Positions 1 to 64,000 of a stretch of DNA of 64,000 bases are shown in pieces. Each line of letters starts with the position of its first letter. Within the stretch, counting starts at the first letter, position 1. The position numbers and the translations under genes were made by a program. The stretch is taken from assembly GCA_911728435.2 (NCBI GenBank), contig OU452209.1:12878869-12942868 (forward strand), in the 5' to 3' direction. Source of the DNA: Apoderus coryli. Lineage: Eukaryota; Arthropoda; Insecta; Coleoptera; Attelabidae. The notes beneath the pieces were generated by a model. The model was not told where the DNA came from. It did no database searches and saw nothing but the letters and a program-made list of their open reading frames with translations.

Positions 1-1
1 T

Positions 2-298
2 GACAATGCCCGTCCACATGTGGCTAATCGGACCAAAGATCTCATCAAATCTTTTAAATGAGAAACTCTAGATCATCCTCCATACAGCCCTAATCTGGCG
101 CCCAGCGACTACCATTTGTTCCTGCACTTGAAGAAACACCTGGGTGGTCAGCGTCTTCAAGACGATAACGAAGTCAAAACATTTGTGATACAGTGGTTAA
201 CAAGTCAGGCGGCAGAATTTTATGAGGAGGGTATTCAAAAACTGGTGCCACGTTATGACAAGTGCCTCAATATTCACGGAAATTATGTAGAAAAGTAG
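2..298 (+). pseudogene. mariner transposase, C-terminal fragment
   Basis: C-terminal third of a mariner (DD34D) transposase, the DNA cut-and-paste enzyme of the element. The frame opens at the window edge with the DNARPH motif, which holds the second catalytic Asp (bases 2-4). The third Asp is in APSDYHLF (bases 107-109), exactly 34 residues later as expected for the family. The usual ending (...HGNYVEK) is reached at 298. A TGA at 59-61 sits where the family has Trp, so the copy is dead. The 5' part lies outside the window and no terminal repeat is evident after the stop. Confidence 0.9.
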
Positions 299-422
299 AT
301 TAAGGTACAGGCTTTCATGTAAAAATAAAATTATTGCGATATCTTTGCATGTCTTTTTTTAATTCCAAAACGGTACTTAAAAAACTTAAAAAACATGCGT
401 CATAGTTATTTGTTTTAGTAGA

Positions 423-520
423 CAGAAAAGTGGCAGATTTAATGCCGCGGCTGGTGTTTTATAGACGAGGCGTAGCCGAGGCTAGAAAAGCAGCCAAGGC
501 ATTAAATCTGCTTTTCTGCC
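423..520. repeat. foldback sequence, ~30 bp imperfect arms
   Basis: Arm 423-453 and arm 491-520 are reverse complements apart from a 2 base indel and two mismatches. They share GCAGATTTAATGCC and CAGAAAAG. The loop holds GAGGCGTAGCCGAGGC. It lies about 250 bp upstream of the Crypton start codon and may be an end or regulatory structure of that element, but Cryptons are not known for terminal inverted repeats, so the link is an inference. Confidence 0.7.
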
Positions 521-824
521 GTGTGAAACACATATTTTTTTTTTGAATAACTTTCCATTTTTCAGTCACTTCAAAAACTCAATTGGTTTTATATAAATTA
601 TAAAAAAACAAAATGATCGTATGTTCCTATTTGTATAAAACCCAGTATAAACTGTAATTGTTATTTACGCACCATTACTATGGAAATAATATTGTCAATA
701 ATGGTGTTAATATTTCAAACATTTAGTTGTCAAATGGTTGCCAATTTTGATTGAATATTTCAATAACAATTTGAAATGGATGTAATTCAATATGATGATG
801 AATTGTTCACATTTACACCACCTC

Positions 825-835
825 AAATAAGAAAC
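825..835 (+). repeat. target-site duplication, left copy (AAATAAGAAAC)
   Basis: Identical 11 bp copies at 825-835 and 1930-1940 flank the RT insertion. Removing 836-1940 leaves the Crypton frame continuous (codons CAA ATA AGA AAC then TTG GCG GAA), which supports this as the true duplication. Confidence 0.85.
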
Positions 836-1940
836 GACAGCATATTACGGGTCAAACTTTGGGATGCAATGGCGGAAATGGGAACACCTAAGAAACTTAT
901 AAATATAACCAGGATGTGTATAAACGGTTCTCGAAGTAGAATTCGAATTGGGGATATGCTTTCCGACCCTTTTGAGGTAAACAGCGGGCTCAGGCAGGGA
1001 GACGCGATATCTCCAATTTTGTTCAACATTGCTCTTGAGAAGGTAATAAGAACCGCTGAAATAAGCACTGAACTTTTTGCTCGGGATGGCCCAAGATTAT
1101 TGCTGGCCTTTGCCGACGATATTGACGTAGTGGGTAATACGGTATTGACTGTGAAAGACCTTTTTTCGAGGGTAGAAACACAAGCTGAGCAAGTGGGACT
1201 CAGAATAAACGAGGACAAAACCAAGTATATGCACACCAGTAGAACAGGACGTAGAGATAGGGTGGGCCAAAATGTTACTGTGGGGGACTACAATTTCGAG
1301 AGGGTCGCAACCTTTAAGTATTTAGGAGCCACAATTACACAAGATAACAACCTGACAAAGAAAATTAAAGTCCGAATTCAAAGTGGAAACAAATGTCTCT
1401 ATGCGCTAAAGTCAGTACTAGCATCGAAGAACATCTCGCGAAGAACAAAAATTACAGTTTATAAGACCATTATACGACCGACTGTTATGTATGCTAGCGA
1501 AACCTGGACCCTGACCAAAGACAACGAACGAAAATTGAGAATCTTTGAGAGGAAGGTTCTGCGCAAGATTTTTGGACCACTGCGAAGCCCAGAAACACAA
1601 CAGTACCGAATAAGAACCAACCAAGAAATAGCAGAATTATACAAAGATCCAGATATTGTGAAGGAGATAAAGACAAGAAGACTGCAATGGGCGGGTCACG
1701 TACAAAGACAGCCTGACACACGGATGATAAAATTGGCTTGGGAGGGAGTACCAGTGGGACGAAGACCTTGGGGGCGCCCCCGAATGAGATGGCGGGACAA
1801 CATCAAAACGGACCTAAGGACCATTGGGATAGAGTACGACCCAGCATTGATGGAAGATCGACAACAATGGAGGCGAATAGTACAGTCGGCCAAGACCCAC
1901 CCCGGGTTGTAGAGCCATGGAGTATCAGTAAATAAGAAAC
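836..1940 (+). mobile_element. 5'-truncated non-LTR retrotransposon nested in Crypton
   Basis: The insert carries the second half of a non-LTR RT open reading frame (836-1912). LRQGDAISPILFN is followed by the catalytic FADD box (residues 112-115 of the frame that starts at 776), the thumb region, and a C-terminal tail with RRLQWAGHVQRQ and GRRPWGRPRMRWRDN, as in RTE/R4-like elements. The frame is uninterrupted to TAG at 1910-1912. The 3' UTR is only about 17 bp with no poly-A. The 5' half of the element is missing, as is usual after incomplete target-primed reverse transcription. Clade is uncertain. The ATG at 776 belongs to the Crypton, not to this RT. Confidence 0.88.
1930..1940 (+). repeat. 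target-site duplication, right copy
   Basis: Second copy of AAATAAGAAAC, joining the end of the RT insert to the resumed Crypton frame at 1941. Confidence 0.85.
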
Positions 1941-2804
1941 TTGGCGGAAAATGTGGAATTAAATCTATTGCCAGAAAAGTCCAAAAAAGTGTATGAGCTC
2001 ACATATAAAAGATTCATGGAATATAGACAAAAGGAATGTGTAGAGTCTTTTTCGGAAAATGTCTTAGTAGCGTATTTTTTTGAACTATCGAGGAAAATAA
2101 AGTCATCGACGTTATGGTGCATTTACTCAATGCTAAAAACAACAATGAGTATAAACCATAGGTAACGTTAACTTGGCTAAATATTTGAAGTTACGAGCAT
2201 TTTTAAAACGACAGTCAGATGGTTTCAAGGCAAAAAAATCTCGTGTGCTACAACGATGTGAAATCGAGAAATTTCTAATAGAGGCTCCAGATTAACAATA
2301 TTTATGTACGAAGCTAATACAGTGAAATTTATCTATTCTGGAATAAGTAGGTAATTGTTTCAACTTTTATTTTAGGCTGTACTTATTATAGCAGTAGCTG
2401 GGGCTTGTGGATGTGATGAACTTGTCCAAATGATGATGGAGGACATTAATGATATGGACGACAAATTATTAATTATGTTACCAAATACCAAAACAAAAAT
2501 ATCCAGAAGTTTGATAGTTAAGGACTATTTAAATATTTTTAGAAAGTATTCAGACTCCAGACCAACTAATTTAAATAATACACGATTTTTTTATAAGTAC
2601 ACTAACGGCAAAGCCTGTCAACAATTAGTAGGTATCCATAAATTTGGTAAGATGTCCGAAGAAATTGCTGCCTTTTTAAAACTGGCTAATGCCAGAGCAT
2701 ATACGGGCCACTACTTTCGCAGAACTTCTGCTACCTTATTGGTCCATTCTGGAGCTGACATTACTATGTTAAAACAACATGGTGCCAATTTTATTTATTT
2801 GTAG

Positions 2805-3106
2805 CAATTATATATGTTGATATTAAATAATTTCATAAACAACTATACCTATACAGGGCGGGTACTTTGTAGAGAAAAAATCTATTTGAGTTATTGGACT
2901 GGACAATTTTTACTAGTAGAATACACTATACAGGCTTTGGCAACCTCATCATCAATTCATTTTCTTAAGATATCGTTGAGCTTTATATTCTTCCCTTTCG
3001 TTAGTCGAATTTTTTCCTAGGACCTGTTTTGGTCCAAACCATTATTATTAGGTAATTTACTCAAAAACTGTCGTTTATTTTATGTATTAATCTACGGACA
3101 TAAGTA
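2805..3106. other. no gene recognised
   Basis: AT-rich sequence between the truncated Crypton and the next mariner. I see no coding motif. The right end of the Crypton should lie here but cannot be placed. Confidence 0.5.
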
Positions 3107-3135
3107 CGAGGTCTGGCTATTAAATATCGAGACTG
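3107..3135 (+). repeat. left terminal inverted repeat of mariner
   Basis: Begins CGAGGTCTGG directly after TA at 3105-3106, and ends ATCGAGACTG. It resembles mariner termini of this subfamily and lies at the expected distance upstream of the coding region. Confidence 0.65.
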
Positions 3136-4106
3136 CGCGCGCAGAAGGCATCCTAGGGGGTAGGGAGGGAAACGAATGGAGCGTTGGTTAGCGTTATGTG
3201 TGACGAAAAAAATTAAAAATTAGCAACGAATCAACGTGAAATTTCTCTTTAAATTAAAAAAACTCCGACGGAGTGCTATAAATTGTTGAAAGAGGTGAGA
3301 ATTCTCTATCTCGAGCACTTGTTTTCGAATAGCATAAAAGGTTTTCTGAAGGCCGATAGAACATCGAAAATGATCAACGTCCAGGTCGACTTGTGTCTGT
3401 TTCAACTCCGCAAACAGGGACCAAAATCCATGAAATTGTTCGCGGAGATCGTCGTATGAGCATTCAGATGATTGCTGAGACTTTAAGCGCCGAAACGGTC
3501 AGAAAAATTTTACATGACGATTCGAACATGAAGAAAGTCTGTCTCGAAGATGGACCCAAAAAATTTGAGCAATGAACAAACGCTCTTCCGTCAACAGATC
3601 TGGTCAGATTTTCTTGAGAGGTTGAAAAGCCTGAGTTGATGGAAAACATCATCATTTGCGATGAAACCTGGATCTTCCAGTACGATATTGAAACTAAGCG
3701 GCAATCCATGCACTGGAAAACGCCACGAATGTCCAAGTCAAAATTCAAGGCCATGCTAGTCGTTTTTTTCGACATCAACGCCATCGTGATGATTGAATAG
3801 GTTCCAGAAGGTCAAACTGTAAACCAAACTTATTATTTGACAGTTTTGGCCGGAGTTGTGGAACCACAAGTCGTGAATCTTGCACCAGGACAACGCGCCT
3901 ACCCATAACGCGCTGTCTGTGAAGCGTTGTTTAGCCGCTAGAGGCACTACAGCGCTCGAACACGCGCCGTACTCGCCTGATTTAGCACCGTGTGTTTCCA
4001 AAGATCAAATCTGCCTTAAAGGAACCCGGTTCAAGTCGAAGGAAGAGGTGAAGCGAAAATCGGCGGAGCTCCTAAATTCTCTCACAAAAAAAGACTTCCA
4101 GCATTT

Positions 4107-4715
4107 ATTTATTTATTTATAAAAGACAGATACAGGTGTTATCCCACTGCTTTGTTTAATTTGACTTAACTTATCTTAAGCTCTACCTAACTTTAACTAG
4201 ACTAAAAACTAACTTAAACATTAAGCTTAAACAACATTAACTAATTTATGTTTAAGACTTAAAACATAAGGTTGTATTTACTACATTATTGTATAATTCA
4301 CTAAATTAAATTTTAAGTTTCATTAAGGTGTTTTACTATCTGTAATTTAAAGTGCCTGTATCTGGTTCCGAAGATATCGCAAACTTGTTGGAGTTGGTTG
4401 TAATTTCTAACCATCATGTTGATAGTGGACGTATATTGGTAATTTGTTCTTGGTGTAATTAGTTGAAATGTTTGATGGCTTTTGAGACGTGTTTTACTTA
4501 ATGGAACAGCTAACTTAATATTTACTAGAGATCGACAGTCTTATGCCAGATTATTTACAATTTTGTAAAAGGTAATTTGTTCATAATATTTTAAGTTCAA
4601 TCTGTAGCTAGATGTGTGTTCCCTGTTCATTAGGAAGTCAGCTAATTGGAATTTTTTTTTTTGAACTCGCTCAATCATTATTGCATATTTAGTATACATC
4701 GGTGACCATACAATG
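4107..4715 (-). mobile_element. 5'-truncated non-LTR retrotransposon nested in mariner
   Basis: The insert is flanked by CAGCATTT at 4099-4106 and 4716-4723. Read on the minus strand it encodes the C-terminal tail of a jockey/CR1-like RT: IVWSPMYTKYAIMIERVQ from 4714, a stop near 4541, then in the same frame RTNYQYTSTINMMVRNYNQL and a final stop near 4325. A 3' UTR of about 200 bp ends in an AAATAAAT-type tail at 4107-4120. RT catalytic motifs are absent (5' truncated). Removing the insert and one repeat restores the mariner frame. Confidence 0.85.
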
Positions 4716-4856
4716 CAGCATTTCTTTGACCAATGGGAAAAACGAATGGAGCGGTGTGTGGCGAGGGGAGGGGAGTACATTGAGTATGAGCATCCAAGGA
4801 CCGGAAAGAACCGAACAACAAAATATAAAGAAACGTAACTTCCTACCTTAATATAA

Positions 4857-5454
4857 TTACCACGGATTAAGTCGGCCTTAAAACGTTAACATGTATGATT
4901 GTTATTTGAACCTGACTAAGAATTATAAAAAAATCATTTGGTGGAGCAGACGCTGTTTATTTGAGGGGGTAAGAAGCCAAGGGGTGCAAGTGACAAATTT
5001 TGAAAAGGCGAGCTAAGTGCATAAAATGAAAGCTAATATAACAGTTTATATCATGACATAAGTAACTAAGTACATTTTAATACCTTGTGATGCCATCTAA
5101 GACTTTTCAAATAAACTGCCGAACAGAATCGTAAATATTGTTTACTGTCAAAGGGCACTAAGTTGCCTAATATTTAGTCATATAGACCACTACATGAGAC
5201 CAAAATTATAGGCCTAAGTAAAATGCAGTGGTTGCATTTTGAAAAGGCGCATCCTTATAAGTTTTTTTATCAGGAAGTATACAATCAAGATATAACTATT
5301 GAAGTTGTTGATTTATGAGCGAAAAATGCATGTGGGCTTCTATCGCTATCGCCGACAGATAGTGCTTTGCCTATTATCTATAACAACCCGCCTAAAATAA
5401 ACTTGCGAAGTATCAAAACTTGTCCACCATAAATTTTATAAAGACCAAGTGCAA
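4857..5454. other. no gene recognised
   Basis: AT-rich. Bases about 4957-4987 match, in inverted orientation and with a few mismatches, a segment at about 9935-9965 on the other side of the nested RT/transposon block. Confidence 0.5.
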
Positions 5455-5565
5455 CTAAGCTATTTAAAGATTATCTTACTGAAAGAACACAAGCGGTTAT
5501 CTATAACGGCAAAATCTCCAATTACTTGTCCTTAACCAGGGGTGTTCCACAGGGATCAATTCTTG

Positions 5566-8238
5566 CCCAACTAGCAATTCGACATTCTTAAAGAACTAAT
5601 ATATTTTATAATTATTTTATTGCCGCTTAGTAAAAACTTTTTTGTTCTTTAAAGGTTCGTTTGGTGATAAAACTGCTGTGTTAAACTTTTCTGTGAGAAA
5701 AACTGTTTTAAGAACGTTTTTACAGCAAAATAATAAAATAGTTATAAAATATGATATCGTAACAGTTTTATAAACGTTTATAAAATATTTTTTATAGGAC
5801 GAATTTGTTCCGAATGATAATTGGTTTTAAAAGCATTTTGTAAAAGTACTAGTCTGGATTAACTTGTTCCTTTAAAAACAATTATAAAATTATTCTGTTA
5901 AAGTACGTTTCGTAATAATAAAATAGTTTTTTTATTGTCGTTATTAAGAGCGATTTGTTTGCTGCAGCAAATTTGTGCGCAAATTAATAATTACAAAATT
6001 GTTTTTTAGTTATTTTATTAAAAACAATAAAAAAATAAATATGTTGCCAATGCATATTTTATAAAATTAAAATGCTGTCATAAACATTACCTAGAACTAA
6101 TATATAACATAGTCTTATTTATTTTCAACTGGTATTTATTGTTATATCATACACAGGTTTAAAATGTCCAAACGAAAAGCAGTTGTGCATTTAATAGAAA
6201 ATTAATTACAATATTATAAATTATCAAAGGGAAAGCATTAGTGACTATAATAATGAGTAGGAAGCTGTAATGGAATCTAATCAAATTAATGACAATTTAT
6301 AAGACACCAAATATTTTGGAGACTGATAAATTCTCAGGAGGAATTATTGCGAGATGGTGAGCGGGTAGCCGAAATAGAGAATTGGTGATCAATATCATGC
6401 TTCAAGCACAACAAGTGAGCTAGAAAAAAATGCAAAACTAAGAGAAAACATGGGCAGTATCAAATCATGTTCCGCATTTTTCCAGAAGAAGCTTTTTGCT
6501 ATACTCAATAAACGCATGCCAAATTTTCTACCTCAAGATCCTCGAACTCTCTTAAAGACACTCAACAAACCGTTTTAATAACGGCAGTTATAACATACAT
6601 ACCTACATAACATAAACAAAGAGCTCAATTTAGGTTATGTTTAAATTACTCCCGTAAAAGCTAATAAGAGAGTAATTATAAAAGCATTTTGTTTTATAAG
6701 AACACATTAAAAGCTTTTATAAAACATATTATATTAAAGCTTGTTTTGTAAAACTCTGTTTACTATTTTATTATTATTCCAATATTGCGACGATGCGACA
6801 CACGGCGGCGACTCACACAAACATCAAAGTATCAAGCACGAATACTTCAAGTAAACAGGACTAGACTTGATTAATTTGTATACATTTTATCTTATATATT
6901 TTTTGCAGCACCTTTTAATTAAATTTTGATTTTTTAGAGCATTTATATAAAAGCTTGTTTTAGTATGTTTCACTATTAATTTATTTTAAATAACGGCAAA
7001 GGATAACTAAATACATAAAACTTCAAGAAAAATACTTGTAATTAGGTTCATTATTCATTATCAAGCTTAGTGAAATATATACTTTTTTACACCATAACTG
7101 GTTTATAAAAAATTCTTCACGTTTACATAAAACATAGGTATCTACTTATATTTTGGCTAGTGTCCATATGATAGATATAAAAGAATCATACCATCATATC
7201 ATTCTTATGCTATCAAAGGGGTTTCAGGTAATATTAATTTTATATTACCCTTAAAATATAATGAGATTTATGTTTTTTAACGAATACACCCCTGTATAAA
7301 ACAATTCTGCAGTTATTTTATAATAGCTATCTAAAGAGCATACTCGTCTGGGTTGAGATAATTTTGTTTTATAAGCATCGTATAAGGAAGAAGCCATTTT
7401 TGGTTTCTTTAAATTGTTAGCCATGTTGACCAAACTTTTAAAATTAATATTTTTTATAATTTGTAAAATTATCTTAGCTAGTAAGGTATACAGAATCAGT
7501 CATTACATAATGAAGGATATACCAAAAGATTATTTTCAACAATAAGTGACAACAAAAAAAATATTTTATATAATTTATAAAATCTAAATTCATTAATTTA
7601 CATAATTCGCGAGGCACATTAAAATTTTAGTAATAATATACAATATATTTAACAGTAAATTTTGTTTCGCAGCCAAATCTGCTCATGGGTGAATTTTATC
7701 TGACTTATTTATTATTCATTATTGGGTATTATAGCGTTTTATATTATTTTTACCTCCATGAGTGTTCAGATTTTATTAATGTGTACCAACAACAATGCAT
7801 AATAATTATAAAATAAGTTTGTGTAAAAAGGTATATTAGAACAACGTTTATATCCTTTAACTGTTGCTGTTGATAGCAAAAATGTTGCAATTGAGGCTCT
7901 TATAAAAGAGTTATAAAATATGTTTATAACAGTTTTATACTAGTTATACAAATATGTCGCTTTGTTCTAGTAACAGAGTTATAATAAAACTGTTTTATAA
8001 CAGTTTTATTTGATTTTTATTAGATATTTATAAACGTTCTAAAAACTATTGTATAATAGCAACCAGCAACATTTATAGAACCGTTAACGAGTCGATTTGT
8101 TTTATAAATCTGCGCCTTTTTCGTGTTTATAAGGCGCGTAAGAACGTTGTGAAAATGTTTATAAAACAATGGGTGTTTTATAAAATATATTTTATAAACG
8201 TTCTTACAGCAATTAAAAAAATTAAATTGTTAGTTGGG
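5566..8238. mobile_element. 2.67 kb DNA transposon, superfamily unknown, probably non-autonomous
   Basis: Terminal inverted repeats: left CCCAACTAGCAATT, right end reverse complement CCCAACTAACAATT (13 of 14). The flanks are ...ATTCTTG and TGGTCC..., so a TG dinucleotide is duplicated (5564-5565, 8239-8240). Removing the element plus one TG gives ATT CTT GGT CCA, the expected ILGP of the RT. Both ends carry copies of a GTTCTTACAGCAA / AACGTTTTTACAGCAA motif, and many TTTATAAA-type palindromes. No long ORF is present. A decayed protein remnant lies at about 6160-6578. Excision into a perfect target frame makes the boundaries secure; the superfamily is not. Confidence 0.85.
6160..6578 (+). pseudogene. 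decayed coding remnant inside the 2.67 kb transposon
   Basis: Starts with ATGTCCAAACGAAAAGC (MSKRKAV) at about 6164 and is broken by many stops. A readable stretch at about 6491-6575 gives KLFAILNKRMPNFLPQDPRT followed by LLK. A motif of the form LPxDPRTLLxTP occurs, from memory, in N-terminal parts of some transposon-derived proteins of insects and cnidarians. It may be the remnant of the protein that once mobilised this family. Function is not asserted. Confidence 0.4.
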
Positions 8239-9484
8239 TGGTCCACTGTTGTTTAGTATTTATGTCTCAAACTCACCTAGAGCTGTGTCATATTGTAAGC
8301 AGCATTACTTTGCGGATGACGCTCAGTTGTATTTGGCATTTCCATTAAAGGAATCTTCAACTGCTCTCGCGCAGATCAACTGCGACTTAAATTCATTTAG
8401 GCAGTTTGCTGAGAGTCATTGTCTTAGGTTAAATGCAGGAAAGTCTGTTGCAATATTGTTTGGTCGCAAAGCCGATAGGCTTTCATTTTTGAATATGTAT
8501 AGCAACTCTCTAAGGATAGATAATACAGTCATTAATTTTCAGAGGAAGGTCAGAAACCTTGGCCTTGTAATGGACGATGAATTGCGCTTCTCGGAGCACA
8601 TTAGTTGTGCTCTGCAGAGAGCATACTTGATTCTGAAAGTTTTATTCCACAATCGCCAGGTGTTGACTCGAAAACTTAAAATGACATTATGTGAGACGCT
8701 AGTATTATCGCATTTAAATTACTGCGATACAATTTATGACTCCTGTTTGACAGTAATTGATAGAAATCGTATACAAAAGCTCCAGAATTCCTGTCTTCGA
8801 CTTGTCTTTGGTATCAGGAAATTTGACAGAGTTAGCCACACATTTTCGCAGGCGCACTGGATTAACATGCAACAGAGACGACATTTACACCTGTCTGTGA
8901 GATATTTTTCGATTATTCGGTATAAAACACCACCGTATCTTTATAATAAAATTACATTTCGAACAGACATTCATAATATAAATATACGTTTTCCAAATAA
9001 CTTAAATATACCAGCTCATTCTACCGAAGTGTTTAAGAGGCCTTTTTCCAATAACGTCACGAAATGCATAAATTCCTGGCCAAAAGAATTAAGGGAAGCT
9101 AAAACGAAAAATGTGTTTAAGAGAAAATTCTTGAGACTCATTGCCTAAACCAGGAGTGGTTTTTGTTGAGGCTTGCTGTGTAATATGTGGGGCTGCATGC
9201 TTGTTCATGGCATTCGGTTCCAGTAAATTATTGTTTTTTTTATTATTGTTCTTTTTTCTTAGTTGCTTTTTGTATTTATTCTTGTATTTATATTTGTAAT
9301 TTGTATACGTATTTTTTTTTTCAACTTATCATAAGCTTGTTTTTTCAATGGGTTAGCTGAACAGACGGTTATTTGCTTGCCAAGCACTGTAGTGAAACTC
9401 GCCCAGTTGCATTAAATAATCAAGATTTGTATGTTTATAACGACAGATATAATGCAATAAAAGTACTTTATTATTATTATTATA

Positions 9485-10504
9485 TGAAGGAAATCGAACA
9501 AGACACCAAAAACCATGCGAAAATGAGAACCAAGATATGAACTCAGATTTTGAAGGGTAATTTTGAATCAGGTACCTACTCCGAATAATTATGTATCCAT
9601 TTTGTGTTAAATATTAAGAAGTGTTTGTACTTTTATAATATTTGGGTACTATTTTTATGTAAAAATATTTTGTAATATTTTTCAATTACTGTAATGTTAT
9701 TTTTTAATTACAAGTAAAGGGGTCTAAGTGAAGAAATTATGCTTTTAAACTAACATGAGTAAGTTTTGAAAATTCGAAAATTATATATGAAAGTAAATAC
9801 ATAGACATTTAACTATTTAAAATAAGATGTGTAGATAACATAGTTTTAAAAAAAACTCAGATTTTTTTGATTCGTACAAGTTAGTTTATTTCATTCATAA
9901 TTTCCCAAATCTTTTATTATGCCACTTAGACCCCTTGGCTTCTCACACCCTCATTTATCCTTAAAGACAAAACTATTCCCATAATAACGTTAAGACAAAA
10001 TACTTCAAAAATGCAAGCGACATGTTTTGAAAATGAAAACTACGTTCGACTCATTGAAGCTATCCCTATTATTGCCAAGAATAACTCGACCTAGAAATAA
10101 CAATTTCAAAACATAAAGCTCTACCCCAAAGACTCTTGTTAAATTTATTTTATTTGTAAATCAGTTTATACACAAGGGACCACCCGCGTCCACTTGAGAA
10201 TGCAAACAAGGCGAGACCCCGGCATTCGAGGTTGTTTTTATTTTCGTGGCACGATAGCGGTTCCAATTTCGCGGACGGTCCCCTAGGGCGACACGCCGAA
10301 ATCTAGCAACTAGAACACATTGACTACTTATACGATTCGCTTTTTTTCCTTTTGTCTATTTTTTTTTGAGAAATCCGAGTTGTTAGTTTGTCGCTTGAAA
10401 AATATATTTCCCTGGTGTTTTCGAGGTATTAAAAATGTTAACAAACACTTCGAGAGAAACTAATAGGTTATTGTGTTTCTTATAATCAAAGTTGTCAGGA
10501 GTGC
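9485..10504. other. no gene recognised
   Basis: AT-rich up to about 10140. Bases 10180-10330 are clearly richer in GC (around GGACCACCCGCGTCC and GCGGACGGTCCCCTAGGG) and could be an exon or UTR of an unknown unit, but I see no coding motif in either strand. Confidence 0.45.
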
Positions 10505-10518
10505 AAGCAATTTTGATT
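10505..10518 (+). repeat. target-site duplication, left copy (AAGCAATTTTGATT)
   Basis: 14 bp identical to 12270-12283. It flanks the minus-strand RNase H-bearing non-LTR element. Confidence 0.85.
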
Positions 10519-10602
10519 GTAGATTGTTTTATCGGAATCGTTTAGGCGGTTTGGCCTCCCCTCACTTCGACCTGCAGAAGATTTTTTGTGAATGACTCTA
10601 AT

Positions 10603-11133
10603 CTATGAATTGCCCAGCTGTCCCACACTTTTCATGAAGTTGATGATCTCTCTGGGGGCTAAATTCCTTGCCTCGTCGGGTGTTAGGGTCACCCCTCCAA
10701 GGTGTTTTAGCCTTTTGCAGAAAAGTGTCATGCATTCACAGAGCACGTGTTCTGTTGTCTCTGTTGCGTCTTCGCAAAACCGACAAGTGTCGTCCTCGGT
10801 TAGGCCCATCTTTTTGAGATGGTACTTCACTGGGTGGTGTCCCGTAAAAAGGCCTGTAATTCGCCTTAGGTAGCTTCTCTCCAGTTGGATAAGCTTCCCT
10901 GCGTTGGCCTCTGAAGGTTTGATAAACCTTTTTGAATGTCTTAGGCTTGTAGTGTTTGTCCAGTAGGACTTAACTTGTTCATTTTCCCATCTCCGAAGTT
11001 CTTCCATCATCTGGATTTTTGGAAGGCCAAAGATGGATTCCGGGCCGCAGAACGGAGCGTTTGCGCCCTCTGTTGCAAGTTGGTCCGCCGCTTCATTCCA
11101 CTCTATGCCTTCATGTCCTGGCACCCATGTCAA
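10603..11133 (-). pseudogene. RNase H domain and zinc knuckle of non-LTR element
   Basis: 176 codons. The start of the frame, WVPGHEGIEWNEAADQLA, is the end of the RNase H fold with its conserved His and final acidic residue (D17). The C-terminal part has CRFC...TTEHVLCEC, the usual Cys/His knuckle of these polyproteins, and ends with a normal stop. The N-terminal half of the RNase H domain is out of frame upstream (11134-11243), so this is a fragment of a longer polyprotein. Confidence 0.85.
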
Positions 11134-11242
11134 GTCCTACCGAGTAGCCTGTGACATGGCCGCTGTGGCTTTCGATATGGTTTTCTCTATATGCTGATTC
11201 CAGATTAGTCGTTTATCCAGGATTACTCCCAGGTATTTGACT

Positions 11243-11878
11243 TTACCCGAAAGGCAAATTGGGGTTAATAATGTCCACCTTTCTCTTTCTCGTGAATGGT
11301 ACCAACACTGTTTTTTTCGGATTTATATTCAATCCCTCAGCGTCGCACCAGTTTTTAATTTTGTTTAATGCAATTTGCATGCGGTTGGATATAACCGATG
11401 TGTGTTTTCCCTTAACTGTGAGAACAATGTCGTCGGCGTAGCTTTGCAGAGTAAAGCCTGCCCTATTCATTTTTGAAATGAGATGATCCAGCACTAGTGA
11501 CCATAGAAGAGGGGACAATACACCACCTTGTGGGCATCCCCTAGCCGCTGTCACTGTTACAGACACTTCTCCTATTTCAGCCGTAATGACACGGTCTTTC
11601 AAAATTGCCTGAATCCATTTCACCAATGAGGAGTCGACACTCCTCTCTTTTAGTGCTCTACTGATGGAGTCATGTAAGGTATTGTCAAGAGCACCCTCTA
11701 TATCGATAAAGGCACATAAGGATACTTCTTTTGCCTTAAATGACTTCTCGATGTCTTTTACTAAGCAGTGCAGGGCATTAATCGTAGATTTTCCCGCTTG
11801 GTATGCGAATTGCCTTTTGTGAAGCAGTTTCTTATTTAAAGTTTCGCTTTTTAGGTACTCGTCTATTACCTTTTCCAT
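11243..11878 (-). pseudogene. reverse transcriptase domain of non-LTR element
   Basis: 212 codons. Motifs in order: KRQFAYQAGKSTINALH (fingers), CAFIDIEGALDNT (first catalytic Asp, D59), GCPQGGVLSPLLW, and the catalytic SYADDIVL (D149, D150). In the same minus-strand frame the sequence extends upstream of the Met to RTPISLTFYLLKT. There a small deletion breaks the link to VAFIPKTG. Frameshifts on both sides make it a pseudogene. Confidence 0.9.
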
Positions 11879-12269
11879 AGTTTTCAGTAGGTAGAAGGTT
11901 AAACTAATAGGCGTCCTGTTTTCGGTATAAAGGCTACTCTAATTTCCCTCCAAGCTTTGGGAATATGGCCGAGGAAAAGGCTTGCTTTGAAAAGCCTTTG
12001 CAACGATGGTTGCAGTATTTCCAGACCTTTCTGGAGGAGGGCCGGAAAAATTCGGTCCATACCTAGTGATTTGAAAGGCTGGAAACTGTTTATCGCCCAT
12101 TCTATGCGATTTTTTGTGAATATATTCCCCGCTAGTTTTTCACCAGAGCGGTTGGGCCTATATGGTACCCTTGCCGTTCCGGTAGCTGCTGGAGTTCGTT
12201 CACAGATTTGCGATCCTGGAAAGTGAGTTTGTAATAGGACTCTAAGACTTTCCGACCGATCATTAGCAA

Positions 12270-12283
12270 AAGCAATTTTGATT
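12270..12283 (+). repeat. target-site duplication, right copy
   Basis: AAGCAATTTTGATT, identical to 10505-10518. Confidence 0.85.
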
Positions 12284-13689
12284 ACAAAACAAATAACGAC
12301 GATGTTTTTCTGATTTATCTATTAAGACCTTATGTTACATTTGAGTACCTTTGTGATCACCTTTTTAGGAGATTGGATGTGCATAGACTGGACTTGCGCC
12401 TCAACTCCTTTACAATTCCGCGACAGCTAATACGCTTCACACGCTTCATACGAATATAACTTTCTTGAAGCAGGTTCTTACAGTGATTCTTAAATCTCAA
12501 ATTCACATAAAAAACGAGACCAAGATATTTCGCGTGATTTAAAAAGGATAGTTATTTATTATTAATTGCAAGACTTCGATTTGTTTCATTATGTAGCCAG
12601 CAATTCAATAATTTTTCATTTCATTAACTTAAGAAAATATTTATTGCAGTTATTTTAACTTTGCCTTAAAGGCAATTTTTTTATGCCTAAGGCTGTGATC
12701 TCTTTTTTATCTTAAATGTTTTGGGTTATATTCTATTAAATCGATGAAATATTATAATCAATATTTATCGGGAAAGTAATAAACATTTTCTAATTAATAT
12801 AAAAAATATTTCATAACAAGTGAAACCAAATGACTTAAATGATGTCTACAAAATCGCCGACTTCTCCAAACATCCTAAAATCTATTTCACATTTACCTAG
12901 TTCAAATTGATACAAAACAGTATCGGCCAATTGACACTATTTGATTATAATTCCCAATAGACATTTTAAATTTATGGCAGAACGAAACTCCTTTCTATAG
13001 GAGTTGGATATAACGTTAAATGTATATCTGTTTCACATGTTGATATTTGAAATTCGAATTAAAACAAACGTGTGTTTGTTCAACGGTCCCAGGTCTGGGA
13101 TTACATACGGCAACATTGTGCGGAACCGAACGTAAATTATTTCAAAGCATAAAACAGATCCGAAAACATACGCCCAATTAGTGTCGGTTTTATTTCAGTT
13201 TGATGTGGGGCAAATTATTGCTAAAAAGTGATTTACAATCGCTTGTAAACCAACAAATACACGAATTTCATAATGCTAAAAATAATATCGAACTGCAAAT
13301 AAAATTGGGGAAAGGTTGGTTGAATTAGACAGTTATTACATACAGCGTGGCCCACTTAAAACGAAGCAGACGCTTTTAAGAGAATGGAATATGCATTTTT
13401 GATTGAGTTAATGCCATCCCCAGTTTAATTAGGGAAAGTCGAGAACAACATAATTATTTTTCTACTACACAAGGCAAGTACTCTGACAAAGACTTATTGT
13501 CCATGAGCCCAGACTGTGAGAGTGAAAGTAATCAATCTTCTTACGACGAGTAATGATGTATTTAAAGAAAATGATTCAACGTCTACTCCACAATGACTGT
13601 ATATTTGTCAACTATACCAAACTAACCATACATGTTTCTAGAATTTATGAGTAGGAACTATAATTGTATTATCAAATCATTTCCAGAAA
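12284..13689. other. no gene recognised
   Basis: AT-rich. Bases about 13344-13370 (CAGCGTGGCCCACTTAAAAC) resemble the ends of some mariner-like elements, but no partner is seen. A short acidic frame (SDKDLLSMSPDCESESNQSS) near 13480-13552 recalls piggyBac N-termini but is too short to call. Confidence 0.45.
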
Positions 13690-14217
13690 AATCCATGAAG
13701 GTCCGAAATACAGCTTTTAATATCTCATGGTTTGATAATGAATTGCGAGAGCAAAGAGATACATTGGCTTTAATGCATGCACACAATCTCCGCAACTGAA
13801 GAAAACTATTACGGAGTTTAGGGATGTATACCGTCTGAACATAAAGAATGCCAAGATAGCTGCCCATGATCAACATTTAAAAAGATCTGGTAATCCTTCT
13901 AGAGCTCCGTGACAACTAATCAGTAATCTGCGGGATGGTCACGGTTCGGACCATTCAGCTAGATCCGCAATAACCCCAGGCGAATTTAATGACTTCTTGG
14001 TTAATGTAGCCCTGAGGCTGGTACATAATCTGCCTGCCTCGGTGACCTCTTTTGACCGGTACATAAGCGATTTTGTTCGCGAGGATTACCCGCCTTTTAG
14101 CTGTGACGAGTTTTCATATATTAGCAACTTGAAAAATTCCAATAGTAGGGATTGTTACCAAATGAATACGAAAATGCTTAAATGTATTTGTAACATCATA
14201 GTATATCCTTTATGGTT
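13690..14217 (+). pseudogene. non-LTR retrotransposon, endonuclease-RT linker fragment
   Basis: Reads WFDNELREQRDTLALMHA, then after a frameshift near 13800 VYRLNIKNAKIAAHDQH, an in-frame TGA near 13910, and the run GEFNDFLVNVALRLVHNLP to KNSNSRDCYQMNTKMLKCIC. This is the linker between the AP endonuclease and RT of jockey/CR1-like elements. It stops abruptly at about 14217, before the RT motifs. Confidence 0.75.
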
Positions 14218-14284
14218 TAGGTTTAGGTTCGTTCTTTTTTATGTGAATCATCTCCAGCATTTCCCTATTTTTGTTATTAAAGAA

Positions 14285-14535
14285 AAAAAAATAAATAATA
14301 TATCGATACATTTCTTGCATCTCTATTAGTGGCAGAAGTTGAAATTTCAAGTATCCGCGTCAAATTAAATGTATCCGTTCGAGTAACAATATGTGCAGAC
14401 CGGCTACAATTTCAATAATAATAAAAAAAAGTTCCATTACCATAGTTTTGAACTCGCAACTTTACGATTTCAAAGAGTAAATGTTTATACAATTGGCCAA
14501 CAAGTATGCCATGGTTGGTGTTTTAAAATTGTCTT
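14285..14535 (-). repeat. possible tRNA-derived SINE
   Basis: On the minus strand, 14520-14440 reads as a tRNA-like head: TTGTTGGCCAATTGTAT resembles box A plus D-arm, a TTTAC...GTAAA stem follows, then GCGAGTTCAAAACT resembles box B. A TTATTATTATTG stretch and a non-tRNA body follow, to an A-rich end near 14285. The pieces are degenerate. A tRNA gene can be excluded because the anticodon loop is too long. Confidence 0.4.
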
Positions 14536-14554
14536 TAAATGCAGACGCCCGGAA

Positions 14555-14625
14555 TGTAGACCGTGAAGACGGTAAAAAATCAATATTCGAATGCCAAATG
14601 TGTCAACTTGTGTCATTTAAAAACA
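14555..14625 (+). repeat. dispersed repeat, copy also at about 50425-50490
   Basis: GGTAAAAAATCAATATTCGA and ATGCCAAATGTGTCAAC recur near 50425-50490 with one extra A. Neighbouring ATCGATACATTTCTTGCATC is also found at both places (14298 and 50370). A shared repeat family of unknown type. Confidence 0.65.
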
Positions 14626-14629
14626 ATTC

Positions 14630-15374
14630 TGCCAGAGTTAGTTCATGTGAATAGTAATAAAATAAAAATAAGTACAAATTAGGAGTTTTTTTAGATAAAA
14701 TAATGTTTTAATATTTGTTATATTATTGTGGTAGTTGCTTAAATTAAATTTGTTGGAAAATCAAGTATATAATAATGTTCCATGCGTAAATATATTGTGT
14801 AATGTGTGGATTTGTTAAGGAACATGTGCTGGAATATGTTTATGGAGAAAATTTTCGAATAAAGTGTAGCGTCCGCGAATTTCTCATCTTTTCTTGGTTC
14901 TTGCCAGATTTTGAATGAATTGAATTGAATGAAATAAAAATATTATGGAATTTTTTGAACAACCAAATTACTTTAACAAAAAATAAACTAAACTTGGAGA
15001 AATTAATTTTGTCTTTAATTAAGCATCTGCGCGTGTGTCGGATGTAAGTAGATTTCGGATTAATTGCGCTATGGCGCGAATAATGAGTACGAGGTGTAGG
15101 ATAGCGATAATTTCAATTCAATTTCAACAGTCTGGCACCCGAGCATTGTAAGTTGATATGTTATTTAAGCGAGTAGATTCCATAAAAATAACACACAAAT
15201 CTAGTTGATTTTCTCATGAATTTACGTTAAAGAAAAAAGTGACGATTTGGGAACTATTTTAAAATTGTTTCCCTTCAAAACGCTCAAGAAAAGTAAACAT
15301 TGCCCTGCGCTGACAATTTAAACGTATGTTAAAGCACATGGCATATTTTACACATGTTTTGATTCTGAGAAATC
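14630..15374. other. no gene recognised
   Basis: Mostly AT-rich. A short richer stretch at 15020-15155 (GCGCTATGGCGCGAATAAT, CTGGCACCCGAGCATTGTAAG) ends in a splice-donor-like GTAAGT, but no exon can be supported. Confidence 0.45.
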
Positions 15375-16140
15375 CGTGCCCAACTTTACCCTGTTTTCGT
15401 TGTTACAACTCTTGCTTAGCTATCCCGGCAGCGTTTAGAACTACTCTGACAACAGCAATGGAAGTATTGCTGAACCTCCCACCATTGCACATCATGGTAA
15501 GAATGGAGGCGACAATCATCAGACAGGGTTGATACCCACTCTCAAGTACATGCGAAAATTGGGGAATGTATTGGGAAGGGATTATAAACCTAGCCATGAT
15601 AGGCCACATCAGACCAAAATTCTAATTCGACATACACTTCGAGGCCACATTATGGTCCGAAAGGCTATTAATCGAGACTGCATACGGACACTGAGAGGGA
15701 TAACCTGGTACAGTCGGGTCAAGAACCGAAAGTGGTACAGGAATATATAGTTCGACTAGGAACCTAAGAATTGTCACTGGGGGTGTTGCAAGTCGAAGTG
15801 TTCTACAGTGAGCAAAACTAAATACCAGTCATTAAGGTACAGAAAGAAAACGCACTGGAAAACTGACTACTAACATTAAGCAGGAGTCAGTTGCGATTAA
15901 CTATAGGACTCCTCACCGGGCACTGCGCCCTGAGAAACCACCTAAATAAGATGGGGCTGTATAATGGGGACCTGCAATATGTAACGAGACCATTGAAACA
16001 GCTTCCCATGTGATATCTGAGCCTTAAAATGAAGGCGACACGCTCGCTATATTTGAGCATGCGCTTATTGTGCCGGCAGATATTCATCCAACAAATAACT
16101 GGATACAAATTAGTGGAGGGCATATTGTTGTTGGATTGAG
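15375..16140 (+). pseudogene. non-LTR polyprotein remnant, RNase H to C-terminus
   Basis: AAFRTTLTTAMEVLLNLPPL followed by HIMVRMEA (15430-15510) is the conserved segment just upstream of RNase H in I/R1-type elements. Further on, in shifted frames, RTPHRALRPEKPP and NETIETASHVIS (about 15900-16015) match the C-terminal knuckle region. Many stops and frame changes. The RT itself is missing. Confidence 0.7.
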
Positions 16141-16880
16141 TGACATAAATTAAAAGGACTTTTCACAATACGCCCAATGAGGCTGCAGTGAAACCGGGGC
16201 ATTATGTCTAACGGCCCCTAAAGAAAAATAATGTCATGGTAATAATATTGTCTATATGCTGTCCTTTTGTTATACAATAACCCTATATCAATTTTGGTAT
16301 TGGCATTACTTATAATTTACGAAAAGGAAATCCAAAGGATATCGAGTCTCAAGAAATGCACTTTACTATACCAGGACCACTATAGATATATTGCTACTTA
16401 CCTTAGAGACAAATCCAATAATATTATTTCAACTTATTTAAAAGGGAAAAGCTTCTCATTACGTTTGGATAAGTGCACCTAGGCAGGATTTTGTTGAAAC
16501 CATCTTTATATTATACAAAATTCTGAACACGAACAGAAAATTCAATGATTCTATATAAGAATTTCCTTCGGTTAAGGAACGTGTCTCGATGAGCGAAGTA
16601 TTTATGAAATAGAGTTTGGCTTTTTATTGTATATACTTTAGTTGAAAATATCTATAGAAGCTATTGTTGCCGATAGCTTTATTTAGAAATGATACGTATT
16701 TAAAGAGGATATATTTTATATAAGCTAGGGTGCTACTATAAAATAGCTTACTTATAAAATACGTAGACAATGGAGCCTATTCAAAAAATTGGTTCTGTCG
16801 CCCCAATACTTTCCTGACAATATGCATTCAATAAGCCCGTGAGATATGTAAGAAAAAAACTAAATTTTGACGAAACTCGA
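16141..16880. other. no gene recognised
   Basis: AT-rich. A 71-codon frame at 16267-16482 has no motif that I know. Confidence 0.45.
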
Positions 16881-16925
16881 TTTTATTTTTCAACATAGTT
16901 GTCAATACAACGAGTCGCAGATCAA
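16881..16925 (-). pseudogene. mariner transposase, extreme C-terminus
   Basis: On the minus strand 16922-16890 reads TRCIDNYVEK followed by TAA, the characteristic last residues of mariner transposases. Nothing upstream stays in frame, so only the end of a dead copy is visible. Confidence 0.55.
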
Positions 16926-19149
16926 TAGGGTCTTTGTCTGCCAAAAAAAGAATAATCAGACTAATATTCGGAATAAATCGTAGAACATCGTGCAGGCAGA
17001 TTTTTGGGGAAAATTCGCTGTTGACTGTGCATGCTTAGAAAATGTTTAGAAAATGTTGCACTGATTATTAAAATCCACGTTTTGAGGGGTTTTTAAAAAA
17101 TTTTAATTGGTATATTATTGTGGCAAAATTGAATCGAACACCGTATCAATTATAATTTTATGTATTATTTTGAATTTGCATACCACAGTACTTAGATATG
17201 ATGTAAAACAGTGTTTGAATATCATAAAATATTTTCCCCAAGATTCAGCATACATAGTGGCTTTCCCTATGTATGCTGAAACATAACGTTGAAAATTTAT
17301 GATATTAATTAAGGCATGAGATTAGATACCAAAATGAAGTCCCACAACACAAAGACACTGCATACGTAAGTTTATTTAATAATTTATGTAAACTTTGAAG
17401 TTGTAGCTTGGAATAACCGACAAGGTGTTTCTAAAAAACATTATTTAACTCATAGAGGGGGTAAGTTTGGCTTTATATTCTTCCTCTACGTACCTCTTGA
17501 TACAATTCATTAGTGGTGTCGGGAAAATAATATGGTTTAGGCCTTTGAGGAATGTGATATATGTACCTATATACAAAGGAAACATTAGCGTCACCTCTAT
17601 TCAAGTTTTATATCAGGTAACACACATCCACTGCCGCCAGCGCTGTGTTATCTGTGGTTGAAACATGTGTTTGCACCTGCGGTTATAAGTAAAACAATGT
17701 GTGTCCGTGTCCTACAGGATGTCCTATTAGAGATATTTTCAACACCCATATACCTTCATCCAGGTTTCGGCTTCTTGATAAGTTACTACTCTGTAACCCA
17801 GATACGACGGTGTCTCAAAAAGCAACCTTGAAAGTATAAGTGCTATCCCGATTTTGATTTTATATTGTTTTATGCCAAGTTTACTAAAGTTAGTTTAGGT
17901 AATTATTACCACCAAAAAATTTCACAATAAATTATTTATTATTACTCAGTTGTGAAAAAACACTTAATTAAACTTCTATTAAAAGCTCTCTATTCCCCTT
18001 AAAATATTGGTATAATTTTGAAATAAGCGCAGTATGCACCCAGTTTTACACCTAATAAACAATAATAAATTAAAGTACCTACGAAAGTTTTGAGCAAACT
18101 GTACTTATACATACATAAAGCAAACTATAACCATCAAGATAAACTCATTACCAACTTCAGTGTGTATCTTTACGATAAAGTCTATAAACAACTTTATATA
18201 GTGGGCAATAAACTTTAATGTATATGTGTAGGTAAAAGCTTCAAATATAACATGTGGTACTAAAAGCGACCAAATAGGTATTATTTTGATACTAATTTAG
18301 CAGGTCGATTCCTGAACTTATATTGCTTGGCAAACGAATCTTTGGCAACGAAAGGAATGCGGACAAAAAAATCCTATATTGCCCAATTTAACTACAAAAA
18401 ATCACTAGTTCTAGAAACGAAGTAGTATTAAATTGAAAATCGATTTTTTACAATTACAAATAATAATAATGAAAAAAGCTCAGCATTTTTAAGTGGTTGA
18501 TTGTTTTATTTTAATTTAATAACTAAAATTGTTACCACAATATTAAAGTAGGAAAAGAAATTACGATCTTCTGTAAAATCGGCAATACCACGCGAAATAG
18601 GTGGTTAGACGCCGCCTGAATGATTGGTACGTAGACCCTCACACGTTTTGTCGCCATGCGGGTATTCAAGTCACAATTGGTGGAAACTGAGTTCTTCCCC
18701 GCAATTGTCGCCGCCCCTAGTAGTAATATTGAATCAGCCAGTGGCAGAGTGGTATTATTTATACTTTTGTTGTCGTCTATGAGTTGCAATATTATCAAAT
18801 ATTATATCAAATTATTATTGTATATTTAGTGTTTTATAGGTTCATAACAATTTTTCGTTGTTCTTGTAGAAATATAAGCTTACACATAGTTTGTTGTTTT
18901 TTAAGGCATCAAAACTGGAAATTTTTATTGAATCTACTTTGAATTTTGGTATTTTAAAGATTAACAACATAATCGTGACATAAGTTAACACTATACCAAA
19001 ATTACAGAGTGTTCAAAAATCCTCGTAACAATACATTTTTCAATACCACTCTCGATTTATGATATTCTAAAACTAAAATTATTATTATTATATCATTTAA
19101 AAGAAACAAAAATATGCAATTTTATTGGCTAAAAAATCAGGGTAGTTCG
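16926..19149. other. no gene recognised
   Basis: AT-rich, no coding motif. Contains a perfect hairpin at 17244-17280, listed separately. An 88-codon minus-strand frame at 18532-18798 lies in slightly richer sequence but matches nothing I know. Confidence 0.45.
17244..17280. repeat. perfect 14 bp hairpin
   Basis: TTCAGCATACATAG (17244-17257), loop TGGCTTTCC, then the exact reverse complement at 17267-17280. No coding context. Confidence 0.9.
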
Positions 19150-19446
19150 ATTTAAAAAACATCTCTTAGAACACCTGCGTATATGTGCAAGTTAAACCCA
19201 ATAGAGTTAACTTACGCAAAACTTAAATTAAATATATAAGGACCCGCATATAACCCGAAATTTTAACCTAACTACATTAAAAGAAGTTCTTAATATCCAG
19301 TAATGATTGGAATAGTTTTTGCCGACATGTTAAGGAGTTGGAAGAAGAATTTTGGAGGAAATTGAGCACATTATAATAACTTTAGGACAAGATTGCGACA
19401 GTGAGACTGATGATAATGATGATGCTCAAGTTGAGGAAATCTAAGA
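19150..19446 (+). pseudogene. IS630-like DDE transposase, C-terminal relic
   Basis: Reads CKLNPIELTYAKLK, the third-acidic-residue region of an insect DDE transposase family (the glutamate in NPIE). After two stops and frame changes it continues WNSFCRHVKELEEEFWRK and ends with an acidic tail (DSETDDNDDAQVEEI, stop at about 19444), the usual C-terminus of that family. The same family has a longer minus-strand relic at 28813-29660. Confidence 0.65.
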
Positions 19447-20260
19447 GATTGCCACTTTCTATAAAGTAATACTGATTATGATCGTTATATTTAATCGAAA
19501 TATTTAAAACAGTTAATTATAGTTTCTAAACGTGACTTAAAGCAACAAAAAGATCCAAGATATTTTAATTATTTTCGATAAGTGTTTGTTAATTTGGTCA
19601 AAACAACTAGACGAAAAACACACGTATCGTTTTATTCTTTAGCTGTAGTATTTTTTGGCACCAACATCCCTGCGAACAAAATATTGTGATTTCTTAAGTG
19701 AGAATAACATAACGCACCCGTAGTACCAAAGGGACACACTCAAAATTTATTGTTTTTGAGTTTTATACATAACAAGTCGAAAATAGTTGCCTCTATTTCC
19801 ATTTGTGATGGAATTACGTTCTAATTAGTCCATTTAAAGTGTAGGAACATAATATTATATATGGGCCTTTTTAGTTCGGAATGAAATCGCGTGCTTTTTT
19901 AGATCTAAAAGGCCATTCTTTTTTGTCGGCTTATTCGTTATTGTGCCTTTGTTTGACTAAATTGTAAGATACAATATATGCATTTAATTTTTAGCATGAA
20001 TAGCCTTAATTTTAGTTAGTGCTTTTTCGTATTTAAAAGACATACAAATTTAAAGAATTTTATTATTGAAGTTATGAGCAAGTTTATATAACCATTTGGA
20101 AATGTGCCTCTTTTAATCAAACTTTGTTTGAGCTCTCCTTATTTTCAAACGTTTATTAAATCTTAGTGCTCTTTTGTTTTAAATCGTAGGAATTTATATA
20201 ACGAAATATTTAAATATAGGTCCATTTAGTTCTAAACAATAGGTTGCGACTTTTTTTTTT
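19447..20260. other. no gene recognised
   Basis: AT-rich, nothing to report. Confidence 0.5.
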
Positions 20261-20500
20261 TTGTTAGAACACTGTCGTCATGGCGTCAAGAGCTCAAAAA
20301 ATCGATTTCGAAGAAGAAAATATTGGATTTATTATTACATTTTTACAAGGGACTTTACCATCGCATTTTATCAACATAAAAAGGATCAGTGCTATCAGTG
20401 CCTATTCTACAATGCACAAGGGGAAACAAAAAAAAATTGGTAGAGGACTATAGAAACCATTTAATAGAAGAAGGATTTATATCGAACAGAAAAGAAAAAA
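20261..20500 (+). pseudogene. relic of a transposon-associated protein with a KKDQC motif
   Basis: Reads FYQHKKDQCYQCLFYNAQGE, then after a frame change VEDYRNHLIEEGFISNRKEK. A K-K-D-Q-C-x-x-C motif followed by a helix ending in NRKEK occurs, from memory, in a large uncharacterised transposon-associated protein family of insects. Short and broken. Function unknown. Confidence 0.4.
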
Positions 20501-20568
20501 TGTGAATTTTTCTGGGGAAACGCATTGTAAGTTAACCAACTCCTGCTTCACATGCCAGACAACAAAAA

Positions 20569-20600
20569 CGTTTCGGCAATGCATAATTGCCGTCTTCAGG
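20569..20600 (-). ncRNA. hammerhead-ribozyme-like core
   Basis: On the minus strand: CTGAAGA, one C, stem II GGCAAT / ATTGCC with loop TATGC, then GAAAC. These match the invariant CUGANGA and GAAA of the hammerhead catalytic core. An extra pyrimidine before stem II is shared with the other copies in this window. Helix I is not convincing, so it is probably a decayed PLE ribozyme. Confidence 0.55.
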
Positions 20601-21308
20601 TACATTATAGACTATATCGTCTCCTGTTCATCACAGGTATTCAATTTTTTATACATTGATTGAACTACTGTATACATTCTTGCCATACTTGAATCGCACT
20701 TTTTCAACTTTTCACTCCAGTTTACGATTTATATGACAACTAGACTTTGACATTCGAAATTTTCCTATTGTGTCTTTATCAAGGATGACAATATTTAAAT
20801 TAATAATTCCAAGTGAAAGATTTGCCTGACTTCAATATTCAAAATAGTCATCATTTCATAAGGAGACATATTTCCCTCGAAGAGTTAGGACACCCGGTAA
20901 ATATCTGTTGAAGGAAATGTTAACTAATTTTCTTTATGAACTGCAATTAATTTATACGGTTTATCACACCAGTGCAGTAGCTTCTTCAGATGTTAGATAT
21001 AAAACCATCAAAGCGGTTTGTAAACTGAACCGACATTAATTTCACCGAACCTGGAACAGGCCTAACTTACAAATTAAAGCCTTAAATCTCAGAAAATACT
21101 CTTGAATACTTGGGAGTTGAGCTTCAGATAACAATGTCCAATTGGATTCATAGACATTACACAAGAAATACCAAAGCGCTAACATTAGGTATCAAAAAAG
21201 ATTTAATACGGACACAACCTTTCTTAAAATGTTATGTTAGTCTGTTTTTTTGTTGAATGTTTATTTTTATTTGTACAACTTTAGTTTATTGAGGTTTTAT
21301 GTTTTTAG
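20601..21308. other. no gene recognised; possibly PLE non-coding debris
   Basis: Lies between two oppositely oriented hammerhead-like motifs. No GIY-YIG or RT motif is readable. Confidence 0.4.
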
Positions 21309-21342
21309 CCTGATGATGTGCACATGTTGCACGAAACGTTGC
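21309..21342 (+). ncRNA. hammerhead-ribozyme-like core
   Basis: CTGATGA, one T, stem II GTGCA / TGCAC with loop CATGT, then GAAAC. All invariant core positions are present. Helix III would be very short, as reported for PLE hammerheads. Cleavage site not certain. Confidence 0.6.
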
Positions 21343-24189
21343 AATATAATTTAAAATTCAGAATTACTGAGTTTCATTTAGTCCCAATCCCAACAAGACC
21401 CAAGAAAACTTGATAAATTGAAACATAGTGGGATGATAGTTTGATAATTATTGATAAATTAACTAACTAAATCCTAAACTAAATTACATGGCGATTAAAA
21501 ATATTGTAACTGTAAGATAAAAGCTTTTTGGTAAACATAACCTCAGATTCGCAATACATTTACTAGTATGTACTTAGGGATTATAAATAATTTCAACTAG
21601 AAGAAACAAAAAATATTAAGCATGCTTTTGTCGTTATGGAAAATCAACAAAGCGTATAGCTGTCAGCTTATTAATTATATTTTCTTCTTTCTCTTTGTAT
21701 TGAAGTAAAAGCAGAAAACAAACAAATTTTTATAGCTGGATGTTTGCTTTGTTTCTTTCTGGCTCTCGTAATTTTTATTCCTCTGTTTTCTTACAGTTAT
21801 ACCTCACCTGCGATCTATTGGAATCGTTAATTTACGAACGTGGGAAATGGTTGAGATTCAATTTCGTTTAACCTTTCGACACAAATTGCAGTGCCGTCTC
21901 CGAGACAAAACCCAGTCAAACTTCGATAACAATTTTTATTCTTTTTAGAGCGATGTATAACATAATTTACAGCGTTAGCAAAATATCTCCGTCACTTAAA
22001 CTAACCCGTCAGACCCAACCGGACATGTAGATCGCAACTACTTTTGATATTTAATTTCTGTGTCGCATCTGTCCCGTATTACATTAAATTTAGCTTTAGT
22101 GAGGTTTTTGGGAATATCTTGCATATTTACAACTATTTTAACCCGATTTGGCAACGTTGTTTCTCAGCGTTCACCTGTTCTTAGAGTATATACACGTGGT
22201 TATTATATTCATCTTTGTTTTCTTGGACTTGGACTAAATATCTCACTATGAGGGTAAGGTGCTACTCGAGGAGTCTGACGAAACAAAGCAGGATCCTTTT
22301 CATAACACTGATAAGTCATATGCACCCATCTCTTGTGTCACCATCTTACTCACGCATCCATTGACACCCCAGCAACAGATTGCAGCAGTGCTGGAGTCTC
22401 CAATCGTCGTATGCACTATGCCATTGGGTTGGACTGCAGTTTCTGTCACGGGCGTGTGATTGCTGGTGGGCAGCAGCATTACCACGCTGATAGTGATGAC
22501 ACTGCCAAATTTTCAAAATTCTCCTATATATAGTTTTCTATATACAGATGGGTTTGGTTCCCAGTGGAACACCCTGATCTCACAGGAATTAGCCTTTGGT
22601 AGAGATATGTCCCAATTTTTTTATCCATTTGTTTCCAAAAAAAATAGTATACTTTACTGATCCCTAAAAATATTTTTTCAAAAGAAAAAACTAATGCAAC
22701 GAAGACTTAAAAATGGGACAGAAAGGTTTAAAGCATACTTGGCTTGGAGGACGATTGAGAGTTTATCTAGAGAAAACCTATTCCTGCTCAAGCTGCCTGT
22801 CTCTTTTTCATTGAATATAACAGGTCCAGAATTGAAGCGAAAATAGCAATGAACTGATTCATACTAACCCGACCTTCCATCGACTTTACCCTGTCATTAG
22901 ATACCTGAACTTCCTCCAAGCGTATAATTTTGACTTGCCATTTCTCTCTTCATTAGTCGCAGAACTTGGAGTACCGGGTAGAACGTGGACGCCATAGCTA
23001 GATCTCTGAGGTTGCCAAACCTTGAATCTTGCCAGCTTCTGCTGTTCGTGAATTAAATATGTTTTTAAGAGGGTTGGATCAAACTTCTATTGACCACAAT
23101 AATTTACAATAGAAACAGCCGTCTGCCGTCTGAAATCTCTTGTAGATAATCCTCAGGCATTCTAAAAGTCCATAAAAAACTAGGCTCTATAGATGAGGAG
23201 GCACGTAACTATCCTTTGTATTTCTAGTTTACCAGACACTCGTAACACTGTGGAGGTCGACTTTTATTTCAAGAATATTTACTTACTGATAATTTTAAGG
23301 AGGCAAATTGGTCGGAAATCCTCAGTATATTTTGGTAGTAGGATCAATTTGGCTTTCTCCCAGGCACGCGACAAATATCCTTCTTCTTGAGAGGTTAAGG
23401 CGGACGGGCCCTGCTCTGTGACTACAAAGGGTATGTTGTCTTGGTACTCTCATTGAATCCCTTCTGGCTCTTAGTCATGGAGTACGGATGTTATTTTGAG
23501 AAGTTTTGGAGCCTCTTGTATTGCCTTTTTCGTACCATATAAGCTGTTTCTATTGTATATGTGTTCCACTTGAAAAAATCCGGAAACACTTCAAAGTTAT
23601 AGGTGCTATTATTTCCTAACACCCAGTATGCATTGGTAAAATGTAAATGCATTTCATCAACATTCTTCTTGCCTATTGCCACGTGCTAGCGGATAATTAT
23701 CGAGCAATCCCCAACTGGGGTCATATTCGATTTGATTGCATATTGAACAGTATACGAGCATAATTACGACTACCAACCATCATCTAGATATAGTAGATGT
23801 ACTAGTGTGCTAATATCTTTAACTTGCATAACATTTGCTACTACTAAATTCACGGGAATGTAATTTGCATGTCAACGTTATGAGATGTTGGCGAGAGAGA
23901 AATTAAAGTTCATTACCATATGAATAACGTTAAATAGTCGCTTATAAATGAATTTTATATGAGATCGATACGCTAGTTGGCCGAGAGCTGGCTAAACCTC
24001 GTCGAAAGGCCTTCAGTTGTAGAAGAACAGTTTGGAAAAGCCAGAATAAGCGGTCGGCCAGCCACAGGAAGCTGGTAAAGCTAATGTGGAGTAGGGGCGT
24101 GAAGGAATTCAACCGGTTGTTTGCTTGATATAGATAGTCGCAACGTGTTCCTACTCATCCGATTGGAAGGTGGGAAATATGGGTGATTT
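21343..24189. other. no gene recognised
   Basis: Mixed composition. Richer patches at 22230-22510 and 22880-23060 carry only short frames with no motif. Minus-strand frame 23491-23682 (63 codons) and plus-strand frames at 22060-22660 are unassigned. Probably old repeat debris. Confidence 0.4.
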
Positions 24190-24845
24190 GGAACCGCCTA
24201 ACCTTATGGCACGTCTGTACATTTCCCGTTTCCATGACTGCATCCACTGCCTGCGTCGCTGGTTTTTTTTTTCCGAAACCCGTATTGTCGTGGCGAAAGC
24301 CCGCCGTTGTTTTGAATGTCGTGTTTAAGGCGCACCACTATCAATTGTTCCAGGAGTTTTCCCATAGAATCCGTTTGTCAGCCTTTTTGATTAATAGCAG
24401 CCTAGCGGTTTTCCATGGCTCCGGGAATGTTCCTTGCGTAAGGCACGTATTTAGTTCGTCCAGAACCATATCGGTGTACTCATCTGCTTATCTTAATAAT
24501 TCTTCTGGTACTCCTTCCGGTCCCGCTGCTTTTTTTAGTTTGATCTTTTTCGCAGCATTTCCAATTCTTGCTTAGTGAACAGCACAGTGATCACGTCCCG
24601 CCTATGTGTACGATCTCGAATTTCATGGATCGGAAAAAGTGCCGCCGCAATGTCCTTCGTTTTCTGCATATTCAGTTGGGGACTTGCATATTTTATTCCA
24701 AAGCGTCTTGTGACAACCTGGTATCCCTTACCCCAAACATCCCCATCAACTTCTTGACATAATAGTTTTCGTTTTTCTCTTTTTGATGTTTTTATTGCAT
24801 CTCGAAGTGCTTTCTTGGAGCGTCTGTATGTTTCTTCCAGGTCTT
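24190..24845 (-). pseudogene. R1-like non-LTR retrotransposon fragment
   Basis: On the minus strand 24843-24570 is open and reads DLEETYRRSKKALRDAIKTS to ITVLFTKQELE, the linker before RT in R1-clade elements. Below 24570 frameshifted pieces continue with the expected RT N-terminal motifs (SHGKPLGCY, and GKTPGTIDSGAP, corresponding to the K-L-L-E-Q-L region). It stops before the catalytic YADD. Confidence 0.7.
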
Positions 24846-25248
24846 AAAAACTTGATCTGGACAGGAGCGAGTTGGATCGGTTAGGGCAAAAAGCAGGAGT
24901 AACTAGAGTAACTGTAGATTGCAGGTTGCAGGCCTAAGTTCAGTTACTTGTATAATAAATTGATTTTAATTTGTTTTATTTTTTGATTTAAAACTTATCT
25001 TAAAAGGAAAACTCATTCTTTCAAAATATTTTAAATCCTTTCAACAATTTCCTTTGTTATTTCCCATTTCAGACAAATTATACGCTTAGAATTTTATTAA
25101 AACTTATACGATTTACTATTTTCAATATAAAACACTCAAAGTTTTCCAAGTAATGGGCCGAAGAAGCTAAAATATGGCTACACAATTTCCAGTTCATAAA
25201 AGATTTTCACTTTTCCATTCCTTGTTAAATATTAAAAACTTTCGTATA
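24846..25248. other. no gene recognised
   Basis: AT-rich spacer to the left end of the pogo element. Confidence 0.5.
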
Positions 25249-25274
25249 GGGTAGGATGCTCTAAGAGTGCGCGG
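25249..25274 (+). repeat. left terminal inverted repeat of pogo element
   Basis: 26 bp matching the right end in inverted orientation. It overlaps the first copy of the AAGAGTGCGC subterminal motif. Confidence 0.9.
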
Positions 25275-25705
25275 TCAATAAGAGTGCGCAGTCGTCGATT
25301 CTCGGAACGGTTCACAAACAACAACAAAATTTTAGTTCGTACTGATTAAGTGGAGTGCATGTATGTGTCTAGTGCATTTTAAGCAAATAAACACGGTTAA
25401 TAACGTTATTAGGTAAGTTTAAATGGTTTAGTCTGTTTTGTTAATATTTTTTGACATTTTGGATATTGCATACAACTGTAGTTTTCAAAAATTTCGTATC
25501 CATATTTTACCATACCTTCAATAAACTACAAGTGATCGTATAAAACATACCGTTGTGTACAATTTCTAACCAAGATAGCGGCAGCACTGACGCATTTTAG
25601 AACAAGCTCGTTTTGTAAGAGTGCGCAGTCAGTTATTTTGTAAGAGTACGCGCGCACTCTTACAAACCATACACACCAAAAAGAAAGTATTTTTTTTGTT
25701 TCAGA

Positions 25706-27130
25706 ATGTCTGGCAGAAAACGAACTTCTCAGCGTGCTTTATGCTCACCGGCGGTTATGGAGGAAGCAAGAAAAAGGCTTGAAAATGGAGAAAGTAAGAG
25801 AAGCGTGGCAAATTCTCTAGGAATGGCAGAAAGCACATTAAGAAAGAGGCTAAAAAGAACTACTGTAGCTACAAAGCTGGGAAGATTCGATACAACTTTA
25901 AGATCAGAAATGGAAGAAGAGTTGTGCATATATATAAAAACAGTTGACAACATGTTTTACGGATTAACTTCTAGAGCTCTAAGAAGTCTAGCGTTTGAAT
26001 TCGCCGAAAAAAATAAATTAGAACATCGTTTTGATAAAACTTCAAAAATGGCGGGCAAAGGCTGGCTGCGTGGATTTTTGAAAAGGCACCAAGATGTTAC
26101 TTTGAGGCAACCCACCGCTACTAGTCTCGCCAGGGCTGTTGGGTTTAATGAACCACAGTGTAAGCGGTTTTACGATAATCTCTGGGAGTTAATGCAGAAA
26201 TATAAATTCCCGCCGCACGCAATTTATAATATGGACGAATCGGGATTTTCCACTGTCCCAAACAAGCCCCCTAAAGTTTTCTCAACAAAAGGAAAAAGGT
26301 GTGTCAATAAAATATCCAGTGCTGAACGGGGAACCAATGTAAGTGTTGTATGCGCAATGAGTGCCAGTGGACGATATATTCCTCCAGTATTTATATATCC
26401 ACGTAAAAGAATGAAAGCGGAACTTTTGGATGGAGCTCCGCCATCTTCAATTGGAATGGTATCCGATAGTAGTTTCATCAATAGGGAACTATTTGTTGAT
26501 TATGCCACACATTTTAGAGATCATGCTAAGCCAACAAAGGAACAACCAGTCCTGCTGATAATGGATAACCACACTTCCCATTGTTCTATTGCAGCAATTG
26601 ATTTTTTTCGCCAAAATAACATTATAGCATTAACACTTCCTCCTCATAGTAGCCACCGTATGCAGCCACTTGACAGGTGTTTTTTCGGCCCGTTAAAAAA
26701 GTTTTATTCCAACGAATGTGAAAAATGGTTGACAAACCACGCAGGCCGGGTAATTACGGTTTACCAAATTGCTTCAATATTTGCACCTGCATATTTTAAA
26801 TCTGCTACTATAACAAATGCGATTGAAGGTTTTAAAGTGACAGGGATTTGTCCCTTTAATAATGAAATATTTACTGAAGCTGACTTTATGGCCACTTATG
26901 TCACAGAACGAGAAAATCCAGCTACAGATACAATTACTACGGGAGTAGAAGCGCCTGTCATTCAATTTGAATTTGCTGATATCTCTACGTCTGAAACTGA
27001 TCAACTCAAGCACATCAAAACTCTGATCTCTCCTCTGGAAATGCTCCTAACGTTCCTGACATCCCAATCGTTGTTCTCGAAAAATTTACTACTGAGAAAA
27101 ATATTTATGCCAATGAAAGAGATGCCATAA
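25706..27130 (+). CDS. pogo/Tigger-family transposase (DDE_1)
   Basis: 475 codons from ATG at 25706, preceded by AT-rich leader and TTTCAG. It catalyses DNA cut and paste of the element in the nucleus. Domains: psq-type helix-turn-helix at about residues 12-55 (SKRSVANSLGMAESTLRKRL), CENP-B/Tc5-type DNA-binding domain at about 70-135, and DDE_1 catalytic domain at about 170-390 with Asp177 (YNMDESGF), Asp287 (LIMDNHTSH) and Asp323 (MQPLDRCFFGPLK), a DD35D spacing. The start is supported by the usual family N-terminus. Near codon 432-440 the frame shifts by one base: the last 40 residues are out of register, and the true C-terminus continues in another frame toward the finger domain at 27163-27852. 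All catalytic residues are present. Confidence 0.92.
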   Translation: MSGRKRTSQRALCSPAVMEEARKRLENGESKRSVANSLGMAESTLRKRLKRTTVATKLGRFDTTLRSEMEEELCIYIKTVDNMFYGLTSRALRSLAFEFAEKNKLEHRFDKTSKMAGKGWLRGFLKRHQDVTLRQPTATSLARAVGFNEPQCKRFYDNLWELMQKYKFPPHAIYNMDESGFSTVPNKPPKVFSTKGKRCVNKISSAERGTNVSVVCAMSASGRYIPPVFIYPRKRMKAELLDGAPPSSIGMVSDSSFINRELFVDYATHFRDHAKPTKEQPVLLIMDNHTSHCSIAAIDFFRQNNIIALTLPPHSSHRMQPLDRCFFGPLKKFYSNECEKWLTNHAGRVITVYQIASIFAPAYFKSATITNAIEGFKVTGICPFNNEIFTEADFMATYVTERENPATDTITTGVEAPVIQFEFADISTSETDQLKHIKTLISPLEMLLTFLTSQSLFSKNLLLRKIFMPMKEMP

Positions 27131-27162
27131 TCAGCGAAACACCTACATCTGATCCGACGACC

Positions 27163-27852
27163 ATGATATTACAGATTGGAAGCAATGTACGTCAGCCTAC
27201 AGATGTGGTTTCCAACACATCTGCCATAATTTCAACATTGCAAGAAATAGCTGTTGTAGCGCCAGAAACCACCACATTTGATTTATCAAACACTCCTGGA
27301 ACATCTGCAATCACTTCAACTTTGCAAGAAAAAGTTGCTGTAACGCCAGAAACCGCCACATTATTTGATTTATCGAACACTCCTGGAACATCATCAACAT
27401 ATATAAAATTAACAACAATTTCTCCGTTACCCAAATCAATTGCGGTAAGATCAACAAGTCGTAGAAGCAAAAAATCGGAAATTATCACCAGCTCCCCATA
27501 TAAGGACCAAATGATTGAAGAAGAAGAGAAGAAAAATCCAAAACGGCTTGTCAAATTAAACGTGGGCGATAATATACCATCGCCACAAGCGCTTCTGGGA
27601 AAGAATTTAAAAAGGAAATCTGGTGTGAATCTCACTCAAGCAAATAAGATTGCCAAAAGTGGAAAAGCAGTTCCAAAGAAGCCAAAACCTCCGCTTCATA
27701 TGAAAAAGTGGAACTGTCCAGGGTGCAACGAAACATTTAAAGAACCTGTTACAGAGGACTGGATTGAGTGCATATCGTGTGCTGAATGGTGGCATGAAAA
27801 GTGCAGTGCATACACGGGTATTGGATCTTATATATGTGACTTATGTGCATAA
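27163..27852 (+). pseudogene. C-terminal part of pogo transposase with PHD-like zinc finger
   Basis: This frame is open from about 27010 and joins the transposase after a one-base frameshift. It begins with a Thr/Ser-rich linker that contains two imperfect copies of a ~30-residue segment (EIAVVAPETTTFDLSNTPGT and EKVAVTPETATLFDLSNTPG), then a basic region, and ends in CPGCNETF...WIECISCAEWWHEKC...YICDLC, a Cys/His pattern of a PHD-like finger. Such fingers at the C-terminus of pogo-like transposases are known in insects and may bind chromatin. The ATG at 27163 is not necessarily used. Confidence 0.8.
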
Positions 27853-28075
27853 AATTACATGCGTACTCTTACAGTCCTAAATGCGTACTCTTAAAAAGCA
27901 GGTTTATAAGAGTGCGCAAAATCAATTTTTTAAGTTTTTTTTTTTTGTTGTTAAAGTATTGCCGTTTGATTTGAAAACTGTACTTGATTTATTGTTAAAG
28001 TATTAACAAGTTTAAATAAAAATTAATATATTTTTAGCGCAATTTGTTTAGATTTTACACCTGATTAAACCTTAA

Positions 28076-28101
28076 GTGCGCACTCTTAGAGCATCCTACC
28101 C
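28076..28101 (-). repeat. right terminal inverted repeat of pogo element
   Basis: GCGCACTCTTAGAGCATCCTACCC-type end, inverted match to 25249-25274, followed by TA. Confidence 0.9.
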
Positions 28102-28812
28102 TACATATACAGTTTCCAACTTACTTTTTAACTATTGTGCTTTCGCATAATATTCGTATAAAAGTCAACCTGCCCGTATAGTAGCAAAAGGTAGCTGTAG
28201 AACTTACTCCAGTAATAAGCAGTAAGTTTGTAACACTTGTAAGAACTTAAACGCTTCCAACCTGCTACTTAGCATAAATATTTTGAAAATTTATTAAATA
28301 GGAAACGGTTGCTGTAGATATAATTTAATAGAGCTTTTCCAGGTGAAACTTGCAGCATTTCAACCTGTAAATTTTAACCTCTATCTAGCAGGTTTTTCCA
28401 CGGGATTTATTTGGGGCATTGTTATTTTTATGACAGCAAGGAAAGAAAAATAGTTAATTATTTTATTAATGTCTGTTTCCTCAACATCGTAGGAAATATT
28501 ATGGGAAACAGCTTTAGGTTAAAATTAGCTGATTTTAATTGAATTAAATTAAAAAAATTATACACTATGTCCAAGATAAGACTGCGATCGCATTAGAATC
28601 TTGGAAACGGTAGGAGTTACAATGTCGGTTAAATTAGAGAAAAGTTGTATAGTTTATATTTTCTCAGTTGGAAACGAAAAAAAAACTTTGGGCGGCATAC
28701 ATCTATCGGTTTGGAGGCATGGGCGTATCATTATTATTTTAGCAAAATAAAGCAAATTTATATATACATATATTATTTTTTGGTGTTTGAATAATTTTGT
28801 TGTAATCGGGTT
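28102..28812. other. no gene recognised
   Basis: AT-rich, no motif seen. Confidence 0.5.
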
Positions 28813-29660
28813 TTATGATCCCCAGTTCTCGAGCGGATTGAAAATACAGTGGTAAGACGGCAAACTGAGAACCGTATGGCCTTGAGTTAGGCAAATTTGG
28901 TGTATTGCATATTCTTTTTTGAAATTAAATGATTTTATTGTATCAAGTAATTGGAATTTTAATGCATAATCTGGAATAATAAGATGTGTTGTCCATAACA
29001 ATAATAGAATTACTCTGAATGCTTGATAGCAGTTGCCATCCATTTTGCATTTTGCAGATAATTGAGCATTCATATCTTCATGATAATCTGCATATGGTTC
29101 GCATATACTTTTAGCAGATAATAACAACGCGTTCAGAACAAATCCATTTTTGCCACCTGCATGAAGTATGATGACGCGTTTACCTCTAGAAGATATGGAG
29201 TGCCTAAACTGCGTTTTTTGTATTATCCACCCTGGCTTATTTCAACACGTCGTCAGTATCAAACCACGTCTCGTTTAAATAAACTACATATCTACCAGAC
29301 TCACGATAATCTTTCATCTTTTCTAAGTATTCTTCCCGCAATTCTACTATCCTTCTTGATTCCATTACAGCTATTCTATTGTCAATATTTGTTTATATAT
29401 AATTCCGCAGTCCATTAGTATTTCCCGCAATGTGACCAAGCATTTGTAATTATATTGTCTGTAGTTTTTAAGTTTTTCTCGAACCACATCTAAAATAGAC
29501 ACGTTAGTTTGTTTATACAAACTATACACAATTTTCCTAATGAAGTCCCTAGATTCGTCATCAATTTGTTTAAATAAATTGTTGACACTGATAATTTACT
29601 CAGCCTGTTAATTTGTTTACATATATTTAAATCACATTCATGATGTTCGTTTTTAAGACA
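28813..29660 (-). pseudogene. IS630-like DDE transposase, degraded
   Basis: Minus strand, from 29660 down. Helix-turn-helix-like N-terminus, then DESRDFIRKIVYSLYKQTNV, SILDVVREKLKNYRQYNYKC and RIAVMESRRIVELREEYLEK. The first catalytic Asp/Glu region is YVVYLNETWFDTDDV (Asp replaced by Asn). IILHAGGKNGFVLNALLL and YADYHEDMNAQL follow. The block with the second Asp (VMDN...YH) is missing around 29060, and the C-terminus has HTVLSLPSYHCIFNPLEN with the third acidic residue. Several stops. Same family as 19150-19446. Confidence 0.78.
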
Positions 29661-30375
29661 CTCATACATATTCAAAATTATTCGTTGGCATTACACAGTC
29701 TTTATTTTTAAATTCTTGACTACAGTTTACATTATCATGTTCGAATGGTCTCCAAAATGCCATATTGCAACAGTTAAAAAAAATTAGATATACAAACAAA
29801 TTAAAAATCATATATTACTTGCTAAAAATACTTCTTTAAGTGCGACACTGCAACTAAACTATCTCTCGACAACTGGCTCCTTTCAAGAGATAATGATAAT
29901 AAAATATTAAGTGCATAATGTGGCACGTTTAAAATACTCATTGTGATTAGGGAACTACTTGATCACCTATATATCTGACTGGTTGAATTTATCATGCATC
30001 AAACGTCTCTCGGTGTTTTACAAATAAGCAGGTACGCTCATCAATGAAACGCTCAATATCGACATGCTAATTACATATGAAATGCCCTGGTTTTGATCAG
30101 TACCTGGTAGCAGCCTGATTTCCAAGTAACTTTAACCACCGAATAAGAACTATAGATACTGTGCTTTAACTATACTATACAATTTAAACACCTCTTAAAT
30201 GGTTTTTTTCAAAAGTAAAGTAAATTTAGCAATTTTCGAGAATTTTTGAAAAAACGTTTTGCGATTTTAGTTTTTATTTATTTCTGACATTGTTTTTACA
30301 GATATCAAAAAAAATTAAAAGCACTTCTTCATTGTTACTTTTTGAGAAGAAAAACATTGCATTTACAAATTTTCA
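29661..30375. other. no gene recognised
   Basis: AT-rich, no motif seen. Confidence 0.5.
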
Positions 30376-30411
30376 CTACGACGTTTCGTTTTTGAAAAAC
30401 TATCATCATAG
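30376..30411 (-). ncRNA. hammerhead-ribozyme-like remnant
   Basis: Minus strand reads CTATGATGATAG, a GTTTTT/AAAAAC stem, CGAAAC, then GTCGTAG. GAAAC and the GATGA half of CUGAUGA are kept, and CTA/TAG at the two ends could form helix I. The conserved CU of CUGAUGA is changed, so it is likely inactive. Confidence 0.45.
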
Positions 30412-30689
30412 GTGGTACCTATATCACACGTAATAAGTTCTCAGTGTTGTGAGCTGTTATGTAAAATTATTCAAGAAAAATCTCTTTAGTTTGGATAGAG
30501 TTCTGCAGAAATGATGGATATGTTATCAGTTTATGGTTATTGTAAAGGAACAGGCGCATACCTAAAAATCAAGAAACATTTTCTGCTATTGAGAGACGTC
30601 TTCGCGAGTTTCACTTCCGTAACTGGGAATTATTAACGACAACGTACTTGACTGTCCACATTTACTGGAGAAACGTTCCACAATTTTTT

Positions 30690-31142
30690 GTTCATAATAG
30701 TAATTTGTTCAGGATACCCCAAGTGCGCAGGTCCAAACTATGGAACAAAGACACCGTTACTTCGAGCATGTCAGTTGAGTATCAGTCTAGGTATACATAA
30801 TAATGTCAACTATTTTTCTGAGCCTTTAGGATCATTTAGGACGACTCTAATTCGATACTTGCGGGCCTTGGACGTCTGAGTGTGCATTGTTTTGAAGTGA
30901 GATTTAAGTTATTTTTGTAAGGTATAATTATTAGATCTGTAGCATAACATTTGTTTATATTTTTGATGTTTTTTTTTTTAAATTTATTTAACTCGTTTAG
31001 TTTAATTTGGTAGGGATTGTAAGGCTAATTAATTAATTAATCTAGTATAAGTTAATCTAGTTTTAAGCTAAATATATTGTCACATGGTCTTGTAATTGGG
31101 GTTCGAACCTAAAGTATTATTATAAAGTATTATTATTATTAT
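30690..31142 (+). pseudogene. non-LTR retrotransposon 3' end
   Basis: The last codons read NYFSEPLGSFRTTLIRYLRA then a stop at 30877-30879, followed by a ~260 bp 3' UTR ending in (TTA)n at about 31125-31142. The same end and UTR (for example GATACTTGCGGGCCTTGGAC) occur at 54640-54830, so both belong to one family. Confidence 0.75.
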
Positions 31143-31490
31143 AAGAACTCCTCATGTGGAAGAACCAATATTGGAAAGAATCGCTGATGGTCCAAAATTG
31201 AGCACCAGGCGCTTAGCTTTATAGGTAAGTGTATCATACAACTTTTAAAGAAAGATTACGTCACCCATACCATATCCAAAAGATACAAGACCTTTTGCCT
31301 CCGGATTTCGACCAAAGGTTAGACTTCTGTCGATTCATTAATGCGCAACGAGAACATAATATGAATTTTGCTAAGAAAATTGTATTTACTGATGAAGCAT
31401 GTTTTACGACAAGACAATTTTATTACCGGCCCTGTTGTTTTACCACCAAGACTAAATGGTGTTGATGATTTGGAACATTTACAAAATACG
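31143..31490 (+). pseudogene. rosa/mariner-like transposase, N-terminal fragment
   Basis: Reads PHVEEPILERIADGPKLSTR (HTH), after a frame change RHPYHIQKIQDLLPPDFDQR, then LDFCRFINAQ and FAKKIVFTDEACFTT, which holds the first catalytic Asp. The frame breaks just after and nothing of the second half is visible. Similar N-terminal motifs occur at 38040-38276 and about 51465. Confidence 0.7.
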
Positions 31491-33522
31491 TTGTTTTATT
31501 GGATCACACATGCAGTGTGGAGCGCCCCCTAACGGCCACAATGAAATGGTGTCCATGTTCGGGTTTCGCACTCAAAAAACCCTTTTAGAGACACTTTTAA
31601 GCAGTTGAATTTGTGTTAAGTGAAGAGTCTAAAAAAATATTCAAATATCAAAGACAGTCTCCTAGAAACGTGCACCTCGCCCGAATGATCTTTTTTCGCC
31701 TACTTGAAATTTACGGCCGAGGCAAACCAAAGCGAGCTCATATCATATTTACAGATAGATAACTATTTTTATAATGTCTGGGAGGAAAAAATTCACTCCA
31801 AAAATGAAGAACCCTGGTACATTTCATTTCGCCCTACTAGTTAGAGCAACCATGGACAAAGTTATTTTAATTTATGGAAATTTAACGGAAGCATTTTCCG
31901 AAATTTGATTCGTTTGAGGAAATATTAACTTTGTTAATAATTAACGGATTGACAATCAATTCAGCAATGGTTATGATTGGTAAAATAAATTATTTGAAAT
32001 ATCTCAATGACGCAAACAAAGTCTTTACTTTTCTGTCTGTTTAATATTAATTGAATGCGTAGCTTTTAAAAAATTCTTTTTCCGCGCAAGGATATTTTTC
32101 GCTCTGTTTTTTTCCTGCTTTTATAGAACATCAGAATAAAAGCAGAACTCGAGAAAAGCCCTGGAATTACTTTGTGATAATTCCCTAGATGTAAGAAGTG
32201 TTCTGTGTAATTTACCGTGTACACTTTCAAAAACTTTAACAGTTTGTTGAAATGAAATAACTGGAGTCTCGTCGGTACACCTGAAGCTACTCTTACATTA
32301 TTAACATTTGTAACTGTCGCGATTTATGAGAAATAGAACTTGAGTGATGGATTCATTTAATTTGTGTAAATGAGCAGGAACAGAAATTTAACATTTGCTT
32401 AAAACATCGCCATAAACTAGATGAGCGGTTAAATTGGCGCAAATATAAGGGTTTCGAGCGGTGATTATCAAAGTGGTTGATATAAAAATGTTGTCTTGGT
32501 TTTACCTATGAATGCATCAATTTAGTTTTGTTTATATTAAGGGAAGGTCCATGGGTACCAGAGATACCAATGTAACGTTAAAATCTGAACCGTTACGATT
32601 AGCGTGTCATCTAGCGTATTAAAAAGATTAGATATTTCTCAATTTAATATAATGAATAGATATTTAGTACTCACCGTTAAAAATTTGCGTATTTTGCATT
32701 ACTTTCTTAATAAAACACATTCGTTCATTGTTTCGTATTTATTAATTACTTACAGATAGGCTTGTTACTTGATATCTTATTCTGTCACATAATAGCCCTC
32801 AAGTTGCTCCTTGTCCTTGCGCGGGAAATTTCCTATAAAAGAAAGACAAGCAAAATTTCGATTATCCATATTTTATTTGTAAATAAATTGTACTTACCTG
32901 CCCAATGTGTCCTCCGCTTAGACTCTGGGGTTAAACTAGTTAGTTTGTTAGTGTTGGTAGCTGTCTGGTTCACGTAACAGCCACATTTAGGGTTATCTGA
33001 GTGCTGGTGGCATTCTGGCTTCTGTTGTGAGATGTTTCGTTGTTGCACCTTCTTGAGTGGGTACCTACGGATGGTTAGTTGATGGAGAGACTAATAGTTA
33101 CCTGTTTTGAAACCCTACCTGATACCAATATATTGTGTTTTTCCAGTTTCGGCACTTCGCTGTTCATCCACTATCTTATAGTCATTTTTGTGGCCACCGT
33201 CTGACCGCGGTTAATGGTATCACTACTACTTAAGTCATCGACACGTAATTACATTGTATTTTGCGTTTTCTCTGTGATTTCAGTACTGTAAAGTTGGAGG
33301 AAATTACTTAACGTAACACGTAAACAAACAATTATGTACGTATGAAGTTGGTTAGGTTATCCTGTCGTGTTTATTGTTGCGAGTGCGATGCGAGGCATAC
33401 CGACCGATATTGTATTTACTTTTGATAGTATCCGATCATTGTTCTCACATATCATTAATTTAGTAACAAGATATTAATACTTTATTATTATTATTATAAT
33501 GTAATTTTTCCATAATCATATG
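31491..33522. other. no gene recognised
   Basis: AT-rich with moderate-complexity patches at 32900-33060. Frames on both strands are short and motif-free. A (TTA)n microsatellite lies at about 33480-33498. Confidence 0.4.
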
Positions 33523-35186
33523 TTGTGAAATGTCAATGTCAGTTCCTGGTTAATTGCAGTATGCACTGTGCCTTTTCTGATCGATCTAGTCGAACTGATT
33601 CTACTTGACCGCCTCCCGGTCACTTAACATACTGTGGACTCGTGTAAAAGGAATGGGCACTGAGCGTGAAATGAGCGAGTGCATTTAACATCTGATATTG
33701 CCCCAAAATGTTACTAAAATTCCATGATTCATGTGTACCAACGGTACAAATAAGTGAGAGAGATGCATATGTGTAATATCGATGCCGATCGATGACAGTT
33801 TGAATGTTGGATAATGTTGCGTAACAGGTGCGATCGTATGTGTAAACATCAGTTGCCTACGTTATGTATTGCGTGAGTGGTGTGGTGTTAGGTACTAATG
33901 ACATATATTCTTTATATCGGGGTGTCGATATTGACTATTGGTGATCGATTGCTGTTGGTCTCCCTATTATTGATTGTTGGGGAAATTCGCTTATTCAGGT
34001 TGCAGCGTGTGAAAGGGGTCCTGTCCTTCTTGTCGATTTTTGCGCATTTTTCTTTTGGTGGTGTATGAACAAACAGCAAATCTGCCATCTTGACCAAATT
34101 TGTGAAAAGTTGCTAGTGTATGAACTTTTAACCCAATCGGGGATTATTTGGGGCCGTTTGCATTGTGGGATAATTGATAGAGTTATTGAAGCTGTTGAGC
34201 GATTGTTTTTGATTTAAATCCCGTCTGCTGGAAACGCAGGATTAAGTTTGATTCGGAACACGTGAGTAATTCATTAAGATGCTTCTTAATTAAGCACTGC
34301 TTACTTTGGGGTATTCTATTTTAGCACCAAACCAGAAAATTCTGCACCAACCATCTGTGTGGAACTAGTATAACTGAACATCTACTTGGAAAGCCCTCCG
34401 ACGAGAGGTTGTTTTTTTTTTTTTTATTATTGACCTGTTACAACTTGGTTCTAAAAAATAAACTGCTTTTAGGGTTTTTTTTTCCTACCGCTCTTAAGGG
34501 CCGATTGCCCACTTTTTGAGCCTGCATTTCCGAGCTGGGAAAGCTCTTTCCCCTTACAAGACCGTTCGACCTTGTTGGTCAGGGCCACTTTCAAGTAAGA
34601 AGCTGTTGAAGCGTGAACTCGTGGAGTAGTGGGGACCTGAAGTAGTGCAGTGCCGTGGAATGGGAAGGACCATCCTCGACTATTTTGCCGTAGAGGCCCA
34701 TGTGGTTTGTTGTGAATGCCAGACCGTGAGTCTTAGGTTTACGATGATTTTTAGTGGCCTTCAGCCTATTGGATTCTTTTAGACAGAAAATTTATTATTA
34801 AATTATTTTATTTTTAATCAAGATTATTAGTTAAATGTTAGACCTTCAGTCATGATATATGTTACGGACCTTCAGTCTTCTTTTGGGTTTATGGGTATAC
34901 ATATTTTGGGTTATAATTTAATGCAACAGGTGAATGCCGATGTTTACCGACGTCTTACCATCTAATGTAAACTTCGCGTGCGCACGCCAGGTACCTAAAG
35001 AACGTCCATTTTGATTTATGATTTCATGGTTCAGCCCGGTTGGTTAGGATATCGCAAACGCTTATTTAATGAACGCGGTTTTAACTTATTTCGCTCGGGA
35101 GTTGTAAGCCTAGCGGCCATGTCTTGTTACTATATTTTAATATGGCCGTTATTGCGATGATCTAAATGTAATTGTGGCAGTGTTAC
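33523..35186. other. unassigned non-coding region, possibly LTR-derived
   Basis: No protein motif. It has a TGTTGTGAAATG start-like sequence at 33523, a long poly-T near 34413, and further on (35630) TGGCGCCCC, which resembles the start of a retroviral-type primer-binding site. No second LTR copy is visible, so an LTR identity is only a possibility. Confidence 0.25.
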
Positions 35187-35383
35187 TTTGATTCTTGATT
35201 TATAATTTAACCGTTCATTCATGATCTCTTGATAGTTTGATTATTGATTTATAATTTAACCGTTCATTCATAATCTTTTGATAGTTTGATTATTGATTTA
35301 TGATTTAACCGTTCATTCATAATCTTTTGATAGTTTGATTATTGATTTATAACCTATCCGTTCATTCATAATATTTTGATGAT
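35187..35383 (+). repeat. 49 bp tandem repeat, about four copies
   Basis: Unit starts TTTGATTATTGATTTATAAT and contains AACCGTTCATTCATAATC. Copies start at 35187, 35236, 35285 and 35334, a constant 49 bp period. The last copy is more diverged. No spacers, so it is a minisatellite. Confidence 0.9.
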
Positions 35384-36045
35384 TTGTTTATAATTTTATT
35401 ATTTATTCATTCACCGTTGTGCACTGGCTGCAAGGTCCAATTAAATTTTAAGAATCGACCTCTGTGTTTTTTTTTGTTTTTACGAATACCTCGCTCAGGT
35501 GTTTCGGTGCTAAGGTGTTGGTTATTCTGGGGTTTGTTAATGGGATCATATATTGACTGGTAGGGTTTTCATGGTTTCAATACTGGTGATTCGAGTGGAT
35601 GATCTAGCGAAGTAAAATAAAATCATGTGGCGCCCCTTTTAGTAAGATCATACGAACCAGCCCACCTTCACTGATTGCTGCCGGCCTTCGCCTAGATTAC
35701 GCGTCAGAACGAGCCCCATTTGTTTCCCGGAAATAACCCGAAGGCACCTATTATTGTAAGGTAATTTTTTATAAAGATAAATAATTAAAAATTCGCCACA
35801 CCAAGCCAACTGAAACGAATCCATAGTTTAGCCTAGGACGCATTTAATAGGTAAGCAACATTTAATTATTTACAATGTCTACAAAAACAATCAAAATTAG
35901 TTTGGCACGTTTCAGGTTCTCTCGACATTGATTAGAGGAGGTAAAAGAAGAATCACGGTCACAACTAGTGTAAAAATAAAATGACTAGGCATTAATAATG
36001 AATCAGAAATTAATATACGAGGCGTTCCAAGTACAAGAGTACAAG
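35384..36045. other. no gene recognised
   Basis: Contains TGGCGCCCC at 35632, mentioned as a possible primer-binding site. No coding motif. Confidence 0.4.
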
Positions 36046-36058
36046 AATATTTTTATAT
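36046..36058 (+). repeat. target-site duplication, left copy (AATATTTTTATAT)
   Basis: 13 bp identical to 36380-36392, flanking the 321 bp foldback insertion. Confidence 0.7.
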
Positions 36059-36379
36059 AGGAAATGAAAAACGTCTACTCCACACAAAACTTTTTATCTA
36101 CATGTTCAAACCAGAACACAACGGTCATATATGTTTCGAGACCCGAAGTCTCATCGTCAGTGACTTAATACAGAATCGAAGATAGTTTAAACATTTACAT
36201 AATCTAAAACAGATGCACACAAATAAGATACATTATTCTTGAATCTTGAAAATCACAAGTCTTACCACTTTGTGGGAAAAGTAATACTTGAACTTGTAGA
36301 TAAAGAATTTTGTGTGGAGAAGACGTTTTTCATTTCCTACATAGACAGCACTCCTCTCTAATGGATTACTTCAATAAAC
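36059..36379. mobile_element. 321 bp foldback element with hammerhead-like core
   Basis: Arms 36059-36109 and 36288-36338 are inverted copies, 47 of 51 bases matching, starting AGGAAATGAAAAACGTCT. Outside the right arm is a 41 bp tail ending CAATAAAC. A 13 bp duplication flanks the unit, as expected for target-primed reverse transcription rather than for TA-type DNA transposons. The loop carries a well-preserved hammerhead-like core (36133-36160). No protein is coded. It is most simply a short, non-autonomous relative of a Penelope-like element, an inference. Confidence 0.75.
36121..36164 (-). ncRNA. hammerhead ribozyme candidate, best preserved in the window
   Basis: Minus strand: helix I GTCA, then CTGACGA, one T, stem II GAGAC / GTCTC with loop TTCGG, GAAAC, a very short helix III, and ATATGAC whose TGAC pairs with GTCA. 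All invariant core bases are present and helix I can close, with AUA as candidate cleavage triplet. Such tiny helix III hammerheads are known from PLEs and related retroelements. Confidence 0.65.
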
Positions 36380-36392
36380 AATATTTTTATAT
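36380..36392 (+). repeat. target-site duplication, right copy
   Basis: AATATTTTTATAT, identical to 36046-36058. Confidence 0.7.
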
Positions 36393-36774
36393 CATGTCAA
36401 ATAAACTTAACTAAAGTAAGTATTTAGATTTTCATAAGATCAGATATTTTTTTAATAAATTTTAAGAAATTGCGTCAAATGTAATTCCTACCCAACTTTT
36501 GTCGTTACATGATGTGCTATTGTCGCTCATTTGTTACGTAACTTTTCACTCAATTGTCAACTAATAAAATTACTGATATTGACTTTAAAGGATAACAAAA
36601 GTCAATTGCAATGTTACCATAAAGCAAATATAAATACCTATCTGAAGTAGAAGGGCTACGTAATAAATCTGTGAATAGATTTTGTTTTCATTCTTAAACT
36701 AATCAGCTGCGGCAAAAACGTTAAGAGAGAATATTATTTGATTTATTTCGTGAAGTTCGTGGGTAGTAAGGCAA
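36393..36774. other. no gene recognised
   Basis: AT-rich, nothing to report. Confidence 0.5.
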
Positions 36775-36807
36775 CAAGTAAAATAAAGTTACAACACTTT
36801 ATTCAAA

Positions 36808-36850
36808 GTCAGCGACGTTTCGTGGGTTAATGTCCACTTTTTCAAGCTAC
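36808..36850 (-). ncRNA. degenerate hammerhead-like motif at PLE 3' end
   Basis: Minus strand reads CTTGAAAAAGTGG, a spacer, CCCACGAAACGTCGCTGAC. GTGG/CCAC can form stem II and CGAAAC with a following GTC are kept, but CUGANGA is not. Same strand as the PLE coding remnant. Confidence 0.4.
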
Positions 36851-37204
36851 AAATAAAAACTTATAAGAACATGACAATTTAAAATAAAATATAAAGTAGG
36901 TATATAAACAGAAAATTGTAATTAATTACCTTTCTTTTTCAAAGTGTTGAATACATAAAAATAAAATATGTTGCTAAAGTCATCATAAAGTAAAAACGAC
37001 AAAAAACTATAAGAACTGATGTTGATTCGAGTGTGGATTCTGGTATAAACACTTAAATCTGAATATCATGGTCAGTAAAATATTTTTAAAAATTCGTTAA
37101 ATGTATATCAATAAATAAAAACGATTATAACATATAAAAAACTATATAAAACATATTGGTAAAAAATACTATACAGAACAAAATAAATACAAGGCACACA
37201 TATA

Positions 37205-38733
37205 CAGGATGTCCCCTCTCAATTGGAAAAAACTTCTGGGGCATATTGAGGAACCATAGACAAGCAGTTTGAGATAAGAGACTGATGTCCGGAAGTGCAT
37301 AGTTTTCAAAATACATAGTGTCAAAGTTTTTTCAAAAAACCTTTTTTTATCAATATCTTAACCGATTTTCTTGAAATTCGCTAGTGATGTAAGCTTAATA
37401 AGACGCTCAGTTAGCACTATTTAAATGTTAATTATGACTTCCAGTGGCGCCCCGGGGGACAGTGTCACGAATAAAAATGACAAAAAAAATGTACGCTACT
37501 GACTTTTTGAAAATTTTATATTTTTTAGAAAGCTCAGTTAAAAATACAACTTTTTTGTCACTTGATATTTTTTCCTATCTCTCTCCGTTTTCGAGAAAAA
37601 TTTTTTATAAAAAACTTTATTAAAAGGTTCATTATTATTAGAAAGAAAAACAAGGAGGCTTTTTTAAAAATATTTTATTATTAATAGTGGAGCAAATGCT
37701 CAAAGTGTTCACCATGTATTTCGATGCATCTTCGGCACCTGTCCAGCCCGGATTCGCGCACCCGAGCAAACACGCCTGGATCGTTCGCGATAAATTCCGC
37801 TGCCACCACAACTCTAGCAACTAGGTCCTTCATTGTCGGCACAGGAGTTGCATAGATCAACCGTTCCATTTCGCCCCAAAGAAAAAAGTCCAGGGGGCCA
37901 AGTCCGGCGACCTTGCTGGCCAAGGGACGGGACCACCTCTACCAATCCAATCCACCTGTTGTTGTAGGTTTGGTCGAGGTAACCTCTCACGGTGCGCGCA
38001 AAATGCGCTGGACAACCATCATGTTGGAACCAGGCCTCTCTACAGCCAAGGAGCGTTGCCAGGCAGTAGAAGCTGCACCTTTTGAAGGTTAAATGGATGC
38101 AGATCGTGGATTTTCAATACTCGATGGACAGTATTTTTGCTGCAATCAAGTCGCGACGCAATCTGACGAGTGCTAGTGTTGGGCTCATTCTGAATGCGTG
38201 TCATGACTGCATCCTCAACGGCATTTCTGATCGGACACTGCCTTGCAAATTCTCGAATAGGCTGCAAAGATAACAAAGCCTCTTAGATTGGCTGTAAAAC
38301 AGAAACGCGCAAGAAAAAAACACAGAAAGTTGCCATTTCTGTAATACTTACCACGAATAAGACGGTCTCCCGTAGATTTTGATTAATTTTGACAAAAATT
38401 TTATGGTTTGGCAATTCACGATTTTGGAACCGCTGCCCCCGTACCGTTGTGCTAACAAAGAATTACCTCGCGCTTCCCCATATAAGAGATGCATATCTGC
38501 AAGCTCGGCTAATTCAAAACGATTCATTTTTGCAATTAGTGTAACGTTTGAAGATAATTAAGTACTTATGTCTTTGAGATATTGATAAAAAAAAACGTTT
38601 TTTGAAAAAAACTTTGACACCCTGTATTTTGAAAACCATGCACTTCCGGACATCAGTCTCTCATCTCAAACTGATTGTCTATGGTCCCTCAATATGCGCC
38701 AGAAGTTTTTTCCAATTGAGAGGGGACACCCTG
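37205..38733 (-). mobile_element. mariner/rosa-like transposon with ~160 bp terminal repeats, internally deleted
   Basis: Left end CAGGATGTCCCCTCTCAATT, right end reverse complement CAGGGTGTCCCCTCTCAATT. The inverted repeats run about 160 bp (37205-37366, 38575-38733) with few differences. TA flanks both ends (37203-37204, 38734-38735). It contains two transposase pieces on the minus strand. The repeats suggest a young copy, but the coding region lacks its middle. Confidence 0.92.
37681..38276 (-). pseudogene. rosa/mariner-like transposase, internally deleted
   Basis: N-terminal piece 38276-38040: helix-turn-helix DAVMTRIQNEPNTSTRQIAS, RLDCSKNTVHRVLKIHDLHP and FNLQKVQLLLPG. After a stop, another frame gives AWFQHDGCPAHFARTVRGYL with the second catalytic Asp (about 38020), then ARSPDLAPLD and LDFFLWGEMERLIYATPVPT with the third Asp, to the C-terminus RCRRCIEIHGEHFEHLL (37681). 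The segment with the first catalytic Asp (FTDE) is deleted, so the protein cannot be active. Confidence 0.85.
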
Positions 38734-38753
38734 TATATACAAACACCATAAGT

Positions 38754-39250
38754 TCATAATGATAACTGTACTTTGTATTTTTGTAATAAATCTATGTACA
38801 GGTTACTCAAACTCTGCGTGTCAGTTCTTAAGTTAACTGTATCATGCAAATTAATTTGAAGCATCTCACTGACATTACGTTTTCTAATAGTTGGATTCCC
38901 TATCAAGGACCTCAACAGACTCAAACTTAAAAAGATATCCATTATCAAAATGGTGAATGGCGAGAACTGTCTTTTCAATTTTATGCTGGTTGTGATTCCT
39001 ACAATCGGTCTTGTGTTGTTTCACCCTATTATTTAAATATTGTTTTGTTTGGCCAATATAATACTTTCCACATTCGCATGGAATTCCATACACCAAATTT
39101 GATTGTTTTTCAAATGGAATTGGATCTTTCAGTTTTGTGTAGAACTGATTCAAAGTATTAATATTATAAAAAGCCAATTTTATATTCGTTTCTCTAAGAA
39201 CATGCTTAACACTATAAGAAAGTCCCTCAGTGAACTTCACTAAATGTTTA
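38754..39250 (-). pseudogene. Penelope-like element, GIY-YIG endonuclease domain
   Basis: From about 39250 the minus strand reads VKFTEGLSYSVKHVLRETNI, KLAFYNINTLNQFYTKLKDP, then the GIY-YIG nuclease LVYGIPCECGKYYIGQTKQY with LNNRVKQHKTDC, and DNGYLFKFESVEVLDRESNY. The nuclease nicks the target for priming. The Y-x-Y-I-G core is intact (KYYIGQT) and the Cys pair CECG is present. After 38884 a frame change leads to the last residues (KRNVSEMLQINLH). The RT domain is absent. Confidence 0.88.
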
Positions 39251-40199
39251 TATCACAAGGCACGAAGCATTAAAAAAAAAATATGATTTGAGATAAAATA
39301 ATGAGACCAAAGATCTGCAAGTTGTCATTAACATAAAGAATAAACCAAAGAGCAGCTGTCTGAAATAATCCAGTAAAATATATGGCATAAATTCTGAAAA
39401 CACCAAAAAATGAATACCTATATTTTAGTAATTCAATTTTTTTCCAAACCACATGTGTCAATGAACATCAGATCGAACAAATAAAAGAGCAGACAGCTGC
39501 TCGCATTCTACAAGAAAATAAAACAAACAAAGAAAGACGTATACTCATTCCGAGTTTGATATCATCGCTCCTATCGTATTCAACCGACGATGCGACGCCT
39601 CGAAATTCAAAAGACTTTATGTTGCATGTTTCCGCTTCATTTTGCTGAGTCCCCCTTTGTAGCATTTCAGAAAACCATTCCTTCTCTGTTACAGTGTTAC
39701 TCGGAAATAACTATAGTGCTTTTTAAAATAGTCCCATTTCCTATCTAGATGAAAACTGGAATCTTGATTGTTAAATTTATGTGCGTAAACGGTAGTCTGC
39801 GATAAAATTACTATTGTTTTTATCGGTGGTGGATGTTGTGCTTCGTTTTATTTAATGACTTTCTTGCACTCCATAGATACAGGCTGAACAAACTCAATTC
39901 GGCACATTTTGAAAAAATATATATATATATTTTCGATTAATGCGACTAAAAATCAGTATCGTTAATTTTATTCGACTGCGCCAATTACTTTAATCTGTCA
40001 AATTTGTTGAAGTGCCTTAACATGAATCTCTATACAAACGCCGAGATGACCGACAATCACTCCATCTATGGACTCGCTGATGGCAATGCATTATAAGCTA
40101 GGCGGTTGTACACTGAAAGATTTCCTCACTATATGGCTCCTAAAAGAAAAATTATAATAAAAACCTCAGGTCAGGAAGACTAATAGTTGTATTGGCATA
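39251..40199. other. no gene recognised
   Basis: Mixed AT-rich sequence with a short (TA)n run near 39920. Minus-strand frames at 39270-39665 have no known motif. Confidence 0.45.
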
Positions 40200-41050
40200 G
40201 TCTTGAAAAATATACGGTGACCCATTTATATAACTATGTCAGTACAAACATTGGGTTGCACGTAAATACAAAACACGAAACAAGTAAGATACATCAGTAA
40301 TTCTGCAACCCACCATATCAATTGAAGATGAAATAGTGGTAGTGTCTAACTTCAATGATCTGGATTTTAGATCGGACCTTACAGCTAACAAAATACCTCC
40401 ACCTCTTCTGACATTAAGTGCCTGAAGATCACGATCCTTGCGATAAACTGTATAGTTGGTGCTAATAAGTTCAGCATCACCGATGTTGGATTGGATCCAT
40501 GTTTCCGAGACAGCAACTATATGATGTTCACAATCACTGACTGATTTGTAGAATGTGTCTGTCTTGGTGTTCAAGCCTCGTACATTTTGATATATTATAG
40601 ATGCGTGTGCAAAATTTCCATTTCTCCTGTTAGACACCCTCATCAGTTTAGATGCTGAGCCGCAGATGTGTTAGGGTTTGATTCAGTTTCTGATGCTGAA
40701 TTGTATCGGATGGGTCTGGAATTGTACGTCAAATATTCCGAGGACATGTCCGATACGATATCGGTTCAACTTTTCATTTAGGAATTGTTTTAAGGGTGCT
40801 TTATGTAAGATAAAATCAATTAAAGACCTAAGTTCCTGTAGTAGCTTCAGTGAAATTTTCCTGAGTCTCCTTGTACATGTAGCAACAGCCGAACGTTCAT
40901 TTTTCAAGTTGAAATTGGTACAAAATTTTCTTGGAAACACTTTGGGACAGGAAAGGCTGTCGGGGTTGTCAATTCTGTCAATTGAGAACCGGATTGCGCG
41001 AAAAAAAGACGTGTCTTCCATAGTATCGACTTTTGAGAATATTAAGGCGA
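40200..41050 (-). pseudogene. non-LTR retrotransposon 5' part: leader ORF and AP endonuclease
   Basis: Minus strand. 41021-40683 (113 codons, RTCTRRLRKISLKLLQELRS-like helical, basic) probably is the end of ORF1 or leader. 40643-40239 is the start of an apurinic-type endonuclease: ASIIYQNVRGLNTKTDTFYK, HHIVAVSETWIQSNIGDAEL (catalytic Glu in SETW) and YTVYRKDRDLQALNVRRGGG followed by ILLAVRSDL. It stops at 40239, before the catalytic His region, so it is truncated. Confidence 0.8.
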
Positions 41051-41102
41051 GAAATTTTTTTAATTAGAGTAGTTATTAATTATATGTACAGGGTAGCTAC
41101 TT

Positions 41103-41612
41103 AAATCAAAAGTTTAATGGTTCTAACTTCTAATATTTCTATAATATGGCACTTTCAAAATCAACACGTCTTAACGTTTCGTTTTGCAGCTGCCACCCTC
41201 AACTTTGTTTTTTCAAATACAGACCTGCATTTTTATTTGTCACTACCTTTAAAATAAAGTATAACTCAAGTACTTGCATAATTTTTTGCTTAGCTAAAAT
41301 ACGACATGTGTTAGTACCTAATGCCCTTTAAAATACTTTATTTTGGCTCAGCAAAAAGAATGCGGGTCTGCATCACGGAAAAATCATTGATGATGACTAC
41401 TATCGAATCGAAACGTCGAGATCATCCTTGAGTTATACCTTATTTTAAAGGTAGTGACAAACCATTTTAGAAAACAAAATTAAAAATGCAGGTTCGAATT
41501 TAAAAAAAAAAACAAAGTTGATGGCGACAGGTGTAAGGCAAAACGGCGGACGCTAATTTTGCTAAAGTGCCGTCTTGTAGACATATTAGAACCATTAAAC
41601 GCTTGATTTTAA
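41103..41612. repeat. ~510 bp foldback element with hammerhead-like motif
   Basis: Left arm about 41103-41273, right arm about 41430-41612, inverted and imperfect. Shared blocks: GTTTAATGGTTCTAA, GGCACTTT, CAACTTTGTTTTTT, CCTGCATTTTTA, TTGTCACTACCTTTAAAATA, GTATAACTCAAG. The loop carries a hammerhead-like motif at 41387-41423. No protein is coded. Similar architecture to 36059-36379, though the arms are unrelated in sequence. Confidence 0.75.
41387..41423 (+). ncRNA. hammerhead-ribozyme-like remnant
   Basis: TTGATGA (for CUGAUGA), one T, a weak stem II (GACT / AATC), CGAAAC at 41409-41414, then GTCGAGATC. It lies in the loop of the foldback element. One core base is changed, so activity is doubtful. 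Confidence 0.45.
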
Positions 41613-41764
41613 ACTTTGTCGAAAATCAATAGTTTTGTAAATATTTAAGAAAATAAAATTGGCGTTTTTCACAAATCACCGTATTTCAGAAACTAAAAAT
41701 AATTTAACGAAATAAAATATCCATAATCAAAACAAACAAAAACTTTCAAAGTCAACTCCACAAT

Positions 41765-41822
41765 TTTTTTTTAATTTAGTTATGTAAAAGTGGTTTCCTT
41801 TACATAACTAAATTAAAAAAAA
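41765..41822. repeat. perfect 24 bp palindrome
   Basis: Arm TTTTTTTTAATTTAGTTATG-start (41765-41788), 10 base loop, inverted copy at 41799-41822. No coding context. Confidence 0.9.
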
Positions 41823-42686
41823 TTTAATTTGCCTACATAATAAAGAGATATTAAATAGTCATCAAAAACTGCAACTTTAGTCTAATTTAACTAACTCTCT
41901 ATCTTGCACGGTTTAGGAAATATCATGTATAATTTTAGTTTCTAGATTTTAAATTGTGCTTTTGTTAAGTTTGTTTGATTCCTTAATAACCGTATAAATA
42001 TTGGTACTTTGTTTTTCAATGGGTGTGGCAGTAAGGGGGTGGGCCCGGAAATTCCTTGGAACACAGGCCCGTAACGGCATCACTACGCCCCTGTAAAGAC
42101 TTAAACACTATATGAAACTGAAACCTTTAAAACACCCTTATGTAACTTAAATGGAAATTATATGTAACTTATGATAACTGTAAATGTTACTTGGACGTAT
42201 TCTTTTTTAATGGGATATCCTGTAAATTTATACTCAATCAATTGCAAGATAGTCATTGACCATAAGAGATTATTATTAGTTTTATCCTTTATCTAGTTTA
42301 GTTTGCCATGAAATTCAAAATAAAAACAATATAATACAAATCAGTTGCCTTATTTGGTGTTAAATTATTAAAAAAGTTCGTCATCAATTGTGTTCAAACC
42401 CATGACACTTGTCAAGTTGACATTCACAAAACATCATAATTAGTTGATTTTTCATACGACCCTGTCAAAGAAAAGAACATTCCTACCCTCTTTTTAGGAA
42501 AGAGAGTGATTTATTTTCCTTCCGAAAGAGGGTACATAAAATGCAAAAAAATTGAACTCTGTAAATTATACAGGGTTATTCACGCCATACGACACTAAAC
42601 TAAACTATTTAATTTCCTAAAAGTTTTATTCATGGGTTCGATAAAAATAATTTATGGCTTCATTTCAAAAATATTGTAAATCTATA
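41823..42686. other. no gene recognised
   Basis: AT-rich. Contains a small hairpin TACCCTCTTT / AAAGAGGGTA at about 42485-42534, and a TACAGGGTTATTC sequence near 42569 that resembles a mariner end without a partner. Confidence 0.45.
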
Positions 42687-43065
42687 CAGGGTGTTCCAAA
42701 TATAAAAAATGACCATAGTTGTGTTTTTTAAATATAATGCCCTGTATATAAATATATTTTTAGATTCCCCGTTTATAATAAACTTAACTTTCATTAAAGT
42801 ACATCTCAGCTAAACCTGAGAGTTTTTTAAATATTTTAATTTTTATAAAAATATAGAATGAATGAAAAATTCACATCTATTCGTTTGTTCTTTTTAAGCC
42901 AGTTTGGGCTGATAAATATACCCACTCGTCACTTGTTACGCCAAATATAAACCAACAAACAAATAAAAAACCCCAATACTAAATACGTGGGTGTCCAATA
43001 ATATAAGTTATATGAACGTAAAGTTTAATTCTAAATAACTTGTTTATTTCAAATGGAACACCCGG
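42687..43065. mobile_element. 379 bp MITE with mariner-type ends
   Basis: Starts CAGGGTGTTCCAAAT at 42687 and ends ...GGAACACCCGG at 43065, flanked by TA on both sides (42685-42686, 43066-43067). About 11 terminal bases are inverted repeats, the rest is AT-rich. Ends resemble those of rosa/mariner-like elements such as 37205-38733. Confidence 0.65.
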
Positions 43066-43254
43066 TATATGAGGTCAAAATTAGATATACAAAGTAATTA
43101 TCTGTCAAATATTATAATACTCTCCAGTGGATAACTCTTGACGTTTTCGCGGAAAATGAACATATTATTTGATGATGCAAAAATTAAAATTAATGTACGA
43201 GTTGGGAATTTTTCACAAACATTTTTTTTATCTGTTTGATTCAATTAATCGGAG

Positions 43255-43650
43255 CTGGAAACCTATTCGAAAAGAGAAAGAATAGACATGATTGTTCTGG
43301 GAGAGTGGTCCAAAAACGCTTTACTGGCATCGCGAGTTCACGCTCAAAGGTTCTCGGTGCAAAATCATCCCCAAATTGCGGTCTTCAAGAGACTGTTAAG
43401 GCAGTTTAATGACAGATACCACCCAAACGCAGTGCAACTGCATCAAGAACTTTTCAATATTGATTTTAAATCGTCTTGAATTTTGTACATGGGCAGGAAC
43501 AAAATCATCGAAAATGAAAACTTTTTTAATAGAGGAGATGAAGGAGTAAATAAATGAAGCGTTACACCAGGTTAAAGTAGTTGAAGGATTTAAGAAAAGG
43601 ATTCAAATGTGCCTAAAGTCCAATCATTTTGAACATTTATTATAAAATTT
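43255..43650 (+). pseudogene. DUF4817-type transposase, internally deleted
   Basis: N-terminal part: KRERIDMIVLGEWSKNALLA, HAQRFSVQNHPQIAVFKRLL and RQFNDR, the helix-turn-helix-like N-terminus (DUF4817) of rosa-type transposons. It stops at 43477-43479. Bases about 43556-43644 then read VVEGFKKRIQMCLKSNHFEH followed by LL and a stop, the usual C-terminus. The catalytic middle is deleted. Confidence 0.65.
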
Positions 43651-43839
43651 ATCAGTATTTATGTATATCTTGTTATTTAATTTAAGCTAAAAATGTATTT
43701 ATTAGCTCTCCATATCATTTAATATGTAATATATGTATATATGGAGACTATTAGTTTCATGAAAAAAATTTTTTTTTTAATTTCACCGGAAATACTTGTT
43801 TTTGGTCATTTTATACATAAATAAGTAGTTTTAAAAAAA

Positions 43840-43866
43840 TGTCTGTCTGTCTGTCTGTCTGTCTGT
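43840..43866 (+). repeat. (TGTC)n microsatellite
   Basis: About six TGTC units at the left border of the satellite-like array. Confidence 0.9.
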
Positions 43867-45331
43867 ATCCACGAAAACGCAAAAACCGCTTAGAAGATTT
43901 TAACCAAATTTGGTACAAAAATACTATAGGACATGGCAAGGAGCTGATTAGATTTTGGGAAACATTGAGCGTAGGGAAGGGGTTTAAAAATTTAAAAAAT
44001 TCATAGTTCTTAAACTTATCCGAAATACTGCATAATTTTTTACGCATTTAATTGAATATAACCTAAAATATTGAACATAAAATATTAGACCACATTGGCG
44101 TACGAAAATAGTGTAAAATGGGGTAAAAAAGATTTAAAAAAAACGTATTTCTTAAAAATAGCAGAAATATTAACTAGTTATTTATAGTTTTGATAGAATA
44201 TAACCTATAAAATGTGTCATGAATAACTCACTTTCATAGGCGTTCCTAAATAGTGGAAAAGGGATCAAAACATAAAAAATATATGTTTCCTAAACTTATT
44301 CGAAATATGGAATAATTTTTCATAGTTGTGATACAATATAGGCTAAAAAATATTCCATAAAAGAATTGGTTCACACAGGCGTTCGAAAATAGTTTAAAAA
44401 AAGGGTCAAAAACGAAAAAAAAAATGTTTCTCAAATATACCAGAAAAATTGGCTAATTATATATAGCTTTGATATAAGATAACCTAAAAAATGCAGCATA
44501 AAATTTTTATTTACATAGGCGTTCGTAAATAGTAGAAAAAGGGGTAAAATAAAAAAAAATAAAATATAAAAAATTTTATATTTAACTAGATGAATTGGTA
44601 TTAAAAATACACGACAAAAATTAATGTACCATAGGCGTCCGTGAAAATTCTATAAAAGGGTCAGAAAAAGTTTGTATCCGTGATAACTCAAAAACCACTT
44701 AACGGATTTTAATCACATTTGGTACGAAAATACTACAGGATATTTATAGGTGGTGATTAACATTGAGCGTAGGCAAGGGGTTTAAAAGAGGGTTCAAAAA
44801 TTTAAAAAATCATAGTTCTTAAACTTATCCGAAATATTGAATAATTTTTTATAGTTGTGATAGAATATAACCTAAAAAATGTTACATAAAAGAATTAGTT
44901 CACACAGGCGTTCGAAAATGGTCTTAAAAAAGGGTCAAAAACGAAAAAAAAATGTTTCCCAAATATACCAGAAAAATTGGCTAATTATATATAGCTTTCA
45001 TATAAGATAACCTAAAAAATGCAGCATAAAATTTTTATTTACATAGGCGTTCGTAAATAGTAAAAAAGGGGTAAAATAAAAAAAAAATAAAATGTAAAAA
45101 ATTTTATATTTAACTAGTTGAATTGGTGTTAAAAATACACGACAAAAATTAATGTTCCATAGGCGTCCGTGAAAATTCTATAAAAGGGTCAAAAAAAATT
45201 TGTATCCGTGATAACTCAAAAACCACTTAACGGATAACCTACAACATGCAGCATAACAATTTTGTTTACATAGGCGTTCGTAAATAGTTGCAAAGGGGGC
45301 AAAATAGTAGCAAAGGGGGCAAAATAAATAG
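43867..45331. repeat. satellite-like array, ~140 bp units, 528 bp higher-order repeat
   Basis: An AGGCGT landmark (CATAGGCGTTCGTAAATAGT and variants) occurs at about 44097, 44239, 44379, 44518, 44634, 44907, 45046, 45162 and 45273, mostly 112-142 bp apart. The pairs 44379/44907, 44518/45046 and 44634/45162 are exactly 528 bp apart with near-identical surroundings, so a block of about four units was duplicated. Related sequence (ATTTGGTACAAAAATACTA) also starts the array at 43910 and recurs at 44720. The array ends in a doubled GCAAAGGGGGCAAAATA. No coding. Confidence 0.85.
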
Positions 45332-46986
45332 TGCCTCCCAAGAGAAGAAAAAGGCACAAAACCCAATACTTAAAAAAAATAGCTGATGTCTAAAACAAAA
45401 CAAAAATTTATTAAATTTAGATAAATGACTAAAAGGTCATAAAATTATTACTTTTACACTTAAATATGGAGAGCTTTTCGTGCCTCGAGGGCAACAGTTT
45501 ATTTTTTATGTTATTGTTGAAATATTTAAATCGTTTGTCAAATTCTCATGGCTGACTTGACAAATATTATAATTTTGAAAAATTCTTCCTTTTATGTGCT
45601 TTTTCCATGCGAAATAAAAAATATACAGATCTATAGGAAAACCTTATAATGATTAATAGATAATTAATTTCATCATCATCAAATACAGGCTGGTCTACAT
45701 GAAATTTACCTCGCAAACGTCATACGGACCAAAAAAAAATGACACCTTTCCAAACAAAATCAATTTTTTCCAAAAACATATTAGGTATATTGCAAAATCA
45801 GAAAGGTTCTAGTTCATTTTCATTAAAACACTCTGTATAATGGCTACGAAAGATCGAGGAAACTAAGACAACGGAAATTGAGCTTCTCTTGATTGTTCTA
45901 CTCCTCACTTTTCAAAAATTGACAGCCTGGTGTCACACAGGTTGATATTAATTTATGGAAATTCCAATTTATTGAAAAAACACAAATAGAATTAAAATTG
46001 CTAAAAGCAACTTTCACAACATTTTAAATTCAACTGTATCATACAGTCAAACGCGTTATTATTTTGGTTTTCCAAATAACGATACTTCAAAGTGGAAATG
46101 GAAATACAAATTTTGATGTTCAAACCGACACATATTACAAACAGTTTACAATGTTTTACATTCGATTCTATAATACATCGGCTTTTATAAATTACATAGT
46201 GGTTTTGTTAGCACAAAATAAAAAAAACAAACCAAGTGGTTTCCAAATAAAAATTAAAAACTAAACCATCATATTATATGTGGTGGATATATAGTTTAAA
46301 TTAAACAGAAAGAATGAAATAGAGGAGAGAAGAATCAAAATTGATGACCCAATATCAATATACCTACCTACTGCGGTTAGATTCGGATAATGCATCGAAC
46401 CATTGATTGATTGAGTTTGAGGTAAACTACATTTTTAATTGAGGTTGTTTCATTGTATTATTAAAGCATATTCGTGGGGTTCTTTTTTACACGAATTTCA
46501 TCTGCAAGGTACAGGATCATACACCAAGAACTGACACGATCTATGTTTAATGACTGATATTCCAAGGCCACCATTCAGATCCATGAACGACAATAATTTA
46601 AAAGATTATTTGGTGAAGATGGGTGATTTCTTATTCAATAAACTTGAATGTCGTTCGTGTATGTTATAACTTGCAATGTAAAAATGTTTCAAGTTTTAAA
46701 CACAAATGCCTAAAAACGAACAATTTAGACTTACAGGGTTGTTCAGGTGCCCGTTATTTACAAAAAAAAAATTAACACCTTGTATGTTGTAATGCTTACG
46801 CATAAATGTACTTCCACGGCTCATAAAGTCCGTTTGGATCTTTTGGCTCGTCGATGAAAATAACATAACCTAAGACTGTGTTGTGTTATAAAAAAAACAA
46901 GTTTTTTGTCATTATTTTGCACGAAAATATATGTTTACAATGCGTTTGTTTTAAATTATTCTGTTTGTGTTTGTAGTAGAACAATA
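45332..46986. other. no gene recognised
   Basis: AT-rich. ACACTCTGTATAATGG near 45830 and TACAGGGTTGTTCAGG near 46734 look like isolated mariner-type ends. No coding motif. Confidence 0.45.
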
Positions 46987-47344
46987 ATGCCTGGCTGTGC
47001 TGTTGTGGGTTGCAGGAATTCTGCCAGAAAAGGATTTGTTACGAAAACATTCCCAAGACATCCTTAAAGAAGAAAGCAATGGTTAATTAAAACCCGGAGG
47101 GGCAACTGGCAACCTACTGATTAATCATGCTTGTGTGAGGTTAGTAATAGTAATATAATCTAGGTGTAACAGCACTACAAAAATATATTATGCTTTATTT
47201 TTATACATAATTTAATTGGTATTGTTATTTCTCACTTGTACTTGATATTTGTAACCTACTCAGGTTCACTTTCCTCCTGAAATGTGGGAAAAAACTCGAG
47301 AAGATGGCACTCGCAAAAGAGTAATGCTGTTCCCTATAATATAA
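46987..47344 (+). pseudogene. THAP zinc-finger domain gene fragment, two exons
   Basis: Exon 1 (46987-47139): MPGCAVVGCRNSARKGFVTK, TFPRHP, stop, RRKQWLIKTRRGNWQPTD, stop, SCLCE. Intron 47140-47263 has GT...CTACTCAG borders. Exon 2 (47264-47344): VHFPPEMWEKTREDGTRKR. The C2CH zinc ligands (C4, C9, and C-E-V-H across the splice) plus the Trp and P of the fold mark a THAP domain, a DNA-binding domain of host transcription regulators and of P-element-like transposases. Two in-frame stops kill it. No transposase domain follows, so host or transposon origin is open. Confidence 0.75.
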
Positions 47345-47630
47345 TCAAGAGACACAAATATTGTGGCCTGATTTTTATCAATAGAAGGAAAATAATGTCA
47401 TTAATTTATTTATTTAGCAATGCATTAGTTGTAATGGTGTTTTAGAAGAATATCGTGTAAAGTGAAATAATCCCTAATTTGCAGAGCGCCCACTTTTGCC
47501 AAGGTTTTGGCGCGAGAAGTCCAAGAAAACCCCCATTGCAAAATTAACATTGACTAAATTACCGTAAACACCCTGCACAAAGTCAAAGTTGGCCGATTCG
47601 GTCGAGCATCGAGGCCGGAATCAATGCTAA
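47345..47630. other. no gene recognised
   Basis: Short spacer before a minus-strand non-LTR fragment. Confidence 0.5.
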
Positions 47631-47951
47631 CTATCGGGTATCAGCCTGCGTTTCAGACAAAAGGACACTAGTCGAGTATACACGATACGCATAAGTAAGC
47701 TTATTGGGCTCAAATCTTGAGAATTGTTTATTTTGGGTAGTGGGCATTCTATGACGGATCTCATGGAGCACCGAAAAAAACAAGCTTATTGTTCTGCAGT
47801 TAACAATATGTGTAATATACGACGTGACTTTCGGTAGGGACAATGGCATCATCTGTAGCGAAATGTCATCTAATCCACTTGAATTGGATTTCATTAACAA
47901 AACAATATTTTTGGGATCATCGGGGGTGATTAATTTAATTGGGAAATACAT
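47631..47951 (-). pseudogene. non-LTR retrotransposon, pre-RT fragment
   Basis: Minus strand reads PDDPKNIVLLMKSNSSGLDD ISLQMMPLSLPKVTSYITHI-type sequence, the conserved block just before RT (Ser-x-G-L-D-x-I) of jockey/CR1-like elements. The continuation is out of frame, and RT motifs are absent. Confidence 0.7.
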
Positions 47952-48447
47952 ACAATTATCATGTCTATGAGGTTCATAGAAATTTATTGAGTCTTTGCAG
48001 TTATTATAATATTAAATTGAATTCTCATTCCCTTATTATTTTAAAGTTTGGGAACAGCTATGTTTAGTACCTAAGTAAGAAACTGTTATGTAAATCAGGA
48101 ATAGTAGAGCAGTTCTAAATAGCATCGCTAGATGTTTAACGTATAATGGATTACCACACATCCGGAATTATACAATTATGCACAACACGTCACATATTCT
48201 GCTGGTAGCAAATCTATGCCATGCCTGATTACGCTAAATTACAACACTAAGGTGCCTGCGATTACCAATAGGACACAGGCTGACACCCAGTTGCATCAGT
48301 TTAATTTGCATGCATTGATTGAGCTGCCTCCAAGTTATTCAATGGTGTGTACTTTGAAATCATTATTAAGATAAAGTTGTGTTTAGTTTTATTTAATTTT
48401 TTGTCAGTTATGAAGGCAACTATATTTTCAGCCTCAGCAACACCTAT
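47952..48447. other. no gene recognised
   Basis: Nothing to report. Confidence 0.5.
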
Positions 48448-49995
48448 TAAATAAATAATAAATAAAGCGTTTATTGCCCAACAGTTTCCCATTTAAAGGA
48501 CAATATTACAAACTAAAAAAATAAATGCTTAAATAAACTAAAATACTAATTTATAAATCCTAATTAATGCCGCACACATACACACACTTAAACCACAAAT
48601 GTCTCTGCAGCTACCATTTTCAAGTGATTGACTGTAGTTGTAAAAATGTCACACCTATCAGACACTCTATTAAAATTAGAACACATGACATGAACAGGCG
48701 ATCTTAACACTACATTGGTCCTAGCTCTTTGTAAGTGAAATGTTAAATTGGACCTTGTATTTAACCTAGGAACTAACAAACTCAAGCAAGACAGCAGAAA
48801 AGAGCAGTCGATTTTTTCTATAAGCAATTTATATAAGATGGTTAATGAGCTCTGAATTCTTCGGTACTCCAGACTGTGAACGTCAAAACGTGATAGTAAC
48901 AATTCATGATCGAAACATCTTACTGGATAAGCACCATGGGTTCTAAAAACTAAATATTTCAAAAATCTACGTTGAATTTGCTCGACCTCTAGTTTATGAA
49001 TATTATACTGAGGATACCAGATGATGGAAGAATACTCCAATTTTGACCTCACATAGGCATTGAACAAGGTGATAAGGGCAGAGGTATTATTGAAGCCTTT
49101 GCAGTTACGCATTATAAAGCCATACATGCGAGATGCCATATGCTCCAAAAACTGGAACCTCTGATCGAAGGTAACACCAAGATCCGTGAATACCCGACAT
49201 CGTTCAAGTTTATTTGTGGAGATTGCATACGGATAGTCAATAAACATTGTTTTACGTGTAAAACTCAGACATGTGCATTTACGAATGTTAAGCGACAATT
49301 TGTTACTGTCGCACCACCTTTCTAGAGCACACAGATCATGCTGCAGGTTTATGCAATCTGCTACTGAATCTATGGAGGCGAAGATTTTTAAATCATCTGC
49401 GAAAAATAGAGTACGCTGAAGTAAAGACGGGTCCAGGTCATTGATGAAAAGAAGGAACAACAATGGACCTAAGTTAGAACCCTGGGGTACTCCTGACGTG
49501 GCCGAGTAAAAACAAGATTTAAAGCCGTTATAAAAGACATATTGTTTCCGATCATGCAAGTATGAGTTGCATAAAGATATCAAGCCGGAAGGAAATCCAT
49601 CATACGTATGCAGTTTACTCAGCAATATGCCATGGTCCAGCCTATCAAAGGCTTTGGTGAAATCAGTATACATTACATCCAGTTGACCGCCGTGATCAAG
49701 AGTTTCAGAGATACAGTGGGTAATAACTAACAGATTGGTGACAGTGGACCGGCCACACATAAAGCCATGCTGGTTAGGTGAAATCTGACGTCTCACAGCT
49801 GTATAGATCCGGTCATATAAAATTGATTCAAATAATTTAGAAAAATTACACAATAGAGAAATTGGTCGATAATTATTAATATGAGACTTTTCGCCGGATT
49901 CCAAGACTGGAACAACTTTAGATACCTTCCAAAGATCCGGATACATTCCCGGCTATTGTTTCTAGATGCAGCTTTATTTTAGCTGAAAGATTATT
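48448..49995 (-). mobile_element. 5'-truncated non-LTR retrotransposon (jockey/CR1-like)
   Basis: Minus strand. Coding part 49995-48588 followed by a ~140 bp 3' UTR with AATAAA-like signal and a short TTTATTTATTATTTATT-type end near 48450. The start upstream of 49946 is frameshifted (GILPSLISNNLSAKIKLHLE in another frame). Confidence 0.85.
48588..49946 (-). CDS. reverse transcriptase, non-LTR retrotransposon (partial, open)
   Basis: 453 codons, no internal stop. It starts inside the RT: MYPDLWKVSKVVPVLESGEK, NNYRPISLLCNFSKLFE, QHGFMCGRSTVTNLL, first Asp in YTDFTKAFDRLDH (D95), SGVPQGSNLGPLLFLLFIND, catalytic FFADDLKIF (D184, D185), then thumb and C-terminal tail (YNIHKLEVEQIQRRFLKYLV). It copies the element RNA at a nicked target. 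The endonuclease and ORF1 are absent, so it cannot act alone. The Met at 49946 is internal to the polyprotein. An open frame this long suggests a rather recent insertion. Confidence 0.9.
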   Translation of the reverse strand: MYPDLWKVSKVVPVLESGEKSHINNYRPISLLCNFSKLFESILYDRIYTAVRRQISPNQHGFMCGRSTVTNLLVITHCISETLDHGGQLDVMYTDFTKAFDRLDHGILLSKLHTYDGFPSGLISLCNSYLHDRKQYVFYNGFKSCFYSATSGVPQGSNLGPLLFLLFINDLDPSLLQRTLFFADDLKIFASIDSVADCINLQHDLCALERWCDSNKLSLNIRKCTCLSFTRKTMFIDYPYAISTNKLERCRVFTDLGVTFDQRFQFLEHMASRMYGFIMRNCKGFNNTSALITLFNAYVRSKLEYSSIIWYPQYNIHKLEVEQIQRRFLKYLVFRTHGAYPVRCFDHELLLSRFDVHSLEYRRIQSSLTILYKLLIEKIDCSFLLSCLSLLVPRLNTRSNLTFHLQRARTNVVLRSPVHVMCSNFNRVSDRCDIFTTTVNHLKMVAAETFVV

Positions 49996-50334
49996 AGAAA
50001 TAAGACTGGGCAATATCCCGTTTAAAAATCAAAAGTAGACCCTGAATTCTCGCAAATGGGACATCTGGAAAGGTCGCTGGTACTTCCAATGAACGAGGAA
50101 TGTTGCTTTCCGCCTAGATTCTTCATTCAGTTTGGCCAAATAAACTGGTGGACCACCACAAATTGTACGCAAACTCAAATCTCGATATTTGCGTGCAGTG
50201 AAAATTTGCCATTTTCCCATTATGTAACTTAAACCGAATTTATAAATTATACAAGCTGACAATAGACGAGACTTAGTTGCAATCCTCGAGGCAATAGTTC
50301 AACCTTAAAAAGGAATTGAGATTGAATGAAATAT
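49996..50334. other. no gene recognised
   Basis: A 78-codon minus-strand frame (50262-50029) directly upstream of the RT may be part of the same element, but I see no motif in it. Confidence 0.35.
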
Positions 50335-50490
50335 ATCAATACATTTCTTGCATATCTAATAATGAAAGAAAGATTATATCGATACATTTCTTGCATCTCT
50401 ATTATTATTGAAATTGTAGCCTGTCTGGTGAGCACGGTAAAAAAATCAATATTCGAATGCCAAATGTGTCAACATGTGTCAACTTGGAAT
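50335..50490 (+). repeat. dispersed repeat related to 14298-14625
   Basis: Contains ATCGATACATTTCTTGCATC, a near-duplicate 40 bp upstream (ATCAATACATTTCTTGCATA), TTATTATTGAAATTGTAGCC and AATCAATATTCGAATGCCAA, all shared with 14285-14625 (the last-but-one in inverted order). Confidence 0.65.
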
Positions 50491-51439
50491 AATTGGAACT
50501 TTTTGAACACAGTGTATACGTCAAACATGAAAGTACCTCTCACGTTCGTGCACAAACATTTACAGTTGTTTGTTATTGCAGCAATAAAGCTTTACCATAT
50601 TTACATTACTTTTTCCTTAATGTATTAAATTATCACTTGCTTGACATATACAGTATAGGATTAAATGAACGGTAGTCTAACTCCGGAAATGACTCTAGGG
50701 ATTACGAGGAAGCAACCGGCTATTGCACTAAATAACTGGACAGAATAGGAAGACAGTTAGGGTAAAGAATAAATACAGTAGAGTAGATAAGCTTTGGGCA
50801 TTATAGTTGTGCAAAAGAAGACAGTGAGGTGCTTCGAAATACTAAAATAGGGATACAATATTTGTTGTTTGTTCTATAATGTTTTTTATCAGACTATCAT
50901 TACTTGAAGAAATCATACGGTGTTTCTAACTGTAATACCTCAATTGGAAGATCTGAATTACCTTTGAAACTCAAAGCGTCCTCATCAATTTGAAGGTTTT
51001 TCTTATGTCACAAAATATCTTTTAGTTTTGGCGTTGTCTTTGAAGTTTTTCATTTAGTTGAATTTGTAGAATGTTGATCTGCAACAATTTCTTCATGCTC
51101 ACTTTCAAATTGCCATTTCTTCAGCTTCATCGCTCAAAAGAGTCCCTCTTTCATGTTACTCCTCATTATCTGGATAATAATTTGGATCGCAACACTATCC
51201 GTATCTGAATAGTCTGAGAATTCGTTAAAATCATCTTCATATAGTTTTTTCCATCGGTTGCAGATGTGGTCAGATAAATTTTTAGGTTATAGTAGACATG
51301 GAAGCTCGATATAGCTAGAGTGTATTGTGTGTAACAGCTTTTTTTGTGCACACTGTGGATACAATTCGATTCAGCGGTCTGTAGCAAAGATGCTACGCCA
51401 TGAAATAGCATGAAAAAGTAGCAGATTTACAACAAGGGT
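50491..51439. other. no gene recognised
   Basis: AT-rich, no motif. Confidence 0.5.
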
Positions 51440-51700
51440 TAAGGACAATTTGTTATATCCATATCACATCCAACGCGTTCAAGTACTTATTCCTGCTGAT
51501 TTTGCTCCAGGTATTCTGTCAATGGCTTTTGCACAAAATTGTTGAAATTCTTGAACTACTGATGTTGATTGTGTTTCCTGATGAAACCAGAAACGCAATA
51601 AGGAATTGTCACATTCATAGTGCGATGAAAATCATTCAGTAGATCTCGAAAGGCGATCAATGGAAATTATTCCTATCTACGACCCTGTAACTATACAACC
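51440..51700 (+). pseudogene. rosa/mariner-like transposase fragment
   Basis: PYHIQRVQVLIPADFAPG near 51465-51520 matches the PxHxQxVQxLxPxD motif between the helix-turn-helix and the catalytic core. After a frame change FPDETRNAIRNCHIHSAM (about 51570-51625) matches the first catalytic Asp region (FTDE). The rest is unreadable. Confidence 0.6.
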
Positions 51701-53659
51701 AACTTTACAAAAATCTCACGAACATTTATTTACCATTATTTATCTTGTACTACATCAATTCATCAATCACAAAAATAGTTCTTTCTTTCGCCTAGATCGA
51801 CATAGTGTGTGATTAACCGCGTTTACAATGAAACTGGCGGACACGGTATATTTATCAATTTCATCAAATCCCTTGAACAGTCGACTCATTAAGCCGAAGT
51901 CGTTGCCATTATTGACTGGAAAATTTATGTGGCTTTTCCGTTAGCCCCGAAGGCGACAGAATGAACTGCTGGAGTAATTATTCTTGAAAGAATGTTACTT
52001 GGTGGTGGACGACATATAGCCACCGGCAGTTGAGGTCGAATATTGATTCAGTGGCATAGGCGTCGGTATTATGTTTTGTTTTACAAAACAGGAAGAAAAG
52101 TATATTTAGGCACACAGAAAAGATGTTTAGCTTATGGTGGTAAAAAACGTGATGGATACGAGCATGCCCATGCAGCAATCCTCAATTTCATGAGAATAGA
52201 GTTATAGCATGTGAGATTTCGATGAAGTTTCATATTGGTTAGGCTCTACTGCTGTAGCTTCCTCCGATCACAGTGACCCTGTAGCGTTCCAATAACGTAC
52301 AAAGTAATTTTTAACACACTTTTGCTATTATTGACTGATTAACAATACTTATTATCCGTATATATGGTGCCATCTCATCGTGTATGCCTTTTTGCGTTCG
52401 GAACTCTGTTTTGTTCTTTCTGGCGACCCTTTGGCTTTCTTAACCTCTAACGAAGGCGCCTGAAATAAAATTAAAAAGATTCAAATAACATCTGTTAACT
52501 AATTTTGTTTAATTTAATTGTAATAAGCTTACCCCGACTTGGAAGTCCATATGTCGTTCGTTATTAGCAAAGAAACTGTTTAGTCCTGACCTGCACATGG
52601 TTATTTTACTATTGTTGCCCTTTTTCTATGTGTGCTTTAATGTCAGACACCTATCTATCTGATTATGAGTTGATATCTGTATAGAAGGGACTTACTTGTT
52701 TTAGTATAGCCCTCGTATTGGAATTTTGAGTATGGAGTGTGCTTCCACTAGTCTTTTTTGCGGTTGACGGCACGGATGTGCCTTATTCGGTAATTAGGGT
52801 AATAAGTCAGGTTCATACCGTAGTTTTGTTGTACCTGTGGGGTGGGAACTTTATGCTAGATTGGTTCTGTATAGGAGAACATCTCTAAGCTGAAAATAGG
52901 CGATCATCTGTCCTGTAAGAGATTGAGGAATAACGTTAGGATACAGTCGATCGTATCGCGTTCTCCGTAAGTTAGCTTACTTACCTGTTTATGTATGTTG
53001 TTGTCATGTTTCCTTTTAGTTGGTATGTTTTGTTGGTAGTCGCTGGTCCTTGTTCGTTCTCCGGAGTCACCGGCTTCCAGGTGGCAGGTGCTGTTGGGTT
53101 CTTAAGGGCTGCTGTGAATGGCGAGGTTCTTTGGAAGGGTGGTTGACGGGGGGTAGTGGTTCTAGTCTATTAGACCGGACGCTGGGTACTACTACTGGAA
53201 TTCACCTGAGCTCCACTGAATCGTCGGCAAGGAGATCAGGGGCAGTGTCACTTGCAGGAACACCCGCTTCTTGTTTTTGTTTCGGAACAAGCGATTAGTC
53301 GCTCCGTTTTTCGTATCTGGTGATGTGTATAAGATCACACTCTTTTAAGAAATGGCTAGTTGTTTTAAGACCATCTACTTATACAAATTAACATGGATAA
53401 GACACATTATTGCTAAAGAGGAAAGCTCTTACAGATAGTCGAGCTTTTTGGCAGATTACTTCTTTCTGTTTAGCAATCCAAAAATTTCATGAAAATAGAG
53501 CTATTATAAGGAAAATTTCGAAAAAGTGTCGTATTGGTTAGCCTCTACTGCTCTAGCATGGGGAAATTTGTTTACTTAAATAGTAATCTCCGATTGAAAT
53601 AGCCCTATACTACCATACTCTTTGAAGAAGCGGCTAGCTGCTTTAAGACGGCACAAGTC
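51701..53659. other. unassigned, with internal degenerate direct repeats
   Basis: No coding motif that I recognise. Bases about 52185-52262 and 53483-53560 are similar in direct orientation (TATTGGTTAGGCTCTACTGC versus TATTGGTTAGCCTCTACTGC). A second pair, about 53338-53376 and 53618-53656, shares GGCTAG, TTTAAGAC and ACTCTTT spacing. The frame at 53020-53298 is Gly/Ser rich and unassigned. Confidence 0.4.
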
Positions 53660-54830
53660 GTCTGACACTGACCAGATAGGAAATTACCGGCCGATATCTT
53701 TATTGTGTGGTTTGTCTATAAGGTGTTTGAGTCAATTTTACATGATAAGATATTCTCCCAAATAAAATACAGGATTATTCTCCAGCAGCATGTCTTTTTT
53801 CAAGGACGTTATACAATAACTAATTTAACATACTTTTTACAAGATGTCTATTCCACCCTAGGAAGGGGCCCTCAAAGGGATGCGATTTACAAAGACTTTT
53901 CGAAGGCATTCCACAAAATTGATCACCACATTCTTCAAAAGAAAATTTATGAGATTGGTTTTCAACGGGACTTGATATGCTTTTGTGATTCATACATTTC
54001 TGGACGTAGTCAGTTTGTCGAATACAAGGAATTCAATTAAATTCCTTTACATCTTCAAGTGGCGTACCTCAAGGTAGTAGCTTGGCACCACGGCTCTTTT
54101 CAATATTTATTAATGATATTGGAGACTCTATGACAAGCAAATTTCTTGTTTTCGCGGATGATCTTAAATTGTTTCGCGTTGTACAAAGTCAGATTGATTG
54201 CTGTGTCTTACAGAAGGACCTGTCAATGCTAGAGACATGGTTCACACAAAACAGGCTTCCGCTTATCGTTCAGAAGTGTAACACACACACACCTACAATT
54301 TAAAGGACTGCGACTTCGAATCATGCGAAGTCATCACAGATTAACTCTCATATTGACAATGTCAACGGAGCGCCACTCGTATGTTGGGTTTCATAATGCG
54401 TGTCGGTAGAGATTTCCACGATATAGACTTCCTTCTAACATTGTATTTCGCGTTTGTGAGTCCAAGATTGCATATTAAGGGTCCATTAATATGGTCCCCA
54501 ATATATAACATACATATCGAGCGAATTGAGTACGTTCAGTGAAAGTTTCTTAAGTATCTTTGTTTTAAAATTGATGGTGTTTGGCCACCTAGGCTTCATA
54601 TAGATTCTTCAGCAATCCGTAGAGTTTTTGCAACCCAGGTTTTCATTTTATTTTTCTGAGCCTTTGGGATCTTTTAGGACGACTCTAATTCGATACTTGC
54701 GGGCCTTGGACGTCTGAGTGTGTGTGTTTGTTTTGAATTGAGGTTTAAGTTATTATTGTAAAGTATAATTAATGTCTGTAGCATATCATTTGTTTTTATT
54801 TTTGCTGTTTCTTAAATTTATTTAACTCGC
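53660..54830 (+). pseudogene. non-LTR retrotransposon RT and 3' UTR, degraded
   Basis: VFESILHDKIFSQIKYRIIL, FQGRYTITNLTYFLQDV, first Asp region IYKDFSKAFHKIDHHILQ (53880-53930), SGRSQFVEY, then in another frame FSIFINDIGD and catalytic VFADDLKLFRV (about 54150). Later pieces (KFLKYLCFKIDGVWPPRLHI) are frame-shifted. The 3' UTR 54640-54830 is nearly the same as at 30810-30995, and is cut off at 54830. Confidence 0.82.
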
Positions 54831-54839
54831 CGAGGTGCT

Positions 54840-55085
54840 AAACTGGATGCAGAATGAAAAAAGGAAAGCTTCAATACCTGGGTCATATAATGAGAGGACA
54901 GAAATACACACCTCTCCAACTGATAGTCCAGGGAAAGATGATTGACAAGCGGAGCATTCGAAGACGCCGTGTGTCCTGTCTAAAGAACGTGATGGATTGG
55001 TTTAACTGTAGCAATGTTCAACTGTTCAGAGCTGTAGTCAACAAGGTCCGGTTTGCTGTGATGATAGCAAACCCCCGATAGTAGA
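54840..55085 (+). pseudogene. non-LTR retrotransposon C-terminus, different clade
   Basis: KKGKLQYLGHIMRGQKYTPL, QLIVQGKMIDKRSIRRRRVS, LKNVMDWFNCSNVQLFRAV, IANPR then TAG. The pattern K-x-x-Y-L-G-H-I-x-R with GK...RRR is the C-terminal tail of another RT group. It directly abuts the truncated UTR of the previous element. Confidence 0.75.
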
Positions 55086-55814
55086 TGCACTATAAGAAGG
55101 AGAAGAACTTTTTGGTTCATTTTGTTTGTATTTTAATTTATTTGAAATACTGATAAGAGATTGACCATTATTATTGTTGATTGATTTTTTTTCATAAATA
55201 CACACATAATGTTATGTTTGTTTTTCAATTCTTGTTTAGATTTTCTGTGACCACTGATAAATTTCGATGATATAATAAATGAAACTAATAATTTTTTGTG
55301 GAAGTGAGTAGTTTTTGTTTGTTTATCTTTAATTAAAAAATATGGGTTTGATGTTATTTAAAATACACCTGTAATATAATAGCGGTATAGAACAGTCCTG
55401 TCCAATATGAGTCTCACAGCCGCATGTGGTCCCTCATATTAAATTTGTGGCCCGAAGGTCTATTTTGTATTATTATTGGAAACTTTATTTATTGATGTCT
55501 GTTTACAAAAAACTTAATTTAATTTGCTTGTAACCGGGATTCTATATTGATATTCAGATGTTACCATATTGTATATTATCAAGGCATTGTTTTCCTTTTT
55601 GTATTTGTATGAAGTACATTTGTTTGTTGTGAACTTAACTTTCCAAGGTATTTCCAAGACATGTCGACATTCATTTGCAAATTACTCAAGAACCATTATA
55701 TTCCTATCTATGTTAACTAGAATACATTCTATAAATTTGTCCATTATCTCAAAAAGGTTTGCTAATTCAATACCAATCAAACACTTCCAGTCAAAACCTC
55801 GAGTTTATTGTATA
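55086..55814. other. no gene recognised; possible hAT-type end
   Basis: AT-rich. Bases 55393-55463 (CAGTCCTGTCCAATATGAGT, GCCGCATGTGGTCC, GTGGCCCGAAGG) resemble ends of hAT elements that contain TGTCCAA and GGCCCG, but no partner end or transposase is visible. Confidence 0.35.
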
Positions 55815-55852
55815 GACGTAACATGTTGCGCCCTACGCAGGCATCCTCAGAC
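55815..55852 (-). ncRNA. hammerhead-ribozyme-like core at PLE 3' end
   Basis: Minus strand: CTGAGGA, one T, stem II GCCT / AGGGC with loop GCGT, then GCAAC in place of GAAAC, followed by ATG...GTC. One invariant base (G12 A13 step) is altered, so it is probably inactive. It lies 200 bp downstream of the GIY-YIG region on the same strand. Confidence 0.5.
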
Positions 55853-56029
55853 TTCTAAAAATTATTATTAATTCAATGTTTAGTCACTTATATGAATTCT
55901 TAAATACAATAGCAATTATGAAAAACCAAAAACTATCATCTTACTTCTACAATCAATACATTATCACACTAAATATAAATAATTATCGGCAGGAGATGAA
56001 ATCGAACAAAAACCAGAGATACTACAATA

Positions 56030-57230
56030 TGAAGGCTTTTCTTAGCTCTGGTGATCTCAAGCTTCTTTAGAAAGTTTAATCTTTCACTTTTTCCACAAAC
56101 GTGCAACATGTTGGGAGTGTCTGAAGGGGTGTTCTGATTTTTAGCAAGTGGTTTACAAAGGACGACTTGACAGATGTTATATCTGTATCTTTATATTTAT
56201 TAAATTCATTTAAATGTTCTTATACCCTAATAGAAATTCTCCTCCCGGTCTGACCCACATAAGTCGCCTCACAGTCATTGCAGCTCAAGGAAAACACTCC
56301 AAGCTTTGAAACCAGGCTCAATTTATCCTTTATTTTAACTAAGTGTTGTTTTATTGTCTTAGTACTGTGGAAGCCTATCATTACAATTGCTTGTTTAAAA
56401 ATTCTTGCAATTTTGGAAGATATATGCCTAAAGAACGACATCGACCTATATTGTCCAGTCCAAAAAACATTCATTATTGTAGGGTAATTTGTATTTATAA
56501 AAATATCTAAAGAACAATTTCGATATAGTGTTTAAATAATAGGCGTTGTTTATTGCTAGTTGCTTAATAATACAAAACTCTTTATTAAAAGACAAAGATG
56601 ATAAAGGAACATTGAAGAGTGGGTAAAATAAGGAATGAAATGTTGCGAATTTGTGGGGAGGTGGAGAATTAAAATTGAACTGAATTATATTTTCTGTGGC
56701 TGAAGGTTTTCTATATATTTCAAATGAGATTTTGTTGGACTCTCGAGAAACCAACAAATCCCGAAATGGCAATTTATTGTCTCTCTGAAGTTCCAGCGTG
56801 AACCTGATTCTCCCATGGATACCATTCACAAACTCTAGAAAATCCTGAAGCTCATTCGCATCTCCCGTCCAGATGACAAAACATCATCAACAACCTTCGA
56901 TAAAATAAAATAGATATTGAAAAAATTATTTTCATTATCTTCTGTTCAATCTCGCTTAGTAATGGCGAAAGACAAGAACCCATAGCTAAACCGTTATTTT
57001 GCTTATAAAATTTGTTATTGAATGAGAGTAACGCTACCAAATCTTGACTTATAAGTATGGCACCTTGGATTTTCTAAACATATGTTCCATAATCTCAACA
57101 CACTCAAGGGGAGGCACACTAGGAAACAAGTTTTCCACATCCAAACAAAAAGCTTTGCATTATCGTGTGTCTTTTAGTTGTTTAGTAAATTCTATCGTGT
57201 TTTTGATAGAAAAACAGATTGTAAATTATG
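56030..57230 (-). pseudogene. PLE reverse transcriptase plus GIY-YIG endonuclease
   Basis: Frame pieces in order on the minus strand: CLDVENLFPSVPPLECVEIM (first Asp region), FNNKFYKQNNGLAMGSCLSP followed by LLSEI, VVDDVLSSG (catalytic Y-V-D-D with Tyr changed to Val), RIRFTLELQRDNKLPFRDLL, VSRESNKISFEIYRKPSATE, FHSLFYPLFNVPLSSLSFNK, then CNDCEATYVGQTGRRISIRV of the GIY-YIG domain, and EHLNEFNKYKDTDI, SFVNHLL. Telomerase-like RT joined to a nuclease is diagnostic of PLEs. At least four frame changes. Confidence 0.85.
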
Positions 57231-57250
57231 TGGTTTCTTTAAGAATTTGG

Positions 57251-58100
57251 TTAAGCCAAGATCATAAATTGTGATCCGGGGTACTGACGAACGCGACGAC
57301 TGGGCGTATTAGGAAGAATACATTCGTTTTTATTTTAGACAAATCAAGTTTTTAGATTTTTGATACATTTATTAGAAACAAATTCACACACAAAAAAACT
57401 AGGGTAAATAAACCAATGCAACCCCCTGCAAGTTACGCTTCTGAGTAAAACACGAATATTACAACAAATTATTAAAACTCGTCATACAAACCAAGCACTA
57501 AAACAAGAGAATCGCGGCCAGAAGTCAAAGAACCAAAAATTCACAAACACACAACCTAGAACAAGCAACATACAAAAGAAAGGAAGAAGAAGGAAAGGGA
57601 GTCCAACACGGAACAGCCTGCAATTTCTAAGAAAACCTCAGTGCCAAAGTGGTACATCAACCGGAAAAGCTCTTGCAAAATACGTCTGCACTTGGAAAGG
57701 CTAAACCTCAGGTAGACTTCGAAAACAGGAAGCTTTTCTGCCCAAAGATGCAAACAGCAAGCGGCGGACTCCAATGGCATTCAGTCAACTGTTACAGGAA
57801 AATTGTGCAAATCTTCTCAGACGTGAGACCCGTGTCATCTCTCAGAGGAAAAGTGTTACATGTAGCCGTCTTCAAAACATCTCAGAGAAGCATTTTTTCG
57901 CAGTAGTAAAACTCTTAGAGCAGCAATGGAGATCGTCGAGGTTAATAGGATTGTCAATTTGCTCGTAGTAATTCCAAGTGAAATATCACCACACTGATAC
58001 AATGCTATCCATTTTGACGTGTCACCACTCGCAGGAGGAATGCATTTTTAGAAGTGCAAACGCAAAGTGCGGGGACGAAAACATAATATAGCAAGAGTGA
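57251..58100. other. no gene recognised
   Basis: Less AT-rich than most of the window and A-rich on the plus strand. Plus frame 57649-57968 pieces (FCPKMQTASGGLQWHS, FSQLLQENCANLLRRET) do not match a family I know. Confidence 0.4.
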
Positions 58101-58514
58101 AAAAAGCTCAGGCTATGGAGAAAGTGTCAAAGACCTCCTGTACTGAGGCCAGTCCCAACCCAGTCAACCACACCCCTCTCTTTAGTCACACGCACCTCAT
58201 ACCCAATACAACAAATTTATGGTGACAGGGTTTCTGTTTTTAACAACAAGACAGCTGAATCTGCAGATTGCACACACCGTGAAGGATTAAAAGCAGCAGT
58301 TGGTGCTATATTTCAACTATCTTACAGATACCTCGTGGACACCACAAAACCAGGCCGAGGAGAATTTATGATTGAAGGTAAGAAATTTCCCAAAGAGAAA
58401 CCTGAGAGTCCTGCAGGAATACATTACGACAACTCTCTTTGGACGACCTTCACGAACTTCCTCGGGGATAAAATTAAGGCTATACCCTCAATGGCAAAAG
58501 ATGGGGACTTTTAA
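58101..58514 (+). other. unrecognised open frame without ATG start, 137 codons
   Basis: Frame is open from a TGA at 58098 to TAA at 58512. Content looks protein-like: IYGDRVSVFNNKTAESADCT, GLKAAVGAIFQLSYRYLVDT, GEFMIEGKKFPKEKPESPAG, HYDNSLWTTFTNFLGDKIKA. The first Met is at about 58368. In the same frame nothing follows the stop, but the frame +1 continues with NNPDIDLPYYFKDNK. It may be an exon or a remnant of an unrecognised mobile or viral-like gene. I cannot assign it. Confidence 0.4.
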
Positions 58515-58639
58515 ATAACCCTGATATCGATTTGCCCTATTACTTTAAGGACAATAAATAGTCGCTAAATTCCACCTCACTGAACGTCTGAAAACTTTTC
58601 TGTCACGTGGATTTCCTTTATGAGGGTATTCCCGCTGTT

Positions 58640-59080
58640 CAGACCATACTACAACTGAACGGGTGCATTTGCATGGATATTTGAATATGAAAAAGCTGGC
58701 CGCGCCATGGGTGCCGCGATGACCGCTTCAACGACGTGTTTGGGGATTCAATCTCAAGTCGTTACCGTAGATCAGATATTAATCTATCACACTACACCGG
58801 AGACCAACCAACAATCGAGACAGTATGTTTCTACGGGTGGACGTGAACCGAAGAATGCTGAGATGGATCTGTCATGGCCACAGTTTTCACGCGGTGTCAT
58901 TCATATCGATTGGCTTGAAAATGGTAAAACGATCACCAGCCAATAGGCCAGGTTTGACACTGTTTTGAAAACACGGGTGAGTTGAAGAGGTTATCGATGA
59001 AACAAGCGCTTATTTTGAGGACCTTCAGGAATCTTATTATTTAAAAAGAATTAGAAACATGTTGGACTAAAAGGATGGGC
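58640..59080 (+). pseudogene. mariner transposase, deleted and frameshifted
   Basis: Pieces in three frames: MKKLAAPWVPR (58687), VTVDQILIYHTTPETNQQSR (first catalytic Asp region, DETW changed), VSTGGREPKNAE, VMATVF, RGVIHIDWLENGKTITSQ (about 58890-58945), RFDTVLKT, then, after loss of the DNA/second Asp and third Asp blocks, VEEVIDETSAYFEDLQESYY and LKRIRNMLD (58990-59070). Mauritiana/cecropia-like mariner. The following ATG frame (59086-59334) has no motif. Confidence 0.8.
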
Positions 59081-60154
59081 AGTCTATGCCTATGGAAAAC
59101 GCCAAAATTTCAGATATTTTGGTAAAACCATCTGAGCAAATAAATCGTCAAAATGAAGAGTCATGGGCAGATTTCTTCTCCTTAGTCGAAGAGAATTTTA
59201 CACTGCTTGCTGAGGTGGTTAATTTTTTCAAAAAAATCGAAAAAAAGGTTACACCCGAAGGATATGAACCAAATGAATGTAAGTACCTATCAACCTTTGT
59301 ACCCTTGAAACTAATTGAATTGAATTTGCTGTAATCTTGTCTACGGCTATGTATGCCTCACATAGCAAACCACAGAACGAAAAGTTTCGCAAAACCTGAC
59401 TGGCATATTTATGTGCAATTCATGCTACAAATTTATCAACTGCCCCATCAATTTACGGAAAAGAATTGGGGTCTAAGGCGGCTCCAAACTCTGAAACGGT
59501 CGATTTGTCTGAGAACTGTCGATCATTTTTATTTTTTATTTTCAGACGTTCTCCTTTTTCATAAATCCTATGTACTAACGGAGCTTGAAGTAAAAAATAT
59601 AACAAGCAGAACAAAACGGCGATCTATCATATTATTATCTGTCAGAAATTGAAAGTAGTAGAACGTGATCTAATAGAGGGGTTTTGTATCGCTTATAGAA
59701 GGAAATAAATATGCTTCAATTACTGGTTGAGAGAGGGAGAGCTTTAATCTTGTTTGCGGATGGGAATTTTAAATTTTCCTAGAGATTTGCATAAATCTGG
59801 TAGAATGGGAATATTAAATTGTCAGTTGCTAATTTGAGTTCTTAAAATAAACACAACCAATCGGGATAAATCAAAATTGTATTTCGCTTTAACTGTTTGC
59901 AAAACATACAGAAAATTCTATAATTGCTTTTGCAGAAAGACAGAAGACGTGTAATGGTTTTTGCAATTCTAGTTAAGAAAAATATCCCACAGAGGAGGTC
60001 TGCGAACAGTTTTGCATGACAAGCTAATTCCTGGTGCAAATAACATTCAGTTCTCAATTTGGGCAGGTTCATAACAGTTGAGATGTTAGTAATTAAAATC
60101 ATTTGCAACTTCAAATATTGGAATCCCACTTAACTATTCCACATTGTATACACT
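59081..60154. other. no gene recognised
   Basis: An 83-codon frame at 59086-59334 (DILVKPSEQINRQNEESWAD) is unassigned. It starts inside the mariner tail. The rest is AT-rich. Confidence 0.4.
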
Positions 60155-60870
60155 CAGCTTCGCTGACGATCAGACCGTTATATCACAAGATTCTGAGGAT
60201 ATTGAGTATATGACTCGGAAACTCAGGAAGGAATAAGAGGTGAACATTGCAAAACCAATAGCTAAGTTTGGGAGGAAGACAGCAAGACCTAATTTTGGAA
60301 AATGGCCAAAGAATAAAAAACTGCCAAAAGTACAAATATCTAGGCGTAAATATTACCAACGATGGAACCTTGGACGATGCCATTAAGAAAAGGAATATAC
60401 AGGGAGGGATAGCTGTGTCAATGCTAAAAAAATCACAAGAAATAACAAGCATCGCATATACAACACCAATGTCAAAAGCAGGCAAGGCGATATGGCTATT
60501 AAAAAACGAACAAAGAGGATCCTGTAGGCGACTGAAATTAATTGTTGAAGGCATTGGGCAGGCAGGTCGAAGCTTGAAAGAATCGGCAAAAACCGAATAC
60601 GGGAGATTGAGGCGAAACAACTCACATGGTGATGGCCTTGTCCAGAGAATGACGCACGAGCGATTGCAAAAGCAGATAATGACGTGGACTCCAGCAGGAA
60701 GAAGACGAAGAGGAACGCCGAGGAGAAGCTGGAGAGAGGGAATATATGAGGAAATAGGAGATAGAGGCTTGGAAGAAGACCTTTGGAATGATCGAGAACA
60801 ATGGAGTCGGAAGACGTCGAGATACGATTTCTTCGAGAAAGGCAAACCAAATAACATTTTCCATGAATAA
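60155..60870 (+). pseudogene. non-LTR RT, catalytic box to C-terminus
   Basis: Opens with SFADDQTVISQDSEDIEYMT (FADD at about 60157-60168), a stop near 60236, then QDLILENGQRIKNCQKYKYL, GVNITNDGTLDDAIKKRNIQ and, after a deletion, RMTHERLQKQIMTWTPAGRR RRGTPRRSW-type basic tail with REGIYEEIGDRGLEEDLWND REQW, ending TAA at 60868-60870. Tail type as in R4/RTE-like groups. Starts abruptly at FADD, so 5' truncated. Confidence 0.82.
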
Positions 60871-62540
60871 AAAAAGAAACAAATATCAAACAACCATGAG
60901 TTAATGACATGAACTATAATAAACTGGTCAATGAAAGGAAAACAATATTTCAGCATAGTAACAGAAAAAATAACGAGCAACGTTAGTAAATGTTTGAACA
61001 GTCGTCCTTCATCTTCTGTGCAACTTTAGGATTGAAGCAAGTGCTCAATTATCTGATTGATTCTAGATATAAAGTTTCGAATATGCTTGGCACTTGCTGA
61101 GTAAATTTATTTTTAACTGTGAAGTTTTGATATATTTCAAACATCGAGCAACAAAGCTCTTTGGCTTGAACTGTAAAGCTTTCCCCATCTTGGCCCCCCA
61201 GGCAAGGGCCTAGTCAATTCGTGACTATTTACGGCACTGCCTGGAAATGCAAATAATTGCTACAGAAACGCATTATTAACGAATATAGCAAATCACAGGA
61301 TAGCTAAATGACTATCCTACGAAAACAAAATAATTTTAAAGTTACAACCTGCGAAATAATGATCTCTCACAAATAACAAACTTCTATTGTATGTTGTTCA
61401 GAATAACATACACTTTTAGGATTGATGTGTTTTCAGTCAGTCTCTCCCTTTTATCACCCTCTTATCAAGTGGTTTCCTAACCTCTTTAATCCCTATCATC
61501 GCTCATCATGACCCTTTACCATGTGTAATATGAACAGTCCCAGCGACCCTTGTGGCGGATTTCTTAGCATGACACGAATAAGTGACTTAACACTAATACG
61601 GTTAGATAGATTAGACAGAGCGAGAGTGTAAGTTGACAAAACATATTTATATTACAGGGTGACAATAAACTTAGTTTTTTAATTTTACAATTTAATTATG
61701 CTTCCCAACTCATAGGGAAGGTATTGTGAATGAGTTAAAAAAATTGAGATGAAGACCATTTTGAAGTTCCCCGACACGATTAAGATTATTTCCAGAAGGA
61801 AGCCTGTCTCTGTGTATGTATGTAGCCGTGTTCTGTGGTAATCGGCGTGGCATTGGGTGCGGAATGTCCTGGCTTTGATTCTGCTCTTGCAGTATATTTT
61901 CATTGCTAATTTTTGACCAAACTAGTTAGGTAGTTGAAATGAATGAAAACTGTTTGATGTAAAATCTTTTGTTTATATTATTGTAAAGATATAAAAAATT
62001 GACAGAGCCTTTTGACCCGTCAACCAAGTATAAATCAAAAAACAATATTTTAATGGTGATTTTGTTTCCAATCTATTAAGCACCTTTCACAGCTTTTCTC
62101 GGAAGAGCTTATTATTTAAGTTCATTATAACTCTTATAAGTTATTAAACCAAAACCACACTAGTAAACTTAGAGCATAAATTTGCAATTTTTATCAGTAT
62201 AACCAAATTACACATCATGGCAGTTTTCCTAACTAACCATAATTAGGGTGACAGTTGTTATACCGTAGTAAGTTTTCTAATTACTTTATTGTAATAAACT
62301 GGCTGTGTTTCACCTAGGAGATTTGTAAATAACTCGCCATTGTAATTGAGCCAAGTAAGCTCTATATCCTTTATCTGAATAGTAGATATTATGTAGTTTT
62401 AGAATGTTTTAATATCATGATAGTCAGTGTAGTAATTTTAAATATTATTACATTCCGCTGTAACGTAAACGATTACTAAGCTGAATGTAATGTTCGAGAA
62501 AGAATCAGTAAAACTCGAAGCCTGGATATTACATCTGGGA
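60871..62540. other. no gene recognised
   Basis: AT-rich. A TTACAGGGTGACAAT sequence at 61652 resembles a mariner end without partner. Confidence 0.45.
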
Positions 62541-63761
62541 CTAGTTTCTCACCGTGATTAACAATCCGGTGCGAAACCATCTAAAACAAAGATATTTCGA
62601 TTTATACCATAACTCTGCCGTCTCAATGAGAATGGCGAATGTACATTTTTTTTCATTTGTTTTGATTTTTTTGCATTTCCAGATCCTTCCTGCCTTCCTG
62701 TCCAAAAGTTTAACATGTTCATCAAACTTCAGTTTTAAATCAATTTGGAGTCCCAAAAATTTAACACAATTAGGACTATTAATATGGTTATTTTCACGCA
62801 AATCATCAAATTTAAAATTAAGAGATAATACATGTGTTTTTGATAAATTAAATGAGAGATAATTCGAATCGCAGCATTCCTTTAACTTTCCCAAATCACT
62901 TCGAATATTTTCTTTGACAACATCAGCATCTCTATCATGCCAAAGGACTGTCGTATCATCCGCAAACAGCGTAAAGCTTCCCGTTAGTCCAATAGTGGTA
63001 ATGTCGTTAATATGAAGAAGAAAAAGAATAGGACCCAAAACAGACCCCTGTGGCTCTCCGCAAGGCACACACATACTATCAGACATACCACTCTCAAACC
63101 TGACCAGTTGCCTTCGGTCAGTCAAATAAGAATGAAACCAGTCCAAAGGTGCACCCCTAACACCATAAAACTCAAGCTTCCTGAGAAGGATGCTGTGATC
63201 TACACAATCAAAAGCCTTTGAAAAATCGCAAATTACTCCGGAACTGCTCTATTCTCATTGAGCTGGGAATAAACATTCTCTAGAAAAGAAAATATGGCAT
63301 CCGAAGTGCTCCTGGCGCTCTGGAAGCCAAACTGCTCCGATGTCATTATATTATTGGCTCTGAGAAAACTGAGGAGTCGCTTTTTGACTAGCTTTTCGAT
63401 TATTTTGGAAAAAGTTGACAGTGAAGATATGGGCCTGAAATTTGATGGATTATCAGTTTCACCACTCATACGTAATGGTATAACCAATGCGGTTTTTAGC
63501 CATGCAGGAAATACACCTCGTAAAAAAGATAAGTTTATAGCATCGATTAAGACGCTAAGAGCTGACAATGGTAAGTTTTTAATTAGTGTAATCGCAATTC
63601 CATCAATTCCACAAGAGTCTCTCTTCCTGATCTCAGCAACAACCTCAATCATCTCCGCAAAATCCATAGCAGACAAACAAAATGGACCATCCCATAGACG
63701 CTCTCCCATAGAGCTGCTCTGTATTAATTTGCTGTTTCACATTTTTTCAAGGAATCTGTAA
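62541..63761 (-). pseudogene. non-LTR reverse transcriptase (jockey/CR1-like), one frameshift
   Basis: Minus strand. 63709-63233: DSCGIDGIAITLIKNLPLSA, RGVFPAWLKTALVIPL, NPSNFRPISSLSTFSKIIEK and EQFGFQSARSTSDAIFSFLE. A one-base change near 63235 shifts the frame; it then reads VICDFSKAFDCVDHSILLRK (first Asp), DWFHSYLTDRRQLVRF, GEPQGSVLGPILFLLHIND and catalytic LFADDTTVLWHD (63-64 of the downstream frame), thumb CVKFLGLQIDLKLKFDEHVK. After about 62620 the sequence leaves the family, so the C-terminus is missing. Confidence 0.87.
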
Positions 63762-64000
63762 CGCCAATGGTATGACATCCTCATACATAATCATATAACA
63801 TAAACTTCCACTTACTTTTAGTCTCTATGTTAGCGCGTATATGCTTAAACTAGAATTAGTTTGGTCCGAAACTATAGCCGGAGGCATTCCGGACTTACTT
63901 TAGAAGCATCCTAGTTATACATGGCTTCGGGCTAGTCAGTCAATAACTACACATATTATTTTAGCGAAGTACTTGAGTTACTTAATTTATAACAGTTTTG
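63762..64000. other. no gene recognised
   Basis: Nothing to report up to the window edge. Confidence 0.5.

What the first reader, a model, noticed from the sequence alone, without database searches (positions are those of the whole stretch)
36046..36392. 321 bp foldback element with a well-formed hammerhead and 13 bp target duplication
51 bp inverted arms, no coding, a complete hammerhead-like core whose helix I also closes, and a duplication of the length made by target-primed reverse transcription. A short non-autonomous retroelement built from inverted arms around a self-cleaving ribozyme would be a distinctive type, perhaps mobilised by PLEs.
Basis: partly seen in the sequence, partly recalled or inferred. 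Interest (0 to 1): 0.75.

Follow-up and report, generated by a model that had tools for sequence, protein, structure and literature searches.

The report
Two-ended scrap of a Penelope retroelement
The short foldback with a self-cleaving RNA motif is not a new kind of mobile element but the stub of a common Penelope-like retrotransposon, and its two unlike ends fit a pattern seen in other copies in this genome that hints at how such elements copy themselves into DNA from both sides of a cut.

Summary
In detail: a 321-bp insert (36059-36379), inverted arms, a hammerhead on the minus strand, a 13-bp target duplication. Thirty other genomic matches to the joined flanks run across the junction without the insert (one read base by base). 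The interpretation meets its own refutation test. Longer relatives in the 428-Mb genome run into Penelope-like elements (PLEs), with the same hammerhead about 1 kb 3' of the endonuclease in 20 of 20 loci. None of the other scored matches shares the window's internal junction. It is best read as a heavily 5'-truncated PLE insertion made of two cDNAs, one per target end. One arm ends at a 'tail' site (T), six codons into the PLE ORF; the other about 42 nt earlier (N). That pairing recurs: 23 of 24 two-armed insertions typed here have one T and one N end, including 10 of 10 dimers chosen before their ends were read. Opposite-strand PLE neighbours are head-to-head in 27 of 27 cases. Inverted pLTRs and an optional tail are published; the counted one-T-one-N regularity and its mechanism deserve follow-up.

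The parts
36046..36058 (.). target-site duplication, left copy AATATTTTTATAT
   Evidence: one counterpart, 2 of 13 letters different, at the empty site L105
36059..36295 (-). N-type cDNA: PLE 3' region in sense on the minus strand, ending at the no-tail site (36059)
   Evidence: matches other copies to about query 247-250; N ends
36060..36109 (-). inverted arm, N side
36124..36164 (-). PLE-type hammerhead: GUCA-CUGACGA-U-helix II-GAAACAUAUA|UGAC; predicted cut between 36128 and 36127
   Evidence: conserved in relatives
36288..36295 (.). junction of the two cDNAs; the N-side and T-side matches overlap here (up to 8 nt, TTGAACTT)
   Evidence: match ends q243-250
36288..36379 (+). T-type cDNA: PLE 3' region in sense on the plus strand, ending at the tail site (36379)
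36338..36379 (+). 42-nt tail present on this arm only; includes ATGGATTACTTCAATAAA (36361-36378, MDYFNK)
36380..36392 (.). target-site duplication, right copy

Best explanation
The insert is a relic of one integration by an endonuclease-bearing Penelope-like element. Both 3' ends of a staggered cut at an AT-rich site primed reverse transcription on PLE RNA near the junction of its 3' region and ORF start. One end started at the tail site (T, six codons into the ORF); the other started about 42 nt upstream (N). Both cDNAs stopped early (about 92 and 237 nt) and were joined head-to-head, giving inverted arms; filling the staggered ends gave the 13-bp duplication. The hammerhead is the PLE ribozyme and lies only on the longer, N-type arm. 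Shown: PLE membership, the two end sites, duplication, empty site, one-T-one-N pairing. Inferred: that the end sites are start sites of reverse transcription here, priming from both ends, use of one RNA by both primers, end joining.
For: 81 matches in the own genome (208 candidates, 40 scored). In 38 further loci (L021-L058) shared sequence thins out away from the arm end, as in 5'-truncated retroelements. ORF pieces with a YIG motif lie upstream in two longer copies; the one in L059 is similar to the window fragment that Pfam calls GIY-YIG. Of 52 relatives of the L072 ORF, 48 carry RVT_1 and 6 GIY-YIG (7997 candidates scored); NCBIfam RT match 2.1e-7, below its cut-off. Hammerhead in 20 of 20 GIY-centred loci and at 20 of 20 ends of ten dimers; core and helices intact in 32 of 46 segments. 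Opposite-strand neighbours within 12 kb: 27 head-to-head, 0 tail-to-tail (150 hits scored of 2656 candidates). T/N ends: 10 of 10 dimers whose ends I had not seen when I chose them, sharing 12-18 nt across the insert against at most 9 nt in 90 mismatched pairs; 5 of 5 further dimers with 12-13 nt; 8 of 9 short two-armed copies. One-armed copy L028 starts with 13 nt of T beside a 12-nt repeat; L029 and, more weakly, L034 look alike. The longer arm is N in L001 and L042 and T in L032, so neither arm is regularly the template of the other.
Against: One short copy is N/N without a duplication (L058); L026 and L040 are T/N without one, and the 8-nt repeat of L044 does not abut its N end. L022 and L035 have 16- and 14-nt repeats but no T start. 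T-start-like 10-mers occur by chance 28 times in 128 kb, so the short T remnants count only where a flank repeat abuts. Five of 13 copies examined have clear palindromic centres with spacers of 0-34 nt (L106, L108, L041, L051, L058), which a fold-back step would also give. Later deletion inside a palindrome could have made the arms of the window copy unequal. In vitro work on the PLE PAc saw no difference in start site between strands (PMC11167929, section 3 read). Pfam found no family in the ORF of L072 or in the pieces of L059 and L060.
Confidence: 0.8

Rival explanations
1. Self-priming: one PLE cDNA starts at T, folds back at its 3' end and copies itself, giving a head-to-head palindrome; second-strand synthesis stops at N and is joined to the other target end. 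The window copy then lost its centre by deletion.
For: Self-priming, on an antisense template, was proposed in print for head-to-head PLE structures (PMC3846280, Discussion read). Spacers of 0-34 nt in the five clear palindromic centres of 13 examined.
Against: In the window copy the T arm holds a tail that the N arm lacks, and the N arm holds about 180 nt that the T arm lacks (36110-36287), so neither could be copied from the other without a later deletion; L028, with a 13-nt T arm, needs such a deletion too. A stop exactly at N in nearly every dimer needs a separate cause.
Confidence: 0.15
2. A distinct short non-autonomous foldback retroelement (retrozyme-like) that PLEs mobilise in trans.
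For: Size, hammerhead, strong self-pairing and a long duplication resemble metazoan retrozymes (PMC7229834, passages read).
Against: No other scored match shares the junction; the arm sequences continue into PLE 3' regions; no tandem multimer of it in the window; the hammerhead is of the minimal kind with a 1-bp stem III.
Confidence: 0.03
3. A TA-flanked MITE whose 13-bp repeat is chance.
For: TA dinucleotides flank GGAAATG...CATTTCC.
Against: The right arm is followed by a conserved 42-nt tail before the repeat; 30 of 30 other matches to the joined flanks run across the junction, and the one read base by base has the counterpart of the 13-mer once; the arms are PLE sequence.
Confidence: 0.01

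Closest known systems
Endonuclease-containing Penelope elements with inverted pLTRs (Adineta vaga, PMC3846280; passages and Discussion read)
   Same: ORF with RT and GIY-YIG domains, inverted terminal copies, a 31-bp tail optionally on one of the inverted pLTRs and extending into the ORF start, 8-10-bp duplications, head-to-head arrangement
   Different: Here the whole insertion is two short 3'-end pieces with no ORF body, and the one-T-one-N pairing is counted over 24 insertions
PAc, the Anolis Poseidon PLE studied in vitro (PMC11167929; section 3 read)
   Same: hammerhead near the ORF start, two adjacent internal reverse-transcription start sites whose interval is the tail, AT-rich cutting, extension of both target strands
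   Different: PAc starts mostly 111-118 nt into its ORF, here T is about 19 nt in; PAc showed no strand difference in start site
Metazoan non-LTR retrozymes (PMC7229834; passages read)
   Same: small, non-coding, type I hammerhead, self-paired, AT-rich
   Different: no sign of a tandem or dispersed unit with this junction; PLE-derived
L1 twin priming (recalled, not looked up)
   Same: both target ends prime reverse transcription, giving an inversion
   Different: here both primers use the same 3' region of the RNA, so the pieces overlap and fold back

Membership tests
Endonuclease-containing PLE | RT and GIY-YIG in one ORF in full copies | tested here: met
   679-aa stretch of L072 with YADD and YIGQTGR motifs (motif names recalled); RVT_1 in 48 and GIY-YIG in 6 of 52 relatives; Pfam itself gave none for this ORF
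Endonuclease-containing PLE | minimal type I hammerhead near the terminal repeat | tested here: met
   20 of 20 loci; 32 of 46 segments intact; cleavage not testable here
Endonuclease-containing PLE | optional tail at one end, reaching into the ORF start | tested here: met
Endonuclease-containing PLE | tandem or inverted arrangement of copies | tested here: met
   27 head-to-head pairs and 12 same-strand pairs, 8 of these 3.58-3.62 kb apart
Endonuclease-containing PLE | short target duplication | tested here: met
   absent in L026, L040, L058
Metazoan retrozyme | tandem repeats of 150-450 bp spanning hammerheads | tested here: not met
   for the window; no other scored match with the same junction; the other copies were not scanned for tandem arrays
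Metazoan retrozyme | circular RNA intermediate | not testable with these tools
   no transcript data
TA-type MITE | terminal inverted repeats directly flanked by a TA duplication | tested here: not met
   42-nt tail between right arm and repeat; empty site shows a 13-bp duplication

The most novel reading that the evidence does not exclude
PLEs may integrate normally by two-ended target-primed reverse transcription on a single RNA: the two 3' ends of a staggered cut seize two neighbouring start sites, T and N, on the same molecule. Because both primers cannot share one site, an insertion gets one tailed and one untailed end; because both copy one template towards its 5' end, the product is a head-to-head dimer with near-identical arms. 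The optional tail of PLEs would then be the mark of which target end primed where, and foldbacks like this one its shortest products.
Probability: 0.5. Interest if true: 0.75.

Novelty: new member of a known kind. Interest (0 to 1): 0.5.

Why it matters
How PLEs integrate is open in the papers I read: a 2013 paper (PMC3846280) inferred self-priming from head-to-head structures, and a 2024 paper (PMC11167929) found two start sites and extension of both strands in vitro but left later steps unvalidated. The end pairing counted here gives a simple genomic test between these views. It also warns that short foldbacks with hammerheads in PLE-rich genomes may be PLE stubs rather than new elements.

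Tried and rejected
Rfam gave nothing relevant. Pfam on 9-kb frames with stops read as X gave only one match, a transposase domain below its cut-off. A second palindromic element at 41103-41609 looked at first like another hammerhead foldback; the pattern search does not list its core, and I leave it as a probable DNA element. Exact-pattern scans of the viral and prokaryote collections for the arm found nothing. A MITE reading was held until the genome search answered. L047 was first taken for a T end, then recognised as a tandem junction running into the ORF; it is in no end count. L025 has one untyped end and was dropped from the end counts. L030 and L031 share their flanks and may be one duplicated insertion; neither is in the counts. 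L040 was first taken as a copy with unequal arms; its N arm is interrupted by about 200 nt and then goes on, so it is not used for arm length. The whole-genome searches score only the best candidates, so copy numbers are lower bounds and unscored copies may differ. The descriptor was written after seeing the hit. The short-arm search looked for opposite-type far ends only; one search then looked for same-type far ends sharing at least 7 nt with the flank and listed none.

Full report
What is there. The insert is 36059-36379 (321 bp) between exact 13-bp repeats. Its arms, fold and hammerhead are as described. Against the repeat being chance stand placement controls in the window and the empty site: the window's two flanks joined with one 13-mer give 32 matches, all scored; two are the window's own halves and the other 30 all run across the junction. 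The best, L105, aligns over 450 columns at 81% with no gap in the 13-mer or at the junction and holds its counterpart once, with 2 of 13 letters different. At 71-82% identity the target looks like an older dispersed repeat (inference).

Relatives. The window lies in a 428-Mb, 129-contig assembly. A search with the 347-bp element gave 81 matches (208 candidates, 40 scored). I fetched 38 further loci. No other match joins the left block (to about query 250) to the right block (from about 243) as the window does, so nothing seen suggests that the 321-bp form is a family. Shared sequence thins out away from the arm end, as for 5'-truncated retroelements.

Identity. Two longer copies carry ORF pieces with a YIG motif upstream of the hammerhead in the same sense (L060 3910-4245 +, L059 3104-3676 -). 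The piece in L059 is 25% identical to the window fragment at 38884-39252, which Pfam calls GIY-YIG at 7.4e-6, above its cut-off. A genome search with the L059 piece scored 150 of 2656 candidates, many with open frames of about 750-921 aa. The ORF stretch of L072 has reverse-transcriptase and YIG motifs. NCBIfam reports an RT match at 2.1e-7, 30 bits against a cut-off of 300. Of 52 homologues (7997 candidates scored) 48 carry RVT_1 and 6 GIY-YIG, and one is named RT/GIY-YIG by its source. Pfam alone found nothing in the L072 ORF nor in the pieces of L059 and L060.

Hammerhead. 46 segments from 39 loci align with CUGAUGA-U-helix II-GAAACAUGUA|UGAC little changed. Core and helices are intact in 32 of 46, the window copy among them. 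Only the innermost helix II pair changes on both sides (C-G, U-A, U-G), so support is conservation more than covariation. All 20 GIY-centred loci have one about 1 kb downstream. The weak stem III recalls published minimal PLE motifs and an axolotl motif with a 1-bp stem III (passages); the PLE motif paper itself was not held.

Ends. Most copies end either at N (CATTTCCTA or close to it, with variable flank) or at T, 42 nt further, after ATGGATTACTTCAA(C/T)AAA. In two tandem copies this ATG opens a frame MDYF(N/I)KYS(S/T)ASRASLI... that runs to the end of the fetched locus (328 aa in L047, 103 aa in L068), so the tail holds the ORF start. This matches the published tail as the interval between two reverse-transcription start sites (PMC11167929).

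Pairs. Opposite-strand neighbours within 12 kb among the 150 scored hits are head-to-head in 27 of 27 cases. From that list I chose nine pairs, and the outermost units of one array whose central pair is on it, and fetched their outer ends without having seen them. All 10 of 10 have one T and one N end, one T being a shortened variant (L095). They share 12-18 nt across the insert against at most 9 in 90 mismatched pairs. A-runs of 4-64 nt at T ends make part of some shared strings ambiguous. Five further dimers, whose two ends lay in loci already fetched: 5 of 5 T/N, 12-13 nt; the target of L071/L072 is itself palindromic. Short copies typed at both ends: T/N in L001, L026, L032, L040, L041, L042, L044, L051; N/N in L058. 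Total 23 of 24; L025 was dropped. Shared flank strings in the short set: 13, 12, 14 (10 without tail letters), 11, 8 and 12 nt in L001, L032, L041, L042, L044, L051, the one in L044 not abutting its N end; none convincing in L026, L040, L058. L028 begins with 13 nt of T beside a 12-nt repeat, L029 with 18 nt beside an 8-nt one; in L034 the 8-nt string overlaps the 11-nt T start and is weak. T-start-like 10-mers turn up 28 times in 128 kb of background. L022 and L035 have 16- and 14-nt repeats but no T start.

Mechanism. Two cDNAs primed from the two target ends explain head-to-head orientation, outward 3' ends, duplication and unlike ends. Over the 244-453 nt compared, the two arms of a dimer are 98.6-100% alike. 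In one dimer (L092/L093) an arm of another dimer is closer than the partner, and in three dimers others tie at 100%. This suits a shared template but does not prove it. Of 13 copies examined, five have clear palindromic centres, with spacers of 0-34 nt (L106, L108, L041, L051, L058), which suits a common RNA 5' end or a fold-back. In the window copy each arm holds sequence that the other lacks, so neither templated the other unless deletion followed.

Print. Inverted pLTRs, a tail on one of them, head-to-head preference and self-priming are in PMC3846280 (passages and Discussion); two start sites and both-strand extension in PMC11167929 (section 3). In the listings and in the parts that I read I saw no statement of a one-T-one-N rule. 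Most listed papers were not opened and key PLE papers are not held, so it may be in print.

Noticed in passing
about 36742-39252 (-): A more distant PLE remnant: GIY-YIG ORF at 38884-39252, followed by a DNA element with 165-bp inverted ends (37200-38738; weak Tc3-type transposase match inside) and a degenerate PLE-like hammerhead at about 36799-36850 (read by eye).
   Followed up: partly
20599 (-) and 21310 (+): Two further CUGANGA-helix II-GAAACGUU cores with the same extra base before helix II, 700 bp apart and on opposite strands; the descriptor, which asks for helix I, does not list them.
   Followed up: no
41103-41609: Long palindromic element made of several nested inverted repeats, probably a DNA foldback or MITE.
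   Followed up: partly
35187-35405: 49-bp tandem array, 4.5 copies, not far from the target repeat.
   Followed up: no
L084, L097, L102: T ends of these PLE dimers run into 44, 64 and 36 A residues; the N ends printed show no such run. Possibly slippage or untemplated addition at the T start.
   Followed up: no
L071/L072: A PLE dimer sits at the centre of a target that, read by eye, is itself a palindrome of about 50 nt.
   Followed up: no
L101 928 (+) and L078 198 (+): Other hammerhead-like cores near PLE ends; the one in L101 looks canonical (CUGAUGAGUCG...CGACGAAACGGCCGUC).
   Followed up: no
G000:C1:26403964-26417734: Head-to-head centre with PLE units repeated outward in tandem on both sides at about 3.6 kb.
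   Followed up: partly
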